Shown here in pieces: positions 1-64,000 of a DNA stretch of 64,000 nucleotides. Source of the DNA: Actinomyces respiraculi (lineage in GTDB: Bacteria; Actinomycetota; Actinomycetes; Actinomycetales; Actinomycetaceae); NCBI RefSeq assembly GCF_014595995.2, contig NZ_CP063989.1, positions 2,604,001 to 2,668,000 of the forward strand, read 5' to 3'. The notes under the pieces were generated by a model. It did no database searches, was not told the origin of the DNA, and was given only the letters and a program-made list of their open reading frames with translations. Position 1 is the stretch's first letter, and each line of letters starts with the position of its first letter. A program made the translations under genes and the position numbers.

Positions 1-235
1 CCCGTCCGGCGCTGTGGCCTCCCATGCCGTCGACGACGACGAAGGCGGGGGCGAGGGCGAGGTAGCCGTCCTCGTTGACGCGCCGCAGCCGGCCGACGTC
101 GGTAGCGGCGCCGACGAGGGGCACGAGGTCGCCGGGGTGTGGGGTGCCGGGGGCTGGGATGCCGGGGGCTGGGATGCCGCCTGCACCGTCGGGTCCCGAG
201 GGCTGTGTGACGCCTGAGTGGGCCGTGTCCGCCAT
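1..235 (-). CDS. PP2C-family protein phosphatase, N-terminal part (runs off the left edge)
   Basis: A reverse-strand frame opens at an ATG preceded by an AGGAG ribosome site about 8 bases upstream and stays open to the window edge (78 codons seen). After a Gly/Pro-rich lead with a duplicated IPAPG unit (residues about 21-30) comes TDVGRLRRVNEDGY and then VVVDGMGGHSAG. These are the first two conserved blocks of metal-dependent PP2C serine/threonine phosphatases; the Asp of VDGMGG is a metal ligand. In actinobacteria such enzymes (PstP/PrpC type) oppose Ser/Thr kinases in cell-wall and division control. The catalytic core beyond the second motif is outside the window, so activity cannot be judged. 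The gene is divergent from the membrane protein gene to its right. Confidence 0.85.
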   Translation of the reverse strand, partial: MADTAHSGVTQPSGPDGAGGIPAPGIPAPGTPHPGDLVPLVGAATDVGRLRRVNEDGYLALAPAFVVVDGMGGHSAGR

Positions 236-469
236 ACGCGCTCCTGAGGTCGTCCGGTGCTCCTGCGCAGCACCCCGGGCCGGGGGCCGCGCTGCCGACA
301 ATACTGGCCGGAACATTAACTGAGGCCCGCGTTGCACGCTCAGGTAGGCTCATGGGGACCGGTACCCACCGGTCTCCGGCGCGCCCGTCCACCCTCGGCC
401 CCGACCTCCTCCACCCCAGGCTCCGAGGACCGCGAGCGCGCCGCGCCTCCGGAACCGAAGGACACCGCT

Positions 470-1726
470 ATGCCGCAGGCTCAGGTCGAACTCGTCGCCC
501 GCGCGACGGACCCCAACGCCGAGCTCACCACGCTGCACACGCTGGCCCAGAACTATCCGGGTCTGCGCCCCTACATCGCCGAAAACCCGCGCACGTATCC
601 GGCGCTCCTGGAGTGGCTGGGTTCCCTGGGCGACCCGGCCGTGGACGCGGCCCTGGCCCGTCGTGCCGCGGGTGATGCGGGTAGTGCGGGCGATGCGGTC
701 GCCGGTGGCGCGGCCACCACCCAGATGCTGCCCTCCGGCATGGGGAGGCCCTCCCCCGACCAGGCGACCGTCGCCATGCCCAGCCAGGCTCCCGGCCACT
801 ACCCGCCCGCCGGGACCGGCGCACACGCAGCCGGCGCTGCGACCGTCGCCATGCCCAGCCAGGCCCCCGGCCACTACCCGCCCGCTGGGACCGGCGCACA
901 CGCAGCCGGCGCACCCACCACCGCCATGCCCAGCCATGCCCCTGGCCACTACCCGCCCGCTGGGACCGGCGCACACGCAGCCGGCGCTGCCACCACCGCT
1001 ATGGCCTCCCCGACCTGGGCCCAGTACCCCGCCCAGGGCCAGGTCCCCGCCCAGGGCGAGCAGACCGTCTTCGGCGTCGGCCAGGCCGATGAGGATCAGC
1101 CCTCCCGGCGCGCAGGGACCATCTGGCTGGGGGTGCTGGGTGCCATCGCCCTCGTCCTCGTCGTCGCCATCGCCGTCTGGTTCCTCATGAGTGGCGGCGA
1201 CCGCCCCGACACGCCCTCCCCCGAAACCGCGCCCACACGGGCCGCCGAGGCGACGACCGAGGCCGCTGAGCCTGAGAAGGAGGCGACCTCGACGCCGACG
1301 CCGTCGCCCTCCCCGACCCCCTCGCCGACGCCATCACCCACCCCCACGCCGACCAACCTGCCCTACCCGGCCCCCGCCGGTGCCGTCACCCTCAGCTCCT
1401 TCACCTCGCCGTCGGGCAACATCAACTGCAGGCTCGATTCCGAGGTCGTCACCTGCACGATCATCGAGCACAACTTCGTTGACTCCTCCTGCGGCGCGGA
1501 CAACTCCCTGCCCTTCACGATCGTCCTCGAGGCCAACGGCGCCGCCCACGCCAGCTGCACCTTCCCCGCCGTCGGCGGTGCGGGCGCCACTCTCAACTAC
1601 GGATCCGCCGCCCAGAACGGACGGATGGCCTGCACCTCCTCGGAGGCCGGCATCGAGTGCTGGAGCCAGGTCTCCGGGGAGGCCTTCACCGTCAGTCGCG
1701 CCGAGGCTTACGCCTCCAACCGCTGA
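470..1726 (+). CDS. Single-pass membrane protein: LRV-like N-domain, tandem repeats, TM helix, DUF6636-like ectodomain
   Basis: The product is 418 residues if translation starts at the ATG of MPQAQVELVAR. An upstream in-frame extension is low-complexity and not needed. Residues about 1-65 (ATDPNAELTTLHTLAQNYPGL and on) resemble the variant leucine-rich repeat domain seen in actinobacterial signalling proteins. Three 25-residue tandem repeats rich in Pro, His and Ala follow. Then comes one hydrophobic helix (WLGVLGAIALVLVVAIAVWF, about residue 215) and a Thr/Pro/Ser spacer. The C-terminal domain of about 110 residues begins FTSPSGNINCRL and has several cysteines; this FxSPSGNIxC pattern is typical of DUF6636 extracytoplasmic domains. 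Its role is unknown. Position beside a PP2C phosphatase suggests a sensor or cell-envelope function (inference). Confidence 0.75.
   Translation: MPQAQVELVARATDPNAELTTLHTLAQNYPGLRPYIAENPRTYPALLEWLGSLGDPAVDAALARRAAGDAGSAGDAVAGGAATTQMLPSGMGRPSPDQATVAMPSQAPGHYPPAGTGAHAAGAATVAMPSQAPGHYPPAGTGAHAAGAPTTAMPSHAPGHYPPAGTGAHAAGAATTAMASPTWAQYPAQGQVPAQGEQTVFGVGQADEDQPSRRAGTIWLGVLGAIALVLVVAIAVWFLMSGGDRPDTPSPETAPTRAAEATTEAAEPEKEATSTPTPSPSPTPSPTPSPTPTPTNLPYPAPAGAVTLSSFTSPSGNINCRLDSEVVTCTIIEHNFVDSSCGADNSLPFTIVLEANGAAHASCTFPAVGGAGATLNYGSAAQNGRMACTSSEAGIECWSQVSGEAFTVSRAEAYASNR
776..1000 (+). repeat. 75-bp tandem repeat inside the membrane protein gene, three copies
   Basis: Three near-identical 75-bp units start at 776, 851 and 926, each opening with ATGCCCAGCCA and running through the codons for GHYPPAGTGAHAAGA. 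The period is a multiple of three, so copy-number change would lengthen or shorten the cytoplasmic linker in 25-residue steps without breaking the frame. A degenerate fourth unit starts at 1001. Confidence 0.9.
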
Positions 1727-1735
1727 GCGGTACAG

Positions 1736-3091
1736 ATGCCCCTTCCCACTGCCGGCGCCTACGGGCGAATCCTGTCGCGGCCGGGTGCGCTGCTGTTCTC
1801 CAGTGCCGGGCTCATGGCCCGTTTCCCCATGTCGATGGTGGGGATCTCGACGATCCTGGCGGTCCAGTCCCTCTACGGCGACTACACGGCCGCCGGGATC
1901 GTCTCGGCGGCAACGCTGGTCGCCGCCGCCGTCGGAACGCCTCTGCTCGCCCGTCTCATCGACATGCACGGCCAGCGGCGGGTCATGCTGCCCTCGGTGC
2001 TGGTCTCCGGCACCAGCCTGCTGGGCCTCATCCTGGCCGCGCAGGCACTGGCTCCCCTGTGGCTCCTGGTGCTGCTCGCAGTCGGCACCGGGGGCTTTGG
2101 TGGATCCATGGGCTCTCTCGTGCGTTCGCGCTGGACCACGATCCTGAGCACGCCCGAGGACATCCACACCGCCTTCTCGCTGGAGTCCGCGCTCGACGAG
2201 CTCGCCTACATGGTCGGACCGGTGCTGGCGACCGCCGCCTCCACCACCTCCGCCCTGCCGGTGACGAGCGGCTTGATCATCTCCCTGTTCCTGCAGGTCG
2301 TCGGCGGTCTGCTCTTCCTGTCCCAGCGCTCGACTGAGCCGGTCCCGCACCCGCGCACCCGCCGTCCGCGCCGCCGCCCCGATGACGACGCCGCCCGCCG
2401 CCAGGAGGTCGACGCGCTGCTCGCCGCCCGTCCCACCCCCGTACTGCGGCAGGGGGCCGTCGTCGCCATCACCGTGATCTTCCTGTTCAGCGGCGCGATG
2501 TTCGGTGCCAACGACGTCACGGCGGTCGCCTTCGCCACGGAGCTGGGCCAGCGCGGTTCGACCGGCATCGCCCTGGCCACCTGGGCGACGGGCTCCTGCG
2601 TGGCGGCCCTCCTGTACGGCTCGCGCTCGTGGGGCTGGCCCCTGTGGAAGCAGCTGGTCCTGGGGGTTGTGTGGCTCGCGCTGGGCGCCTCGACCTTCGT
2701 GTTCGCCCCCAGCCTGGGGGTCCTCGCCGTCCTGTACGCGCTCGTCGGCCTGGGCACGGCGCCGACGATGGCGGCCGGCAACAACATCGTGCAGGCGACC
2801 GTCGCCCGTTCCCAGCTCACCGAGGGCCTGGCGTGGATCAGCACCTCCATCAACATCGGGGTGTCGCTGGGCTCGATGGTGGGGGGTGTCGTCATTGACG
2901 CCGCGGGCTCGCACGGCGGCTACCTCTTCACCGCGGGCATGTCCTGGATGGCGGCCGTGGCGATGATCATCGGCCTGCCGGCTCTGCGCCGCGCGCGCTC
3001 CAGCGCCCACCTGCCGGGGCTCGGCGATCCCGAGCCTGGCGGCCCCGATGAGGACAGCGAGGAGGTCGGCCCCGGTGCGGACAGGAACTGA
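1736..3091 (+). CDS. MFS transporter
   Basis: A 451-residue, strongly hydrophobic protein with about 12 predicted membrane spans and a charged central loop (residues about 200-225, Arg/Asp-rich) between its two halves, as in major facilitator permeases. The segment ARLIDMHGQRRVMLPS sits in the cytoplasmic loop between helices 2 and 3, where MFS motif A occurs. The substrate cannot be told from sequence; the general look is of a drug/metabolite efflux-type permease. It starts 9 bases after the previous stop and its end overlaps the start region of the following glycosyltransferase gene, so the three genes are probably co-transcribed. Confidence 0.85.
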   Translation: MPLPTAGAYGRILSRPGALLFSSAGLMARFPMSMVGISTILAVQSLYGDYTAAGIVSAATLVAAAVGTPLLARLIDMHGQRRVMLPSVLVSGTSLLGLILAAQALAPLWLLVLLAVGTGGFGGSMGSLVRSRWTTILSTPEDIHTAFSLESALDELAYMVGPVLATAASTTSALPVTSGLIISLFLQVVGGLLFLSQRSTEPVPHPRTRRPRRRPDDDAARRQEVDALLAARPTPVLRQGAVVAITVIFLFSGAMFGANDVTAVAFATELGQRGSTGIALATWATGSCVAALLYGSRSWGWPLWKQLVLGVVWLALGASTFVFAPSLGVLAVLYALVGLGTAPTMAAGNNIVQATVARSQLTEGLAWISTSINIGVSLGSMVGGVVIDAAGSHGGYLFTAGMSWMAAVAMIIGLPALRRARSSAHLPGLGDPEPGGPDEDSEEVGPGADRN

Positions 3092-4601
3092 CTCCCCCGG
3101 CTCCGACCGGGGGTCCTCCGAGCCGGGTCCCTCCGACGCCGTGAGCCCGGCCTCCACCACCCCCGAGGCCGGACCGGTCCCCGGCGCACGGCCCGGGAGA
3201 GCCGCCCGGCCGGAGCCCCTGACGCCGTCGGTCCTGGTACTGACCGCCCTGGCCGTGCTCGGGTCCCTGACCGGGTGGGCGGCCGTCGCCGTCGTGACCC
3301 AGCCGTGGCTCGTCTCCGACGACGGCGGCCCCGTCTTCCACCTCGACGCCTGGATCTACCGCACCGCCGTGGAGCAGTGGCGTGCGGGCGGAAGCCTGTA
3401 CGACTGGTGGGTCTTTCCCGCCGAGCACATGTTGCCCTTCACCTACCCGCCCTTCGCCGCCTGGGCCCTCACACCCCTGACCTGGGTGGATCACGAGCTC
3501 TCGCAGACGCTGCTCACCGTCGCCACGCCCGTGGCCGTCGCCGTGACGATCTGGGCGTGCCTGCGCAGTGTGCTGCCAGGGGACCCCCTGCGCTCCGCAG
3601 GCAGACGAGGTCCGGGGCTGCCACGCCCGGTGGTGCTCGCGGTCGCGGTGCCGTGGCTGACGGTGGTGTCGGTGGCACTCGTCGAGCCGGTGTACAAGAC
3701 GATGGAGTACGGGCAGGTCAATGCCGTGCTCATGGCGCTGGTGGCGGTCGACCTGCTCGTGGTGCCCCGGGGCTCGCGCTGGCGCGGGGTGCTCAGTGGC
3801 CTGGCGGCGGCCTTCAAGCTCACGCCGGCGATCGCCGTGCTCGTGCTGCTCGCGCGGCGCGAGTGGCGGGCTGCCGCGACGATGGTGGCCGGCGCGCTGG
3901 TGGTGACGGTCGGCGCGGCGGTGGCCTCGCCGTCGGAGTCGTGGCAGTTCTTCAGTCGGGCGATGTGGGACCCCACGCGGGCGGGCAACGCCGATTACGC
4001 GGGCAACCAGAACCTGCGCGCCGTCCTCGCGCGCGCCTGGCCGACGTCGCTGCCGGAGCACGGGACATCGCTGGTGTGGGCCGCGGTGGTGGCGGCTTCC
4101 ATCGTCGGCGCGTGGCTGCTGCTGCGTCGGCTCGAACCGACCGGCGTGCACGGACGTGGCCGGACTGACGCCGAGGTGCCAGGCGGCCGAGGTGGCAGCA
4201 CTGTCGGAGACCCGGTCGGGGGCGGCCTCGCCGAAGGCCGCGCGGGTGTTGACCCGGCGGAGGGCACGGTGCCGCTGCTCCAGGTGAGTGTCACGATGGT
4301 GCTGGGCCTGCTCATCTCCCCCATCTCGTGGTCGCACCACTGGGTGTGGGCGGTGCCCGCGCTGATCGCGCTCGTGGCCGCCGCGATCCGTTGGAGACGT
4401 GTCAGCCTGCTCGCTGTCGCCGGCGGAGGGGGCGTCGTGTACCTCCTGGCGGCGCACTGGTGGTTCACCGAGGGCAACCACATCGAGCGGGACTGGCCGT
4501 GGTGGCAGCAGCTGCTTGGCTCCTCCTACACCTGGTGGGCGCTGGGAGCGGGCGTCGTCGTCGGACTCACCCTGCGCCACGACCGCGTTCCGACACCGTA
4601 G
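3075..4601 (+). CDS. GT87-type polyprenol-phosphate-dependent mannosyltransferase (integral membrane)
   Basis: I place the start at GTG 3075 (508 residues) because GGAGG lies 9 bases upstream; an ATG 27 bases earlier is in frame but has no ribosome site. The N-terminus is Pro/Ser-rich, followed by a multi-spanning membrane protein of the GT87/DUF2029 type. After the first helix comes a loop with HLDAWIYRTAVEQWRAGGSLYDWW and PFTYPPFAAW, the acidic and aromatic first-loop signature of these enzymes, which use polyprenyl-phosphate mannose. Relatives such as PimE add alpha-1,2-mannose to phosphatidylinositol mannosides or cell-wall glycans. A charged, low-complexity insert of about 50 residues (near residue 360) is unusual. 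The gene overlaps the MFS gene by 17 bases. Confidence 0.75.
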   Translation: MRTGTDSPGSDRGSSEPGPSDAVSPASTTPEAGPVPGARPGRAARPEPLTPSVLVLTALAVLGSLTGWAAVAVVTQPWLVSDDGGPVFHLDAWIYRTAVEQWRAGGSLYDWWVFPAEHMLPFTYPPFAAWALTPLTWVDHELSQTLLTVATPVAVAVTIWACLRSVLPGDPLRSAGRRGPGLPRPVVLAVAVPWLTVVSVALVEPVYKTMEYGQVNAVLMALVAVDLLVVPRGSRWRGVLSGLAAAFKLTPAIAVLVLLARREWRAAATMVAGALVVTVGAAVASPSESWQFFSRAMWDPTRAGNADYAGNQNLRAVLARAWPTSLPEHGTSLVWAAVVAASIVGAWLLLRRLEPTGVHGRGRTDAEVPGGRGGSTVGDPVGGGLAEGRAGVDPAEGTVPLLQVSVTMVLGLLISPISWSHHWVWAVPALIALVAAAIRWRRVSLLAVAGGGGVVYLLAAHWWFTEGNHIERDWPWWQQLLGSSYTWWALGAGVVVGLTLRHDRVPTP

Positions 4602-4887
4602 TGCACCCGGCTCGTGTCCATGCAGCGGACATGAACCGTGATTCCCTTCGATGGCCCCGCCCAGACTCCCGGGATCACGCCACTGCGCCCACGCGAAGAG
4701 AGCCGGGGTGCTGGTCATGTCCGCCGCGTGAACACCCGCCACACCGCCACGCCCGTCGCCGGGCCCGTCGCCGTCATCGCATGGCTCCCGGGTGGGGCCC
4801 CTAAGCGTGGTGGCGGTCCCCGCGGTGGCCTGTGCTGCCCGGGTTGCGGGCTCATGCACGCTCATGCTTTTCGACGTCTGTCAGAAT

Positions 4888-4903
4888 CCGCGGAATTCCG
4901 CGG
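4888..4903. other. Perfect 16-bp palindrome followed by TTTT
   Basis: CCGCGGAATTCCGCGG is its own reverse complement and is followed directly by TTTT. It could be a short terminator stem, an operator or a remnant; nothing else in the window matches it. Confidence 0.6.
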
Positions 4904-4932
4904 TTTTCCGGATCGACGCTTGCACGTCATTC

Positions 4933-4973
4933 GGCTCCCATGTGCGTGGGTGTTGCTCACGCACATGGGAGCC
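4933..4973. other. 16-bp perfect inverted repeat (stem-loop) with 9-nt loop
   Basis: GGCTCCCATGTGCGTG and its exact reverse complement are separated by 9 bases. It is far (more than 330 bases) from both flanking genes and has no T-tract, so it does not look like an ordinary terminator of the glycosyltransferase gene. Confidence 0.75.
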
Positions 4974-5163
4974 TCAGAGGCGGTTGTCGGCTTCAGGGTG
5001 AAAACGGCGGAATGGCAACGAATAGTCCAAATCGGTCGAATCACACCAGTCACATGAGCGTGCAGCCCCGCCGCGAGGCCGGGGCAGTCGCCCCGCGACC
5101 CTCCGCCTGTGCCAGGGCTCCGGGGCGCCGCCCGGCTCCGCGTGCGTCCCGCACCGCTGGCGT

Positions 5164-5248
5164 CGAGTTCGCGGGTGACGTCGCGAGCTCGAACCCTCAG
5201 CCCTCGAGCTCGACGCCGACCCCTCGAACTCGCGGGGCACTGAGGGCC
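5164..5248. repeat. Dispersed GAGCTC-rich intergenic repeat, copy 1
   Basis: The first 29 bases (CGAGTTCGCGGGTGACGTCG and following) match 16875-16903 at 28 of 29 positions. The rest repeats related CCCTCGAGCTCG and CCCTCGAACTCG words in both orientations. Both copies end 60 bases or so before the start of a forward-strand gene (App1 here, the HrpA-type helicase in copy 2). Confidence 0.75.
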
Positions 5249-5310
5249 GGTGGCTGGGCGAGCCCGGGCGGGCAGCGGCATCCGTCGCAGGCTGCCCATA
5301 GGATCGAGTC

Positions 5311-6495
5311 GTGCCTTTCTCCGACATCGCCCGCGCCGCCGAGATCCAGCTGTCCCGGAACCTCATCCCCTCGCTCAAGGCGAAGGGCTGGCGCCCGCGC
5401 GTCATCGGCTACGACGGCTACGGCTCCAGCGCCCCCTCCACCACCGGCATGCACAACCCCGGCTCCCCCATGGCCCGCGTGCTCGCCCGCATGCTCATGC
5501 GCCCGGCCAACGCCCCCGCTGAGGGCCCGCTCTTCCGCTCCATCCCCCGCGAGCTGCCGACGACGCCCGAGCGGGTGCGTGAGATCGCCGTTGACACCCT
5601 CATGGACGCCCAACGGGGCTGGCGCCAGCTCATCGACGTGCCCGTGCCCTACCTGCCGGTGACGATCCGTGTGGGCGGCGTCAGCGTGCGCACCCGCGCA
5701 GACCGGGCCGGGTACATCGACGTCGTCGTGCGCGACCACGGCCTGGGCCCCGGCTGGCACGACGTCGAGATCGACGCCGCCGGCGCCGGCACCGTCACTA
5801 CGCGCGTGCGGATCGTCGGGCCGGGCGAGCGCCTGGGGATCGTGTGCGACATCGACGACACCGTCATGGTGACCGAGGTGCCCCGCGCGCTCATCGCCGC
5901 CTGGAACTTCCTGTTCAAGAACGCCTCCAACCGCGAGGCCGTGCCCGGGATGGCGCAGCTGCTGGCCCGCATCGAGGACGCCCACCCGGACACGCCGATC
6001 ATCTTCCTGTCCACCGGCCCGTGGAACGCCGTGCCGACCCTGCGCTCCTTCTTCGCCCACAATGGCTACCCCCAGGCGCCCAAGCTCATGACGGACTGGG
6101 GACCGAGCGCCACCGGCTGGTTCCGCTCGGGCATCGAGCACAAGCGCACCGAGCTGCGCCGCCTCATGATTGATCTGCCGGACGTCACGTGGCTGCTCAT
6201 CGGCGACGACGGCCAGCACGACCCACTCATCTACTCCGAAGTGGTGCGCGAGCACTCCAACCGCATTGCCGCGGTCGCCATCCGGCACCTGTCCCAGAAG
6301 GAGCAGGTGCTCGCCGGGTCGCAGATCGCTCACCCCATGGGCCTGGGATACGAGGCGCGCACCCTCGCCGAGGCGGATGTGCCCGTGGTGACCGGAGGCG
6401 ACGGCTTCGAGCTCGCGCGCCTGCTACCGTCGTGGATCGTCGGTGGCCACGCGGACCAGGCCGGAGGCTGGGCCTCGGGCCCGGCAGAAGGCTGA
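5311..6495 (+). CDS. App1-family (DUF2183) phosphatase-domain protein
   Basis: 394 residues from a GTG start with AGGAT six bases upstream. The N-terminal half (about 1-165) is a beta-rich domain with an R-A-D-R-A-G-Y-x-D segment. The C-terminal half carries GIVCDIDDTVMVT (about residue 185), the DxDxT-type HAD catalytic motif characteristic of DUF2183, then LSTGPWN (motif II) and LLIGDDGQHDP (motif III/IV). The yeast founding member App1 is a phosphatidate phosphatase. The bacterial proteins share the catalytic motifs, but their substrate is not established. All HAD motifs are present, so it should be active. It is monocistronic in appearance. Confidence 0.85.
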   Translation: MPFSDIARAAEIQLSRNLIPSLKAKGWRPRVIGYDGYGSSAPSTTGMHNPGSPMARVLARMLMRPANAPAEGPLFRSIPRELPTTPERVREIAVDTLMDAQRGWRQLIDVPVPYLPVTIRVGGVSVRTRADRAGYIDVVVRDHGLGPGWHDVEIDAAGAGTVTTRVRIVGPGERLGIVCDIDDTVMVTEVPRALIAAWNFLFKNASNREAVPGMAQLLARIEDAHPDTPIIFLSTGPWNAVPTLRSFFAHNGYPQAPKLMTDWGPSATGWFRSGIEHKRTELRRLMIDLPDVTWLLIGDDGQHDPLIYSEVVREHSNRIAAVAIRHLSQKEQVLAGSQIAHPMGLGYEARTLAEADVPVVTGGDGFELARLLPSWIVGGHADQAGGWASGPAEG

Positions 6496-6540
6496 ACCGC
6501 GGGCTGGCCGGGGACCTGGGCTAAGGGCCCGGTGGAGGCG

Positions 6541-7227
6541 TCACAGGTTGACGCCGATGAGGTGGCCGATTGCCCAGGTGACGGCCATGGCCAGCGCGCC
6601 GCCCGCCATGTTGCGCACCACCGCCGGCCGCACCGGGGACCGGCCCAGGCGGGCGGAGACGGCGCCCGTGAGCGCGAGGGCCAGCAGCACGGCGCCCGCC
6701 GTGGCCAGGACCTTCCACGGTCCGGGCGCGGCCAGGACGAGGGCGAGCGGCAGCAGCGAGCCCAGCACAAAGCTGACGGCGGAGGACAAAGCGGCCTGCC
6801 AGGCGCTCGTGAGAGCGCCGGGGTCGTGCCCCTCGCGCTCGGCCTGCGCCCGCTCGGCGTCGGTCTGCGTGGAGACGGAGACATACTCCCCGGCGCTCAT
6901 GGAGAAGGCCCCGGCCAGGACCCCGGCGACGCCCGCGACGAGGATCGCACGGTTGTTCCCGGGCTCGGCGGCGGCAACGCCGATGACGAGGCCCGCCACA
7001 GAGACGATGCCGTCGTTGGCGCCCAGGACCCCGGCGCGCAGCCAGTTGAGGCGGGCAGCGAGGTCGTGACCCTCGCCGGGCTCGTCCGGCGTGCGCGCAC
7101 CGCGCTCCTGCTCGCTCCCGGCGCTCAGGTCGAGTGGACCCGTCACGGGCGCACGAGCGTCGAGGCGCGTGACCGCCACCTCGTCGGAGGCGGTGGGGGT
7201 CGCGGAGATCGTCTTAGTCGTCAACAC
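6541..7227 (-). CDS. VIT1/CCC1-family iron/manganese transporter
   Basis: 228 residues from the GTG start chosen (VLTTKTISA). An ATG 26 codons upstream would add an unlikely peptide and lies in a tandem repeat. There is no clear ribosome site, so the message may be leaderless. The core begins LNWLRAGVLGANDGIVSVAG, the hallmark first helix of VIT1-type transporters, followed by SMSAGEYVSVSTQTDAERAQ, their second signature with acidic residues at the pore mouth. Members move Fe2+ or Mn2+ out of the cytosol. About five membrane helices are apparent, the family norm. It is divergent from the YtxH-like gene. Confidence 0.88.
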   Translation of the reverse strand: MLTTKTISATPTASDEVAVTRLDARAPVTGPLDLSAGSEQERGARTPDEPGEGHDLAARLNWLRAGVLGANDGIVSVAGLVIGVAAAEPGNNRAILVAGVAGVLAGAFSMSAGEYVSVSTQTDAERAQAEREGHDPGALTSAWQAALSSAVSFVLGSLLPLALVLAAPGPWKVLATAGAVLLALALTGAVSARLGRSPVRPAVVRNMAGGALAMAVTWAIGHLIGVNL

Positions 7228-7281
7228 CAGACAATGGTAGGAACGATTAATCCCCACGTATAGCAAAGAAAGTCTTACCTC

Positions 7282-7327
7282 AGGAAGCACCGCCTTTCCT
7301 CGCAAGGAAGTGCCGCCTTTCCTCGCA
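7282..7327. repeat. 23-bp tandem repeat between divergent genes
   Basis: Two adjacent 23-bp copies (7282-7304 and 7305-7327) differ only by CA versus TG after AGGAAG; both contain CCGCCTTTCCTCGCA. They lie in the shared promoter region of the VIT1 and YtxH-like genes and could be a doubled regulator site. Confidence 0.8.
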
Positions 7328-7416
7328 GCGCTCTCCCAGGCGCTCCCGATAGGCTAGCGGCTAAGGTGCGCGGACGCCGCCAGCGCACCTGCTCCACGCA
7401 ACCACAGGAGGCCCGC

Positions 7417-7728
7417 ATGGCCAGCAAGCTCCCCTTCATCCTCGGTCTCGGCGCCGGCTACGTCCTCGGCACGCGCGCGGGCCGCGCGCAGTACGAGCGC
7501 ATCAAGTCCGCCGCCTCGCGCGTCGCTGAGCAGCCCTTCGTGCGCGAGAAGGTCGACGCCGCCACCACCCGCGCCGCCTCCTTCGTGCGCCAGCAGGGCG
7601 AGGCCGTCACCGACAAGGTGGCCGACGCCGTCAAGGAGACCCTCTTCAGCGGGCGCACCCGCAAGGAGGAGCCCACCGCGGCTCCCCAGCCCATCCACGT
7701 CGACGAGGCCCAGGTCCGCTCCGTCTGA
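7417..7728 (+). CDS. Small YtxH-like membrane-associated protein
   Basis: 103 residues from an ATG preceded by AGGAGG at good spacing. It begins with a short hydrophobic Gly-rich helix (LPFILGLGAGYVLGTRAGRAQYERI), the pattern of YtxH-domain stress proteins. A long amphipathic, charged helix follows with repeated A/V-rich segments (DAATTRAASFVRQQGEAVTDKVADAVKE). Such proteins are typically induced by general stress; their molecular role is not known. A direct repeat of the sequence encoding its end (GTCTGAGCC...CACCCAGCCCC) follows the stop codon. Confidence 0.8.
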   Translation: MASKLPFILGLGAGYVLGTRAGRAQYERIKSAASRVAEQPFVREKVDAATTRAASFVRQQGEAVTDKVADAVKETLFSGRTRKEEPTAAPQPIHVDEAQVRSV

Positions 7729-7831
7729 GCCACCCAGCCCCGGCGAACCGAACCGCCCAGCCGCCCCCCAGTCTGAGCCGCTCCGTCTGAGCCACCCAGC
7801 CCCACAGCCCCCGCGGGCGCCCGCAGTATCC

Positions 7832-7853
7832 GTGAGCGCCCGCGGGCGCTCAC
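7832..7853. terminator. Bidirectional stem between convergent genes
   Basis: A perfect 22-bp palindrome (GTGAGCGCCC-GC-GGGCGCTCAC) overlaps the stop codon of the reverse-strand TRIC gene and follows the forward YtxH-like gene. It has no T-tract, but G+C-rich stems of this kind often serve as terminators in actinobacteria. Confidence 0.55.
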
Positions 7854-8728
7854 ATGTCCTCGGGGTCCACCGGCCGGTAGCGGCGGCCCAGCAGCGCGGC
7901 CTGCGTTGCCTCCGCCCGCCGGGGCCGCAGCATGAGGGCCCGGCGCCAGCCCGAAGCCGAAGTCCCTCCGGTGTCCGCCACCGCGACCCCCGGCACCCAC
8001 AGGCGCCTGGCCCCGGCCGGCAGCCGGGTCCGACGCCGCCGCTCGCGCTCACGCTCGACCTCCTCCATCACCGGCAGGCGCCAGGAGCGCCAGTAGGCGA
8101 GCAGGCAGGTGCCCGCACCCACGAAGGTGGAGGCGAGCATCGCGTAGGCATCCGGCGCCCCCGACAACACGAGGGCCACCTCCGTTCCCGCCGAGCACAG
8201 GGCGGGCACGGCGTAGAGCTTGTTGCCGCCGAAGACGGCCGGCGTCTCTCCCACGGAGACATCGCGGATCATGGAGCCGCCGACGGCGGTCAGGCAGCCG
8301 AGCAGCAGGGACGGCATGACCCCCAGCCCGTTGACCAGGGCCTTGGAGGCGCCGGTGGCGGCCCAGGTGCCCAGCACGACGGCGTCGGCGACGACGAGGA
8401 AGCGGCGGGCTGCACGCGAACGGAAGGGCAGCCACCAGGCGATGAGCGCACCCGCGCAGGCCGTGTACAGGTAGTAGGGGTCGGTGAGCGCGTAGGGCGG
8501 ACCGGCCTGGATCATGACGTCGCGCAGGATCCCGCCCGCGGTCGCGGTGAGCATGGCGAGGACGACGAAACCCACCATGTCGAAGTTCTTGCGCCGGGCG
8601 ATGAGCCCGCCGAGGATGCCGTTGAGCAGCACCCCGCACAGGTCGACGGCGCGGAAGGTGCTGGGCAGGGCGTCGGGGACGGGCAGGTCCACGACGGCGG
8701 GCAGGCAGGAGTCCACGACGCTCAGCAC
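7850..8728 (-). CDS. TRIC-type cation channel family protein (UPF0126)
   Basis: 292 residues from a GTG; the exact start is uncertain because no strong ribosome site is visible. Two repeated UPF0126 modules are evident. The first carries MLTATAGGILRDVMIQAGPPYALTDPYYLY. The second carries GCLTAVGGSMIRDVSVGETP. The GGxxRD motif in each repeat is the family signature, and seven helices are expected. Prokaryotic TRIC homologues form trimeric cation (K+) channels. The C-terminal 75 residues are Arg-rich and cytoplasmic. The gene converges on the YtxH-like gene and is divergent from the CDF gene. Confidence 0.85.
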   Translation of the reverse strand: MLSVVDSCLPAVVDLPVPDALPSTFRAVDLCGVLLNGILGGLIARRKNFDMVGFVVLAMLTATAGGILRDVMIQAGPPYALTDPYYLYTACAGALIAWWLPFRSRAARRFLVVADAVVLGTWAATGASKALVNGLGVMPSLLLGCLTAVGGSMIRDVSVGETPAVFGGNKLYAVPALCSAGTEVALVLSGAPDAYAMLASTFVGAGTCLLAYWRSWRLPVMEEVERERERRRRTRLPAGARRLWVPGVAVADTGGTSASGWRRALMLRPRRAEATQAALLGRRYRPVDPEDM

Positions 8729-8818
8729 GAGCCGAACTCTACGGAGGCACCGGGCGACAGCGCCAACACCCCGGGTCTGCCCGCTCCGACCGCCCTGCGG
8801 TCACTCCGCCACCGGCCG

Positions 8819-8904
8819 GCGCCCCGCTTGCGGTGCCGCGAAACGAGGAGGGCCACGCGCTCGCGGTCGGCTCGGGCGCCGCCCCGCTTGCGGGGCCCCG
8901 AAAC
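8819..8904. repeat. Duplicated 24-bp hairpin word 60 bp apart
   Basis: GCCCCGCTTGCGG occurs at 8821 and 8881 followed by G/T-GCC-G/C-CGAAAC; 22 of 24 positions agree. The second copy forms a GCCCCGC-TT-GCGGGGC stem. Both lie in the 218-bp region between the divergent TRIC and CDF genes. Confidence 0.6.
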
Positions 8905-8946
8905 CTCGATTCGAACGCGATAGGACCTGGGGCCCAGACTGGGGGC

Positions 8947-9864
8947 ATGACCTCCCCCAGGTACGCGCCCCCCAAGGACCTGAGCGCCTACGCCTGGCTG
9001 TCCATCGCGGCGGCCGTGCTCACCATCGCGCTCAAGGCAGGGGCCGCCTGGATGACGGGCTCGGTGGGTCTGCTTTCCGACGCCGCCGAGTCGCTGGTCA
9101 ACCTCGTCGCCGCGGTCGTGGCGCTCATCGTCCTCAAGGTCTCGATCCGCCCGGCGGATGAGGACCACCATTTCGGCCATTCCAAGGCCGAGTACCTGTC
9201 CGCCGTCGTCGAGGGCGCCCTCATCTTCGTGGCGGCCGCCTTCATCATCATCTCCGCCGTCGAGCGGATCCTCACGCCGGTCATGCCCGAGCGGCTGGGG
9301 GTGGGCCTGGCCGTCAGCGTCGTCGCCTCCATCATCAACGCCGCCGTGGCGGTGGTGCTCTACCGCACGGGGCGCAGGGAGCGCTCGGCGACCCTCGTGG
9401 CTGACGCCACGCACCTGGCCACCGACGTCATGACCTCAGTGGCGGTGCTGCTCGGCGTGGGTCTCGTGGCCGTGTTCCAGTCCCCCGTTCTCGACGCCGT
9501 CGTCGCACTCGGTGCGGGCCTCAACATCATGTGGACGGGCTTCCGCCTACTGTCGGACTCCGTCGCCGGGCTCATGGACGTCGCACCCTCGGCGCAGGCG
9601 CTGGCGACCATCAACGCGGTCCTCGACGCCCACCGGGTCGAGGGGCGGGTGGACTTCCACGCGGTGCGTGTGCGCGAGGCCGGCAACCGGCGCTTCGCCC
9701 ACGTGCACGTGCTCGTGCCGGGGGCGTGGACGGTCAAGGAGGGGCACGACTTCACCGAAGAGCTCATCGACGAGCTCGTGGCGGCGGACCCCAGTCTGCG
9801 GGTCTCGGCGCACCTGGAGCCCATCGAGGACCCGCGCTCCTACGACGACGTCGACGACGTCTGA
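8947..9864 (+). CDS. Cation diffusion facilitator (CDF) metal efflux protein
   Basis: 305 residues; the ATG is preceded by a G-rich ribosome site. Six helices are expected. TM2 carries SVGLLSDAAESLVN and TM5 carries LVADATHLATDVMTS, giving the Asp and His/Asp metal-site residues of CDF proteins. The loop DHHFGHSKAEYLSA is the conserved cytoplasmic stretch. The C-terminal 90 residues form the cytoplasmic metallochaperone-like domain (FHAVRVREAGNRRFAHVHVLVPG) with His residues. Family members export Zn2+, Fe2+, Mn2+ or Co2+ by proton antiport. The first TM2 acidic pair (D, then E-S rather than H-S) leaves metal preference open. With VIT1 nearby it suggests a metal-homeostasis neighbourhood. Confidence 0.9.
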   Translation: MTSPRYAPPKDLSAYAWLSIAAAVLTIALKAGAAWMTGSVGLLSDAAESLVNLVAAVVALIVLKVSIRPADEDHHFGHSKAEYLSAVVEGALIFVAAAFIIISAVERILTPVMPERLGVGLAVSVVASIINAAVAVVLYRTGRRERSATLVADATHLATDVMTSVAVLLGVGLVAVFQSPVLDAVVALGAGLNIMWTGFRLLSDSVAGLMDVAPSAQALATINAVLDAHRVEGRVDFHAVRVREAGNRRFAHVHVLVPGAWTVKEGHDFTEELIDELVAADPSLRVSAHLEPIEDPRSYDDVDDV

Positions 9865-9883
9865 GCCTCAGGCCCACTCGCGC

Positions 9884-11710
9884 TCACACCGTCTCGCGCT
9901 CACGCAGCCGTCGCAGCGGCCCGTCGACGGCGAGCAGCGCCTCGGGCGCACCCTCCTGCGCCACCCGGCCGGAATCGAGGACGACGACGCGGTCCGCCTC
10001 CCCCACGCGGCCCAGGCGGTGGGTGATCTCGATGACGGTCGCCCCGGCCAGGCGCTCGCGCACCGCCTGGCGCACGCGCCCCTCGAGCTCGGGGTCGAGG
10101 TGGCTGGTGAACTCGTCGAGCACGAGGACGCCGGGCCGGGCGAGCAGGGCGCGAGCCAGGGACAGGCGCTGGCGCTGCCCACCGGAGACGGAGGCACCGC
10201 GCTCACCGATGAGCGTCTCGTACCCCTCCTCCATGGCCAGGACCTCGTCGTGGACTCCGGCGGCACGGCAGGCCTCCTCGACCTCTGCCTGCGTGGCGTC
10301 CGGGCGGGCCAGGCGCACGTTCTCCGCGACGGAGGCGCGGAACAGGTGGGCTCGCTGGGACACGAGGGCGGCCTCGCGGCGCAGGGAGTCGGCGGTCAGC
10401 TCGCGCAGGTCATGGCCGTCCACGAGCACCCGCCCGCCGGTGGGGTCGTCGAAGCGCAGGGCGAGGTTGGCCAGAGTGGTCTTGCCGGAGCCGGAGACCC
10501 CCACGAGGCAGGTCCACTGCCCCGCCGCGGCAGTCAGCGACACGCCGGTGAGCGCCTGAGCGCGAGCACCGGGGTAGGCGTAGGAGACGTCCTCCCAGAC
10601 AACCTCGTGGGCGCCGGCGGCAGGGAGCGCGATCTCGCCGTCGGGAACCTCGACGGGAGCGTGGACCACCTCATACACACGCTCAGCGGAGGCGAAGGAG
10701 GCGTTGAGGGAGGCGGCGAACTCCTCGACGCCACGCACCGTCTCGGTCAGGCGCAGAACCGCGGCGGCACTGGCGGCCAGCGCGACCGGGCCGAGCGCGC
10801 CCTGCTCGACGGCGGGGGCCCCGACGGCCAACACGGCCAGCGGGCCGGCCAGGACGAGCAGCTGCACGGCGCCGCGGCGCCAGGAGGCCCAGCCGGTGGC
10901 AGCCCGTCCGGCGGCCGCGACGGCGTCGTCCAGCTCGCGCATCTGGGCCAGCCGCTCGGTGGTGCGGCCGTAGCCGACGACCTCGGCCAGGCCCTGCACC
11001 GAGTCGGTGACGTGCTGGGTCAGGACGGCGCGCTCGGCCACGGACTCACGCGAGGAGCGCAGCGAGCGGCGCCAGCCGGTGAGCGGCACGAGCAGGATTG
11101 CGGCGAGAAGGAAGGGCAGGACCGTGCCCGCCAGGGCCCAGGAGGCCCGGGCGCCGATGACGAGCAGCACCGTCGTCGGCACGATGACGGCGGAGACCAT
11201 GGGGGCGAAGGTGTGGGCGAAGAAGACCTCGATGCGGTCCACGTCCTTGGTGGAGCGGGCCAGCAGGTCCCCGGAGCGGGCGGTCGCCATGACGCGCGGC
11301 GCGCGCGGGATGAGGGCGCGGAAGATCTCGGCGCGCAGAAGCTCGAGGGCCTTGAAGGCGACAAAGTGGCCGAGGAACTGCTCGCCGTAACGCAGGACCG
11401 CCTTGACCAGGCTCATGGCGACCATGGCGCCGACAATGCCCCACAGCCCGGGCAGGGCGGCGCCCGTGGCGATGGCGGCGATGGTGCGCACGACCGCGGC
11501 GGCGGCCAGGGCGAATAGGCCGACGCCGAGCAGCAGGTCCGCGACGCGGCAGACGGTGGAGGCCAGCAGCGGGGCAAGGACCGGGCGGGTGACCCGCAGG
11601 AGCCAGCCGATGAGCTCGCGGCGGGTGGGGACCGGGGTCGTGGTGGCTGGGACGGTGCCGCCCGGGGTGGTGGGCACCGAGACCGCGGTGGCCGGGGTGG
11701 TGCGGCTCAT
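9884..11710 (-). CDS. ABC exporter half-transporter, second subunit (CydC-like / siderophore-type)
   Basis: 608 residues: a Thr/Pro-rich leader, then a six-helix type IV exporter membrane domain (about 30-340) and a nucleotide-binding domain. The latter has Walker A GVSGSGKTT, signature VSGGQRQRLSLARALL and Walker B VLVLDEFTSH with the catalytic Glu intact. It starts three bases after the stop of its partner gene, with GGAGG overlapping that stop, so translation is coupled. Such pairs work as heterodimers. Sequence resembles both CydDC thiol exporters and actinobacterial iron-siderophore ABC pairs. No cytochrome bd genes are nearby and a DtxR-like box lies upstream, which favours an iron role (inference). 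Confidence 0.75.
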   Translation of the reverse strand: MSRTTPATAVSVPTTPGGTVPATTTPVPTRRELIGWLLRVTRPVLAPLLASTVCRVADLLLGVGLFALAAAAVVRTIAAIATGAALPGLWGIVGAMVAMSLVKAVLRYGEQFLGHFVAFKALELLRAEIFRALIPRAPRVMATARSGDLLARSTKDVDRIEVFFAHTFAPMVSAVIVPTTVLLVIGARASWALAGTVLPFLLAAILLVPLTGWRRSLRSSRESVAERAVLTQHVTDSVQGLAEVVGYGRTTERLAQMRELDDAVAAAGRAATGWASWRRGAVQLLVLAGPLAVLAVGAPAVEQGALGPVALAASAAAVLRLTETVRGVEEFAASLNASFASAERVYEVVHAPVEVPDGEIALPAAGAHEVVWEDVSYAYPGARAQALTGVSLTAAAGQWTCLVGVSGSGKTTLANLALRFDDPTGGRVLVDGHDLRELTADSLRREAALVSQRAHLFRASVAENVRLARPDATQAEVEEACRAAGVHDEVLAMEEGYETLIGERGASVSGGQRQRLSLARALLARPGVLVLDEFTSHLDPELEGRVRQAVRERLAGATVIEITHRLGRVGEADRVVVLDSGRVAQEGAPEALLAVDGPLRRLRERETV

Positions 11711-11713
11711 GGC

Positions 11714-13450
11714 TCAGGCCTCCTGCTTCGAGGGGGTGGCGACGGCGACGCGTCCGTCCTGCACGCGCAGGACGCGGTCCGCCCCGGTGACGGCCCCGGC
11801 GCGGTGGGAGACGGTCAGGACGGTGCGGCCGGCGGAGACGCGCTCGATGGCCTGGACGATGCGGGCCTCGGAGTCGAGGTCCACCTGGCTGGTGGGCTCG
11901 TCGAGGACGAGCAGGGGCCGGTCGGCGAGGAAGGCGCGGGCCAGCGACACGCGCTGGGCCTGGCCGCCGGACAGGCCCAGTCCCTGCTCGCCCAGGAGGG
12001 TGTCCAAGCCCTCGGGCATGAGGCGCACCTCGTCGGCGAGGTTGGCGGCCTCGAGGGCCCGCCACATGCGCTCCTCGGTGGCGCCGGGGTCCGCCAGGCG
12101 CAGGTTGTCGGCGATGGTGCCGGTGAAGAGCCAGGTGGTCTGGGCGACGACGGCGCTGGCGGCGCGGACCTCGTCCTGGGTGGCGGCGGTCAAGGCGGTG
12201 CCGTCCACGCGCACGGTTCCGGCGGCGGGCAGCAGGTCGCCCGAGACGAGGGAGACGAGGGTGGACTTGCCCGCACCAGAGGGTCCGACGACGGCGACGC
12301 GCTCGCCGGGTGCAACGGTGAGACTGACGTCGTCGAGGACGGCGGGGGCCTCGTCGTCGGACTGCGCCCAGGTGGCGGTGACGCCGCTGAGACTCAGGGC
12401 GGCACCGTCGGCCCGGCCCTCGGGTGTGCTCTCGTGCAGGCTCTCGCCGTCGGGCGGGGCGGCGCCGTCGGAGCGCTCGGTGGCGAGCAGGGCGCGCAGG
12501 GCCCGCTGGTTGGCCAGTCCCCCCATGCCCACGTAGAAGAAGGCGCCGACGCGGTCCAGGGGCTCGAGCAGGATGTAGGAGACGAGCACGATGGCGAGCG
12601 CGTCCCCCGCTCCAATGGCACCCGAGCCGAGGCGGGCCAGGGCGAGGGCGGCCGAGGTGGTGACGAAGAAGAGGGAGAAGAGCCCATCGGTGACGAGGAT
12701 GACGAGCTGGTTGCCGGCGAGCAGGCCCATGACGGCGCGGCGGTTGGCCTCACCCTCGAGCTTGAGGCTCTCGTGGGTGCGCCAGGCGGCTCGGGCCAGG
12801 ACGAGGGTGGTCAACCCCTGGATGGCGTCGAGGTACTCGGCGCTGAGCCGGGTGCGCTGGCGGCGTGAGCCGGAGGAGGAGCGGCGGACCGTGGAGTGCA
12901 GGACGCTGATGGAGCCGGGGATGAGGACGACGGCGAGGGCCAGGACGACGGCGGGCACCCAGTCGACGGTGACGGCGAGCAGGATGAGGACGAGAGCCGG
13001 TGACAGGGCTGCGGCGACGGTGGGGGCGAGGAAGGTCTGGCGGTAGAGGGCGACGCGTTCGGCGCCGTCGGTGAGCAGGGAGACGGTGGCGCCGCTGCGG
13101 TGCTCGCGGGCGCGGCCGGGGCCCAGGGCAAGGAGGTGGCCGAGGGCCTTGGCGCGGATGGCACCCTCCTGGCCGGCCGCGCTGGTGCGGGCGATGAGCT
13201 CGGTGGCGAGCTGGCAGGCGCCGGCCAGCAGCGCCCCGAGAAGGGCGGCCAGGAGCGGGGCGCGCCAGTCGCCGTCGGCGCTGCGGCTCAGGGTGTTCTC
13301 GGCGACGGCGCCCAGGCCCCGTCCGAGGTGGATGAGGGTCCAGCCGGAGGCAAGGCCACCGAGGGCGGTGAGGGCGAAGGAGGCGGCGTTGGCGCGGCTG
13401 CCCGCGCGGGTGCCGACGGGGACCTTGGGGGCGCGTGGGGCTCGTGCCAT
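11714..13450 (-). CDS. ABC exporter half-transporter, first subunit (CydD-like / siderophore-type)
   Basis: 578 residues from the ATG of MARAPRAPK, which has AGAAGGA 8 bases upstream; in-frame ATGs further upstream lack a ribosome site. Membrane domain about 20-330 with the intracellular loop SAEYLDAIQGLTTL. The nucleotide-binding domain has Walker A GPSGAGKST, signature LSGGQAQRVSLARAFL and Walker B LLVLDEPTSQ. Both subunits keep the catalytic Glu, so both ATP sites could be active. It is first in a two-gene operon. The promoter region holds a DtxR/IdeR-like palindrome, suggesting repression by iron. The substrate may be a siderophore, haem or a thiol and is not resolved here. Confidence 0.75.
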   Translation of the reverse strand: MARAPRAPKVPVGTRAGSRANAASFALTALGGLASGWTLIHLGRGLGAVAENTLSRSADGDWRAPLLAALLGALLAGACQLATELIARTSAAGQEGAIRAKALGHLLALGPGRAREHRSGATVSLLTDGAERVALYRQTFLAPTVAAALSPALVLILLAVTVDWVPAVVLALAVVLIPGSISVLHSTVRRSSSGSRRQRTRLSAEYLDAIQGLTTLVLARAAWRTHESLKLEGEANRRAVMGLLAGNQLVILVTDGLFSLFFVTTSAALALARLGSGAIGAGDALAIVLVSYILLEPLDRVGAFFYVGMGGLANQRALRALLATERSDGAAPPDGESLHESTPEGRADGAALSLSGVTATWAQSDDEAPAVLDDVSLTVAPGERVAVVGPSGAGKSTLVSLVSGDLLPAAGTVRVDGTALTAATQDEVRAASAVVAQTTWLFTGTIADNLRLADPGATEERMWRALEAANLADEVRLMPEGLDTLLGEQGLGLSGGQAQRVSLARAFLADRPLLVLDEPTSQVDLDSEARIVQAIERVSAGRTVLTVSHRAGAVTGADRVLRVQDGRVAVATPSKQEA

Positions 13451-13505
13451 GGGGTCCTTCTCTCGTGGCCGGTCGGGGCTGCTCATGACCGGGAGGGCGT
13501 GCAGC

Positions 13506-13524
13506 AAAGGCGAGCCTAACCTTG
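13506..13524. promoter_or_regulatory. Candidate DtxR/IdeR iron box upstream of the ABC exporter operon
   Basis: AAAGGCGAGCCTAACCTTG matches the DtxR consensus TTAGGTTAGCCTAACCTAA at 13 of 19 positions, with the right half CCTAACCT intact. It lies about 56-74 bases before the chosen start of the first exporter subunit and about 80 before divergent cutC. Confidence 0.55.
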
Positions 13525-13605
13525 CACTTTGCATCTTGGCGACACAGTGTCACATCTTGCGACCTCCACCACAGTCGGATGGCGCCGACATGACACACTC
13601 AGTCC

Positions 13606-14517
13606 ATGAACGCGATGCGCCTGACCGGCCCCGCCTCCTCCCTGCGTCGCCAGCCCGTCCGGACGCAGGACCAGCCCTGGGGACGCCCCGGCCACGTCGC
13701 CGTCGAGATCTGCACCGAGAACGCCGAGGGCGTGCGCCTGTCCGCCCGGGCCGGGGCAGACCGCGCCGAGCTGTGCGACAACCTCGCCGCCGGCGGCACC
13801 ACCCCCTCCATCGGCTCGGTCGAGGCCGCAATCCTCGCCGCCGCCGAGGAGATCGCCCAGCGCCGCGCCCTCGTCGGACGCCAGTGGCTCACCAGCCCCG
13901 CGGCCCACCCGCTCGGCCTGCGCGTCATGATCCGCCCGCGCGGCGGCGACTTCGTCTTCAGCTCCGACGAGCGTCGTGCCATGGTCGCCGACGTGCGTCG
14001 CATCTCCGCCCTCGCGGAGGAGCTGAGCGAGTACACACGCCCCCAGCCCGTTGGCTCGGCCGGACGGCCCCTGCCGCCGGCCGTCGAGCTCGGCTTCGTC
14101 GTCGGTGTCCTCACCGAGCACCACACGATCGACCGGGGCCTGCTGCGCCTGCTCATCGACGCCGCCGACGGCGCCCCCGTCACCTTCAACAAGGCGCTCG
14201 ACGAGACCCGGGACCTGCCTGAGGCCTACGGGGACCTCGGCGGGCTCGGGGTCAGCGCCGTGCTCACCTCCGGCGGTGCGCCCACCGCGCTGGAAGGCGC
14301 CGAGGTGTTGCGCGGGCTCGTCGACGCCGGCGGCCCGACCGTCATCGCAGCCGGCACGGTGCGCCCCGAGAACACGGCCGAGGTCATCGAGACCACGGGC
14401 GCACGGGAGATCCACCTGCGCTGTTCCGTGCGGGGCCTGACCATCGGCGAGCCCCAGCGCACGGACGAGTCCCTCGTGCGTCATGCCGTCGAGGCCGCCC
14501 ACGCCATCGCCGTTTGA
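13606..14517 (+). CDS. cutC: CutC-family protein
   Basis: 303 residues. The CutC TIM-barrel motifs are present in order: VAVEICTENAEGVRLSARAG and ADRAELCDNLAAGGTTPS near the N-terminus, LRVMIRPRGGDFVFSSDE, then FVVGVLTEHHTIDR, TFNKALDETRD and SAVLTSGGAPTALEG, with IAAGTVRPEN near the end. CutC is traditionally linked to copper tolerance, but its biochemical activity is unsettled. An insertion of about 20 residues (YTRPQPVGSAGRPLPPA) before the family's G-x-V-x-G-x-L segment is longer than usual. The gene is divergent from the ABC exporter operon and may share its regulatory region. Confidence 0.9.
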   Translation: MNAMRLTGPASSLRRQPVRTQDQPWGRPGHVAVEICTENAEGVRLSARAGADRAELCDNLAAGGTTPSIGSVEAAILAAAEEIAQRRALVGRQWLTSPAAHPLGLRVMIRPRGGDFVFSSDERRAMVADVRRISALAEELSEYTRPQPVGSAGRPLPPAVELGFVVGVLTEHHTIDRGLLRLLIDAADGAPVTFNKALDETRDLPEAYGDLGGLGVSAVLTSGGAPTALEGAEVLRGLVDAGGPTVIAAGTVRPENTAEVIETTGAREIHLRCSVRGLTIGEPQRTDESLVRHAVEAAHAIAV

Positions 14518-14640
14518 ACACCCCCGCCGGGACCGGGCCCACACGGGGCCCACGTGTGGCGCCCGTCCGGGTCACGCTGCCAGCGCAATCAATACGACGG
14601 GGTGTCCCGCACACCCGGCCCCTGGCCTAGGTTGGATCAC

Positions 14641-15465
14641 ATGACCGAGGTCCGCATCGACACCTCCCGCGGCGTGACGCTGGCGGGAACGCTGATGCTG
14701 CCCGACGGCGCCGCCGGACTCGACATCGACGCCGTGCTCGCCGGGGTGGACGTCGGCACCCCGGCACCTGAGCGCACAGAGGGCGTCATCGTCCTCGCCC
14801 ACGACTTCCTTACCGACAGGCACGGCCTGAACCACCGTCTCGACGCCCTGGCCGCGAGTTACCGGCAGGCCGGTTGGGCGACCCTCCAGTTCGACTTCTC
14901 CGGCCTGGGCACCTCCGACGACGACGTCGTCACGCTCGCCGGCGAGATCGAGGACCTGCAGGCCGTCACCGGCTGGCTCGAGATGCTGGGCTACCGCCGC
15001 GTGGGCGTGCACGCCAACGGCTTCGGGGCGACGGCGACGCTGCTGGCCCGGCCGCAGAACGTGCTGGCCGTCGTCGTCGTGGGGGCAGTGGTGGGCCCGC
15101 AGTCGATCCTGTGGGAGAACGTCTTCTCCCCGGACCAGCTCGACGAACTCGCCGCCCACGGCCTGACCCGCCTCGTGGATGACAATCCCAACGCGCGCGA
15201 GTGGGACGTACTGTCCAAGCAGACGCTGGCGGACGTGTCATTGCAGACCCCTGAACGCACGATGGAGGGGCTGCCGTGGCCCGTTCTCATGCTCCACGGC
15301 GCACTCACGGAGGAGTTCCCGGACTCGGTCAACGCGGCAACCGAGGGTTTCACGCTGCTGCGTGAAGGCAGCCAGCTCGTGCAGGTGCGCGACGAGGACC
15401 CACAGGCGGCCCAGGAGCAGGTGAGCCGGCTCGCCTGCGAGTGGTTCGAGCGGCGCCTGCGGTAG
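14641..15465 (+). CDS. Alpha/beta-hydrolase fold protein lacking the usual nucleophile serine
   Basis: 274 residues. The fold is recognisable from VIVLAHDFLTDRHGLNHRLDALAASYRQAGW, then FDFSGLGTSDDD and a C-terminal WPVLMLHGALTEEFPDS with the position normally holding the acidic residue. Relatives have a GHSxGG nucleophile elbow after the beta-strand of RRVGV. Here the corresponding sequence is VGVHANGFGATA, with no serine, cysteine or aspartate. The protein may therefore be a non-catalytic or differently catalysing member. A second conserved His (after residue 240) is not obvious either. It is convergent with the next gene and follows cutC by about 120 bases. Confidence 0.75.
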   Translation: MTEVRIDTSRGVTLAGTLMLPDGAAGLDIDAVLAGVDVGTPAPERTEGVIVLAHDFLTDRHGLNHRLDALAASYRQAGWATLQFDFSGLGTSDDDVVTLAGEIEDLQAVTGWLEMLGYRRVGVHANGFGATATLLARPQNVLAVVVVGAVVGPQSILWENVFSPDQLDELAAHGLTRLVDDNPNAREWDVLSKQTLADVSLQTPERTMEGLPWPVLMLHGALTEEFPDSVNAATEGFTLLREGSQLVQVRDEDPQAAQEQVSRLACEWFERRLR

Positions 15466-15513
15466 GCCTGCGCCCCTCAGCGCTGCTCAGTACCCTCAGC
15501 GCCCTCAGCGCCC

Positions 15514-16803
<1,290 letters not shown>

Positions 16804-16867
16804 GGGCACATGCTCCCCCATGAGGCGGTCATCACGTGGGCTCCTGGCGTGCCAGATCGACAGAACG

Positions 16868-16955
16868 CCGGCTCCGAGTTCGAGGGTGACGTCGCGAGCT
16901 CGAGGGCAACAGGCTCGACGTCGACACCGAGCCCTCGAGCTCGCGACGTACAGAG
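16868..16955. repeat. Dispersed intergenic repeat, copy 2, forming a 19-bp-arm hairpin
   Basis: ACGTCGCGAGCTCGAGGGC (16889-16907) and its exact reverse complement (16931-16949) flank a 23-base loop. The left part (16875-16903) matches the copy at 5164. It sits between the divergent EEP-fold and helicase genes. Confidence 0.8.
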
Positions 16956-17010
16956 GATCCTGCGCAGGAGACATGCGCGAGCCGGGCCCTGGGGGACAAT
17001 GGGCAGCCGT

Positions 17011-20000
17011 ATGAGTGACGAGACGAGCATGAGCCCAGAGCCGCCGAGCGCTGAGCAGCTGAGCCCTGAGCCGCACAGCCGGCGCCGCGGGACCGACCGC
17101 CCCGGCCGCGGCACCGGCCGGCACGACCGGGCCTCTCGCGGCGGGTGCGCCCGCCGGGGCGAGCGCCGACGCGAGTGGCCGGGCTTCACACCCGAGCAGC
17201 TGGCCGAGCGCGCCGCCAGCGTGCCCGCCGTCGTCTACCCCGAGGAGCTGCCGGTCTCGGTGCGCCGCCAGGAGATCGCCGAGGCGATCCGCGACCACCA
17301 GGTCGTCATCGTCGCCGGCGAGACCGGATCCGGCAAAACCACCCAGCTGCCCAAGATCTGCCTCGAGCTCGGGCGCGGCGTGACCGGCATGATCGGCCAC
17401 ACCCAGCCCAGGCGTATCGCCGCGCGCTCCGTCGCCGAGCGCATCGCCCACGAGCTCGGCACCTCCATCGGCGCCGACGGCGTCGTCGGCTACCAGGTGC
17501 GTTTCACCGAGGAGACGGGCCCGCGCACCCTGGTCAAGCTCATGACGGACGGCATCCTCCTGGCGGAGATCCAGGCCGACCCCATGCTGCGCCGTTACGA
17601 CACGATCATCGTCGACGAGGCCCACGAGCGCAGCCTCAACATTGACTTCATCCTCGGCTACCTCGCCCGCCTGCTGCCCCAGCGCCCGGACCTCACGGTC
17701 ATCATCACCTCGGCGACCATCGACTCCGAGCGCTTCGCTGGGCACTTCGGCCAGGACGTCTCGCGCGGCGACGGCCTGACCACCCGCGTCCCCGCCCCCG
17801 TCATCGAGGTCTCGGGGCGCACCTACCCGGTGGAGATCCGCTACCGGCCCCTACTCGCCGACGACGGCTTCGACGCCGCCGCGGACCCGGTACGTCACGC
17901 CGGGGGCCACATTCCCGACGACGACGCCCCCACTTCCCCCGTTTCGCCCGCTTCGCCCGCGGCCCCGGCCGGGGAGTTGTCCGACGCCGAGCTCGAGGCC
18001 CTGACCTCGCCCGACCCGGCGGTCAGGGCGGCCGCCCGAGCCCGGCGCGAGGCCGTGCGCGCAGCCGCCGCACCCGGTGCCGCCCGGGCCGGCGCGCACC
18101 GGGCACCGTCCCAGCGCGAGGAGGACCGCGACCAGGTCACCGGCATCCTCGACGCCGTCGACGAGCTCATGGTCGCCGGCAGCGGCGACATCCTCGTCTT
18201 CCTCGCCGGCGAGCGCGACATCCGCGACACTGAGTCCGCCCTCATCGACCACCTGGGCCCCCGCTACACGGCCGACGGGCGCTCACGCACCCCGGGCGCC
18301 GTCGAGGTCGTGCCCCTCTACTCGCGTCTGAGCGCCGCCGAGCAACACCGGGTCTTCGAGGCGCACTCCACCCGTCGGATCGTGCTCGCCACGAACGTCG
18401 CCGAAACCTCCCTCACCGTGCCGGGAATCCGCTACGTCATCGACCCGGGCCTGGCACGCATCTCCCGCTACTCCAACCGCACCAAGGTCCAACGCCTGCC
18501 CATCGAGCCCGTGAGCCAGGCCAGCGCCAACCAGCGCTCGGGCCGCTGCGGCCGCGTGGCCGACGGCATCGCCATCCGCCTGTACTCCGAGGCCGACTTC
18601 CGCTCGCGCCCCGAGTACACCGAGCCGGAGATCCTGCGCACCTCGCTGGCCAGCGTCATCCTGCAGATGGCGAACCTGGGCCTGGGCGCGGTCGAGGACT
18701 TCCCCTTCCTCGACGCCCCCGACCCGCGCGCGGTGCGCGACGGCATCCAGCTGCTCACCGAGATCGGCGCCATCGAGACGGTTGGCACCGGCTCCTCGCG
18801 TCGCGCGGCCCACACCAGTGGACGCGGCCCGCGCCTGACCTCCGTGGGGCGCCGCCTGGCCCGCCTGCCCATCGACCCGCGCCTGGGGCGCATGCTGCTG
18901 GAGGCCGGTGAGCGCGGCTGCGCCGGCGAGGTCATGGTCATCGTCGCCGCCCTGTCCATCCAGGACGTGCGCGAGCGCCCCGCGGACCGCCAGGAGGCCT
19001 CCGACGCCCTGCACCGCCGCTTCGCGGACCCGACGAGCGACTTCCTCACCTACCTCAACCTGTGGCGCTACCTGCGCACTCAGCAGCGCGAGCTCTCCGG
19101 CTCCGCGTTCCGCCGCATGTGCCGGGCCGAGTTCCTGCACTACCTGCGGGTGCGCGAGTGGCAGGACGTCCACACCCAGCTGCGCCAGCTGGCCCGGCCG
19201 CTGGGACTGAGTGCCGCCCCGGTGGAGCTGCCGACGGCCCGCTCCATCCGGGCTGCCCGCCAGGCCCTGGAGCCGGGCTCGCACGCCGCCCAGATCGCCC
19301 ATGGGGATGTGGCGGCCGCCGTCGTCGCCCTGGGACGCAGCGCGGACACGCCGGACGCGGACGCGATCCACCGCTCCCTGCTCGTGGGGCTGCTGTCCAA
19401 CGTCGGCAGCTGGGATGAGCGGCGCCGCGAGTATGGCGGTGCCCGCGGCACCCGCTTCACGATCTGGCCCGGATCGGGCCTGCGTCGAAAGACCTACGAC
19501 TGGGTGATGACCGCCGAGCTCGTTGAGACGAGCCGCCTGTTCGCCCGCACGGTCGCGCGGGTGGACCCGCGCTGGGTCGAGGAGGCGGCCGAGGCCGCGG
19601 GCCTGGCCCGGCACGTGTACGGCGAGCCCTACTGGTCCACGCGTCGGGGCGCCGCCATGGTCCACGAGAAGGTCCTGCTGTACGGCATGACGCTGGCGGC
19701 GGAGCGTCCGGCCACGCTGGCGAGCGTCGGTACCGCCTCCGCGCGCGAGGTGGCCCGCGAGATGTTCCTGCGTCAGGGCCTGGTCGAGGGCGGCTGGCAC
19801 GCGCGTCACGGTTTCGTCCAGCGCAACCGTGACCTGGTCGAGGACCTGGGCGAGGTCGAGTCGCGTCGCCGCGAACACGGGCTGCTGGCCTCGGACGAGG
19901 CCCTGCTGCGTTTCTACAACGAACGTGTTCCCGAGGACGTCTACGGCGCCAATGACTTCGACGTGTGGTGGAAGCGGGAGAAGGGGCAGCATCCGGACCT

Positions 20001-21690
20001 GCTCGACTTCACGCGCGAGCTGCTCCTACCCGGCGGCGATGACGTCGACCTCGAGCGCGCATACCCGGACCAGTGGGTCCAGGGGGACCTCACTCTGGGC
20101 CTGGAGTACGTCTTCGAGCCGGGGCGCGCCGACGACGGCGTGAGCGTCCAGGTGCCGCTCGAGGTGCTGGGCCGCCTGTCACCCGAGGGCTTCGACTGGC
20201 TCGTGCCGGGCATGCGTCCCGAGCTCGTCGTCGCCACGATCCGGGCCCTGCCCAAGCGGGTGCGCCGCCAGCTCGTGCCGGCGCCCGACGTCGGTGCCCA
20301 GCTGTGGGCGATGATGCGCGAGGCCCACCCGGTGCCCGAGGGCGCGAGCGCGCCGGAGGTCCCCTTCCGCCAGGCTTTTGCTGAGGCGGTGCGGCGCCTG
20401 CGCGACGTCGAGGTCACCGAGGCCGACTGGCTCGAGGCGGAAGAGCACCTGCCGGAGCACCTGCGCATGTCCTTCGTGGGGCTCGACGCGCGTGGGCGCG
20501 AGGTCGGCCGCGGCAAGGACCTCGTCGCACTGCAAAAGCGGCTCGCCGGGCGCACGGAGCAGGCGGTGCGCTCGGCGGTGCGCGGGGCGCTGGCCCAGGC
20601 GATGGCCGAGGCCGAGGACCGCCAGGCCTCGCGCGGCCGCAGGCGCAAGGGCCGCGCTCAGGGTTCCGACCGCGGCGCCTCACCGTCCGCTGGACGGTCG
20701 GGATCGCCGTCGGCCACCTCCGGAGGCGTGACGGGCGCGCCCGGGCTGCGGGCGGGTCTGGCCGAGCGCACGGGGCTCACCGACTGGCCGTCCGCTGTGG
20801 CCGGGCTCGACGGCGAGGACCGCTCGACCCTGCCGGCGACCGTGGAGTCCACGGGCACGGCCGGGCTTGTCGTGCGCGGCTACCCGACGCTCGTGGCCGC
20901 CGGGCCGACGAGCGCGGACCTGACAATCCTGCCCGACGCCCAGGCGCAGGCACGCGCCCACGGGGCAGGGGTGACGGCGCTGGCACTGGCGCGCACACAG
21001 CTCGCCGTCGGACGCGTGACCTCGCGTTGGACGGCCGGCGAGACACTGGCGCTGGCGGCCTCGCCGTACCGGAGTACCGATGCGCTCGTGACGGATATCC
21101 AGCTGGCGGCGGCGCGCGTGGTCGCCTCCCGGTGGGCGGTCGCCGTCGGACGGCAGCTGGAGGAGGTACGCACGCGGGCCGCCTTCGAGGAGCTCGTGAC
21201 GTTCATGCGCCGCGAGCTCGAGGACGAGGTCTACCGGGTGGCGCAGGTGGTGGCCGCCACGCTCGAGGCTCAGCGGGAGGTGGGGCGCGCCGTCGAGCAG
21301 CACACCTCGCTGGCGCTGCTGTCCACACTGCAGCAGGTGCGCGAGCACGTGGCCACGCTCGTCTTCGACGGCTTCGTGGCTGCCACGCCCGCCGAGCACC
21401 TGGTGCACCTGCCGCGCTACCTGCGGGCGGCGGCGGCACGCGTGGACAAGGCGCAGGCCTCGCCGGCTCAGGACGCGGCACTGGCCTACCAGGTGGCTGA
21501 GGCCGAGGCGCTGCTGGCCGAGGCGCGTGCGCGGGCGGCGGCGCTGCCGCCGGATGCCGAGCGTGAGGCGCTGCTGGTGGAGGGCCGGTGGCTCATCGAG
21601 GAGCTGCGGGTCAGCCTGTTCGCCCAGACGCTGGGCACGAGCCGGAAGGTGAGTGTGCAGCGCATCAGCAAGCTGCTGGCGAAGGTCTGA
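17011..21690 (+). CDS. hrpA: ATP-dependent DEAH-box RNA helicase, HrpA type
   Basis: 1559 residues; a second ATG four codons upstream is possible. The first 75 residues are Pro/Arg-rich. Helicase motifs appear in order: GETGSGKTTQLPK (motif I, about residue 104), DEAH in IVDEAHERSLN (about 202), TSATIDSERF (motif III), NVAETSLTVPGIRYVID (motif V) and QRSGRCGR (motif VI). HA2 and OB domains and a long C-terminal DUF3418 region follow. HrpA acts on mRNA processing and on stalled ribosomes. It is longer than typical HrpA (about 1300 residues). Extra length comes from a low-complexity insert around 295-370 and another, Gly/Ser/Arg-rich, near 1205-1260. It appears monocistronic. Confidence 0.92.
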   Translation: MSDETSMSPEPPSAEQLSPEPHSRRRGTDRPGRGTGRHDRASRGGCARRGERRREWPGFTPEQLAERAASVPAVVYPEELPVSVRRQEIAEAIRDHQVVIVAGETGSGKTTQLPKICLELGRGVTGMIGHTQPRRIAARSVAERIAHELGTSIGADGVVGYQVRFTEETGPRTLVKLMTDGILLAEIQADPMLRRYDTIIVDEAHERSLNIDFILGYLARLLPQRPDLTVIITSATIDSERFAGHFGQDVSRGDGLTTRVPAPVIEVSGRTYPVEIRYRPLLADDGFDAAADPVRHAGGHIPDDDAPTSPVSPASPAAPAGELSDAELEALTSPDPAVRAAARARREAVRAAAAPGAARAGAHRAPSQREEDRDQVTGILDAVDELMVAGSGDILVFLAGERDIRDTESALIDHLGPRYTADGRSRTPGAVEVVPLYSRLSAAEQHRVFEAHSTRRIVLATNVAETSLTVPGIRYVIDPGLARISRYSNRTKVQRLPIEPVSQASANQRSGRCGRVADGIAIRLYSEADFRSRPEYTEPEILRTSLASVILQMANLGLGAVEDFPFLDAPDPRAVRDGIQLLTEIGAIETVGTGSSRRAAHTSGRGPRLTSVGRRLARLPIDPRLGRMLLEAGERGCAGEVMVIVAALSIQDVRERPADRQEASDALHRRFADPTSDFLTYLNLWRYLRTQQRELSGSAFRRMCRAEFLHYLRVREWQDVHTQLRQLARPLGLSAAPVELPTARSIRAARQALEPGSHAAQIAHGDVAAAVVALGRSADTPDADAIHRSLLVGLLSNVGSWDERRREYGGARGTRFTIWPGSGLRRKTYDWVMTAELVETSRLFARTVARVDPRWVEEAAEAAGLARHVYGEPYWSTRRGAAMVHEKVLLYGMTLAAERPATLASVGTASAREVAREMFLRQGLVEGGWHARHGFVQRNRDLVEDLGEVESRRREHGLLASDEALLRFYNERVPEDVYGANDFDVWWKREKGQHPDLLDFTRELLLPGGDDVDLERAYPDQWVQGDLTLGLEYVFEPGRADDGVSVQVPLEVLGRLSPEGFDWLVPGMRPELVVATIRALPKRVRRQLVPAPDVGAQLWAMMREAHPVPEGASAPEVPFRQAFAEAVRRLRDVEVTEADWLEAEEHLPEHLRMSFVGLDARGREVGRGKDLVALQKRLAGRTEQAVRSAVRGALAQAMAEAEDRQASRGRRRKGRAQGSDRGASPSAGRSGSPSATSGGVTGAPGLRAGLAERTGLTDWPSAVAGLDGEDRSTLPATVESTGTAGLVVRGYPTLVAAGPTSADLTILPDAQAQARAHGAGVTALALARTQLAVGRVTSRWTAGETLALAASPYRSTDALVTDIQLAAARVVASRWAVAVGRQLEEVRTRAAFEELVTFMRRELEDEVYRVAQVVAATLEAQREVGRAVEQHTSLALLSTLQQVREHVATLVFDGFVAATPAEHLVHLPRYLRAAAARVDKAQASPAQDAALAYQVAEAEALLAEARARAAALPPDAEREALLVEGRWLIEELRVSLFAQTLGTSRKVSVQRISKLLAKV

Positions 21691-21771
21691 GCGGTGTCCT
21701 CGGCGCCCCCGCCGCCTGTGCCCCGAGTGGCCTCTTGCTTCTGACACCATGTGAGCATGTGCGCTGAGGTC

Positions 21772-22596
21772 ATGGATCACGACGACGCCCTGCTGCGGAT
21801 CGGCCTGTTCTCCCGTCTGACGTCGATCAGCGTGAGGATGCTGCGCCACTACCAGGAGCAGGGCGTCCTTGAGCCGGCACGGACCGACCCTTTCACCGGA
21901 CACCGCTTCTACACGTCCGCCCAACTGACCCGGGCCCACTGGATCGTGCGGCTACGTGATGCCGGGCTTCCCGTCAGCGAGATCGGTGAGGTCCTGGCCC
22001 ACCGGGGTGATCCTGAGCGGCTGCGCTCGCTCATGTCCTCCCACGCCCGGCGCCTGGCCGGCCAACGGGCGCGGTTGGAGGAGATGAGCGCGGCCTTCGA
22101 CCGCATCAGCACCTACCTGGAGGAGTCCACCATGGAGATCGACATCCGACGCACCCACCTGCCCGCCATGACCGTCGCGTCACTGCGACGCGTTCTACCC
22201 CGTTACTCCGACGAGGGCGAACTGTGGCAGGAGATCAGCGAGCTCATGTCCCGAGCGGGCATCGTGATGTCCGACCCGCCGCTGTGCGGCGCCACCTTCC
22301 TCGACCCGGAGTACCGGGACTCCGACGTCGACGTCGAGGTCTGGGAACGGGTAGCCGAGCCCTTCACCGCCGTCAGCCCCCTGGAGTGCCGCGAGCTGCC
22401 CGCCTGCGAGGTCATCATGGGCACGCTGCGCGGCGGCTATGACGGCATGCCCGAGGTCTGCACCGCGATCGGCACCCATATCGCGGCCCACGGCCTGCGC
22501 ACCGGCCCCATGTTCAATATCTACCGGGTCGGCCCGGCCCAGGACCCCGACCCGACGTCCTGGATCACCGACGTCTGTTTCCCCGTCGAGCCCTGA
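21772..22596 (+). CDS. MerR-family transcriptional regulator with GyrI-like effector domain
   Basis: 274 residues from the ATG of MDHDDALLRIG; GTG 21751 and ATG 21757 are in-frame alternatives. The winged-helix DNA-binding part (LLRIGLFSRLTSISVRMLRHYQEQGVLEP, then TGHRFYTSAQL) is typical MerR. A coiled-coil linker (LMSSHARRLAGQRARLEEM) follows. From about residue 120 (EIDIRRTHLPAMTVASLRRVL) a GyrI/BmrR-C type effector domain begins, with conserved acidic and aromatic residues. Such regulators usually sense hydrophobic drugs and activate efflux genes. No obvious target lies alongside except possibly cls, which is convergent. Confidence 0.85.
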   Translation: MDHDDALLRIGLFSRLTSISVRMLRHYQEQGVLEPARTDPFTGHRFYTSAQLTRAHWIVRLRDAGLPVSEIGEVLAHRGDPERLRSLMSSHARRLAGQRARLEEMSAAFDRISTYLEESTMEIDIRRTHLPAMTVASLRRVLPRYSDEGELWQEISELMSRAGIVMSDPPLCGATFLDPEYRDSDVDVEVWERVAEPFTAVSPLECRELPACEVIMGTLRGGYDGMPEVCTAIGTHIAAHGLRTGPMFNIYRVGPAQDPDPTSWITDVCFPVEP

Positions 22597-22602
22597 CCAG
22601 CG

Positions 22603-22636
22603 CGGTGCGGGGTCGGTCCTCTCCGGCCCCGCACCG
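22603..22636. terminator. Bidirectional terminator between merR-type gene and cls
   Basis: A 14-bp stem (CGGTGCGGGGTCGG pairing with CCGGCCCCGCACCG, one G-T wobble) with a 6-nt loop lies exactly between the convergent stop codons. Confidence 0.75.
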
Positions 22637-24163
22637 TCACAGTACCGCGGACATGAGGCGGCAGACGTTGTCCACGTAGCGCCGGTACCACGGCTCCGTC
22701 GCCCACTGCTCGGCGGTCAGCTCCTCGCTCAGCTCGCGGTAGGCCTCGTCATTGCCGCGCAGGAGGTCGTCCAGGTCCCCGCCGAAGGCCAGCAGCATGA
22801 CCTCGTAGTTGAGGGCGAAGGAGCGGAAGTCCATGTTGGAGGAGCCGATGACGGCGACGTCGTCGTCGACCGTCATGTACTTGGCGTGCAGGACGGTGGG
22901 CGCCGGGTAACGGTAGATGCGCACGCCCGCCGCCAGCAGGGCCGCGTAATAGGAGCGCTGGGCGTGGTTGACGATGAAGTGGTCGGACTCCTTGCCCACG
23001 AAGAGCTCGACGTCGATCCCCCGGTAGGCGGCGGTGGTGATCGCGGACAGCAGGGCCTCGTCGGGGATGAAGTAGGGGCTGGTGATCGATACCCGCCGCT
23101 CGGCGGTCTGGATGAGAGACAGGAACATCCGCAGGTTCGGCTCCGTCGGGTAGCCGGGTCCTGAGGGGATGATCTGCATCGCGTTGACGACGGCGTCGGG
23201 CCTGCCACTGCGGGGTGCCGGGGTGCCGACGACGGCGCCCACCCGGTTGCCCACGTCGGCCAGGTCCTGCTCCTCCAGGCCGGGGGCGAGGTCCAGGACT
23301 CCGAGCTGCTCGCCGGCCTCGAAGTACCAGTCCATGGCGAAGACGGCCTGCGCCTCGATGACGACATCACCCGTGACCTCGACGGACAGGTCGTGCCACA
23401 CGCGCCCAGCCCGTCTGTTCGAGCGCAGCCGGTAGGACGGGTCGATGATGTTGTGCGAGCCGATGAAGGCTGTGCGGCCGTCCACGATGAGGAGCTTGCG
23501 GTGGTTGCGCAGGTCGGGGCGGCGGAAGCGGCGCCGGTGGGGCAGCAGCGGCATCATGAGCCGCCACCGGATTCCCGCCTGCTCCCAGCGCCGCCCGAGC
23601 GTGCGCCAGCCGGGGTACTTGCGTGAGCCCAGGTGGTCGACGAGGAGTCTGACGGGGACCCCGCGGGCGGCGGCCCGCTCGAGAGCGCTGTAGAAGACGT
23701 CCGTCACCTCGTCCCAGGACTGGATATAGAACTCGACGTGGACGTGGTGCTCGGCACCATCGATCGCCCGGGCCATGGCCGCGTAGGTGTCGGCGGCGTC
23801 GGCGTGCAGGGCGACGACCTCACCCGTGACGCAGGGCAGGGCGGTGAGCCTGCGGTTCATGCGCAGGACGGAGGCCAGGTGCGGGCTGGGGCGGGCACCC
23901 GCGGGGGCGTCGGGTAGGCCCGCGGCCATCCGCAGGGCGCCCTCGGTGACGCTCACCTGCTGCTCGCGACGGCGCCCGTGGATCCAGGGGCTGCCAAGGA
24001 AGATGTACAGGGGCAGTCCGACGACGGGTAACAGGAAGATGAGCAGCAGCCAGGCGGTCGAGGAGGAGGGCCTGCGGTTCTCGGGGACCGTGCCCAGGGC
24101 GGCGATCTTGATGCTGTACTCGAGCACGACCCAGATGGTCGTGAGGAACTCGGGCAGCTGCAT
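22637..24163 (-). CDS. cls: Cardiolipin synthase
   Basis: 508 residues, ATG with AGGAT six bases upstream. Two N-terminal membrane helices (about 8-25 and 35-55, ending LPLYIFLGSPWIHGRR) precede two phospholipase-D catalytic modules. The first HKD motif is HRKLLIVDGRTAFIGSHN and the second HAKYMTVDDDVAVIGSSNMD. All catalytic His, Lys and Asp residues are present. Bacterial Cls joins two phosphatidylglycerol molecules, or PG with another donor, to make cardiolipin at the membrane. Length is normal. It lies 65 bases downstream of the repeat-rich membrane protein gene on the same strand. Confidence 0.92.
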   Translation of the reverse strand: MQLPEFLTTIWVVLEYSIKIAALGTVPENRRPSSSTAWLLLIFLLPVVGLPLYIFLGSPWIHGRRREQQVSVTEGALRMAAGLPDAPAGARPSPHLASVLRMNRRLTALPCVTGEVVALHADAADTYAAMARAIDGAEHHVHVEFYIQSWDEVTDVFYSALERAAARGVPVRLLVDHLGSRKYPGWRTLGRRWEQAGIRWRLMMPLLPHRRRFRRPDLRNHRKLLIVDGRTAFIGSHNIIDPSYRLRSNRRAGRVWHDLSVEVTGDVVIEAQAVFAMDWYFEAGEQLGVLDLAPGLEEQDLADVGNRVGAVVGTPAPRSGRPDAVVNAMQIIPSGPGYPTEPNLRMFLSLIQTAERRVSITSPYFIPDEALLSAITTAAYRGIDVELFVGKESDHFIVNHAQRSYYAALLAAGVRIYRYPAPTVLHAKYMTVDDDVAVIGSSNMDFRSFALNYEVMLLAFGGDLDDLLRGNDEAYRELSEELTAEQWATEPWYRRYVDNVCRLMSAVL

Positions 24164-24179
24164 GGGGCCATCCTGTCAC

Positions 24180-24205
24180 GGTCGGCTCGCGCGGGGCGGC
24201 CGACC
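24180..24205 (-). terminator. Possible weak terminator between two reverse-strand genes
   Basis: GGTCGGC and GCCGACC form a 7-bp stem with a 12-nt loop between the lysozyme-like protein gene and cls. No T-tract. Confidence 0.3.
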
Positions 24206-24228
24206 AGTTCCAGTAGCGGCCCCGCCGC

Positions 24229-25944
24229 TCAGTCCGCGGTCGAGGGGGTCGGATCCCCGAACCAGGTGCGGTAGTAGCCGTAGAAGTTGAGGGTGCCCCA
24301 GGTGGTGCAGGCGTCCCCTCCGTCCCAGGCGGCGTCGTTGAGCAGGTACGGGGTGTAGTTGTACAGGCCGGCTGTGGCCTGGTTGAGGGGGGTGACCTCG
24401 CCGGTGCCGCAGGCCGCGGTGGGGGCGTAGCCGAGTGTGGCGGTCTCGCCCGCGATGACCTCGTATGCCTGCGGGTCCTGGTGGTAGCGCTGGAACTGGG
24501 CGGCGGCTCCGTAGACCTGACGGAAGAAGCCTGCGTGCTCGGGGTCGCAGGTGCCGCCGTCAGGACAGTCGTATCCGGCGGCCGCCTCGTAGTCGTGGGC
24601 GCTGAGGCTCTCGCCGGAGGCCGTGAGCAGACTCTGCTCCTTCTGAATGAGGGTGAGCAGCACGCGGGGGCTGACGCCGCAGGAGGTGGCAACATTGACG
24701 ATGACCTGGGCGGCCGTCTCACCTTCGACCCCCGTGTAACCGCCGGCGCAGCCGGGGCCGGGCTCGTAGTCCTCGGTGGTGAAGACGGCCTCCGACAGGC
24801 AGGGGGTGCCGTCGTCGCCGGGGGTGCAGCCCTTGTTGACCCGGTCGATGAAGGCGGTGACCTCTTCGAGCGTCATGGAGCTGGAGTCGAAGAAGACGTC
24901 GTCGTCGATGACGTGGGCGGGGTCGAAGCCCGTGTAGTCGGGGACGACGATGGCCGGCTTGGTGGGGGTGTGCACGGAGGGATTGGGGGTGGGGGCCGCG
25001 GCGGTTGGCTCAGTGCGAGGGTCGAGCAGACCCAGGGCGTCGATGGCGAGCGCGCCGGCCCCGAAGGTGGCAGCAAGGGCGAGGAGCACGATGAGGGCTC
25101 CGGTGAGGCGGCGGCGCAGGCGCCCGGGGCGGCGGCCGGGGCGGGGGTGTGACTCGGCCTGGTCGAAGAGCGCGGCGGCCGAGGAGGCGGGTGGTGTCGG
25201 CTCGTCCGGCTCGGCTGTGCTGTCCTGGGGTGACGGGGTGGTGCGGGCCGCGGTGGTGGTGCGCTCCAGCGAAACCCAGGCGGGTCGCATCGGCTGATCC
25301 GGCTCGGCGGGAGACGACGTCGGCCGGGCAGGTGCGGCCGCGTGTTTCGGCTCGGCGGGAGCGGTGGCAGAGGCGGCAGCCCGGGCGGGTGCAGCAGCAC
25401 GTTTCGGCTCAGCGGGAGCGGTGGCAGAGGCGGCAGCCCGGGCGGGTGCAGCAGCACGCTTCGGTTCGGCGGGAGCGGTAGCAGGAGCGGCGGCCCGGGA
25501 AGGTGTAGCAGAGCGAGTCGGCTCAGCGGGAGATGACGCTGTCCGGGCGGGTGCGGCAGCGCGCTTCGGTTCGGCTGGGGCGGCGGCAGAGGCGGCGGCC
25601 CGGGACAGTGCGGCAGCGCGCTTCGGTTCGGCGGGAGATGACGCTGTCCGGGCGGGTGCAGCAGCGCGAGTCGGCTCGGCTGGGGCGGCGGCCCGGGCGG
25701 CCCGGGCGGCGCGTCGGGTGCGGGGGGCGCGACGCGCGGGCTCAGCGGCCCCTGTCGTCCGCGCTGCCGGTGCTGCCGGAGGGGTTGGCTCGCCGGGAGC
25801 CACGGGAGCCACAGGATCGGGAGCCCGGTGGCGGCCGGAGGCGCGCGAGACCCTCGTGGCCCGCTCCGTCGGGGGTGCGGCACGGTGACGCCCCACGCCG
25901 TCGGGCTGCCCCGCAGTCTGCTTGGAGTCCTGCTGGTCGCTCAT
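24229..25944 (-). CDS. Membrane-anchored protein with Ala/Pro-rich repeats and lysozyme-like ectodomain ('hemagglutinin'-type)
   Basis: 571 residues from the ATG of MSDQQDSKQ (an ATG three codons upstream is possible). Residues about 25-270 are low complexity, with repeats of PAEPKRAAAPARAAASATA type. One TM helix (GALIVLLALAATFGAGALAI, about 310) follows. The ectodomain starts near VIDDDVFFDSSSMTLEEVTAFID and contains LLTLIQKEQSLLTA, AAGYDCPDGGTCD, FFRQVYGAAAQFQRY and GLYNYTPYLLN. This is the pattern of the cysteine-bearing lysozyme-like domain widespread in actinobacterial secreted proteins, often labelled hemagglutinin. The Glu of QKEQ sits where a transglycosylase acid would. Peptidoglycan cleavage is plausible but unproven. 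Confidence 0.75.
   Translation of the reverse strand: MSDQQDSKQTAGQPDGVGRHRAAPPTERATRVSRASGRHRAPDPVAPVAPGEPTPPAAPAARTTGAAEPARRAPRTRRAARAARAAAPAEPTRAAAPARTASSPAEPKRAAALSRAAASAAAPAEPKRAAAPARTASSPAEPTRSATPSRAAAPATAPAEPKRAAAPARAAASATAPAEPKRAAAPARAAASATAPAEPKHAAAPARPTSSPAEPDQPMRPAWVSLERTTTAARTTPSPQDSTAEPDEPTPPASSAAALFDQAESHPRPGRRPGRLRRRLTGALIVLLALAATFGAGALAIDALGLLDPRTEPTAAAPTPNPSVHTPTKPAIVVPDYTGFDPAHVIDDDVFFDSSSMTLEEVTAFIDRVNKGCTPGDDGTPCLSEAVFTTEDYEPGPGCAGGYTGVEGETAAQVIVNVATSCGVSPRVLLTLIQKEQSLLTASGESLSAHDYEAAAGYDCPDGGTCDPEHAGFFRQVYGAAAQFQRYHQDPQAYEVIAGETATLGYAPTAACGTGEVTPLNQATAGLYNYTPYLLNDAAWDGGDACTTWGTLNFYGYYRTWFGDPTPSTAD
25330..25740 (-). repeat. Degenerate in-frame repeats of about 57-60 bp in the Ala/Pro/Lys-rich stalk
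   Basis: Units containing GGTGCAGCAGCACG(C/T)TTCGG and variants recur about seven times and encode PAEPKRAAAPAR-like segments. The two best copies, near 25355-25470, are almost identical. Confidence 0.7.
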
Positions 25945-26001
25945 CGTGGCCATGCTGCCACACCCGAGAGGGTGGGGCACGCCGCTCGCTAGTCTCCGGG
26001 C

Positions 26002-26541
26002 ATGGAGATCCCCGCCGCACTTGCCCTCGCGCGCGCCCTCATGCAGGAGCACGGGGTCGGCGACTGGGGGCTCGAGCTCGACCGGGCCCGCAGGCGCGCC
26101 GGCCTGACAGACCACGCCCGCCGCCGCATCACGCTCTCGCGCGCCCTCATGGTCCTGTACGACGAGACCGAGGTCCGCGAGACCGTCCTGCATGAGATCG
26201 CCCACGCGCGCGTCGGCACCCATCACGGGCACGACGCCGTGTGGCGGGCGGAGGCCCAGCGCCTAGGCGCGAGCGGCCGACGCCTCGTGCCCCGCCAGGC
26301 ACCGCAGGTCGAGGGCCGCTGGCGCGGGACCTGCCCCGCAGGCCACACGGTGGCGCGTCTGCGGCGCCCCACCGTCCCGCTGGCCTGCGCGCTCTGCGGG
26401 CGCACCTTCAGCCTCGAGAACCTGCTGACCTGGACCTACGACGGGCGCAGCGTCACCGAGCAGGAGATCGGCCCCCGTTACGCCCGCGCACTGGCGGCGG
26501 CGCGACTGCGCAGCGACAGCCGCCGCACGAGCGCGCCGTGA
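26002..26541 (+). CDS. SprT-like zinc metalloprotease-domain protein
   Basis: 179 residues. The zinc motif HEIAHARVGTHHGHDAVW (HExxH with a third His downstream, about residues 60-77) is that of SprT-like proteins. A CPAGHTVARLRRP ... CALCG segment (about 111-134) gives the four-ligand zinc ribbon of the C-terminal half. Eukaryotic SPRTN cleaves DNA-protein crosslinks; bacterial SprT-like function is not defined. Its last 64 bases overlap the end of the convergent ABC permease gene, an unusually long convergent overlap. Confidence 0.85.
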   Translation: MEIPAALALARALMQEHGVGDWGLELDRARRRAGLTDHARRRITLSRALMVLYDETEVRETVLHEIAHARVGTHHGHDAVWRAEAQRLGASGRRLVPRQAPQVEGRWRGTCPAGHTVARLRRPTVPLACALCGRTFSLENLLTWTYDGRSVTEQEIGPRYARALAAARLRSDSRRTSAP

Positions 26542-27362
26542 CGCGGGGCAATCAGCCAGGCGAGGGCGAAGGCCGCGGTGAGCAGCAGGACGATCGTTGC
26601 CCCGGTGGGCACATCCACGGACCAGGACAGGTAGAGGCCGACGACGCCACCCAGGGCTCCGATGAGCGGGGCGAGCCACAGCATCGTCGTGAGCCGGTCG
26701 GTGAGCAGGCGCGCGGTGGCCGCGGGCGTCACGAGCAGCGCGAGGACCAGGACGTTGCCGATGGTCTGCACAGAGATGACGACGGCGAGGGACACGGCCG
26801 TGTAGAGGGCGACGTCGAGCAGGAGCACGGGCACCCCGGCCGCCCGGGCGGTCTCCCGATCGAGACTGACGGCGGTGAGCGGGCGGTGCAGGAGCAGGAT
26901 GAGGCCGACGACGAGTCCTCCGCCCGCAAGCACCACGGGCACGTCCGAGGCGGGCACGCCCGTGATGGAGCCGAAGAGGAAGTCCTGGAGGCTGCCGGCG
27001 TAGCCGGGCGCCCGCGAAATGATGACGACGCCGAGGGCGAAGGCCCCGACGAACAGGACCCCGATGACGGAGTCCTCCTTCAGCCGCCTGGACTGGCTCA
27101 GCAGGGCAACGAGCACCGCCGTCGTCACACCCGCCACGGCCCCACCCAGCACGAGGGAGCCGGACAGGATGAAGGCGATAGCGAGCCCGGGGAAGACGGC
27201 GTGGGCGACGGCGTCGCCAATGAAGGCCATACCACGCAGGACCACGTGGACGCCGACGAGCCCGCACACGATGGCGGACGCGACCGCCATGAGCAGCGCC
27301 CGGGGCAGGAAGGCCAGGACCGGGTTGAACAGGTCCATGAGGAAGTCGAGAGGCGTGAGCAT
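26478..27362 (-). CDS. Anchored repeat-type ABC transporter, membrane permease
   Basis: 294 residues, eight to nine predicted helices, ABC-3 (ZnuB/MntB) type. Family stretches visible are GVHVVLRGMAFIGDAVAHAVFPGLAIAF near the N-terminus, DFLFGSITGVPASDV, and QTIGNVLVLALLVTPAATARLL. It imports a divalent metal, most likely Zn2+ or Mn2+, with the ATPase and binding protein encoded just upstream. It is the last gene of a five-gene operon; its ATG shares one base with the ATPase stop (TGATG). The C-terminus is Arg/Ala-rich. Confidence 0.9.
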   Translation of the reverse strand: MLTPLDFLMDLFNPVLAFLPRALLMAVASAIVCGLVGVHVVLRGMAFIGDAVAHAVFPGLAIAFILSGSLVLGGAVAGVTTAVLVALLSQSRRLKEDSVIGVLFVGAFALGVVIISRAPGYAGSLQDFLFGSITGVPASDVPVVLAGGGLVVGLILLLHRPLTAVSLDRETARAAGVPVLLLDVALYTAVSLAVVISVQTIGNVLVLALLVTPAATARLLTDRLTTMLWLAPLIGALGGVVGLYLSWSVDVPTGATIVLLLTAAFALAWLIAPRHGALVRRLSLRSRAAASARA

Positions 27363-28111
27363 CAGGACACCCCCAGGGCCGTCAGCAGCGGGTTGCCCTC
27401 GCGCAAGCGGAAGGTCCGCACCCAGGGGTCGGGGCTCGACAGGTCGGCGGGCGTGCCGGAGGCGATGACGGTCCCGGCGACGAGGTAGAGGCGGTCACAC
27501 TGGGCGCGCGCGGCCACGAGGTCGTGGGTGGTCATGAGCACGGCGCAGCCCTCGTGGGCGAGCTCGCGGAACAGGTCCCCGAGCATCTCCTGGGTGGGCA
27601 TGTCGAGGCCGGTGAAGGGTTCGTCCAGGAGCAGGAGCTTCGGGCTCAGGGCCAGGGCGCGGGCCACGAGGACCCGCTGGCGCTGCCCACCGGAGAGCTC
27701 ACCGACGGGACGGTCCGCCAGGTTCCTCATGCGCACCCGCCCGAGCGCCCGCTCGACGGCCTGCTGGTGCTTCAGGCGGGGGCGGCTGATGAGCCCCAGG
27801 CGCAGGGTCAGGGCGGACATGACGGCTTCACGCACGGTGAGGGGGAACTCCCAGGCGAACTCGTGGCGCTGGGGGACGTAGCCGACGCTGGGGGTGGCAT
27901 CCGCCGTCGTGACGGTGCCCGCGCGCCGGGGGGTCAGGCCCAACACGGCCCGCAGGAGGGTCGTCTTGCCGGCCCCGTTGGGGCCGATGAGGCCCACGAG
28001 CTCGCCGGGGCGTACCTCAAGGTCAACGTCCCTGAGGACCGTCCGGCCACCGAGGTCCACGGCCAGGCCATGGACCTCCAGCGGCAGCTGCTCGTCACTC
28101 GTCGCCGTCAC
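27362..28111 (-). CDS. Anchored repeat-type ABC transporter, ATP-binding subunit
   Basis: 249 residues from GTG 28111, chosen because GGAGGA lies 7 bases upstream. The open frame further upstream is an antisense-like Pro-rich stretch inside the preceding gene. Walker A GPNGAGKTT, Q-loop in VPQRHEFAWEFP, signature LSGGQRQRVLVARALA, Walker B KLLLLDEPFTGLD and switch His in TTHDLVA are all present. It is of the ZnuC/MntA ATPase type and energises metal import. The start lies 17 bases inside the end of the upstream surface-protein gene, so translation is coupled. Confidence 0.92.
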   Translation of the reverse strand: MTATSDEQLPLEVHGLAVDLGGRTVLRDVDLEVRPGELVGLIGPNGAGKTTLLRAVLGLTPRRAGTVTTADATPSVGYVPQRHEFAWEFPLTVREAVMSALTLRLGLISRPRLKHQQAVERALGRVRMRNLADRPVGELSGGQRQRVLVARALALSPKLLLLDEPFTGLDMPTQEMLGDLFRELAHEGCAVLMTTHDLVAARAQCDRLYLVAGTVIASGTPADLSSPDPWVRTFRLREGNPLLTALGVS

Positions 28112-29264
28112 GCGTGTCCTCCTCGATGTCGGCGTCAGCGCTGAGGGAGTCCTGTGTGTCCGCCCACTGGCGGGCCTCGCGCTGCTCGCGGGCGACCGTG
28201 CGGTTGCGGCGGGCCAGCAGCGCGGCAAGCACCCCGAGGGCGACGAGGACGGCGGCGCCGCCCGCCCACAGCAGGCCGGAGGATGGACCGCGGGTGCCGG
28301 TCTCGGCGGAGGCGGCGTCGTCGGCCTCCATCGCACCAGCGGCGGCGGGTGTGGCGCCATCCTGGGCGGTGGCCTCGGAGCCGAGTGCGGTGGGGGCCGG
28401 GGCGGCCAGGGCCTCATCGGTGCTCGTCGCATCGCCGACGGCGAAGCGCAGGAGGGTCGATCCGCTCAGCTCAGTGCCCTCAGGGGTGGTGGCGCTGAAG
28501 GACAGCGCGGCCGTGTACACGCCGGGCTCGGTGAAGACCCAGTTGGCGTGCACGTGGGTGTTGGCGTCCACCCACACGTCCTGCGGCTCGTGCTTCTGGC
28601 CGTCAACGAGCAGCAGCGGCTCACCGAAGGTGCCGGACTGGGTGAACATCCAGGAGCGGCCCGGACCCTCGACGGGGCCGATCGTCATGGTGACACCGCG
28701 GTCAACGGCGTTGACGACGCCGGGGTCCTGGGTGTTCCACCCCAGCCACACGACGTCGGCGGCCTGGGTCTGGGGGATGACGTACCACTGCTGACCCTCC
28801 TCGGCCTTCATGAAGGCGTAGGCCTTGTCCGTGGGGGCGGGCAGCAGGGCGGTGTCGCGCACGCGCAGGACGACCTCGGCGGGGTTGCGCCACACGGGCG
28901 CGGGGCCCGAGTCGTCGCGCATCATGACCTGCCACTGGCCGTCGACGTAGCGGGGGCCGAGGTCGACGTGGCCGACGTCGATGACGGCGGCCCCCTGGCC
29001 CACGGACTCGCCGGAGGTGACGGTCTGCTGCAGGTCGGGGTCCTGGGCGTCCGCCGTCGGGGTGGTGGTGGCCGGGCGCACGACGCCCGGGGCCACGGCC
29101 GCCGGGCCCTGGACGGTGCCAGTGGCACCGGTGGTGCCGACGGTGCCGGGGGTGCTCGGTGCCGCGAGGGCGGGGGCGGTCAGCGCAGGCGCTGCCAGGC
29201 CCAGGGCGAGCAGGGCTCCGGCCACCAGGCGGGCGGAGCTCCGGGCGCGCGGGAGGTCAGTCAT
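28095..29264 (-). CDS. Membrane-anchored surface protein with one anchored-repeat (TIGR03769-type) domain
   Basis: 389 residues: signal peptide (about 1-35, SARLVAGALLALGLAAPALTAPALA), then one surface-repeat domain (about 85-270). The domain opens GHVDLGPRYVDGQWQVMMRDD, has WYVIPQTQAADVVWLGWNTQ in the middle, and ends HVHANWVFTEPGVYTAALSF. After a linker come a TM helix (LWAGGAAVLVALGVLAALLA) and an acidic cytoplasmic tail of about 45 residues. There is no sortase motif, so it is held by the helix, unlike the larger surface protein of the operon. It overlaps the binding-protein gene by ATGA. It probably assists metal capture at the cell surface (inference from context). Confidence 0.85.
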   Translation of the reverse strand: MTDLPRARSSARLVAGALLALGLAAPALTAPALAAPSTPGTVGTTGATGTVQGPAAVAPGVVRPATTTPTADAQDPDLQQTVTSGESVGQGAAVIDVGHVDLGPRYVDGQWQVMMRDDSGPAPVWRNPAEVVLRVRDTALLPAPTDKAYAFMKAEEGQQWYVIPQTQAADVVWLGWNTQDPGVVNAVDRGVTMTIGPVEGPGRSWMFTQSGTFGEPLLLVDGQKHEPQDVWVDANTHVHANWVFTEPGVYTAALSFSATTPEGTELSGSTLLRFAVGDATSTDEALAAPAPTALGSEATAQDGATPAAAGAMEADDAASAETGTRGPSSGLLWAGGAAVLVALGVLAALLARRNRTVAREQREARQWADTQDSLSADADIEEDTRDGDE

Positions 29265-30955
29265 GGTCTCTCCTTGGAGGGGGTGGCGCCCAGACACTGG
29301 GCGAGGGAGTCGGCGTTGAACCGCATCATGTCGATGTACGTGGGGGCGGCCTCGTCGAGGGTGTCGCCGTACAGGGGGCAGACCGCCACCCCGGCCTCCT
29401 CGGCGACCGAGCGCAGCACCGAGCGGGTGCGGGCCAGGTTCGGCTCGAGGAAGACGGCTGGGATGTCGAGGTCGCGCAGGGTGGCGGCCAGGCGCACACG
29501 GTCGGCCACGCTGGGCTCGACCCCCGGGTTGGGAGCGATGAAGCCGGAGACGCTCAGCCCGTAGGCGTTGGCAAGGTAGCCGTAGGCGTCGTGGGTGGTC
29601 ACGAGGTGGCGCCGGTCCTGAGGGATGGTGGCCAGGGTCGCGGTCACCTCCTCATCGAGCTCCTCAAGGCGGGTGAGGTAAGCGGAGGCGTTGGCCCGGT
29701 AGGTGTCGGCGCCGTCGGGGTCGACGGCGATGAGGGCTTCCTCGATGACGCGCACGTAGGCGGCGGCGTTGTGGACGTCGTGCCACAGGTGGGGGTCGAT
29801 GTCGCCGTGGACGTGCTTGCCCAGAACCGCCTGGGGCAGGATGTAGACGTCGGAGCCGGGTTCGCCCACGAAGCGGTAGCCACTGCTGCCGGGCACCTGG
29901 GTCAGGGTGCGGGGCGGGACCTCGAGGACGACGTCGTCGAGGTTGACGACGCTCATGGCGGCCGCGAGACCGCCTGCGTCCTGGGCGCGCTCGGCCAGAT
30001 CCTCGGGCAGGGAGGCGGTGTCGACAGCGAGGCTCACGCCACCCGTCTGCCCCTTTCCGGCCGTGGCGGACAGGTTCGCGGTGAGGTCGGCGTGCCCGGC
30101 CCCCAGCAGGCTGCGTCCCTCGGCGGCGGCGACCTCAGCCCCGGAGACGCCGACGGCGAAGACGGCGGTGGCCGAGCCGAGCTCGACGGGTGCGGCGCCG
30201 TCCGTCGAGCGGGTGCCGTCGGGGTGGAGCACGGCGCTGAAGGTGAGCCGGTAGATGCCGGGCTTGGTGAAAGCCCAGGACATGTGCTGGTGGGCGTCGG
30301 CCGGAAGGAGGGAGGTGTCGGCGTCGGCACTCACGCCGTCAGAGGTGGTGAAGCCGATCTCCGGGGCGCCGAAGGAGGTCACGAGGTAGGCGCTGGCATG
30401 GCCGGGGCCCTCGGCGGCGGTGAGGGTCAGGTCCACGGTGGAGGAGCGGTTGGCGCCGTGGGAGGCGCCGTCGCCGAGCACCCGCATGCCCAACCAGACG
30501 GTGTCCAGGGAGCGGTCCTCCACGAGGGGCAGGATCGTGGCCCCGTTCTTGGCGGCCTCCTCCGCGACGGACACGCTCATGGCCGAGGGCGGCAGGTTCG
30601 AGTCGAGGGTGCGGATGAGGGCGTGCTCCTCCAGCAGGAGGTAGTTCGACAGCGCAAGGTCGGCGTAGGCCACGTCGCGCACGGAACGCAGGGAGGGCTC
30701 CCAGGAGTGGGGGTCGGCGCCGTCGGGCACCATCTGGGTGACGCGGGCGCGGTCCCCGGCGACGTTGCGGGCCAGGTCCGCGAGGATGCCGGTGGTGGCG
30801 ACGACGTTGAGGACGCCGTCCGTGGCGGGATCCATGCTGCCCAGCCCCCCGGCGGGCAGGGCGCAGCCACCCGCCAGGGCGGTGGCCAGGGTGCTCACGA
30901 GGAGCGCCGAGGTCACCGCCCTGCGGGTCGGGCCGTGCCGGGGAGTGCAGGTCAC
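29261..30955 (-). CDS. Anchored repeat-type ABC transporter, metal-binding lipoprotein with inserted surface-repeat domain
   Basis: 564 residues from a GTG that overlaps the upstream stop (GTGA). Lipobox LAGG-C with Cys31. The ZnuA/PsaA-type cluster A-1 fold is split. The N-terminal lobe has DGADPHSWEPS (H83 ligand). A roughly 230-residue insert (about 140-375) carries an anchored-repeat domain with TVWLGMRVLGDG and HQHMSWAFTKPG. The fold then resumes with GDIDPHLWHD (H389), TTHDAYGY (H455) and PLYGDTLDE (D531). These match the His/Glu/Asp metal site of zinc/manganese binding proteins. Normal ZnuA is about 300 residues, so the insert explains the length. It is the architecture of the family described as anchored repeat-type substrate-binding protein. 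Confidence 0.9.
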   Translation of the reverse strand: MTCTPRHGPTRRAVTSALLVSTLATALAGGCALPAGGLGSMDPATDGVLNVVATTGILADLARNVAGDRARVTQMVPDGADPHSWEPSLRSVRDVAYADLALSNYLLLEEHALIRTLDSNLPPSAMSVSVAEEAAKNGATILPLVEDRSLDTVWLGMRVLGDGASHGANRSSTVDLTLTAAEGPGHASAYLVTSFGAPEIGFTTSDGVSADADTSLLPADAHQHMSWAFTKPGIYRLTFSAVLHPDGTRSTDGAAPVELGSATAVFAVGVSGAEVAAAEGRSLLGAGHADLTANLSATAGKGQTGGVSLAVDTASLPEDLAERAQDAGGLAAAMSVVNLDDVVLEVPPRTLTQVPGSSGYRFVGEPGSDVYILPQAVLGKHVHGDIDPHLWHDVHNAAAYVRVIEEALIAVDPDGADTYRANASAYLTRLEELDEEVTATLATIPQDRRHLVTTHDAYGYLANAYGLSVSGFIAPNPGVEPSVADRVRLAATLRDLDIPAVFLEPNLARTRSVLRSVAEEAGVAVCPLYGDTLDEAAPTYIDMMRFNADSLAQCLGATPSKERP

Positions 30956-33771
30956 GCGGTCACGGCCTTGCGGCGCCGAGCGGCCACGAGGACGAGTCCG
31001 GCCATGACGAGCGCGGTGGACGCGAGCACGATGTCGCCCGAGTCGGTACCGGTGCGCGCCAGATTGAGGTCGCAGGGCTTGCCGTCAGGCGTGCGGCCGA
31101 CGACCTCCTTGACCATCGGGCGGCCGCCCGGGCCCTTCTCCCCGGTGAGGGTGAGGGTCCCGGCGGCGTCGGCACCGCCCGCACCGCCCGCACCGGAGGT
31201 GGAGCCCTTGAGGTCCGCGCCGGTGGGGGTGACGGTCATGGTGAGCGTGAGCGTGTACGTGCCGGGCTCGGTGAACACCCAGTTCTGGTGGGCGTGGGTG
31301 TTGGCCGGCAGGTGGTAGGCACTGCCCGCACCGTCGAAGACGTGCTCGCCCACACCACCGCCGAGGGCGCCGGCGTTGAAGACGGCGACCCTGCCGGGGC
31401 CGCTGACGGCGTCGAGGCTGAAGGTCACGCCACCCTTGGTGCCGTTGACGATCTCCTCGCGCTGGGAGTTCATGCCCAGCCAGGGCACGCCGGCGATCTG
31501 GGTGGAGGGGATCATCCACACGGTCTGGCCCTGGTTCGCGACGAAGGACAGGGCAGCGGGAGCCTGAATCGCGGCCGCGTCACCCAGGGCGAAGGTGAGG
31601 GACTCAGGGGCGACCCAGCTCGCGGGCTGGCTGCGGTCGTCCTTGATGCGGGCCACAAGAGTGCCGTCCTCGATGGCGGGGCCGAGGTCGAAGTGACCCT
31701 CGGTGGCGGTGCCGGTGGCGCCGGGGCCCACCTGGAAGGTCAGGGTCGTCGTCGCGCTGTTGGCGGTGGCGCCGGAGGATCCCGAGGAGGCGTTGGAGCC
31801 GGCGAGACGGGCGGCCTCCTCCTCGGTGGCCTCACGGGTGATGGTCGTGGCGACGCACTGGCCGGAGGCGGCGGCGCGAGAGGCGCCAGCGCTGCCAGCG
31901 CCACCGGCGCGGCTGTTGCCGGCGCCAGGGACGGAGGCGGCCGGGGCGGCGACGACGTTGGAGGGGTCCTGGGCGGCGACGACGTTGGTGGGTGCCGCAG
32001 CCTCGCCCGCGCTGCGCAGGGCGGTGCGGGCGCCGGACTGCTGGGCGGTACCCGGCTGCTTCGGGGCGGCGGGGGTCACGCAGCTGGAGCGCTCGCCCAC
32101 GTCAATGGTGTACGTCTGCTCGCTGGTCTGGGCGGCGGTGCCGTCGTCCTTGGTGGCGGTGGCCTTGACGGTCAGGACGTAGCGCCCGGCGTGGGAGAAG
32201 ACCCAGGTGACGTGCTTGTGGGCCGGGTAGGGCTGGGTGATGACCGAGCCCGCCGGGTTCAGGGCGTAGCCGCCGTCGGACAGCACGGACTCAAGACCGA
32301 GCAGGCTGCCACCGGCGAAGGCGTGGATGGTCCCGTTCTCCGGGCCGGTGTAGCCCACCTCGAAGGTGGCGCCGGTGTAGCCGCCCTGGCGGGAGGAGAG
32401 CGTGTCCCAGCCGGGCCACACGATGTGGGCCTGGTCGGTGCCGTTGGCGTCGAGGACGTAGCCGGCGGTGGGCAGGCTCGGGATCTGGTTGCGCAGGTCC
32501 TGGGGCAGGGTGGTGTAGGTCGACTCCTCGCGGGCGGGCTTGCCGTCGCTGCCGGGGACCGTGTAGTTCTCCTTGACCGAGAGCAGGACGGTGCTGGGAT
32601 CGTGCAGGACGCCGTGGCCGGTGACGTCCTCCTTGAGCAGGAGGGACAGGTTGCCGGAGGCGTCGCTCGTGAGGTCGAACATGTCGACGTGGCCGTGGTC
32701 GAGGACGGTCTCGAAGCCGTCGGTGTTGCCGAGGAGTGCGCAGGCGTTGGTGCCGGGGGCCGGGGCGGCCGGGGCCGTGCGCGCCGTGGTGGCCGGGGCG
32801 CTGGGCGTCGTCGTCGGCTCGGTGGTCGGCTCGACGGTCGGCTCAGTGGTGGGCGTCGTCGGCTCGGTGGTCGGCTCGACGACGGGGTCAGTGGTGGGCT
32901 GCGTCGCCGGCTCGACGACGGGCTCCTCCGGCTGCGGGGCGCTCTCGCCGACCTGGATCGTGTAGGTCACGGCCTGAGTCTGGGCAGAGGAGGCCAACCC
33001 CGTGGTGCTCGCCGAGTACGCGGTAGCGGTCAGGACGTAGGTGCCGGGCTGGGTGAAGACCCACGTGGCGGCTCCCGTCAGCGGGGCGACCTCGGCCTGT
33101 CCCGCCGACTGGCGTCCCACCTGGAGGACGTCGTTGGATTCCACGCCCTCGTCGTCGGGTCCGACGCCGGGGGCCAGCTCCAGCGAGCCGGAGCGCAGCA
33201 GGGACGTGAGGTTGGCGGTCTGACCGGAGGGGTCGGGCTGGGCGAGGAAGACCTTGGCGCCCTGGGGGCCGGTCCAGCTCAGGCGCACGTTCGAGCCGTC
33301 GTAGAGGAAGGGGGCCGAGGCGACGCCGGTGGCGTCCCATCCCAGGGTGAGCGGGCCGCCGGGGGCGACGGTCCAGCCGGAGGTCGCGCCCGCAGCCACG
33401 AGGGCCGGGTCGGTGATGGGGGCGGCGGCGCCGGGGACGGAGATGAGGGTCGTCTCCGGTGCGACGGGGGTGTTGTCAACCGTCATGCCCAGGCCGATCA
33501 TCCTGGTTTCGGGGTCGGTGCCGTACAGGTGGAAGAGGTTGACTCGCCCGGAGCTCACGCGGTCCATCTCATCGGGCTGCACGGCGGCCGCCTGCGGGGA
33601 CAGCGCCGGGACAGCGCCCGCCAAGGCCAAGGCGAGGACCGCCAGGAGGCTCAGGAGAGCGGCGAGGGAAGCAGCGGCGGCTCGGGTCCCGCTCAAGGCT
33701 GTGGAGCGTGATCCTGCGAGGCGGGAGAGCCGGAGCTCCCACTCGCGCAGGTGGGCAAAGGGGCTGGCCAT
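30952..33771 (-). CDS. Cell-wall-anchored surface protein with three anchored-repeat domains and a LARTG sorting signal
   Basis: 939 residues, first gene of the operon. Signal peptide about 30-63. Domain 1 (about 70-270, ending TWVFTQPGTYVLTATAY); a Thr/Pro/Glu linker of TTEPTVEPTTEP type; domain 2 (about 345-560, HKHVTWVFSHAGRYVLTVKA); an Ala-rich linker; domain 3 (about 690-880, HAHQNWVFTEPGTYTLTLTM). The C-terminus at 904-939 is LARTG, then a hydrophobic stretch and RRRK: a sortase signal with Ala in place of the usual Pro. Domains match the actinobacterial surface-anchored repeat (TIGR03769). The HxHxxWxF motif of domains 2 and 3 could bind metal; domain 1 lacks those histidines. Likely a wall-fixed partner of the importer. 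Confidence 0.88.
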   Translation of the reverse strand: MASPFAHLREWELRLSRLAGSRSTALSGTRAAAASLAALLSLLAVLALALAGAVPALSPQAAAVQPDEMDRVSSGRVNLFHLYGTDPETRMIGLGMTVDNTPVAPETTLISVPGAAAPITDPALVAAGATSGWTVAPGGPLTLGWDATGVASAPFLYDGSNVRLSWTGPQGAKVFLAQPDPSGQTANLTSLLRSGSLELAPGVGPDDEGVESNDVLQVGRQSAGQAEVAPLTGAATWVFTQPGTYVLTATAYSASTTGLASSAQTQAVTYTIQVGESAPQPEEPVVEPATQPTTDPVVEPTTEPTTPTTEPTVEPTTEPTTTPSAPATTARTAPAAPAPGTNACALLGNTDGFETVLDHGHVDMFDLTSDASGNLSLLLKEDVTGHGVLHDPSTVLLSVKENYTVPGSDGKPAREESTYTTLPQDLRNQIPSLPTAGYVLDANGTDQAHIVWPGWDTLSSRQGGYTGATFEVGYTGPENGTIHAFAGGSLLGLESVLSDGGYALNPAGSVITQPYPAHKHVTWVFSHAGRYVLTVKATATKDDGTAAQTSEQTYTIDVGERSSCVTPAAPKQPGTAQQSGARTALRSAGEAAAPTNVVAAQDPSNVVAAPAASVPGAGNSRAGGAGSAGASRAAASGQCVATTITREATEEEAARLAGSNASSGSSGATANSATTTLTFQVGPGATGTATEGHFDLGPAIEDGTLVARIKDDRSQPASWVAPESLTFALGDAAAIQAPAALSFVANQGQTVWMIPSTQIAGVPWLGMNSQREEIVNGTKGGVTFSLDAVSGPGRVAVFNAGALGGGVGEHVFDGAGSAYHLPANTHAHQNWVFTEPGTYTLTLTMTVTPTGADLKGSTSGAGGAGGADAAGTLTLTGEKGPGGRPMVKEVVGRTPDGKPCDLNLARTGTDSGDIVLASTALVMAGLVLVAARRRKAVTA

Positions 33772-33798
33772 GGGACGGACCTTTCCGACGTCGGGTAA

Positions 33799-33813
33799 TG
33801 GGAATCATTCTCG
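33799..33813. promoter_or_regulatory. Candidate Zur box in front of the anchored-repeat ABC operon
   Basis: TGGGAATCATTCTCG, with a perfect GAATCATTC dyad core at 33802-33810, lies 28 bases before the first start codon of the operon. It resembles actinobacterial Zur boxes of TGAAAATGATTTTCA type (10 of 14 comparable positions). This suggests zinc repression of the whole five-gene unit. Confidence 0.6.
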
Positions 33814-33944
33814 CCCTAAGTAGACCTCAGCCCGCACGGGAAGGCAAACCGGACGGATGTCTCGGTCAACAGCATGCTCATGGCCACCGCCTCGGGCACC
33901 GCCGTGCGCTTCACCCCCGTGCGGTCATCGCGAGCGCCGCACCG

Positions 33945-34021
33945 CCCACCGCGAGCGCCGCGCGAACCCCTGGGGTGGCGCCCCACCCACCGCGAGCGCC
34001 GCGCGAACCCCTGGGGTGGCG
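33945..34021. repeat. 36-bp direct duplication inside the transposase remnant
   Basis: Identical 36-bp copies begin at 33945 and 33986 (CCCACCGCGAGCGCCGCGCG and following), a 41-bp period that is not a multiple of three. Confidence 0.9.
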
Positions 34022-34327
34022 TCCCACCACGCTGCAGGTGCGGGTGCACTGGTACCGCTGCGCCGGTTGCGCTCACGTGTGGCGCCAGAGCACGCAGGCG
34101 GCGGCCCAGCCGCGCTCGAAGATCTCCCGGGCGGGCCTGAGGCGGGCCCTGAGCGGGATCGTGGTGCAGCACCTGTCCATGGCCCGGGTGGCCCAGGGCC
34201 TTGGCGTGTCATGGAGCACGGCCAACGAGGCGGTCCTGGCCGAGGGCAAGCGCGTGCTGATCGACAGGCCGGGCCGGTTGTGACGGCGTCAGGGTCATCG
34301 AGGTCGATGATCCCCCCGCTGCGCTCT

Positions 34328-34440
34328 CATACGGGAGGTACCCCCCGCACCCGTGCGCCCGCTCCACGAGTGAGGTCGTCTCCCCCTCGCCGTCGGCCCG
34401 GGCATACGGGAGGTACCCCCCGCACCCGTGCGCCCGCTCC
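34328..34440. repeat. 38-bp direct repeat, two copies 75 bp apart
   Basis: CATACGGGAGGTACCCCCCG begins identical 38-bp copies at 34328 and 34403. Both lie in the DNA that interrupts the transposase remnant. Confidence 0.9.
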
Positions 34441-34513
34441 CGCTCTCACAGTCCGCCTCCGCTCCGGCAGCTCGCGCGATCCCCACACCTACGACCGGAC
34501 TCGGCGTGCGTGG

Positions 34514-34645
34514 GTTGATCTCGTTCCCCGTGCGTTGATCTCGTTCCCCATGCGTTGATCTCGTTCGTTGAGGGAACGAGATCAACGGTTCGCGAACGAG
34601 ATCGACGGCCCTCGAACGAGATCGACGACGGGGAACGAGGCGAAG
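34514..34645. repeat. Mirrored 20-bp-phased repeat array 1 (3 forward + 3-4 inverted)
   Basis: GTTGATCTCGTTC occurs at 34514, 34534 and 34554, exactly 20 bp apart. Its reverse complement form GAACGAGATC(A/G)AC follows at 34574, 34594 and 34614, with a decayed unit near 34633. The two halves are separated by a 7-base loop, so the whole can pair as a long hairpin. It lies within the sequence that splits the ISL3 transposase remnant. Confidence 0.9.
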
Positions 34646-34699
34646 GATGGAGGTGACCGACAGGGGTCCCGGACGAGCCACCCGCCGCCGCTTGACACA

Positions 34700-34724
34700 C
34701 CACATAGGGGCAGCCCCTATGTGG
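34700..34724. repeat. 11-bp-arm hairpin at the right junction of the interrupted transposase
   Basis: CCACATAGGGG-CAG-CCCCTATGTGG is a perfect inverted repeat. Its right arm merges into the resumed transposase sequence (ATGTGGCGCCAC). Confidence 0.85.
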
Positions 34725-34893
34725 CGCCACACGCTCACGGGCGACACGTACGTCACCGTGGTCATCGACCTGACCCCGCCAGGGCACCGGCACGGCCCGT
34801 CTGCCGGGCATGGTTCCCGCACGCTCGAAGCAAGTGTTCACGAGCTGGCTGGCCGCCCGTCCCCACCCACGCCCCTGCTCACACTTCCGCCCA

Positions 34894-35046
34894 GTGACCT
34901 CGCTGCCCAGCCGTTGACCTCGTTGCCCGCCCGTTGACCTCGTTCCCTAGCGGTCCACCTCGTTCCTTGAAGGAACGAGATCAATGCGCAGGCAACGAGA
35001 TCGAAGGGCGAGGGACGAGATCACCAGCTGAGGGACGAGATCACCC
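34894..35046. repeat. Mirrored 20-bp-phased repeat array 2 (4 forward + 4 inverted)
   Basis: GACCTCG words align at 34896, 34916 and 34936, with CCACCTCG at 34955. Inverted ACGAGATC words lie at 34975, 34995, 35015 and 35035. Spacing is 20 bp throughout, and the centre is GGTCCACCTCGTTCC-TTGA-AGGAACGAG. It ends about 40 bases from the glucokinase stop codon. Confidence 0.9.
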
Positions 35047-35083
35047 AGACAGGCCAGGGCTCAACGAGCAGCCGCCCGGCCGC

Positions 35084-36028
35084 TCAGGCGCGGGCGAGGT
35101 CGGCGGCGCCGATGAGACCGGCGTCCTGCCCGGAGGAGGAGATGAGCACGGGGATCTCCGGGCGGCGCGAGCGGGCCGTGAGGTAGGTGGAGAAGGCCTT
35201 CGTGACCGGCTCGAGGAGGATGGCGCCGGCCTCGGTCATGCCACCGGTGAGCACGACGACCTCGGGATCGAGGACCGCCGCCAGGTCCGCCAGCCCCTGG
35301 CCGAGGGCGTCACCGAGCTGCTCGTAGCACTCGAGCGCCGCGGCATCGCCCTCGCGCGCGGCCATCGTCACGGCCTTGCCGGAGATGTCGCGCACCTGGC
35401 CGCCCGACAGCTCGATGATGCGGGCGGCGTAGTCGGGCCGGAAGCGGGCAAGCTCGTAGCCGTTCATGCCCAGGGCCGTGCCCGAGCCGTAGCGCTCGAG
35501 GCATCCGCGCAGGCCGCAGCCGCAGGGGCGGCCGCCCGGGACGATGGTGATGTGGCCGATCTCGGCGGCGAAGCCGGCGGCACCGCGCACGAGGCGGCCG
35601 TCGATGATGACGGCGCCCCCGACGCCGGTGCCCAGCGTCACGACGAGGACGTTGGAGCGCCCGGCACCGACCCCGAACCGAGCCTCGGCCCAGCCGGCAG
35701 CATTGGCGTCGTTCTCGACGACGACCGGCAGGCCGGTGCCGGCGGAGACAACGTCGCCGATCTTGACGCCGGTCCAGTCGAGGTTGGTCCCCGACACCAT
35801 GGTGTTGCGGTCGCTGGAGACGAAGCCGGCGGCGCCGACGCCGACGGTGGCCACGCCCTCAACCTGTGCCCTGAGCTCATTGACGCAGTCGATGATCGTC
35901 GTCATGATCGCGTCGCGGTTGTTGGCCGGGGAGTCCTTCTGGAGGCGGGCCATGACCTTGCCCTCGTCATCGACCACTCCGGCCGCGATCTTGGTCCCGC
36001 CGACGTCGACGCCGATGCTCAGTGCCAT
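35084..36028 (-). CDS. glk: ROK-family glucokinase
   Basis: 314 residues from an ATG with GAGGAGGAGC upstream. N-terminal phosphate loop SIGVDVGGTKIAAGVV, catalytic-region VVENDANAAGWAEARFG (Asp base), GTGVGGAVIIDG, and the ROK zinc motif GHITIVPGGRPCGCGLRGCLE with all cysteines. The length and motif set are those of actinobacterial ATP or polyphosphate glucokinases, which feed glucose to glycolysis. It is transcribed alone, divergent from the S9 peptidase gene. Two 31-bp direct repeats lie in the shared upstream region. Confidence 0.88.
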   Translation of the reverse strand: MALSIGVDVGGTKIAAGVVDDEGKVMARLQKDSPANNRDAIMTTIIDCVNELRAQVEGVATVGVGAAGFVSSDRNTMVSGTNLDWTGVKIGDVVSAGTGLPVVVENDANAAGWAEARFGVGAGRSNVLVVTLGTGVGGAVIIDGRLVRGAAGFAAEIGHITIVPGGRPCGCGLRGCLERYGSGTALGMNGYELARFRPDYAARIIELSGGQVRDISGKAVTMAAREGDAAALECYEQLGDALGQGLADLAAVLDPEVVVLTGGMTEAGAILLEPVTKAFSTYLTARSRRPEIPVLISSSGQDAGLIGAADLARA

Positions 36029-36413
36029 TGCCCTGCTCCTCCTCGTTGAATGGAGCCCCTGGAAGGGACTCGTGCGCGTGGTGCGGGCCGGTTGGGCCCC
36101 TGGTGCCGATTGTCTCTGATAAGTCCGACGGCAATATCCCATCACTTCATTCTCTTATGCATTCCGCGCGCAGAAGAAGGTGGTTCCGGATGGATCGTCC
36201 TGACCCCAGGACCACAGATGCATTCCGCGCGCAGAAGGAGGTGGTGCCGCGATCCCGGCGCCCGCCAGCCCGCCGTCGCCATCTGACGTGGACGGCGGCG
36301 CCGATGGTACCGACGGCGTCGACGGCGTCACCCCGCACCGTGTTGTGCACGCTGAGAGCAGATCGTTTCCTGGCTGGCGTGTCACACCTGTGCAACCGTG
36401 CTGGGATTACCGC
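36029..36413. other. 385-bp divergent intergenic region (glk / S9 peptidase)
   Basis: Contains a 31-bp direct repeat (listed separately) in a relatively A+T-rich patch (36110-36190) likely to hold promoters. No supportable gene. Confidence 0.5.
36157..36248. repeat. 31-bp direct repeat, two copies 61 bp apart
   Basis: ATGCATTCCGCGCGCAGAAG begins both copies (36157-36187 and 36218-36248); 29 of 31 positions agree. May be paired regulator sites for the divergent genes. Confidence 0.85.
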
Positions 36414-38735
36414 ATGCACGACGACGTGACCGCCCACGCCACGACGAGCACCACCCCCCTGCCCCAGGCCCCCGCCTGGCTCGATGACATCAGCGGGGAA
36501 CAGGCCCTGGCCTGGGTGGCCGAACGCAACGCGCAGGCCGAGGCCCGTCTGGCCTCACCCGCCCTGGAGGAGCTGACCCGGGACCTCACCGCAGTCCTCG
36601 ACGCCCCCGACCGCATTCCCCCCGTCGCCCACCGCGCGGGCATGGTCTACGGCTTGTGGACCGACGCAGGGCACCCGCGCGGCCTCTGGCGGCGCGCCTC
36701 GTGGCTGTCCTACGTGGCTGGCGCGCCCTCCCGGGCGGACCGCGACCCCGAGCCCACCGAGTGGGAGACCCTCCTCGACCTCGATGCCCTGGCGGCCGAA
36801 CGGGGCAGGCCGCTCGTGTGGGGCGGCGCCCAGGTCCTCACCACCGGTGCGCGCGCGGGCCGCCGCGCCCTCATCACGCTCTCCGACGGCGGCTCCGACA
36901 CGAGCGTCACGCGCGAGTACGACCTGGACGCACGGCGCTTCGTCGGGCCAGACGACGGCGGCTTCCACCGGCCGCCGTCGAAAGGGTCCCTGGTGTGGGG
37001 CGATGAGGAGGGCGAGTCGGTCATTGTCTCGGCGGACGTCGGCCCGGGATCCCTGTCGGCCGCCGGCTACCCGCGTCAGGTACGCCGCCTGGGGCGGGGC
37101 ACCGCCGTCGAAGAGGCCGAGATCCTCGTGACGGCCGCCCCCGGCTCGGTGGCAGCCGGGGCCGCGCGCGACCCCTGGGGCCGCACGTGGCTGACGACGA
37201 TGCCCTCCTTCTACGGCACCCGCATCTGGCTGCTGCCCGACGACGTCGTCTGCCCCACCGGTCAGCAGGCGGCTCGGGCTGCGCTCGACGGCGTGGCCCA
37301 CCCGGCCCTGCCCGCACCCACCGCCGAGGGCGACCTGGTGCCGGCCGGAGCGGTCCGCCTTGAGGTGCCCGAGAGCGCGAGCGCCGGGGTCGGGCGCGAC
37401 TGGCTCACCATCGAGCTGCGCGAGCCGTGGGAGGTCGGCGGGCGCAGCTACGCCCCCGGCACGCTGCTCGGCGCGGACCTGGCCGCCTATCTGGCGGGCG
37501 GGCGCGACCTTGAGGTTCTGTTCGAGCCGACGGCGACGACGACGCTGCTGTCGGCCACCTGGACCCGCAACCACCTGGTCCTCACGGTGCTCGACGACGT
37601 CGCCGGCCGCCTTGAGGTGTGCACGCCTGCGCCTGCGGGCTCGGCCCCGGGCACGCCCTGGGCGCACCACTGGGTCGACCTCACGGGCGCGAGTGACCTG
37701 CCCGGCCGCCCGGAGGAGGACGACACGCTGCTGCGGCCGGGGCGCGCGCTGCTGAGCGTGTCGGCCGCAGCGCTGGACCCGGCGGGAACGGACTACCTGT
37801 GGGTCTCGGCCTCAGGGTGGACGACGCCGTCGACCCTCACGGTGGCGCGGCTGACCGACCAGGGTGAGATGACGGGAATGTCGGTTGTGCGTCAGGCCCC
37901 GGCCCGCTTCGACGCGACCGGGGTGCGGGTGAGCCAGCATGTGGCGACGAGCGCGGACGGCACGCGCGTGCCCTACGTCGAGATCGGGCGCCCGGTGCCC
38001 GGGGGTGGGCCGGGCCGGGTCCTCGTGCACGCCTACGGGGCCTTCGGCACGGCCCTGACCCCGGGCTACGAGCCGGTGACCGGCAAGGCGTGGCTGGAGC
38101 GCGGCGGCACGTACGTCGTGGCGAACACGCGCGGTGGCGGCGAGTACGGGCCCGACTGGCACCGACCGACGCAGGGCCGGGGCCGTGGCCTCGTGCTGGA
38201 GGACCTCACAGCGGTCATCGACTCCCTGGTGGCGCGCGGCGTGGCCGAGGCCGGCTCGGTGGTGGTGCACGGCTCCTCGGCGGGCGGACTGCTGGCGGGT
38301 GAGCTGCTCACCCGTCACCCGGAGCGCGTCGGGGCGGTGGTGCTGGAGGTGCCGCTGTTGGACATGCGCCGCTACTCGCACCTGCTGGCGGGGGCCTCCT
38401 GGGTGCCGGAGTTCGGGGATCCCGACGACGAGTCCCAGTGGGAGTGGATGCGTGAGCACTCGCCCTACCACCTGCTGAAGGAGGGGCGGGTGTACCCGCC
38501 GGTGCTGCTGCTGACGTCGACGCGCGATGACCGTGTCCATCCGGCGCACGCGCGCACGATGGCGTGGCGGCTGGCCGCGCTGGGCCAGGACGTGACGTAC
38601 GTGGAGACGGCGGAGGGCGGGCACTCGGGCTTTGCGACGAGTGCGCAGCGCGCCCGCACGAGCGCACTCATCCACGCCTTCGCCTGGCAGCACGCATCAC
38701 CCCGCGGCGGCGTCCCGCCGCACGCTGAGCCCTGA
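36414..38735 (+). CDS. S9A prolyl oligopeptidase-family serine peptidase (protease II-like)
   Basis: 773 residues from ATG (MHDDVTAHATT). There is no signal peptide, so it is cytoplasmic. Residues about 20-500 form the propeller-type N-terminal part (MVYGLWTDAGHPRGLWRR near the start). The C-terminal catalytic domain has VLVHAYGAFG, VVANTRGGGEYG, nucleophile Ser622 in GSSAGG, Asp706 in TRDDRVHP and His737 in EGGHSGF. All triad residues are present. Family members cleave short peptides after Pro or basic residues. The length is slightly above the usual 680-710. Monocistronic; a convergent terminator lies downstream. Confidence 0.9.
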   Translation: MHDDVTAHATTSTTPLPQAPAWLDDISGEQALAWVAERNAQAEARLASPALEELTRDLTAVLDAPDRIPPVAHRAGMVYGLWTDAGHPRGLWRRASWLSYVAGAPSRADRDPEPTEWETLLDLDALAAERGRPLVWGGAQVLTTGARAGRRALITLSDGGSDTSVTREYDLDARRFVGPDDGGFHRPPSKGSLVWGDEEGESVIVSADVGPGSLSAAGYPRQVRRLGRGTAVEEAEILVTAAPGSVAAGAARDPWGRTWLTTMPSFYGTRIWLLPDDVVCPTGQQAARAALDGVAHPALPAPTAEGDLVPAGAVRLEVPESASAGVGRDWLTIELREPWEVGGRSYAPGTLLGADLAAYLAGGRDLEVLFEPTATTTLLSATWTRNHLVLTVLDDVAGRLEVCTPAPAGSAPGTPWAHHWVDLTGASDLPGRPEEDDTLLRPGRALLSVSAAALDPAGTDYLWVSASGWTTPSTLTVARLTDQGEMTGMSVVRQAPARFDATGVRVSQHVATSADGTRVPYVEIGRPVPGGGPGRVLVHAYGAFGTALTPGYEPVTGKAWLERGGTYVVANTRGGGEYGPDWHRPTQGRGRGLVLEDLTAVIDSLVARGVAEAGSVVVHGSSAGGLLAGELLTRHPERVGAVVLEVPLLDMRRYSHLLAGASWVPEFGDPDDESQWEWMREHSPYHLLKEGRVYPPVLLLTSTRDDRVHPAHARTMAWRLAALGQDVTYVETAEGGHSGFATSAQRARTSALIHAFAWQHASPRGGVPPHAEP

Positions 38736-38776
38736 GCCGTCACACCGAGGCCTGACCGGAGGCGTCAGGGCTCAGC
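38724..38776. terminator. Possible bidirectional stem-loop between S9 peptidase and DHA2 genes
   Basis: GCTGAGCCCTGA (ending in the peptidase stop) pairs perfectly with TCAGGGCTCAGC 29 bases later. The loop is long and there is no T-tract. Confidence 0.4.
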
Positions 38777-38848
38777 ATGAAAACTCGGGCCTCAGCGATG
38801 GTGTGAGAGCCGGCCGACGCCGTCGGCACACCTTGACTGAGTGAAGGC

Positions 38849-40315
38849 TCAGGGACCGGGGGTGGTGGGGACAACCCGGACTGCCGGCAGGCGGAAGGCG
38901 AGGAACAGGGCCAGCCCCATGAGGACGGTCGGCACCCGGAAGGCGCAGGCGAAGGCCCCCGCCGCCTCCTGGCGTCCAACCTCCAGCGTCGCACCGCTCA
39001 GCTCACCGGCGACAGTCGCGGCCCCCAGGTCCGTGGCAGCAAGAAGCAGAGCCAGAGCGACGGAGACGATCGCGATGCCGACGGCGCCGAAGACCTGCTG
39101 GCCGATGTTGAACAGGGTGGTGGCATTGCCGACCTCGCGGCGAGGCACGGCCTGCAGGGCCGCAGTGGACACGGGCATCATCGTGCCGCCGATGCCCAGG
39201 CCCTGGAGGGTCATGATGGCGGCGAGGTACCACAGGCTCGTGCCCGCGCCGACCTGGCTCAGCAGCAGCAGGGACAGGAACATCGTGCCCACACCCCAGG
39301 GGATGACCCGGCGCGGGGCGAGACGGTCGATCATGCTCGCGGCGACCGGCATGGTGACGAGGGCACCAAGCCCGGTGGGGGCGATGAACATGCCGGTGGC
39401 CATAGCGCCCATGCCTCGCACCTGCTGGAAGTAGGAGGGCAGGAGCAGCAGGTCGGCGGTGAAGGCGGCCTGGAAGGCGACGGCGAGGAGGATCGCCGTG
39501 CGGTAGGGGCGAAGGCGCAGGATGGTGAGGTCGAGCAGCGGGTGCTCGAGCGTGAGCGAGCGGCGCACGAACAGCGCCACCATGACCAGGCCGAGGAGGA
39601 GCGGGGCCCACACCACCGGGCTGGTGAGCGCGGTGCCGTAGCCGGCGTTGGACACGCCCCACAGGACGAGGGCGAGACCGGGGGACATGAGCAGCACGCC
39701 GAGCCGGTCGAGGGGGACGGCGCCCGTGCCCGCGGCCCTGGGCAGCAGGAGAAGGCCAAGGCCCGCAGCGGCCAGCCCGAAGGGTACGTTGATGAGAAAC
39801 ACCCAGTGCCAGGAGGCGACCTCGACGAGCCAGCCGCCGAGGACGGGCCCGATGACCGGGGCGATGAGCATGGGGATGCCCATGAGGCTCATCATCCGGC
39901 CCAGCCGGGCCCCGGCGACGGAGGCCACGAGCGCGGTGCCCACCGGCATGATGCAGCCGCCGCACAGGCCCTGGATGACGCGCAGAGCGATGAGGGCTCC
40001 CAGGCTGGGGGCCAGGGCGCAGGCCACGGAGGCCACGGTGAACAGGAGAATGGAGCCGATGTACATCCAGCGGTGGCCGATGCGCTTAAGGCCGTAGTCG
40101 GTCAGCGGGATGATCGCGGCGGTCGCGAGCGCGTAGCCGGTGATGGTCCAGGCGACCGAGGAGTAGGCGGGCAGGACGCCGTCGGCACTCGCGTAGTAAT
40201 TCTGCAGGGCGGGGACGGCGACGTTGATGATGGTGCCGTCGAGGACCGACATGAAGGAGCCGATCATGACGACGGCGGCGACCTTGTAGGGGTTCGCCGA
40301 GGTGGGCGTGGGCAT
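38849..40315 (-). CDS. DHA2-family (EmrB/QacA-type) multidrug efflux MFS transporter
   Basis: 488 residues and about 14 predicted helices. The first helix has SFMSVLDGTIINVAVPAL (motif D1 of 14-TM drug/H+ antiporters). Motif A is GLKRIGHRWMYIGS. Motif C is MLIAPVIGPVLGGWLVE, with FLINVPFG nearby. These define drug-efflux MFS pumps driven by protons. The substrate is not predictable. The ATG chosen (MPTPTSANPYK) begins just before helix 1; the ribosome site is weak (AGAAAG). It is divergent from the GMC oxidoreductase gene. Confidence 0.9.
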   Translation of the reverse strand: MPTPTSANPYKVAAVVMIGSFMSVLDGTIINVAVPALQNYYASADGVLPAYSSVAWTITGYALATAAIIPLTDYGLKRIGHRWMYIGSILLFTVASVACALAPSLGALIALRVIQGLCGGCIMPVGTALVASVAGARLGRMMSLMGIPMLIAPVIGPVLGGWLVEVASWHWVFLINVPFGLAAAGLGLLLLPRAAGTGAVPLDRLGVLLMSPGLALVLWGVSNAGYGTALTSPVVWAPLLLGLVMVALFVRRSLTLEHPLLDLTILRLRPYRTAILLAVAFQAAFTADLLLLPSYFQQVRGMGAMATGMFIAPTGLGALVTMPVAASMIDRLAPRRVIPWGVGTMFLSLLLLSQVGAGTSLWYLAAIMTLQGLGIGGTMMPVSTAALQAVPRREVGNATTLFNIGQQVFGAVGIAIVSVALALLLAATDLGAATVAGELSGATLEVGRQEAAGAFACAFRVPTVLMGLALFLAFRLPAVRVVPTTPGP

Positions 40316-40667
40316 GGGGTGACGCGCTTTCTGCGGGGCGGTGCGGGGGTGACCCGGGTCGGCGCCGGCCACGGCGGTCGCGGTGGTGGCCGGCCCGGTC
40401 AGGCTATCGGCGCAGGAAGGAGGGACGACGGCGAGGGCGGCCGCACTTTCGCCCGACAGGGGCGGAACCGCGGTGCTCGCGCCGGAGCCGCCCCCCCTTT
40501 CACTTCCCGCGGGCAGAAGCCGGGCGATGGGGGTCTCCGTCCGGCGGGGCTCCTTCGTAGCCTGATTGATATCCGGCAGCGACGCCGGGAGACCGCCTCC
40601 TCGCGGGCCCCGACGTCGTCGGCCCCAGCACCAGCCCACAGCGCCCCGAGCGCAGAAAGGCGGACAG
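40316..40667. other. 352-bp divergent intergenic region (DHA2 / GMC oxidoreductase)
   Basis: No gene, repeat or clear operator seen beyond the GMC ribosome site (AAAGG at 40656-40660). Confidence 0.4.
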
Positions 40668-42374
40668 ATGTCCCCCACAATCGACCGTCACTTCGACGCG
40701 ATCGTCATCGGGTCCGGCCCGGCCGGATCGACGGCGGTGCGAGAACTCGCCGAGGCCGGCATGAGCGTCCTGTTGCTCGAGGCGGGGCGCGAGCTCACCG
40801 AGAAGGACTTCACTCCCCCGGTCTACGGCGAGCCCAAGGGCATGGGGCTGGACCTGGGGGTGCGCGCCAAGCGCATCCTGCTGGACCACCAGTGGAACCA
40901 GGCGCGCCGCTCCTTCTACTCGGACACGTCCTCACGCTTCCTCGTCAACGACGCCGAGCACCCCTACACCTACCCGCTCGACGCCCCCTTCCTCTACATC
41001 CGCTCACGGCTGCTGGGCGGGCGCATGCACGCCTACGGCCGTGTGCTCCAGCGCATGAGCGACGTCGACTTCAAGGCGGCCTCCCTCGACGGCGTCGGCA
41101 TCGATTGGCCCTTCGAGTACAAGGACATCGCCCCCTACTACGACCGGGTCGAGGAGCTCGTCGGCCTGTACGGCGACGACGACCCGGGGGTCGAGCACCC
41201 TCCGCCCGGCACGTACATCGGCCCCTCCCACCTCAACGAGATGGAGATGGAGTTCAAGCGCGTCGTCGAGGAGCGCTGGCCCGAGCGTCACGTCATCGGC
41301 TACCGCTTCCAAGCGCCGTTCCTCGACCGCGTGCCCCCGGGCATCCGCCAGGCCCGCAGGACCGGCAATCTCACGATCCGCACACACGCCGTCGTCACCC
41401 GTGTGACGACGGACCCGCGCACGGGCCTGGCGACGGGCGCGGTCTTCGTCGACGCCCGCACCAAGCAGGAGCACAAGGTGGTCGGGGACATCGTCCTGCT
41501 GTGCGCCTCCGCCTTCGAGTCCGTGCGCCTGCTGCTCAACTCGGGCGACTCGCGCCACCCGGACGGCCTGGCCAACTCCAGCGGCCTGGTCGGCCGCTAC
41601 CTGCTCGAGCAGGCCCTGGCGCTGGGCTACGGCGACGACCCTCGCCACCCCGGCTACTTCGGGCCGTCGACGCAGGCCGAGCCGGACCCGTTCTACGGCG
41701 GCAGCGGCGGCTTCCTCATCCCCCGCTACCAGAACCTCCACGGCCAGACGGAGCCCTTCAAGCGCGGTTACTCCTTCCAGGGCCTGGCGGGCCGCGTGCC
41801 CGTCCCGGAGGACGCCCCGGGCATGTTCGGCTTCGGCGCGGGCATCGAGATGCTGCCCCAGTACGGCAACCACCTGTCCCTGTCGCGCCGTATCAAGGAC
41901 GCCTGGGGCGTGCCGGCGCCGCATATCGTCATCCGTAACGACGACAACGATCGCCGGATGGTCAAGGCGGCCGTGCGCGACATCAACGAGATGATGGACG
42001 CGGCCGGCCTGCGCACAAACTTCGTGGCCTCGAACTTCGGGATCCACTCCAAGCAGGTGTGGCCGGACTTCAACCCGGTCCAGCGTGCGATCTTCCGGCT
42101 CGGCATCCGCATGTCGGTGATGAACGGCGTGTCGATCCACGAGGCGGGCGGCGCCCGCATGGGCCACGACCCGGCGCTGAGCGTGCTCAACGGCGTGTGC
42201 CAGACGTGGGACGTGCCGAACCTGTTCGTGACGGACGCGGCCTCCTTCCCTACCGGTTCGACGGAGGGCCCGGCCCTGACGATCATGGCGGTGACGGCCA
42301 GGGCCTGCGACTACATCGTGAGGGCGCATCCCGCGGGCGAGCTGACGAGGCCGACCCAGGACGTCGTCCTGTGA
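40668..42374 (+). CDS. GMC-family FAD-dependent oxidoreductase (possible glycoside/sugar 3-oxidase or dehydrogenase)
   Basis: 568 residues. FAD-binding GSGPAGSTAVRELAEAG at the N-terminus, then LLGGRMHAYGRVLQRMS (the GMC flavin-attachment segment) and WPFEYKDIAPYYDRVEE. The C-terminal catalytic part has SIHEAGGARMGHDP and the closing FAD motif FPTGSTEGPALTIMAVTARACDYI. GMC members of this shape oxidise sugars, including 3-dehydrogenation of glycosides (LacA-like dehydrogenases, CarA-like C-glycoside oxidase). No Tat signal or partner small subunit is present, so it is likely cytoplasmic. A C-deglycosidase-like locus 11 kb away makes a 3-keto-glycoside pathway attractive, but the assignment is inference. 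Confidence 0.75.
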   Translation: MSPTIDRHFDAIVIGSGPAGSTAVRELAEAGMSVLLLEAGRELTEKDFTPPVYGEPKGMGLDLGVRAKRILLDHQWNQARRSFYSDTSSRFLVNDAEHPYTYPLDAPFLYIRSRLLGGRMHAYGRVLQRMSDVDFKAASLDGVGIDWPFEYKDIAPYYDRVEELVGLYGDDDPGVEHPPPGTYIGPSHLNEMEMEFKRVVEERWPERHVIGYRFQAPFLDRVPPGIRQARRTGNLTIRTHAVVTRVTTDPRTGLATGAVFVDARTKQEHKVVGDIVLLCASAFESVRLLLNSGDSRHPDGLANSSGLVGRYLLEQALALGYGDDPRHPGYFGPSTQAEPDPFYGGSGGFLIPRYQNLHGQTEPFKRGYSFQGLAGRVPVPEDAPGMFGFGAGIEMLPQYGNHLSLSRRIKDAWGVPAPHIVIRNDDNDRRMVKAAVRDINEMMDAAGLRTNFVASNFGIHSKQVWPDFNPVQRAIFRLGIRMSVMNGVSIHEAGGARMGHDPALSVLNGVCQTWDVPNLFVTDAASFPTGSTEGPALTIMAVTARACDYIVRAHPAGELTRPTQDVVL

Positions 42375-42388
42375 GGGGCTGAGCCGCC

Positions 42389-43672
42389 TCAGGCGGACAG
42401 GGCCACGACCCACCGGCCGGCGGTCTCAAGGCGGTACGGTCCCCTCGCGGCCGGTGCACGCACGACCTGGTGGTCCTCATCGATCACCAGGCGGGCACCG
42501 AGCCGGTCCACGAGCACGGTCCCCGTCGCATCCACCGCCATGAGGTCCTCCTCGCCGTGCCCGTCCACGCCGCCCAGACGCACAAGGGCAGGACAGTTGA
42601 GCAGTTCGGGGCGGGCCTCCTCCTCGTCGACGTAGCGGGCGCTGCCGGTCACCATGGTCCGGCCCGCCGCCATCGCCTCGATGAGGGCCGGCGCGCTGCA
42701 CTCCTCCGCCGCGATCCAGGTCGTGGGCATGCCCGGGCGCAGGGGGGTGGAGCGGTTGTGGAAGTCTCCGCCCCCGAGGACCACGACGGCATCGGGCAGC
42801 ATCGCCGCCCAGGCCAGGATCGAGGTGTCTGTGAGATTGCGGTACCAGGTGCCGTGGAAGAGCTCGGCGCCGGGGGGCATGCGCTCCAGGGGGTGCAGCC
42901 ACGAGCAGTCGTCGGCGACCGGGTGGTTGATCGACATGAAGCCGCCGCGGCGCTCAACCTCCTCCACCCACGTGCGGGCCTCGGCCCGGAAGTCGATGAC
43001 GCCGATCTCGCCCCAGGCGTTGGCGTGCCCGCGGTGGGTGGTCATCTCCTGGCCGGGCACCAGGGTGATGCCGTGGCGCTGCGAGACGGAGGCGAGGTGG
43101 GGGTGGTGGCTGGTCGTGTTGTGGTCGGTGCACCCCAGGTAGTCCAGCCCGGACCTGACGCCCTCGTTGGCCAGCTCCCACAGCGACAGCTCCCCATCGG
43201 AGTGCAGGCAGTGGTTGTGGGGGTCACCCGCGTACCAGGTCAGACCCCGAGAAGCGGGCAGGCCCCGGTCGGATCCCCGTAGGAGGCGCCGGACAGGGGC
43301 CTCGCGCGGGCCGTGGTCCGGGTGCTCTCGGGCGGGGCAGACCACCGTGATAGTGACGTCCACACCCTCGGCGGGCACCTGGTGCAGGCCCAGGAGCACC
43401 GCCCACTGCCCGGGCACGACGCCCGGGTGGTAGCCGGGAGTGGCGTCATCGCGCTCGACGACGTAGGAGATCCGCGCCCCTCCGGACCAACCACGCAGGC
43501 CGTCGGGTCCCAGGAGGCCGAGGTCGATGCCCACGCCCTCCTGCGTGCCCAGGTCCATGCTCACCCCGATGGACTCGGCACCGGGCGGGACCTCGAAGGG
43601 GACAGTGGGGTAGCGGTCCGCGGCCTGGTCGGACAAGGTGAGGCGCAGCGTCGTGCGCCGAAGGACGGCCAT
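42389..43672 (-). CDS. PHP-domain metallohydrolase of CehA/McbA type
   Basis: 427 residues. An N-terminal beta-rich domain (about 1-140) precedes the PHP domain. The PHP domain has TWYAGDPHNHCLHSDG (HxH motif), DYLGCTDHNTTSHH (DHN), LVPGQEMTTHRGHAN (EMTT-H), FMSINHP (NHP) and VVLGGGDFHNRS (DxH), the full set of metal ligands of CehA/McbA-like enzymes. Known relatives hydrolyse phosphoesters or carbamate esters; the natural substrate here is unknown. It begins two bases after the alpha-mannosidase stop and is the last gene of the sugar operon. This suggests action on a phosphorylated or modified mannoside (inference). Confidence 0.85.
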   Translation of the reverse strand: MAVLRRTTLRLTLSDQAADRYPTVPFEVPPGAESIGVSMDLGTQEGVGIDLGLLGPDGLRGWSGGARISYVVERDDATPGYHPGVVPGQWAVLLGLHQVPAEGVDVTITVVCPAREHPDHGPREAPVRRLLRGSDRGLPASRGLTWYAGDPHNHCLHSDGELSLWELANEGVRSGLDYLGCTDHNTTSHHPHLASVSQRHGITLVPGQEMTTHRGHANAWGEIGVIDFRAEARTWVEEVERRGGFMSINHPVADDCSWLHPLERMPPGAELFHGTWYRNLTDTSILAWAAMLPDAVVVLGGGDFHNRSTPLRPGMPTTWIAAEECSAPALIEAMAAGRTMVTGSARYVDEEEARPELLNCPALVRLGGVDGHGEEDLMAVDATGTVLVDRLGARLVIDEDHQVVRAPAARGPYRLETAGRWVVALSA

Positions 43673-43674
43673 CG

Positions 43675-46494
43675 TTATTCCTCCACATCCACTGCGCCTG
43701 CCACGGCCGTCGAGCGCAGGGTGATGATCGACGAGGCCGGGACCGTCAGGGACCACGGGTCAACCCCGGCCTCCAGGACGTCCCCGGACAGGTCCGTGCG
43801 GTCCCACCGTCCCCACATCCGGGCCCTCAACGGCTCCGCGTGGTGGTGGTAGTTGACGAAACGGGCCTCCACGACGCCGTCGTTGACGCGGCGCAGCGAC
43901 TCCAGGGCGACCCGCCCGCAGGTGGTCACGACGGAGCCGACCGGCTCCGCCTCGCCCGTACCCCCTCCACTCTCCACGACCTCCGCGTCCGTCTGGACGG
44001 CGCCGGGTACGAGGACGGGCTCGTAGTGGAACAGGTCCGAGTGGCGCACGATCTGCGAGTCATCCCACCGGGGGCACGACAGGTCGACAGCGAGGTCGGT
44101 CTCGACACGCACGCCAAGGTACTGGGCTCCGGGCACGGGAATCTGCGCTCCCGCGGGCTCATCGCGCAGCGGGTGCACGTTGACACTCATGAGGTCGACG
44201 GCGCGCACTAACGTGATGGCGATCTCGTCAGGCCTCTGCGTGCCATCCTCCCCATCCGCTCCCGTGCCGCGTACGGCGCCTCCGTCCGGGGGGGTGACGA
44301 TCTCGTACTCTGTGAGCCGGTCGGTGTGGACCGCGACTCCACCGGCGTGGACGAAGCGGGTGGCAGGATACGTCGGCAGGGGGTACTCGCCCCACCCGTC
44401 CTCGCTGGTGCGTCCGCGGCGGGTCACCCCGTACTGCCCGGCGGACACCGAGCCCTCCAGGTCCCGGTCGAAGGTGGGCACGTGGAGCCTGAGCCGGTGG
44501 TTGCCGACCCCGTTGACAAGGAACGTACGCACGCGTACGAAGCGCTCACCCTCACGGAGCTCTATGCGAGTGTCGATCACCTGGTCCTGCGTAGGACCGC
44601 TACGGGTTGAGCGGTCGGTGCTCAGCCCCTGCGGCAGCCGGTAGATGCGCCTGACGAGGATGCGCCCCCGCAGCGGGCCACGCTCCTGGACCTCCACCCG
44701 GGTGGCGACCGCGGCGTCAACCCTGTCACCGGCCACGGGACCGAAGTTGTAGGAGTCTCCCCGGTCACCCTCGTCGACGATGGCCAGGGCGCGGCGTATG
44801 ACTCGCCCGTTGAGGAGGTCTTCGATGCTCACCAGGCCGTCGTCGTCGATGTCAACACGAACCAGGTCGTTGGACATGCTCCGCTCACCCACGCGCACGG
44901 GGTGGTCGATACCGCCCGCGTCACTCCCCAGCGCTACCGCCGCGGTGCCCTGCGCATGGCCGGCAACCAGCACCCGGCACGAGGGCTGTGCCACGGTGAG
45001 AACGCGCCAGGGACGATCGTCAGGTGCTGCTGCCAGCCGGCGGTCGAGCTCGACGGTGAAGTCGTCGGGGTCGAAGGCGTCCCCACCGCTGCGGGCGACC
45101 TCGAAGACGAGTTCGGTGGGGGCGGGGAAGGACCAGCCGCGGATGCGTCCGCCGAACAGCTCCTGGCCGTGGATCCGGCGCAGGACCCGACGCACATGCT
45201 CGGCGGGTATCGTCTCGTCGCCGATGACAGTGGGCAGTTCTTCAAGGAGCTGGGCCCCCTCCGGGAGAGCCTCGGGCCTGCCGTCGAGCACGGTCTCGCC
45301 CTGGACACGGCGCGCCCACCCCGACTGATTGAAGGCGACGAGCTCACCGGGCCCGCCCACCCGGGCCAGGGTCGGCAGGGCGACGTCGACGGCACCTGCG
45401 GCCGCGTGAGCCGCGACGTGCAGACGCGTGAGGACCTGCTCCGCGGTGGTGTCCGCGCCGCAGCCGGTTACCGAGTCGTGCGCGGAGGACTCCACGACCA
45501 GCCGCCATCCACGCTCCAGCAGCGCTGTGCGGGACGGGCCGCCAACGGCGACGTCAAGGCGCTCAGCGGTGGTCAGGGCCCGCTCGGCGCCCGCCATCGC
45601 CTTCTTGAGGTTGGTCCGGGCGGACAGGACCCCGGGCAGGATGTTGCCCAGTGCGTGGGAGCGCATCTCGCCCACGACCAGGGGCAGGTCGTCCAGGGCC
45701 TGCGGGTCGTGCTCGCGCGAGGCCACGACCTGCCCCAGGGTGGCCACCGTCATGACCGCGTCGGGACAGCGGGCATTGTGGGCCCGTACTGCGTCGAGAA
45801 GGTCCGGTCGCGGTTCCATATGGTCGGTGCCGTACATGCCGGCCGGAGACCGCCCGTCGAAGCGGCCAGTATTCGTGTGCAGGTAGTCCGCCACAAGCCG
45901 GTCGAGCTTGCCAGGGCTGTCGAACAGCGTGAGGGCAGACCCGTAGCCGTCCCACAGGTACTCCACGCGCACCTGGGAGCCGTCCAGGGCGCGCCAGCAG
46001 AAGGCATCGCGGTCCACCGCGGCGGGCACGCCCCGCCACAGGGCGGCGTCGGCCAGGCCGAACCCCCTGAGTATCTGCGGCATCTGGGCTGCGTGGCCGA
46101 ACATGTCGGGCAGGTAGCCGACTCGCATCTCCCCACCCAGGGTCCGACATGCCCTGATGCCCAGCTCGAGGTTGCGCACCGTGGTCTCTCCGTCACAGCA
46201 GAACTCGTCCAGGAGGATGAGGAACGGTCCTACAGCCAGCTGTCCGCGGGCAACCGCGGCGCTCAACCGCTCACGGTTCTGCGGGCGGAGGACCAGGTAG
46301 TCCTCGAAGGCGGCTGCCTGCCCGTCGAGGGTGAAACGGTAGGCCTCCTCGTGCTCCAAAAGGTTCAGTAGGCCGTCAATCATGCGCACCAGGCGCGCAC
46401 GAAACACGTCATGGGGCTCATACCACTCCCGGTCCCAGTGGGTGTGAGGGACGATCCACATGGCCGTGGGGGAGTCTCCGCGCGTCGCGCTCAC
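43675..46494 (-). CDS. GH38 alpha-mannosidase
   Basis: 939 residues from the GTG that overlaps the ATPase stop by GTGA. The catalytic domain has zinc ligands in IVPHTHWDREWY (H19 and D21) and the nucleophile Asp130 in VGYLPDMFGHAAQMPQ. LWRGVPAAVDRDAFCWR and VEYLWDGYGS follow. The middle three-helix region and C-terminal beta-sandwich domains are of normal length. Family enzymes remove alpha-linked mannose with retention of configuration. No signal peptide is present, so it trims imported mannosides in the cytoplasm. It sits between the sugar ABC ATPase and the PHP hydrolase in one operon. Confidence 0.92.
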   Translation of the reverse strand: MSATRGDSPTAMWIVPHTHWDREWYEPHDVFRARLVRMIDGLLNLLEHEEAYRFTLDGQAAAFEDYLVLRPQNRERLSAAVARGQLAVGPFLILLDEFCCDGETTVRNLELGIRACRTLGGEMRVGYLPDMFGHAAQMPQILRGFGLADAALWRGVPAAVDRDAFCWRALDGSQVRVEYLWDGYGSALTLFDSPGKLDRLVADYLHTNTGRFDGRSPAGMYGTDHMEPRPDLLDAVRAHNARCPDAVMTVATLGQVVASREHDPQALDDLPLVVGEMRSHALGNILPGVLSARTNLKKAMAGAERALTTAERLDVAVGGPSRTALLERGWRLVVESSAHDSVTGCGADTTAEQVLTRLHVAAHAAAGAVDVALPTLARVGGPGELVAFNQSGWARRVQGETVLDGRPEALPEGAQLLEELPTVIGDETIPAEHVRRVLRRIHGQELFGGRIRGWSFPAPTELVFEVARSGGDAFDPDDFTVELDRRLAAAPDDRPWRVLTVAQPSCRVLVAGHAQGTAAVALGSDAGGIDHPVRVGERSMSNDLVRVDIDDDGLVSIEDLLNGRVIRRALAIVDEGDRGDSYNFGPVAGDRVDAAVATRVEVQERGPLRGRILVRRIYRLPQGLSTDRSTRSGPTQDQVIDTRIELREGERFVRVRTFLVNGVGNHRLRLHVPTFDRDLEGSVSAGQYGVTRRGRTSEDGWGEYPLPTYPATRFVHAGGVAVHTDRLTEYEIVTPPDGGAVRGTGADGEDGTQRPDEIAITLVRAVDLMSVNVHPLRDEPAGAQIPVPGAQYLGVRVETDLAVDLSCPRWDDSQIVRHSDLFHYEPVLVPGAVQTDAEVVESGGGTGEAEPVGSVVTTCGRVALESLRRVNDGVVEARFVNYHHHAEPLRARMWGRWDRTDLSGDVLEAGVDPWSLTVPASSIITLRSTAVAGAVDVEE

Positions 46495-47585
46495 AGGCGC
46501 CCACCCCCGACGAGCTCGCCGTTTTCGGCGTCGAACACCAGGGTCTTGGCCTGGGGGAAGGTGAGCCGGCACCGCTGGCCCGGTTCGGGCAATGACTCCT
46601 CCCCGACAATGGCCTGCAGACGTCCGGCCTCACAACGGATGGTGAGCAGGGTCTGGGCCCCGAGGTTCTCCACTGTGTGCACCTGCCCGCCCACGGCCCC
46701 GGTGCCGGTCGCACCGTCATCGGAGCATTGGACGTACTCGGGACGCACGCCCCACCTCACCTTCATCCCCTCCGTAGGCGCGCGCCTCATGGTCACGGGC
46801 AAGGCGATGCGGGACCCCAGTGACTCGATCGCCCCCTCACGGATGACGCCGTCGTTGAGGTTCATAGGGTGCGAGCCGATGAAGGAGGCGACGAACTCGT
46901 TGGCGGGGCTGTGGAAGATCTCCGCGGGCGTGCCGACCTGCAGGATCCTGCCCTTCCGCATGACGGCGATACGGTCCGCGAGGGCGAGGGCCTCCGCCTG
47001 GTCGTGGGTGACGAACACCGAGGTGATGCCCAGGTCGCGTTGCAGCTCCTTGAGGAAGGTTCGTGCTTCCAGCCGCAGCCGGGCGTCCAGGTTGGACAGG
47101 GGCTCATCGAGCAGGAGCACGTCGGGCCTCGTCGCGATGGCCCGCGCCAGGGCGACGCGTTGCTGCTGCCCGCCAGACAGCTGGGCAGGACGTCGCTCCA
47201 GCAGCTCAGTCAAGGAGAGTCGTTCCGCCGTGTCGGCTGCGGTCCGACGGCGCTCGGCCCGAGCAACTCTGCGTATCCGCAACGGGTAGGCGATGTTGTC
47301 CGACACGTCCATGTGGGGGAAGAGGGCGTAGTCCTGGAAGACCATGGCCACCCCACGTTGTCCGGGCTCGACGTCGGTCATGTCGGTCCCGCCGATGGTC
47401 AGCGTCCCCTCGGTGATGGTCTCCAGTCCCGCGATGGACCTGAGCAGGGTCGTCTTGCCGCATCCCGAGGGACCCAGCAGGGCGAAGAACTCGCCGTCAG
47501 CGATAGACACGTCCACCCCGTCCACGCCGCGCACCCCATTGGGGTACTGCTTCACGAGGCCCTTCATGACGATCGTGGCTGTCAT
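46491..47585 (-). CDS. Carbohydrate ABC transporter ATPase (MsmK/UgpC type)
   Basis: 364 residues. Walker A GPSGCGKTT, Q-loop VFQDYALFPHM, signature LSGGQQQRVALARAIA, Walker B LLLDEPLSNLD and switch THDQAEAL are intact. A C-terminal TOBE/MOI-like domain of about 120 residues (RWGVRPEYVQ, AIVGEESLPEPGQRC) is that of CUT1-type ATPases. In many Gram-positives these are shared or encoded remotely; here the ATPase is in the same operon as its two permeases. ATGA overlap with the upstream permease gene. Confidence 0.92.
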   Translation of the reverse strand: MTATIVMKGLVKQYPNGVRGVDGVDVSIADGEFFALLGPSGCGKTTLLRSIAGLETITEGTLTIGGTDMTDVEPGQRGVAMVFQDYALFPHMDVSDNIAYPLRIRRVARAERRRTAADTAERLSLTELLERRPAQLSGGQQQRVALARAIATRPDVLLLDEPLSNLDARLRLEARTFLKELQRDLGITSVFVTHDQAEALALADRIAVMRKGRILQVGTPAEIFHSPANEFVASFIGSHPMNLNDGVIREGAIESLGSRIALPVTMRRAPTEGMKVRWGVRPEYVQCSDDGATGTGAVGGQVHTVENLGAQTLLTIRCEAGRLQAIVGEESLPEPGQRCRLTFPQAKTLVFDAENGELVGGGRL

Positions 47586-48451
47586 GACTTGATACCTCCA
47601 TAGAAGCGGAAGCCGAACTTCCTGTTGACGACGAAGTAGATGAGCAGGACGGGCAGAGCGAAGATGAGGGCGAACACCGAGATCAGTCTGAGATCGGCCT
47701 GCCCTGACTCGGTGTAGAAGGTGTACATGAGCACGGCCGCGGGCTGGCTCGCAGGGTCGCGCAGCAGCAGGTACGGGACAAGGAAGTTGCCCCAGACCTG
47801 AACGACCGACCAGATCGCGACAAAGGCAATTCCGGGGCGGGCCACGGGGATGACGACGTCGGCGAGGATCCTGCCCGGGCCGGCCCCGTACAAACGGGCC
47901 GACTCCTCGTAGGACTTGGGGACCGAGTCCATGAAGTCCTTGAGGATGAACACGACTGTGGGCAACAGACCCCCGGCCAGCACCAGGATCACTCCGGTGT
48001 GGGTGTTGATCAGGCCAATGAGGTTCATCAGCTGGAAGGTGGGCACCATGGCCGCGGTCCCCGTGACGATGGAGGACAGTAGAAGCATTGCGTACAGGAG
48101 CGCGTCGCGCCCGGGGATGCGCACACGCGACAAGGCGTAGGAGGCGAGTGTGCCCAGGGCGATGACCACCACCATGGTGCCCAGGGCGATGAGCAGGGAG
48201 TTGAGGATCGACGTCAGGGCGTAGGGGTTGTCCATCAGGCGTTGGAAGCTCGACAGTGTCCACTGCGGCCACTTCACCGCCATGGTCGGGTTCTGGTCGA
48301 AGGGGGCGACCAGCAGCCAGGCCAGGGGTAGAGCGAAGAGAGCCCCGATGAGGACGAGCGCGGTCACGAAGACGATGCGTTCGGCGGTCCGGCGCAGGGC
48401 TCTGGTCCACGCTTTCCGGCGAGTGCGGCCGGGCGAGAGTGCGGTGGTCAT
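47582..48451 (-). CDS. Carbohydrate ABC transporter permease (MalG type)
   Basis: 289 residues and six helices. It contains the EAA loop MDSVPKSYEESARLYGAGPGRILADVVIPVARPG, which contacts the ATPase. The N-terminal helix lies at FVTALVLIGALFALPLAWLL. CUT1 MalG-type partner of the preceding permease. Start and stop overlap both neighbours by ATGA, showing tight coupling. Confidence 0.92.
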   Translation of the reverse strand: MTTALSPGRTRRKAWTRALRRTAERIVFVTALVLIGALFALPLAWLLVAPFDQNPTMAVKWPQWTLSSFQRLMDNPYALTSILNSLLIALGTMVVVIALGTLASYALSRVRIPGRDALLYAMLLLSSIVTGTAAMVPTFQLMNLIGLINTHTGVILVLAGGLLPTVVFILKDFMDSVPKSYEESARLYGAGPGRILADVVIPVARPGIAFVAIWSVVQVWGNFLVPYLLLRDPASQPAAVLMYTFYTESGQADLRLISVFALIFALPVLLIYFVVNRKFGFRFYGGIKS

Positions 48452-49374
48452 CGTCTGCTCCTTCCGACTCTCATGTAGGCCAGGGCGATGACCAGGTTGA
48501 TGAGGAGCATGAGCACCGACAGCGCTGCTCCACGCCCGAGATGCCCGCCGGGGATGGCCGTCTTGTAGATGTAGACCGACATGATCTCGGTGCGTCGCCC
48601 TGGCCCGCCGGCGGTGAGCAGGTAGGGGGTGAAGGTGTTGAAGGTCCACAGCGTGATCATGAGGGTGTTGGTCAGGATGTGGCCTCTGATCGTGGGCAGG
48701 ACGACGTCGCGCAACTGCTGCCACCCCGACGCACCAGCCATGCGCGAGCTCTCCAACTGTGAGGGCGGCACCGCAGACAACGCGGAGGAGAACAGTTGCA
48801 TGGAGAAGGCCGTGCCGCACCAGATGTTGAAGATGATGATGACGGCCAGGGGGTGCTCAATGAGCCAGGCCTTGCCGGGCATGTGCAGCAGCGCGTTAAG
48901 CGTGCCCTCGCGCCGGTCGAGTAGGGCGATCCACAAGAATGAGACGACGGACCCGGGGATGACCCAGGCCGCGAGCACCACTGACTCAAGGGCGGTGCGC
49001 GCCCACCCTCCTAGGCGTCGGACCGACCAGGCCAGGGAGAAGCCCATGAGGCTCTGGCCCACAACCCCGGACAGTGCGACAAACAGCACCGTCACGCGCA
49101 GGGAGTTCCAGAAGGAGGGGTCGCGCAGGGTCGTCAGGTAGTTGTCTGCCCCCACGACGTCGGTAGCCGAGGCGGCGAGGCCGGTCAGCCGATAATTGGT
49201 CAGCCCCAGGTAGATCGTCCACACCGCCGGAAACAGGAGGAACAGGGCAATGAGCGTCAGGGCCGGAGCTACGAAGAGCAGCGCCCTTCCCCCGCCCAGA
49301 CCTGCGACGTCCTCGTCGCATCCCCTCGGGCGCTGCGCCCGAGGGGACGTCTGCGTTGTCTTTGCAACAGGCAC
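48448..49374 (-). CDS. Carbohydrate ABC transporter permease (MalF type)
   Basis: 308 residues from a GTG, which is the only plausible start before the first helix (ALLFVAPALTLIALFLLFPA). EAA loop SAVPPSQLESSRMAGASGWQQLRDVVLPTIRG. It forms the membrane channel with the MalG-type subunit. Its first codons are occupied by a strong perfect hairpin (listed separately) and the ribosome site is weak. That could lower permease output relative to the binding protein. Confidence 0.88.
   Translation of the reverse strand: MPVAKTTQTSPRAQRPRGCDEDVAGLGGGRALLFVAPALTLIALFLLFPAVWTIYLGLTNYRLTGLAASATDVVGADNYLTTLRDPSFWNSLRVTVLFVALSGVVGQSLMGFSLAWSVRRLGGWARTALESVVLAAWVIPGSVVSFLWIALLDRREGTLNALLHMPGKAWLIEHPLAVIIIFNIWCGTAFSMQLFSSALSAVPPSQLESSRMAGASGWQQLRDVVLPTIRGHILTNTLMITLWTFNTFTPYLLTAGGPGRRTEIMSVYIYKTAIPGGHLGRGAALSVLMLLINLVIALAYMRVGRSRR
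49321..49347 (-). promoter_or_regulatory. 12-bp-arm hairpin in the 5' coding end of the permease gene
   Basis: TCCCCTCGGGCG-CTG-CGCCCGAGGGGA is a perfect inverted repeat with a 3-nt loop, 34 bases after the binding-protein stop and within the first 20 permease codons. It could stabilise the binding-protein mRNA or attenuate read-through. Confidence 0.65.
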
Positions 49375-49380
49375 GGCAGA

Positions 49381-50790
49381 TCAGTTCCCGCTCGTGACGG
49401 CGTCGGCGCCCACGACTCCTTCAAGGCCCGGCACGTAGGACCTCATGACGTCATCGATTCCGGTTCCCATGACGACGTCGAGGGTCGTCTGCTGTAGGAG
49501 GACAGAGACCTCCGGGTACTCAGCCAGGCCGGGCCGGTAAGCCGTGATGGGCAGAACATGCTCGGACACAAAGGAGAGCATGGGGTCGGAGGCTAGAAGC
49601 TTGGCGTTGACGTCGTCGCGCGGCGAGATCGACAGGGTGCCAGCAGCGCGGGCCTCGAAGGCCTCCACGGAGTTCATGAAGGCGAGCAGCTCCCAGGCCA
49701 GTTCCGGGTCGGCCGAGTTCGGGTTGAGAACCCTGGCAGTACCACCGGACATAGACACGTAGTCCTGCCCGTTGATACCCGCCCCGGGCCTCCTGGCGGG
49801 GATCTTGGCGTAGCCGACCACGGTGTCGCGGTCCGCCATTGGAGCGGTACCCACCCCCTCGGCGGGATTGATGACGGAGCGCCAGAAGTAGTCGCCCTCG
49901 AACAGGATGGCGATGCGACCCGCCGCGAACTCCTGGAAGGACGTGTCCCGCCCAGAGGCCTCCTGCTGGAGTATCGGATCGCCCAGGCCCTCGTCGACAT
50001 AGATCGTCTTGTACAGGTCCAGCACCTGCCTCATGCCCTGAGTGTCACCGGCCCAGGCGCCGTCGGCCCACAGGTGCTGACCGGTTCCCATGAGCATGGG
50101 CAGCAGACCCTGCATGGAGGTGGCCTCCCCCATGGCAGTGCCCGCGTTCAGCTGGAGCGGGACCACGTCGGCCACCTTGTCCTTGATGGCGCGGGCCGCT
50201 GAGAGGATGTCGTCCCACGAGGTCGGCTGCCAGTCAGCGGGCAGCCCGGCCTTCTCGAAGAGAGTCTTGTTGTAGTAGATCACCCGGCCGTCAGCTCCTT
50301 GCGGAACGCCGTAGCGCTTGCCCTCGAAGGAGGCAGCCCCCTGGATGGCCTCAGGGATCTGCGTCCACCCGTCCCACGAGCCTGCCACTGCCCCCGCCAC
50401 GTCATCCAGGGGCTTGATGTAGTCGGCCTGTGCGTACTCCCCAATCCAGATCCCGTCCAGGGAGACAACGTCGGCCCCCTTGCCGGACTGGAAGTCGAGA
50501 GCCGTCTTCGTCTTGTAGTCCTCGTCGTCGACTCCTTGCGCCTCGAAGATGACGTCGACCTCCCTCCCGGCGTTCTTCTGGGCCTCCTTGAATCTCGGAA
50601 TGACCCATTCCTCGATCCACGTGGCCTCCGCCGCGTTCTTGCCGCCGCTGATGGCGTTGCTCATGATGGTCAGCGTCCCCGGCTTGGTGCCGGAGCCGCC
50701 CCGGTCTCCGCACGCCCCCAGAAGGAGCGCGGCCGAGGCCAGCACTCCGCCTGTCATCAGGCCGCGCCGTGTCATGGATGGTGTTGTCAT
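49381..50790 (-). CDS. Carbohydrate ABC transporter substrate-binding lipoprotein
   Basis: 469 residues, ATG preceded by GGAGGT. Signal with two arginines (MTRRGLMTGGVLASAALLLGAC) and lipobox LLGAC. The cluster B binding-protein fold is apparent: TLTIMSNAISGG, SGKGADVVSLDGIWIGEYAQ, YGVPQGADGRVIYYNKTLFEKAGLP and GRIAILFEGDYFWRSVI. It delivers an oligosaccharide to the two permeases. The alpha-mannosidase downstream suggests a mannose-containing ligand. It is first in the operon and is separated from the ROK regulator gene by 260 bases containing its own promoter. Confidence 0.9.
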   Translation of the reverse strand: MTTPSMTRRGLMTGGVLASAALLLGACGDRGGSGTKPGTLTIMSNAISGGKNAAEATWIEEWVIPRFKEAQKNAGREVDVIFEAQGVDDEDYKTKTALDFQSGKGADVVSLDGIWIGEYAQADYIKPLDDVAGAVAGSWDGWTQIPEAIQGAASFEGKRYGVPQGADGRVIYYNKTLFEKAGLPADWQPTSWDDILSAARAIKDKVADVVPLQLNAGTAMGEATSMQGLLPMLMGTGQHLWADGAWAGDTQGMRQVLDLYKTIYVDEGLGDPILQQEASGRDTSFQEFAAGRIAILFEGDYFWRSVINPAEGVGTAPMADRDTVVGYAKIPARRPGAGINGQDYVSMSGGTARVLNPNSADPELAWELLAFMNSVEAFEARAAGTLSISPRDDVNAKLLASDPMLSFVSEHVLPITAYRPGLAEYPEVSVLLQQTTLDVVMGTGIDDVMRSYVPGLEGVVGADAVTSGN

Positions 50791-50965
50791 GATCTACCTC
50801 CGTGTTGGTGTGTTGTTCTCCTACCCGCGGCCGGCGGGGAGGCGGAGGACGCGCTCCGGCCTGGCGAGGGCGAGGACGTCGTAGGACACGGGGGCGTGGG
50901 CACCAGTGACCACGCCGTCCCGCCGGCATCTGGGACGCCACGTCCTCGTGGCGTCGTCCTACATT

Positions 50966-50994
50966 ATTCTGAAGTTCAGATTAAATCGTGTCAA
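50966..50994 (-). promoter_or_regulatory. Promoter with embedded operator for the mannoside operon
   Basis: On the reverse strand TTGACA (50989-50994) is a perfect -35 box; 17 bases on lies CAGAAT (50966-50971) as -10. The spacer and -10 hold the dyad TCTGAA-C-TTCAGA (50968-50980). The dyad's position suits repression by the ROK regulator encoded just upstream. Confidence 0.65.
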
Positions 50995-51050
50995 CCCCCT
51001 CCCCCAACTGTCACCGGTTCGTGATCGGCTGACGCCCGCGAGCGCCCCTC

Positions 51051-52265
51051 TCAGCGGCCAGCTGAGCTCGGCGCTCGCGGCACGTAGCGACTGTCATGCA
51101 CCACCGAGGCGGCTCCAATGGCACCGACGTCCTCACCCATGGCCGTGGACATGACCCTCACCGGATGAGGTCCTCTGGCGGAAGGGCGCCGCACCGTTCG
51201 TCTGGCCGCAGGCGCATACCAGGGCTCGAGGAGCCGCCAGTACGGACCACCGAACACCACCATGTCGGCATCGAGCAGCTCGGTCGCCATCATGACCAGC
51301 TCGGCCATCCGGTCCGCCGCTCCAGACAGCAGCCGGTCCGCGCGCTCGTCCCCACCCTCAGCCAGCGAGCACAGTTGCGCGAAGCGGCGCTCCAGCGCCA
51401 CGAAGTCCGAGCGCGTCGGCAGCGGCTCGGGCTGGATCCCCAGGACGTGAGCCCGCTCAACCAAAACGGCAGGGTCATTGGCCATCCCCGGCGGTTCACC
51501 GGGAGCGTTCGACCCCAAGGCCGTCATCATTGCTCCGACCTCCCCGCTGTTGCCGGAGAAGCCGCGCACCGGATCGCCGTTGACCGATAGCCCCAAGCCC
51601 GTGCCGGTCCCCACGTAGACGAACACCATCGTCGAGTCCAAGGACTCCCCGGCCCGCACCCAGTTCTCCCCGATCACAGCCGCCAGGGTGTCCTTGACCA
51701 CCGGCACGGGCATCTGCAGCCGCTCACTCAGGAGCTCACCCAGGGGCACCCCAGCCCAGCCAGGTAACCACACCGCACTATCGGGAGCCGCGGTCGCAGG
51801 GTCCACCGGTCCCGGCAGAGCCAGACAGGCCCCGACCAGCCGGCGCTCATCAACCTTCCCGTCTCGAATGAGCCGCTGCACCATCGCAGCAACCTTCGCC
51901 ATCGCCAGACGTGGGTCATCCGCATCCACATCAGTCGACGAGACCGACGCCGTCACCTCACCGCCCAGATCCAGGGCCACGATGGTGACCACGGAGGGAT
52001 CGACGTGCACCCCCACGGCGATGCGCGCAGAGGCGACAATGTCCAGGATCGTGCGCGGGCGCCCCCGCCCACTGACCCTGGTCTCCACCTCGGCCAGCAG
52101 ACCCCGCCCCTGAAGGCCTCGCACGATCGCCGACACCGTCTGCACCGACAACCCCGTCGACGCAGCAATATCCCGCTGGCTAGAGGCGCCCAGGCGACGA
52201 AAGGCGTGAATGACAACGTTCTCGTTGTACCTGCCCAGACCCGTCAGACTGGTTCCCGCCCTCAT
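51051..52265 (-). CDS. ROK-family transcriptional repressor
   Basis: 404 residues from the ATG of MRAGTSLTGLG with GGGAGGG upstream. The winged helix-turn-helix (SSQRDIAASTGLSVQTVSAIVRGLQGRGLL) is followed by the ROK sugar-binding fold (VGVHVDPSVVTIVALDLGG, LALPGPVDP, GTGTGLGLSVNG). The usual ROK zinc motif (GH plus CxCGxxGCxE) is absent: the sequence reads SGNSGEVGAMMTALGSNAPG with no cysteines. The protein may have lost zinc-dependent sugar sensing or use another mode. It is the obvious candidate regulator of the downstream mannoside operon. Confidence 0.88.
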   Translation of the reverse strand: MRAGTSLTGLGRYNENVVIHAFRRLGASSQRDIAASTGLSVQTVSAIVRGLQGRGLLAEVETRVSGRGRPRTILDIVASARIAVGVHVDPSVVTIVALDLGGEVTASVSSTDVDADDPRLAMAKVAAMVQRLIRDGKVDERRLVGACLALPGPVDPATAAPDSAVWLPGWAGVPLGELLSERLQMPVPVVKDTLAAVIGENWVRAGESLDSTMVFVYVGTGTGLGLSVNGDPVRGFSGNSGEVGAMMTALGSNAPGEPPGMANDPAVLVERAHVLGIQPEPLPTRSDFVALERRFAQLCSLAEGGDERADRLLSGAADRMAELVMMATELLDADMVVFGGPYWRLLEPWYAPAARRTVRRPSARGPHPVRVMSTAMGEDVGAIGAASVVHDSRYVPRAPSSAGR

Positions 52266-52677
52266 CGAACCGCCCTCCCTTGAGTCCCGTGCCGGCCTGC
52301 TAACCATAAGGGCGACCAACCCCACAGCCCGCGAGACAGCCCGATCTCCCCCGACTGTCAATTCGCTCGTCACAGCGGAGCCCACGACCACGCCACCCCG
52401 GCGCGCACGGCCGACGGCGTGGGGACCGTCACCCGTTCCACGTCAAAGCGTGCACAAGTTGGCGACAAGCATCCATCGAGGCGACGTCGAGTTTGTGGTG
52501 TTATTCCGGGCAATATAACGAGCGCGAGGCGCGCATGTGGGCGCACGCACACCATTCCGTGCACAATGCGCCCGGGATCGCGGCGATATTCTTACACCAC
52601 GACACACGAAGAGAGCTCCCCCACGGACACCCCTTCGGAGGTCGGATCCAACAGAACCCGAACGAAAGGAACACCTC
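52266..52677. other. 412-bp intergenic region (ROK gene / small protein gene)
   Basis: Holds the ROK promoter side and the leader of the small protein gene. The stretch 52495-52600 is less G+C-rich, with CGATATTC as a possible -10 for the rightward transcript. No other gene seen. Confidence 0.4.
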
Positions 52678-52773
52678 ATGTTCTTCAACTCCATCGACGC
52701 CACCACCGTCCGCGCCTACGCCGAGATGGTCAACGAGCAGCTCAAGGAGCGCGCCACCGACGACGAGAACTGA
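52678..52773 (+). CDS. Small acidic protein of 31 residues
   Basis: An ATG with GAAAGGAA upstream opens a 32-codon frame ending in TGA. The product begins MFFNSIDATTVRAYAEMVNE and continues with Gln, Leu, Lys, Glu and Arg residues to an acidic end (DDEN). The pattern suggests one amphipathic helix. A strong rho-independent terminator lies 90 bases downstream and there is no other gene on that transcript, so the unit looks like a dedicated small gene. I do not recognise a family. It might be a regulatory peptide or a leader, but codon use is that of a normal gene here. Confidence 0.6.
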   Translation: MFFNSIDATTVRAYAEMVNEQLKERATDDEN

Positions 52774-53088
52774 CTCGACGGCGGAGCCGCACCAGCGCTC
52801 CGACCCCTCGGACCCCACAACACCGTCGCGCCCCACATGCCGACGCGACCCCTGACGCAAGCAGGCCGGAGACACTGTGGTCTCCGGCCTTTGTCGTGCC
52901 TGCGCCTGTCTGGTCTGACTCCTGACACTTTCGGGGCGCTGGCGGGGCCGAGGGAACTGTTGGTATCACGCGGCGGGCTTAGCGGCCGTGGGGCACCAGG
53001 CCCGGGGCACTAAGCCGACGAGGGGCGGGCCGGGAGCTGGGGGCGTGTCCACGTGCGCAACCGCCAGCCGCGTCCGCCCGGGCTCGGC
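52774..53088. other. 315-bp intergenic region holding the small-gene terminator
   Basis: Apart from the terminator at 52863-52890, nothing supportable is seen. Confidence 0.4.
52863..52890 (+). terminator. Rho-independent terminator of the small protein gene
   Basis: AGGCCGGAGAC-ACTGTG-GTCTCCGGCCT, an 11-bp perfect stem with a 6-nt loop, followed by TTGTCGTG. The clearest terminator in the window. Confidence 0.85.
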
Positions 53089-54090
53089 TCACAGGCTCTC
53101 GAGGATGCTCCTGCCCAGCGTGAGGTGGCGCCCGATCTGCTCGTCGGCGTCGTCGAGATAGAAGGCGTGGCCCTCGTACTCGCTGATGAAGACGCCCTGG
53201 AAGCCGCCGTCGGCCAGGATGGACAGCGCCCGCTCGTAGGGGATCGTGGGCTCATAGACCCGGCCGTTCTCGTCGCGCTCGAGGTGGTAGAACTTGCCGT
53301 GCACGTAGGTGACGTAGGGCACCATCGCGGCGAAGGAGTCGAGCTCGGCCGGCGCGAAGGACAGGTAGCCGAACCACTCGGAGATCGCGACCTTCTCGCC
53401 ATAGCCGCCGTTCATGGTGCTGGCGACGTGCGCCTGCATCTCCTCCTCGCTCATGCCGTTGTGGCGGTTGGCGATGATCCAGTCCAGGTTCTTGCGCTCG
53501 GCACCCAGGCCGATATAGCGGTTGACGGCGATCTCGGTGGGGCGCTCGATGAACATGCCGAAGTCCGGCACAAGGCCGAAGTTCTTCAGGCCCTTGTCGT
53601 CGATGACGCGCATGAACTCGGCGACCTCCGGGTCGGCGGGCGTGTGCGGGGCGTGGATCTCGAAGCCGATCTGGATGCCGTACTCCTCGCCGATGGCGTT
53701 GACCGCCTCAGCCAGGTCCGGACCGAAGCCGGTGGCGCGCAGGAACGTGGCGCCGAGTCGGCGGGCGGTCATGATGTCGAGGCGGATGTCGGACAGGATG
53801 TCCTCACGGCTCATGGCGTGGCCGGTCACGCGCCCGAGGTCCACGTAGCCGCCGTAGGAGAAGACCTCGACGCCGTGCTTGTGGGAAGCCTCGAGCACGG
53901 CCTGGATCTCGTCCTCGCGCGGGACGGGATACTGCTGGAAGGTCTGGGCGCCGACGAGCTCGACCTTGGTCACGCCCTGGGCGGCGACGTGGGCGAAGAC
54001 CGTGTCAATCGTCCAATCGTCGTTCTTGATGAACTGCTCGGTGTAGCTGTAGCAGGAGATGCCCTGCTCGATGCCGTTGATCGTTGCCAT
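53089..54090 (-). CDS. TIM-barrel sugar isomerase/epimerase-like protein; candidate C-glycoside deglycosidase large subunit (copy 2)
   Basis: 333 residues from ATG (MATINGIEQG) with GAGGAG upstream. Xylose isomerase-like TIM barrel. Metal ligands appear as E144/H146 in GFEIHAPHT, D176 in VPDFGMF, H264 in YVHGKFYH and E304 in SEYEGH. It is adjacent to a gene for the small DUF6379-type protein, the same pairing as CarC/CarB, DgpC/DgpB and DfgA/DfgB. Those complexes cleave the C-C bond of 3-oxo-C-glycosides with a divalent metal. Alone, the fold would only say isomerase/epimerase; the partner gene makes the deglycosidase reading better. Last gene of the five-gene cluster. Confidence 0.75.
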   Translation of the reverse strand: MATINGIEQGISCYSYTEQFIKNDDWTIDTVFAHVAAQGVTKVELVGAQTFQQYPVPREDEIQAVLEASHKHGVEVFSYGGYVDLGRVTGHAMSREDILSDIRLDIMTARRLGATFLRATGFGPDLAEAVNAIGEEYGIQIGFEIHAPHTPADPEVAEFMRVIDDKGLKNFGLVPDFGMFIERPTEIAVNRYIGLGAERKNLDWIIANRHNGMSEEEMQAHVASTMNGGYGEKVAISEWFGYLSFAPAELDSFAAMVPYVTYVHGKFYHLERDENGRVYEPTIPYERALSILADGGFQGVFISEYEGHAFYLDDADEQIGRHLTLGRSILESL

Positions 54091-54102
54091 GTGGGTCACT
54101 CC

Positions 54103-54516
54103 TCAGCTCTCGGAGACGGTCAGGGTGGCGCGCGCGGAGGCATCGAACATGCCGTAGACGCCAGGGGCGAACTGCATGTAGACGACGCGGGCCTCACACA
54201 CGACGTCGACGTCGTGCGGGCCGGCGGCCAGCGGGGCACCGAGGACGTGCAGGTGGATGGGGGTCTTGACCCCCCAGTACTCGGTGTGAGCAAGGGGGAC
54301 CTCATACAGGCGCAGGTACTTGCCGTTGATCTCGACAAGAAGGCGGTCGTCGTCGATGCGCTCGCCGTCGACGCTCAGCTCAAGGCGCTCGACGGCGGAG
54401 ATCGGGGTGCCGCGGTAGTAGTTGAGTCCGACCTCGAGGACGTAGCCGGTGGCCTCGTTCCTCAGACTGCGCAGCACGTGCGCGTCGAAGCCCAGCTTCA
54501 TGAACTTGGTGGGCAT
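54103..54516 (-). CDS. DUF6379-type small protein; candidate C-glycoside deglycosidase beta subunit (copy 2)
   Basis: 137 residues, all-beta in look (ATGYVLEVGLNYYRGTPISAVERLELSVDGE, then LRLYEVPLAHTEYWGVKTPI). It shares the pattern YYRG...ISxVExLELSVDGE...VYMQFAPG with the copy encoded next to it and with the small subunits of C-glycoside deglycosidases. It has no catalytic motif of its own; in known complexes it caps the TIM-barrel subunit. It is 12 bases upstream of the second TIM-barrel gene. Confidence 0.75.
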   Translation of the reverse strand: MPTKFMKLGFDAHVLRSLRNEATGYVLEVGLNYYRGTPISAVERLELSVDGERIDDDRLLVEINGKYLRLYEVPLAHTEYWGVKTPIHLHVLGAPLAAGPHDVDVVCEARVVYMQFAPGVYGMFDASARATLTVSES

Positions 54517-54558
54517 GGGGTGTCCCTTTCTGGATACGGTGGACGTGGCGCGGGTGCG

Positions 54559-54954
54559 TCAGGCGCGCACGGTGACGGTGCGCGTACAGCGGTTCTCGGA
54601 GATGAAGGGCAGGTAGGACACGCGCAGGCGCAGGTTGACGGCGATCTCGTGCTCGCCGTCGGCCAGGCCGCCCTCCTGCAGGACGGTGATGGTGGCGAAG
54701 GTGCGCAGCTCCCAGCGCACGTCGGAGACGTCGGCGAGCTCGGCGAAGGTGCGGGTGACGCCGTTGTAGGTCAGGCGCAGGTCCTCCTCGGCCACAGCCT
54801 CGCCATCGACACGCACCTCAGGGACCTCGACCATGGACAGGCCCAGGCCGCGGTAGTACGGCAGGTGGGTCTCGAAGGAGAAGCCCGTGACGGTGCCGTC
54901 GTCGGCGACGACGTTGCGCACGCTGCCCTCGCGGATGATCATCTCGTTGAACAT
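54559..54954 (-). CDS. DUF6379-type small protein; candidate C-glycoside deglycosidase beta subunit (copy 1)
   Basis: 131 residues. It has the same layout as its neighbour: GFSFETHLPYYRGLGLSMVEVPEVRVDGE, then LRLTYNGVTRTFAELAD and a final LRVSYLPFISENRC. The two copies are clearly diverged paralogues, with alignable YYRG and VDGE segments but low overall identity. It starts three bases after the first TIM-barrel gene, with AAGGAGGG lying across that stop. It is most likely the partner of that first TIM-barrel protein. Confidence 0.75.
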   Translation of the reverse strand: MFNEMIIREGSVRNVVADDGTVTGFSFETHLPYYRGLGLSMVEVPEVRVDGEAVAEEDLRLTYNGVTRTFAELADVSDVRWELRTFATITVLQEGGLADGEHEIAVNLRLRVSYLPFISENRCTRTVTVRA

Positions 54955-54957
54955 GCC

Positions 54958-55983
54958 TCAGCCCTCCTTGCCGGCGAGGTCCGCGAGCAGCGCGGCGAGC
55001 ATGCCCTGGTGCGCTGCGACCTGGGTGACGGAGTCGACCGTCTCGGCGTCCTCGATGTGGCGGTTGCCCTCGTACTCGCTGGAGAGATAGCCGTCGAAGC
55101 CGATCTCCTCCAGGAGGGGGACGATCTCGTGGTAGGGGATGGAGTACTCGTGCCAGTAGTCGAATCCCTCGACCGGGTACATCTCGTAGAACTTGGCGTG
55201 GATGTGCTTGATGAGCTCGGCGTGGGAGCGCAGGCAGTCGACCGGCTGAGCGATCATGTGGACGCCGTTGCGGGCGAGCCCGAGCGTAACGGGGTCGGCG
55301 CCGTCGGCCTCGAGGCGCTCGAAGAGGGCCTGGGTGTCGCCGTGGGTGTTGTAGGTCTCGACGATCTGCGCGGCGAGGTCGGGGTCGGCGCCGTCGCGCA
55401 GGGCGCGGTCGACGACGACGCGGGGCAGCCGGTGGACGAAGATGCCCATGTCGGGGACGCAGCCGACGACGTCGGAGCCCACGCGCTCGGCGACCTCGAG
55501 GTGACGCTTGATCCAGTCGTCGTCGAAGGAGTACGGGGAGTGGACCTCGACGCCCATCCACACGCCGTGCTCGCGCGCGTAGGGGGCGGCGGCCTCGACG
55601 ACCTCGGGCGGGGTGTTGACGATGACGCGGATGCCCTGGGCGCCCATCTTGGCGGTGTGGCGGATGTCCCGGTGGAGGGACTCGACCATCTCGTCGAGGT
55701 TGAGCAGGCGTCCCTTGTAGCGCTTGGTGTCGAGGAACATGTCGTGGACGGTCGGCGTCGTGCCGTAGGTGTCCATGAGCTCCTTCCAGCGGGCGTAGAA
55801 GGAGTCGGGCAGGTCGCTCTGGCCGGGGAAGGGGAAGCCGGGGATCATCTGCTCGCCGAGGGTCTCGATGCCGAGCGCGCCGGTGCGGGCGGCGGCGGCG
55901 ATCGCGTCCTTGAGGGTGAAGGAGCCGTGGGCGTACTCGTGCTGGTACGAGTACAGGCTCACGCCGCGCTTGATCCGGGTCAT
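54958..55983 (-). CDS. TIM-barrel sugar isomerase/epimerase-like protein; candidate C-glycoside deglycosidase large subunit (copy 1)
   Basis: 341 residues, ATG with AAGGAG upstream. The barrel motifs parallel copy 2: GVEVHSPY (E146, H148), CVPDMGIF (D178), HIHAKFYEM (H262) and SSEYEGN (E303). It starts MTRIKRGVSLYSYQHEYAHG, the same S-x-Y-S-Y lead as copy 2 (ISCYSYTEQF). Followed directly by a small-subunit gene. In characterised C-deglycosylases, the substrate first needs 3-oxidation of the sugar, a step the oxidoreductase encoded upstream or the GMC enzyme could supply (inference). O-glycoside beta-elimination on 3-keto sugars is an alternative. Confidence 0.75.
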   Translation of the reverse strand: MTRIKRGVSLYSYQHEYAHGSFTLKDAIAAAARTGALGIETLGEQMIPGFPFPGQSDLPDSFYARWKELMDTYGTTPTVHDMFLDTKRYKGRLLNLDEMVESLHRDIRHTAKMGAQGIRVIVNTPPEVVEAAAPYAREHGVWMGVEVHSPYSFDDDWIKRHLEVAERVGSDVVGCVPDMGIFVHRLPRVVVDRALRDGADPDLAAQIVETYNTHGDTQALFERLEADGADPVTLGLARNGVHMIAQPVDCLRSHAELIKHIHAKFYEMYPVEGFDYWHEYSIPYHEIVPLLEEIGFDGYLSSEYEGNRHIEDAETVDSVTQVAAHQGMLAALLADLAGKEG

Positions 55984-56138
55984 GGTTGCGCTCCTTACTG
56001 AGTGCTCCGGGGGCGGTGGGGTGTGTTGTGGTGCCGACGTCGGACACCACGTAAGTGAGTAGTGCAGTTGCTGCGGGGCCGACGTCGGGTACGGGTTCGG
56101 CCCCGGCCCTGCGGCGGGCCGGGGCCGAACCCGGAGGC

Positions 56139-57263
56139 TCAGTCGAAGTAGACCGGCTTGCCGCCCTGAGCGGCGGAGGTGTAGATGCCGTCGAGGATCT
56201 CGGTGACGACGACGGCCTGGTCGGCGGTGACGTAGGGCTCGGTGTCGTTCTCGATGGCGTCGAGCCACAGTCCGGCCTCGAGGCCACCCATGTAGGCGAA
56301 GCCGTTCTGGGCGCCGCCGACGCCGCCGGCGGAGAAGTAGGCGCCGCCCTCACCGAAGGTGGTGTTGACCTGCTTGCCTCCCTCGATGAGGTTGACGTCG
56401 ACGATGAGGTTGGCCGAGCCGTTCGGGTCCTGGATGGTCTCGGCACCGGCCTCGATGCCGTGGATGGTGATGCAGCCCTCGCGGGCGGCCTTGATGTTGA
56501 GGGCCCAGGAGGCCTCGACGAAGAGGGAGGCGCCGTTCGTGAAGGTGACGAAGCCGAAGGCCGAGTCCTCGACGTCGTAGGTGGCGGGGTCCCACTCGCC
56601 GCCGATGTTGCCAGCGGGCTTGTCGCCGAGCTTGTAGTTGACGACGCCGGTGACCGAGGCGACCTCGTAGTTGTCCATGAGCCACAGGGCGACGTCGATG
56701 GAGTGGCCGCCGAGGTCGATGAGGGGGCCGCCGCCCTGCTTGGACTTGTCGGTGAAGACGCCCCAGATCGGCACGCCGCGACGGCGGGCGGCGTGGGCCT
56801 TGGCAGCGTAGATCTCGCCGAACTTGCCCTCGTCGGCGAGCTTCTTGAGGAACTGGTACTCCTCGCGCTGGCGGTACTGGAAGCCGACGGTGAGCTTCTT
56901 GCCGACGCGCTTGGCGGTGTCGCGCATCGTGCGGGCGTCCTCGGCGGTGACGGCCATGGGCTTCTCGACCATGACGTGCTTGCCGGCCTCGAGGGCGGCG
57001 ACGGTGATCTCGCAGTGGTTGGCGTTCCAGGTGCAGACATGGACGACGTCGATGTTGGGGTCGCCCACGACGTCCGTGTAGTCGGTGGTGGTGTAGGCGG
57101 CGTCGTTGCCCCACTGGGCCTTGCCCGCCTCGGCACGCTCGATGTCGTAGTCGCAGAAGGCGACGACCTCGGCGCGGTCCTTGTGCTGGGCGAGGCCAAC
57201 CAGGTGCTTCTGGGTGCCGATGAACCCGAGGCCGATGATGCCGATGCGCAGCTTGTCAGACAT
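56139..57263 (-). CDS. Gfo/Idh/MocA-family NAD(P)-dependent oxidoreductase
   Basis: 374 residues, ATG with AGGAG upstream. N-terminal Rossmann fold IGIIGLGFIGTQKH, then the family catalytic Lys in HVMVEKPMAV and GGGPLIDLGGHSIDVALWL (His of the active site). The C-terminal half is the open-face beta sheet. Members oxidise or reduce sugars and inositols; several act on 3-keto-glucosides. First gene of the cluster with the two TIM-barrel/small-subunit pairs, after a gap of about 155 bases. It may oxidise the glycoside or reduce the released 3-keto sugar. Confidence 0.88.
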   Translation of the reverse strand: MSDKLRIGIIGLGFIGTQKHLVGLAQHKDRAEVVAFCDYDIERAEAGKAQWGNDAAYTTTDYTDVVGDPNIDVVHVCTWNANHCEITVAALEAGKHVMVEKPMAVTAEDARTMRDTAKRVGKKLTVGFQYRQREEYQFLKKLADEGKFGEIYAAKAHAARRRGVPIWGVFTDKSKQGGGPLIDLGGHSIDVALWLMDNYEVASVTGVVNYKLGDKPAGNIGGEWDPATYDVEDSAFGFVTFTNGASLFVEASWALNIKAAREGCITIHGIEAGAETIQDPNGSANLIVDVNLIEGGKQVNTTFGEGGAYFSAGGVGGAQNGFAYMGGLEAGLWLDAIENDTEPYVTADQAVVVTEILDGIYTSAAQGGKPVYFD

Positions 57264-57482
57264 GGGGTGAACTCCTGTGTTCGTCCTTAAGGCGACCTGC
57301 GTGGTCACCCTTGGCGGGGTATGTCCCCCGCCTCACAGGATTCATTTAATCGACGCGCGTGGGCCGATCCCAACGCCATGACCGCCCACTTACGCCCCAC
57401 CCGTGCATAAGAGGTCGTCGCGTCACCGCATCAGCGGCAGGCGGCGCCAGAGGGCCGACCCGCACGCCGGCTGCACCCGTGT

Positions 57483-57612
57483 GGACTACCTTCCCCCGCT
57501 CGGACCACCTTCCCTCGCTCGGACCACCTTCCCCCGCTCGGACCACCTCAGACGCGTTCACAGGTGGTCCGAACTGGCTGTTGGTGGTCCGAACTGGCCG
57601 TTGGCGGTCCGG
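57483..57612. repeat. Mirrored repeat array 4 (GGACCACC type, 4 forward + 3 inverted)
   Basis: GGAC(T/C)ACCTTCCC or close variants start at 57483, 57502, 57521 and 57540 (19-bp steps). Inverted GG(T/C)GGTCCG units follow at 57563, 57583 and 57603 (20-bp steps). The mirror layout is the same as in the GTTGATCTCGTTC arrays, with a different but related word. Confidence 0.85.
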
Positions 57613-57653
57613 ACGACGTGCGGGCCGCGGCATCGACACCGGCCCACGGCCCG

Positions 57654-57709
57654 GTGGGACCGCCAACGTGTCAGTGCCCCGGTGGGACCGCCAACGTGTC
57701 AGTGCCCCG
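57654..57709. repeat. 28-bp perfect tandem repeat, two copies
   Basis: GTGGGACCGCCAACGTGTCA begins two identical adjacent 28-bp units (57654-57681, 57682-57709). Confidence 0.9.
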
Positions 57710-57812
57710 GTGAATACTGTCCACGGGAACGATCACGGCAGGTGCCGGCGCGACCTGCGTCGCCACCCTGGCACTTGCTGGCCAAGAGCAGCAGGAGGCA
57801 GGAGGACCGGTC

Positions 57813-58229
57813 ATGTCAGCCGTCACCCGGGCGCTGGCCCTGCGGCGCCTGCGCGAGGAGTCCCCCGTGCTCGCACTCATGCGCTCCGACACCATGCCGG
57901 TCGCGGCCGCAGCCCTGGCCGAGGCTGGAGCCGCGGCCGAGGCCGGGGCCGGGGCCGGGGCCGGGGCCGAGGCCGGGGCCAGGGCCGGACGGAGGCTGGG
58001 GCTGAGGCCAGGGCCAGGGCCGGACGGAGGCCGGGGCTGAGGCCGGGGCCAGGGCCGGACGGAGGCTGGGGCTGAGGCTGAGGCCAGGGCCGGGGCCAGG
58101 GCCGGGGCCGGGACGGAGAACGCCGGCGGCGTCGTCACCCCGTTGCGCCTGGAGCAGGAGCGCATCGCCTGGGACTGGGCCGAGCCGCGCATCCGCCGGT
58201 CCGTTGAGGCCGCCCGCAGGGGCGGGTGA
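57813..58229 (+). pseudogene. Small hypothetical gene broken by a G+C-rich repeat tract
   Basis: ATG with two AGGAGG-type ribosome sites opens MSAVTRALALRRLREESPVL and continues ALMRSDTMPVAAAALAEA. It then enters a GAGGCCGGGGCC tract and stops at TGA 58038-58040. In the same frame after the tract comes VVTPLRLEQERIAWDWAEPR, then a basic end and TGA at 58227-58229. The tract contains three copies of a CCGGACGGAGGCTGGGGCTG-like unit, each one base short of a frame-keeping form. Expansion seems to have broken an originally continuous gene. The N-terminus faintly recalls DUF3375 (JetA) proteins, but that is too short to trust. Confidence 0.5.
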
Positions 58230-58345
58230 GCGCGGAGAAGCCAGAGCCTGCGCGGCGGCCTGAGCCTGCGAGACAGGTCATCCGGGCCGGCAGGCCGGCG
58301 AGGCGCCGGGGCGGGTCATCCGGAGCGCCGGAGACCGTCACCCCA
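58229..58345. repeat. Diverged duplicate block, copy 1
   Basis: GTGAGCGCGGAGAAGCCAGA and the following roughly 90 bases match 59246-59345 with scattered differences (CCTGCGCGGCGGCC, GGTCATCCG shared). Both would encode an Ala/Arg/Pro-rich peptide with PEPARRPEPAR, but neither looks like a real gene. Confidence 0.65.
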
Positions 58346-58413
58346 CAGGCGCAGACACGCTCAGCCGCTGGTAGCGCGCAGCGCCCATCTCCACGCGCGA
58401 TGAGGTGCAGCCT

Positions 58414-58434
58414 GTCACCGATGTCCCGAGGCAG
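58414..58434. repeat. CACCGATGTCCCGAG word (IS-associated type), copy 1
   Basis: GTCACCGATGTCCCGAGGCAG recurs as CTCCGATGTCCCGAGGTAGA and CACCGATGTCCTGAGACATC at 59055-59105. In actinobacteria such strings commonly border IS481-type elements; no transposase is present here. Confidence 0.45.
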
Positions 58435-58445
58435 TACTGCCGCCG

Positions 58446-58510
58446 AACTCCTCGGTTTGCTCGCGAAAGTACGGCACAACACCGTACTTTCGAGAGCGAA
58501 CCGAGGAGTT
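58446..58510. repeat. 29-bp-arm inverted repeat (27/29 paired) with 7-nt loop
   Basis: AACTCCTCGGTTTGCTCGCG plus GAAAGTACGG or so pairs with the reverse complement ending ACCGAGGAGTT; the loop is CACAACA. It could be a MITE-like element or a strong transcript stem. Confidence 0.85.
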
Positions 58511-58610
58511 GGAGGGTGGCAGCGCGCCGTGCGCCCGCCGAGGGGCCATGAGTGCGCGCGAGGATGGGTGCGTCTGGTCACGGCGCCCGGAGGACTCGAC
58601 GAGGACGGGC

Positions 58611-58783
58611 GTCGACCTCGTTCCTCGCCCGTCCATCTCGTTCTGCTCGCGTCGATCTCGTTCCGTACGCGTTGACCTCGTTCCGTGAACGAACGAGATC
58701 AACGTGCGAGGGACGAGATGACGAGCCGACGGACGAGAGGGAGGGCCGAGGGACGAGCCGGAGAGTCGACGAACGAGATGGAC
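58611..58783. repeat. Mirrored 20-bp-phased repeat array 3 (4 forward + 5 inverted)
   Basis: GT(C/T)(G/C)A(C/T)CTCGTTC units start at 58611, 58631, 58651 and 58671. Inverted G(A/G)ACGAGA-type units start at 58691, 58711, 58731, 58751 and 58771. Every step is 20 bp, including across the axis (CGTTCCGTGAACGAACG). Confidence 0.9.
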
Positions 58784-59054
58784 GGGCTCAGCGTGCGCCG
58801 TCCAGGCCCCGGGCCTGGTGACGACGACGTCGGGCCATGACCTGGGGTCTCGTCAGGAACTGACGCCCGTGTGTGCAGTGTGGCCACGGGCGGCGTGCAC
58901 GAGCGGCGGCCCGAGCCTGTCCGCACCTGCGGGACAACGAGCTGGTGGCAGCGCGGGGGATTCCAGGCCGGCGACCGCCACGGGCCCGATGGGCCGGAAG
59001 CCGGAGGAGACCACCCCCGCCACCCAGACGTGTCACCCCCGCACACACCCGACG

Positions 59055-59105
59055 TGTCTCCGATGTCCCGAGGTAGAACTGTCACCGATGTCCTGAGACA
59101 TCGCA
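59055..59105. repeat. CACCGATGTCCCGAG word (IS-associated type), copies 2-3
   Basis: Two further copies in tandem: TCTCCGATGTCCCGAGGTAG and TCACCGATGTCCTGAGACAT. Confidence 0.45.
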
Positions 59106-59110
59106 CCTGC

Positions 59111-59228
59111 GTTGCGGACAACGTATCTGCGTTGTGGACAACCTGGCCGCGTGTGGATCACCTCGTTACTCCAATACGGTGATCCACACTGCGCGAGGTG
59201 GTCCGGATAGCAGCGAGGTGATCCACAC
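59111..59228. repeat. Mirrored repeat array 5 (3 forward + 3 inverted)
   Basis: GTTGCGGACAAC, GTTGTGGACAAC and GTGTGGATCACC start at 59111, 59131 and 59151. Inverted GGTGATCC, GGTGGTCC and GGTGATCC start at 59178, 59197 and 59217. Same mirror layout and 19-20 bp steps as the other arrays. Confidence 0.8.
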
Positions 59229-59245
59229 TGCTCGAGATGGGGGTG

Positions 59246-59345
59246 GGTGAGCGCGGGGCGGCCAGAACCTGCGCGGCGGCCAGAACCTGCGCGGCGGGTC
59301 ATCCGAGGCGGCGGGCTGGCGAGCCGCCGACACCCGTCACCTCAC
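59246..59345. repeat. Diverged duplicate block, copy 2
   Basis: Counterpart of 58229-58345; begins GTGAGCGCGGGGCGGCCAGA. Lies just beyond the end of the Fic gene. Confidence 0.6.
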
Positions 59346-59381
59346 CGGCTGGCAGACGACTCCCCGCCGACATCCGTCGCT

Positions 59382-60371
59382 TCACCAGCCAGCAGACGAC
59401 TCCCCGCCGCGGTCGACGACCGTCCACCTGCCCGCCCTGGCGCTGCCCTCGCGCACCAGGGCGCCGCTGGCGCGCAGGGCGGCGATGACGCGCTCGGACG
59501 TCCTGCGCGAGCAGTCCAGGTGATCGGCCAGATCCGCCACCGTCGCCGCCGGGTGCGCGGCCAGGAACATCAACGCCCTCTCTGAACGGTCCTCTGCCAT
59601 AGTTCGTCCAGTGGTGGCGGCGTAGGGCAGCAGGGCGTCACGGATGACCGTCAGCATCAGCGCCACGAAGTCCTCGCCCGAGCCGGCCGCGTTCGAACGA
59701 GCAAGCGCCTCGTAGTAGCGCTGCTGCCGTTCCCGGATGACGGTCTCGATCGGCAGCCATGCCAGCGCAGGGCGCCAGCGGGCCAGAAGCAGCGTGTGCC
59801 ACAAGCGTCCGGTCCGCCCGTTGCCGTCGCTGAAGGGGTGGATGAACTCGAACTCGTAGTGGAAGAGGCAGGACACGAGCAGCGGGTGCATATCCGTACG
59901 AGCCATCCACCCGAACAGGTCCGCCATGACCTCGGGCACATAGGTGGCGGGGGTGCCCGCGTGGATGAGCCGGTCGCCGTCGAACACCCCCGCATTACCG
60001 TCGCGGAACCGTCCCGCGTCGACGATGATGCCGCCCATCATGACGCCGTGGACCCGAAGCAGGTCGGCGAGCGAGTACGGGTCGAGCTCCTCAACGAGCC
60101 CGTAGGCGCGGTTGGCGTTCTCGACCTCACGAATCTCCCGCGCGGGCCCGAGGACGCGCCTGCCGTCGATGATCGCGGTCACAGCGTCGTGCGAGAGCTG
60201 GTTTCCCTCGATCATGAGCGAGGAGCGGATCGTGCGGATGCGCAGTTCCCGGTGCAGCCGGGGGCTCGTGCTCAAGGGGGAGGCGGGGCCGAGCGACCCC
60301 ACGTACTCGGCGATCTCCATGCAGAGGTCGTCGATCACGGGGGTGCGGGCGAAAGGGGGCGTGTAGTCCAT
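59382..60371 (-). CDS. Fic-family protein (class II) with C-terminal winged helix
   Basis: 329 residues, ATG with AGGAG four bases upstream. The Fic core motif HPFSDGNGRTGR (residues 178-189) is complete, including the catalytic His. An inhibitory helix motif SLMIEG (S51, E55, G56) lies N-terminal, making it a self-inhibited class II Fic. Fic proteins usually transfer AMP from ATP to a protein hydroxyl. The C-terminal 80 residues (ATVADLADHLDCSRRTSERVIAALRASGAL) form a winged helix, so it may bind DNA or regulate its own gene. The 3' end of the gene carries a short CAGACGACTCCCCGCCG duplication. It is divergent from the AAA-ATPase/RloB pair. Confidence 0.9.
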   Translation of the reverse strand: MDYTPPFARTPVIDDLCMEIAEYVGSLGPASPLSTSPRLHRELRIRTIRSSLMIEGNQLSHDAVTAIIDGRRVLGPAREIREVENANRAYGLVEELDPYSLADLLRVHGVMMGGIIVDAGRFRDGNAGVFDGDRLIHAGTPATYVPEVMADLFGWMARTDMHPLLVSCLFHYEFEFIHPFSDGNGRTGRLWHTLLLARWRPALAWLPIETVIRERQQRYYEALARSNAAGSGEDFVALMLTVIRDALLPYAATTGRTMAEDRSERALMFLAAHPAATVADLADHLDCSRRTSERVIAALRASGALVREGSARAGRWTVVDRGGESSAGW

Positions 60372-60538
60372 CCGGCTCCTATCCGCTTCCGGATCCCTCC
60401 GACGTCAATGCGACGCCGATCACCGCCACATTTTACCGCCACTGGCGGTGATGTTCCGGAGGTACCCGACCCACGACAGGAGGAGCGCACTCAGGGAAAT
60501 TTCTTCCCATATCGGAGCGTTCGCGCTAGCATGCTGTC

Positions 60539-61840
60539 ATGCTGCTCGACTTCACGGTGGAGAACTACCGCTGCTACGCCGAGGAGGCGACCCTCGATCT
60601 CACCCGGACCTCCCTCAAGACCCTGACCCCGCGCCCCAGCTCCTCATGGCAGGAGCAGACCTGGCGGGTGGCAGCCCTCTTCGGCGCCAACGCCTCCGGC
60701 AAGTCCACGCTCATGGGCGCCCTCAACCGCCTGCACCACGCCGTCGGCGGCCGACGGACCCTCCTCCATCGGCCGTTCGTCCTCGACCATGAGCGTGCAA
60801 CCCAGCCCTCACGCTATGCCATCACCTTCACCCACGAGGGTGAGCGCTACCGCTACAGCGTCGAGGCTCACGCCTGGGGCATCTCGCGCGAGGAGCTGTG
60901 GGCCGCCAGCCAGCGCTGGCGCAAGATCTTCATCCGCACCCAGGCTGAGGGCGACAACTCCCCCACGATTGAGGCCGGCGCCTCGCTCACGGGCGCCACC
61001 CACGAGGTCAGCCGGATCACGACGATCAAGGACCTCTTCCTCGCGATGGCCCTCAGGTACAGGCACGCCACACTCGCGCCGGTCGCGCGCAGCCTGCGGG
61101 CCATGCGCTTCATCCACCACAGCGACATGGAGCGCTCAGCCCGGCTCGAGTGGGTCATGGGCCGCCTGGCGGAGGACCCCGAGCAGTGGGCGGCGATTGT
61201 GGACGCCATCGCGCAGGCCGCCGATCTTGGCATCGTCGGCGTTGAGCTCGAGGAGCGGGAGGTTCCTCCGGAGGTGCTTGAGCGTCTCCGCCGTGTCTTC
61301 AGGAACGAGGACGAGGACGCCGAGATCCCTGACGAGCTGCTCAGGAGGCTCCAGCGCCACCTCGTCTTCCGCCACACCGGCGCCGACGGCGAGGAGTACC
61401 GGTTACCCGTCCGCCGGGAGAGCCAAGGGACCCAGACCTGGCTGGCGACGGTCGGTCCCGCCGTCGACGCCCTGCGACTGGGTCAGGTCCTCGTCGTCGA
61501 CGAGCTCGACGCAAGCCTGCACCCGACCCTCACGGCGACACTCGTCGAGCTCTTCAAGGACCCGGACCTCAACACGCGCGGCGCCCAGATCGTGTTCACC
61601 ACCCATGACACCTCACTGCTCGACAACTCCCCCACCCAGCTCCTCGACAGCGGTGAGGTCTGGTTGTGCGAGAAGAACGCCGACGGCGCCAGTGAGATGT
61701 TGTCCCTCGCGGACTTCACGAGCACTCGAAAAGGCACGAACAAGCAGCGCCGTTATCTCGCCGGCGCCTTCGGCGCCATCCCTCGCGTGGATACCTCCTC
61801 CATCCGCCACTTCGTCATGTCGATGACGGACGGCCGTTGA
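60539..61840 (+). CDS. AAA-family ATPase (AAA15/RloA-like), partner of RloB
   Basis: 433 residues. It begins MLLDFTVENYRCYAEEATLD, the typical N-terminus of SMC-like AAA ATPases of the OLD/RloA/AAA15 type. Walker A GANASGKST (about residues 49-57). Walker B LVVDELDASLHP (about 320), with a D-loop and TTHDTSLLD after it. A GAFGAIPRVD tail follows. No ribosome site is visible and the start may be leaderless. One base separates its stop from the RloB start. Such ATPase plus TOPRIM-like pairs act in phage defence or restriction-linked systems; the role here is inferred from gene pairing. Confidence 0.85.
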   Translation: MLLDFTVENYRCYAEEATLDLTRTSLKTLTPRPSSSWQEQTWRVAALFGANASGKSTLMGALNRLHHAVGGRRTLLHRPFVLDHERATQPSRYAITFTHEGERYRYSVEAHAWGISREELWAASQRWRKIFIRTQAEGDNSPTIEAGASLTGATHEVSRITTIKDLFLAMALRYRHATLAPVARSLRAMRFIHHSDMERSARLEWVMGRLAEDPEQWAAIVDAIAQAADLGIVGVELEEREVPPEVLERLRRVFRNEDEDAEIPDELLRRLQRHLVFRHTGADGEEYRLPVRRESQGTQTWLATVGPAVDALRLGQVLVVDELDASLHPTLTATLVELFKDPDLNTRGAQIVFTTHDTSLLDNSPTQLLDSGEVWLCEKNADGASEMLSLADFTSTRKGTNKQRRYLAGAFGAIPRVDTSSIRHFVMSMTDGR

Positions 61841-61841
61841 G

Positions 61842-62429
61842 ATGCCACCTCGCCAGCGCAGGGGCCGGAAGCGGCAGGAGGAGGAGCGGCGCACGGTCCT
61901 CCTGGTCACCAACGGCAGGACTACGGAGACGGCCTACTTCGCCGGCCTCGGTCGACACGTGGACCGTAAGAAGTACTCGGTGACGTCGAAGTTCATCAAC
62001 GGTGATCCGCTCACGCTCACCAAGGACCTCAAGGGCGATCGCTGGGACCTGAGCGCCTACACAGAGGTGTGGATCGTCGTCGACCATGACGGGATCGACC
62101 GACAGGAGTTCCTCAAGGAGTGTCGGGGGCTGTGCAGCCGACGAACCGTAGTGCACGGCATCGTCTCAGTTCCGTGCTTCGAGGTGTGGCTCAACGCCCA
62201 CTACGCGCCGGTGCGCAACTACCAGAATCAGACGGAGGCCCAGGCACATTACCGCGCTCTGACGGGGCTCAGCACCAAGAACCTTCCAGCTGACTTCCCC
62301 TGGGACGCCATGAGCGACGCGGCGCACCGGTGCCACCTGCCCACCGTCAGTGAGCCTGCGATCGACACACAAGGGCCGTGCCCCTCGACCACCATGCCGC
62401 ACCTGCTACGGAGACTCGGGCTTCTGTGA
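61842..62429 (+). CDS. RloB-family protein (TOPRIM-like predicted nuclease)
   Basis: 195 residues. The N-terminus is Arg-rich, then VLLVTNGRTTETAYFAGLGR (the E-x-x-Y TOPRIM-like strand and helix) and TEVWIVVDHDGIDRQEF (DxD-type acidic pair). VPCFEVWLNAHYAP is the conserved RloB CFExW block, with YRALTG after it. It is likely the nuclease effector of the ATPase encoded one base upstream. RloB genes were named for linkage to restriction loci. Length is typical. Confidence 0.88.
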   Translation: MPPRQRRGRKRQEEERRTVLLVTNGRTTETAYFAGLGRHVDRKKYSVTSKFINGDPLTLTKDLKGDRWDLSAYTEVWIVVDHDGIDRQEFLKECRGLCSRRTVVHGIVSVPCFEVWLNAHYAPVRNYQNQTEAQAHYRALTGLSTKNLPADFPWDAMSDAAHRCHLPTVSEPAIDTQGPCPSTTMPHLLRRLGLL

Positions 62430-62453
62430 GACCACCGGCCAGCTTTCACTGGC

Positions 62454-64000
62454 TCAGACGAGCAGGCGCACCGGCCCGAGCAGACCGTGGGGCGCGCTCG
62501 GGTACTCCACCGCCCACGGGCCCGTCATGTAGACGTCGGCGGCGAGGGTGGCGTTGCGCAGGGTCGTGCGGACCTCGACCTCGATGACCGGCTCCCGGCC
62601 CGCGGCGACCTCGGCCGCGAGCGCACTGCCGACCTCCACGACGTCATCGGACCTGAGCACTGTGGCGAGCAGGCTCCCGCCCACGCTCACCGTGGCGACG
62701 CCGCCGACGCGCCCAAGGCACAGACGCGCCCCGGCCAGGAGCTCGGCCGGGACGGGCGCGCCGTCCACCCCGGTGACACGGGCGCGGTAGCGGCCCGTGC
62801 CAGAGACGTCCGTGAGGCCGGTGATCTCGCGCCAGTCGGCGGGGCCCTGGTCGGAGACGGTGAGGGTGCGCGCGCCTGTCTCCTCCTCAGTGGTGACGAC
62901 GAGGTCGCCCCATATGAGACCAAGGTCCTGGCCGTCGGGGGCCAGTGCCTCGACACGTGCCCCGGTCCCCACGAGCGCCCCGGCCACACGCACCGGCGCT
63001 TGCGGCTCGGCCCCGGCGGACGGGACCGGCTCACCCACGCGCACGACGGCCAGGCCGAGCGGTGCCAGGGCGAGGTCCATGAGGGTGTGTCCCTCGGCGG
63101 CGCGGGCCGCCACCGGCCGCAGTGCCCCGGCGTCGAGGTCGACGACGGCGGCCGCCCCCTCGCCCTCGACGTCGAGCACGAGGTCCACGACCTCGCTGGC
63201 GCTCGGGTTGTACACGAGGGTGTAGCGCCCCTCGTCGGAGTCGCGCACCTGGGACAGGAGGGCCGGCCCCCGCCAGCCGGCGCGCGGGCGCACGCCCAGG
63301 TCGGTGAGCGCGCCGGGGACCTCGTCCCAGCCGGGCACCTGCCGGGTGCGCACGGCCGCCAGGGCCCGGGCGACGTCGTCGGCCACCTGAGCCGAGCGCT
63401 CGCGCCCGCCCCAGCCGGTGTCGCGGTCGGGCGGGGTCCCCACGACGACGACGGCGAGGCCCGCCTCGGCGGCGTCGGCGAGCGCGCGGGCGGCGTCGGC
63501 AGTCAGCGACTCGGACGCGACGACGAGGGCCCGGTAGGCGGGCCCGTCGGGGAAGAGGACGGTGGCGCCGGTGGGGTCCTGCCCCAGGGCGCCGGCCTCG
63601 GCCAGGCCGACGGGGTCGAGGACCTGCACGCCGTAGCCGGCGCGCTCGAGCGGCTCGGCGTCGAGCAGAGCGTCGGGGGCGGTGGCGTCGTCGGCGGCGG
63701 AGCCACGGGCGGCCGTGGTGAGGAAGCCGTCGCGGTAGACGGCGACGTCGGTGCGCGGCGTGCCGGTCTCGAGTACCGCGGTGCCGCGCGCCCAGTAGCG
63801 GGTCAGCGCCGGCCACAGGTCCCACTGGGGGAAGTGGCGGTGGTTCCACGACTCGGAGACGATGGTGCCGAAACGCCCCTGGGTGGGCCAGGGAGCGTCC
63901 GGAGCCTGGGCGGCGAAGCCGTGGACGACGGGCTTGGTGACACCCAGCGCCCACTCCTTGTCGAGCATCTGGCGGTAGCCGGACAGGCTGGCGTTATAGC
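62454..64000 (-). CDS. Large glycosyl hydrolase, C-terminal part (GH106/alpha-rhamnosidase-like); start lies outside the window
   Basis: 515 codons seen; the frame is open at the right edge (NASLSGYRQMLDKEWALGVTK). The start of this segment (VVHGFAAQAPDAPWP, SESWNHRHFPQWDLWPALTRYWARG, TDVAVYRDGF) matches the barrel-end region of large GH106-like hydrolases. It is followed by a Rossmann-like domain (YRALVVASESLTADAARALADAAEAGLAVVVVG) and a beta-sandwich. The last 180 residues are galactose-binding-like (LTVSDQGPADWREITG, LCLGRVGGVATVSVGG). The catalytic residues would lie upstream, outside the window. It may act on rhamnose- or glucuronate-containing glycans. No sorting signal is seen at its C-terminus. 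Confidence 0.7.
   Translation of the reverse strand, partial: YNASLSGYRQMLDKEWALGVTKPVVHGFAAQAPDAPWPTQGRFGTIVSESWNHRHFPQWDLWPALTRYWARGTAVLETGTPRTDVAVYRDGFLTTAARGSAADDATAPDALLDAEPLERAGYGVQVLDPVGLAEAGALGQDPTGATVLFPDGPAYRALVVASESLTADAARALADAAEAGLAVVVVGTPPDRDTGWGGRERSAQVADDVARALAAVRTRQVPGWDEVPGALTDLGVRPRAGWRGPALLSQVRDSDEGRYTLVYNPSASEVVDLVLDVEGEGAAAVVDLDAGALRPVAARAAEGHTLMDLALAPLGLAVVRVGEPVPSAGAEPQAPVRVAGALVGTGARVEALAPDGQDLGLIWGDLVVTTEEETGARTLTVSDQGPADWREITGLTDVSGTGRYRARVTGVDGAPVPAELLAGARLCLGRVGGVATVSVGGSLLATVLRSDDVVEVGSALAAEVAAGREPVIEVEVRTTLRNATLAADVYMTGPWAVEYPSAPHGLLGPVRLLV

Follow-up and report, generated by a model that had tools for sequence, protein, structure and literature searches.

Mirrored arrays of a short word on a 19–20-bp lattice, dispersed in the genome of Actinomyces respiraculi

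What are the mirrored rows of a short word that recur in a 64,000-nucleotide stretch of the Actinomyces respiraculi genome? An earlier account of this stretch (the whole of which we call the window), made from its letters alone, described five such arrays. It proposed that a protein could bind every unit on one face of the DNA, or alternatively that the transcript could fold into a phased hairpin. We refer to this account as the sequence-only reading. All five arrays are present where it placed them, and the phenomenon is larger genome-wide than was claimed.

Mirrored, phased rows are common to all five arrays, but they form two geometric classes where a single architecture had been proposed. 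Class 2 has the word NTYSAYCTCGTTC, a step of 20 bp and an axis gap of 7 bp, and has three members in the window (array coordinates are given without strand). The first (34514..34626) comprises three forward words (34514, 34534 and 34554) and three reversed words (34574, 34594 and 34614) on either side of the 7-bp axis GTTGAGG. The second (34893..35045) has four forward and four reversed words that are more decayed, and the third (58611..58783, belonging to family C) has four forward and five reversed words, three of the latter being strongly decayed yet still on the 20-bp lattice. Class 1 has the word GGAYNAC, a step of 19–20 bp and an axis of 24 bp, measured between the innermost words of the two arms. 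Its two window members are an array at 57483..57611, with four GGAYNAC words in 19-bp steps, a 24-bp axis and a reversed arm of two clear words and one decayed, and an array at 59116..59224, with three forward and three reversed words about its 24-bp axis. The lattice thus persists in decayed arrays, bearing out the suggestion that spacing is kept where the words decay. The word GTGGACAAC near 59116 resembles a DnaA box; DnaA boxes were considered as an identity for the arrays and rejected.

A strict scan of the window for mirrored arrays detected two of the five (at 34512 and 34911) together with a low-complexity match at 57912, the remaining three arrays lying below its threshold. Three Markov shuffles of the window gave no matches. 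Low-complexity repeats of the GGCCGGGGCC type occupy approximately 57940–58115, where they lie inside or close to a possible short gene, and a 28-bp unit is perfectly duplicated in tandem directly after the first class-1 array (57650–57705). A hairpin with arms of about 29 bp (CTCCTCGGTTTGCTCGCGAA..., 58446..58510) is separate from the arrays. A palindrome akin to it, CTCCTCGGTTTGCGCTCGAA, recurs as two copies (L339) in the relative G036, and as judged by eye its two halves stand on either side of the family C element of the A. respiraculi locus L032, as if split by that element.

The class-2 word is 13 bp long and close to GTYGAYCTCGTTC. Exact copies of GTYGAYCTCGTTC occur 93 times in the 2.91-Mb genome while the reversed control does not occur at all, and chance is therefore excluded. 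Thirty word-bearing loci and the window together cover all 93 occurrences, and within them we read 42 class-2 arrays, in 28 of the 30 loci and the window. In the two other loci (L035 and L048) the exact word occurs once, within a predicted gene, and there is no array. These are the only loci, for all 93 exact words, where the word lies in a gene rather than in an array, and an uptake sequence is rejected. Four further axis matches (869009, 1106706, 1106861 and 2073525) lie outside the 30 loci, in addition to the 42 arrays. The sequence-only reading would have been undermined by a lack of further copies; many are found in this genome, and some in relatives. There are no class-2 word matches at about 1.50–1.97 Mb, and since dnaA lies near base 1 this gap may represent depletion near the terminus.

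The geometry of class 2 is tightly kept. Same-strand steps, measured between 7-mers within clusters, are 20 bp in 182 of 199 cases, 40 bp in 10 and other values in 7. The axis, measured start to start between 7-mers, is 18 bp in 38 of the 42 arrays and one unit longer (38 bp) in the other four. The 20-bp lattice runs on through the inversion point, where the 7-bp axis gap is like the other gaps. Unit number is more variable, with one to six units in the left arm and two to ten in the right; the equal numbers of forward and reversed copies that had been claimed are found in 12 of the 42 arrays and fail in the rest. The arrays can be divided into subfamilies A to D, each with conserved, repeated flanks, and in several of these the arms differ by eye, one tending to ...YGATCTCG and the other to ...YCCATCTCG. 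Family C arrays are paired 155 bp apart at three loci (L039, L040 and L047). Beside one class-2 array (L033:1219-1284) there is another phased word family, three copies of GAGAACTGGTGTTRTTC in 22-bp steps, for which a comparison with plasmids gave no match.

Class 1 shows comparable regularity. In ten arrays, six of them from G036, the axis is 24 bp in nine and 43 bp (24 + 19) in the tenth, and the steps are 19 bp in 37 of 43 and 20 bp in six. In about 797 kb of G036 there are nine class-1 arrays with the word GGACAAC, with steps of 19 bp in 37 of 39 and axes of 24 bp (six arrays) or 43 = 24 + 19 bp (three arrays). Two of the four class-1 arrays read in A. respiraculi (L087 and L088) lie about 0.7–0.9 kb from rve transposase genes, remnants that resemble IS3 and IS481 transposases. 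The class-1 pattern was absent from the viral contigs searched, and plasmids and phages gave weak chance matches only. The 7-bp (class 2) and 12-bp (class 1) spacers and the flip of orientation at the axis uphold the earlier statement that these are not CRISPR arrays, whose spacers are long and unique and whose repeats have a single orientation.

Which part of the unit is conserved? In 219 inner class-2 units, the core CTCG is conserved at 100, 99, 100 and 100% at its four positions, with A two bases before it in 97% and T after it in 95%. At spacer positions 17–20 of the same units the commonest base reaches merely 49, 36, 40 and 56%. The sample was picked with a loose mismatch limit that favors the core somewhat, but this bias is an unlikely cause of fixed core columns beside near-random spacer columns in the same units. 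The contrast between fixed core and near-random spacers therefore favors recognition of every unit by a protein, and to this extent the first of the two earlier proposals is strengthened.

By contrast, the pairing of the arms is not conserved. Over 124 pairs of left and right words we count 1242 Watson-Crick matches, where 1000 permutations give a mean of 1275 (95% range 1252–1297), and when G-U pairs are allowed 1328 against 1360 expected. Spacers pair between arms at 44%, as expected (44%). The arms in the A. respiraculi genome are slightly less complementary than chance, and stem differences there are random, a result that counts against the RNA proposal only. Without covariation between the arms, a conserved RNA stem is not supported in A. 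respiraculi, and DNA recognition by sequence would fit the class-2 conservation better. The five window arrays nevertheless fold better than their shuffles (z from −3.3 to −7.8; 0, 0, 0, 0 and 1 of 200 shuffles fold as well). They fold well because the core pairs, even though pairing is not what is kept. Rfam gave no match on the window, and on eight loci ten matches with E up to 5, none reaching the gathering score; known Rfam RNAs are rejected on that ground.

The arrays avoid genes and divergent promoters, 41 of the 42 class-2 arrays lying outside predicted genes. Their neighboring genes are tandem for 21, convergent for 11, divergent for 2 and undetermined for 8, compared with 10 tandem, 2 convergent and 8 divergent among the window intergenes longer than 60 bp; genes were predicted by a crude coding-potential caller, and arrays sharing one intergene are not independent. 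For many arrays, the closest predicted stop is hundreds of bases away. The stable hairpin of an intrinsic terminator is present while the T-run is lacking (three T or fewer in 12 nt at 80 of 84 array flanks). The earlier statement that these are not terminators of adjacent genes is too strong. Where A. respiraculi has four arrays (L042), the corresponding gap in G036 has a 20-bp perfect hairpin, and at L037 the G036 gap has an interrupted one; at L032 it has no perfect stem over 6 bp. At one convergent junction two other relatives (G003 and G004) have a hairpin bearing the word, where a wordless hairpin folds in all eight other species read, with a perfect stem of 13–18 bp in six of them. Of the 42 pairs of this G003/G004 hairpin 30 are the same, three are changed on both sides, one is changed on one side, four are broken and four gapped. 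Two further ortholog pairs from these genomes have no double change: one has 24 of 27 pairs the same and three broken, the other 23 of 26 the same, two one-sided and one broken. Given this mixed hairpin evidence and the lack of a T-run, termination is a plausible role for some of the sites, as judged from sequence, and does not account in general for the conserved core.

How widely are the arrays distributed? A search of 49 genus genomes for ATCTCGT-N6..14-ACGAGAT gave 26 places in A. respiraculi, four in G003 and three in G004, with a spacing of N11 in every case although N6 to N14 was allowed. Everted hairpins (ACGAGATCGACG-N3..9-CGTCGATCTCGT) occur 15 times in G017 and once each in G013 and G039. 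Among 213 genomes of the family, direct class-2 pairs at 18–21-bp steps number 104 in A. respiraculi and one to six in 12 others; single matches are near background, since the reversed control matches once in each of three genomes, while the pairs of G003, G004 and G017, read in context, are part of arrays. The closest relative seen, G036 (80–95% identity in matched blocks, mostly near 90%), has no class-2 pairs, and it also has hairpins bearing other words repeated at 20 bp. A second scan, for arrays of any word, found nine in 400 kb of G036 and none in Markov controls, one in G004, one in G029 that is a plain tandem repeat by eye, and none in 100 kb each of G021, G023, G045, G026, G012 and G047. 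Perfect stems of 24–34 bp occur at loci of G003, G004, G017, G013, G039 and G036, with the class-2 word twice per arm or, in G036, another word likewise twice per arm; one G004 locus (L190) has interrupted stems. These perfect hairpins suggest that pairing matters in relatives, and so the proposal of a phased RNA hairpin, which fails as a conserved feature in A. respiraculi, retains some support there. The class-2 core gave no arrays in viral contigs (46 stretches) or in GTDB species contigs (46 stretches), the matches having two lattice units each and one having three, in a pattern search that may omit records near the A. respiraculi genome.

The arrays are dispersed and mobile-like. The array at 34514 is carried by a 409-bp family A element (34311..34719, no strand assigned), which aligns with six other genomic copies and is inserted in an ISL3 (ISPfr2-like) transposase gene. 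The 5′ piece of that gene (34000..34310, plus strand) has 74% DNA identity to a Kocuria gene (in L392), and the 3′ piece (34720..34860, plus strand) ends shortly before the array at 34893, which starts 33 bp downstream. The break lies at the point where the relatives of the gene (references L392 and L393) pass from the GVDE codons to the VWRH codons. No target-site duplication is recognizable at this junction, the sole one worked out. At L032, two alignable blocks are 157 bp apart in G036 and 946 bp apart in A. respiraculi, a family C array being part of the longer stretch. This difference could also be a loss in G036 instead of a gain. The L050 ortholog gap in G036 contains an extra gene and is therefore no clean empty site.

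Is there a partner transposase? Inverted words related to TGTCACCGATGTCCTGAGACAT are seen by eye near the edges of the 946-bp stretch of L032, and words of this type form the ends of an IS481-like transposon in Mycolicibacterium alvei. In the plasmid of that species (pJCM12272, NZ_AP022566.1; L388) two TGTCACCGATGTCCTGA words lie 25 bp apart at one end with an inverted copy at the other, and between them is an intact ORF of 431 amino acids with rve domains, for which IS481 is the best-scoring NCBIfam model (203.8 bits, under the cut-off of 224). The window has two TGTC(A/T)CCGATGTCCYGAG words of the IS481-like end motif at 59054..59099 (no strand assigned) and a third copy at 58413-58429. By analogy, the M. 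alvei element may serve as a model for tandem words marking transposon ends, and is no proof of a gene for the class-1 and class-2 words. Those words were not found at the ends of the nine rve genes of A. respiraculi, in a check that covered the best inverted repeats and took two genes (of L089) as one span. The genome has no IstB, both PF01695 matches that pass the Pfam cut-off being DnaA and ClpX, and no Y1 (TnpA-REP/RAYT) gene (no match to PF01797, for which five of 14 control genomes were positive).

Several known systems share some of these properties. REPs are palindromes that occur in large numbers between genes, in clusters and on the 3′ sides of genes, and their words are lineage-specific; they alternate in orientation and accompany Y1 (RAYT) transposases. 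The present arrays are like REP, BIME and REPIN elements of Enterobacteria and Pseudomonas in their many intergenic palindromic copies, but they are rows of one orientation and then the other on a 19–20-bp lattice, and their arms do not covary. They are not filed as REP or REPIN because Y1 is absent. Like MITEs they are short, non-coding, repeated and palindromic, one is inserted in another mobile gene, and repeated copies are found at different sites, as seen from the repeated flanks, the ISL3 insertion and the absence from the G036 ortholog. Unlike MITEs they have no interior. No autonomous parent was seen among the nine rve genes checked. Hairpin terminators without a T-run resemble some arrays in convergent-junction position and strong folding, but an internal word repeated at 20 bp is not expected of them. 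According to PMC10122671, each end of IS21, Mu and Tn7 repeats the transposase word several times in direct orientation, at intervals of about two turns, and the orientation is inverted between the ends; in IS21 the direct repeats are separated by 23 bp. The arrays differ in their steps of 19 or 20 bp, in having up to 10 copies per arm, and in both ends standing back to back, and are not filed as of IS21 type because there is no IstB. The IS481-like element of M. alvei is similar in having a repeated word that is inverted at its other end, and its end motif also occurs beside family C arrays; it differs in its 25-bp step, its different word and its own transposase gene. Among the literature matches listed, titles and abstract openings hold no description of such arrays in Actinomyces.

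We propose that the arrays are lineage-specific, REP- or MITE-like palindromic elements composed of multi-site protein-binding arrays, probably read by a transposase, and give this proposal an even chance of being correct. Each array would be a mirrored row of sites for a sequence-specific DNA-binding protein; the sites would follow one another every 19–20 bp, or roughly two turns of the helix, and would be set a constant distance apart at the axis. Conservation in the units argues for protein binding. IS21, Mu, Tn7 and the IS481-like element all carry repeated words in their ends, and by analogy the protein is most likely a transposase; each array would then consist of a pair of multi-word transposon ends joined back to back, without an intervening gene. 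Such elements would insert between genes while avoiding divergent promoters, and would gain or lose units in whole 20-bp steps. At some convergent junctions they may stand where relatives carry a hairpin, and some arrays may end transcription. Within a class, the fixed axis could come from common descent from one founder, not from constraint.

A possible but somewhat doubtful alternative is that the arrays act as RNA-level structures, chiefly bidirectional transcription terminators or 3′-end stabilizers serving convergent and tandem genes, and that the word is a by-product of their spread. The folding of all five window arrays, the perfect 24–34-bp word stems of the six relatives, the word hairpin of G003 and G004 where eight species fold wordless ones, and the G036 hairpins at L042 and L037 all speak for it. 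However, A. respiraculi arms pair below chance and their spacers at chance, the T-run is missing at nearly all flanks, the other two G003/G004 ortholog pairs have no double change, the G036 gap matching L032 has no comparable stem, and many arrays are remote from a predicted stop.

If the units are instead host sites for a conserved chromosomal protein of nucleoid, partition or replication type, not derived from a transposon, then the ATCTCGT core found in other species, mirrored (G003 and G004) or everted (G017, G013 and G039), and the word-free region near 1.50–1.97 Mb would be explained. The six surveyed species without arrays, the absence of class-2 pairs from G036, the repeated flanks of the copies and the copy that interrupts an IS gene make this improbable. 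Still less probable is a neutral origin, in which a single ancient palindrome spread through 20-bp slippage and through recombination, without selection. Variation of unit number in 20-bp steps agrees with it, as does the unequal copy number of the arms in all but 12 of the 42 arrays, but neutral duplication of units would leave all positions alike, and this account is weakened by the fixed core beside near-random spacers and by the lattice kept in decayed arrays. We also consider, with considerable reserve and as rather unlikely, that the arrays are a distinct dispersed class defined by the lattice itself (step 19 or 20 bp, axis 24 or 18 bp), which each class would keep from species to species, with words that change between classes and lineages. 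A protein would then assemble cooperatively along one face of the DNA on both sides of the inversion point, each lineage evolving its own word.

We regard the arrays as a variant of dispersed palindromic repeats set apart from REP/REPIN, IS21 and CRISPR; among high-G+C Gram-positive bacteria they extend the known intergenic repeats by a family that is clearly delimited and can be counted. What is conserved is the internal word together with its constant step and axis; stem pairing is not. If a transposase or other protein does read the lattice, the more than 200 natural sites of this single genome could reveal its binding code. The placement of mobile palindromes where ordinary hairpins would stand between convergent genes would provide a natural experiment.

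Two minor observations may be added. A module is common to this DNA and an Actinomyces oris plasmid. In G004 there is a mirrored array with a 19-bp step and a word like CGTCACTTCGCGA (L367:331-430), which may represent a third word class.
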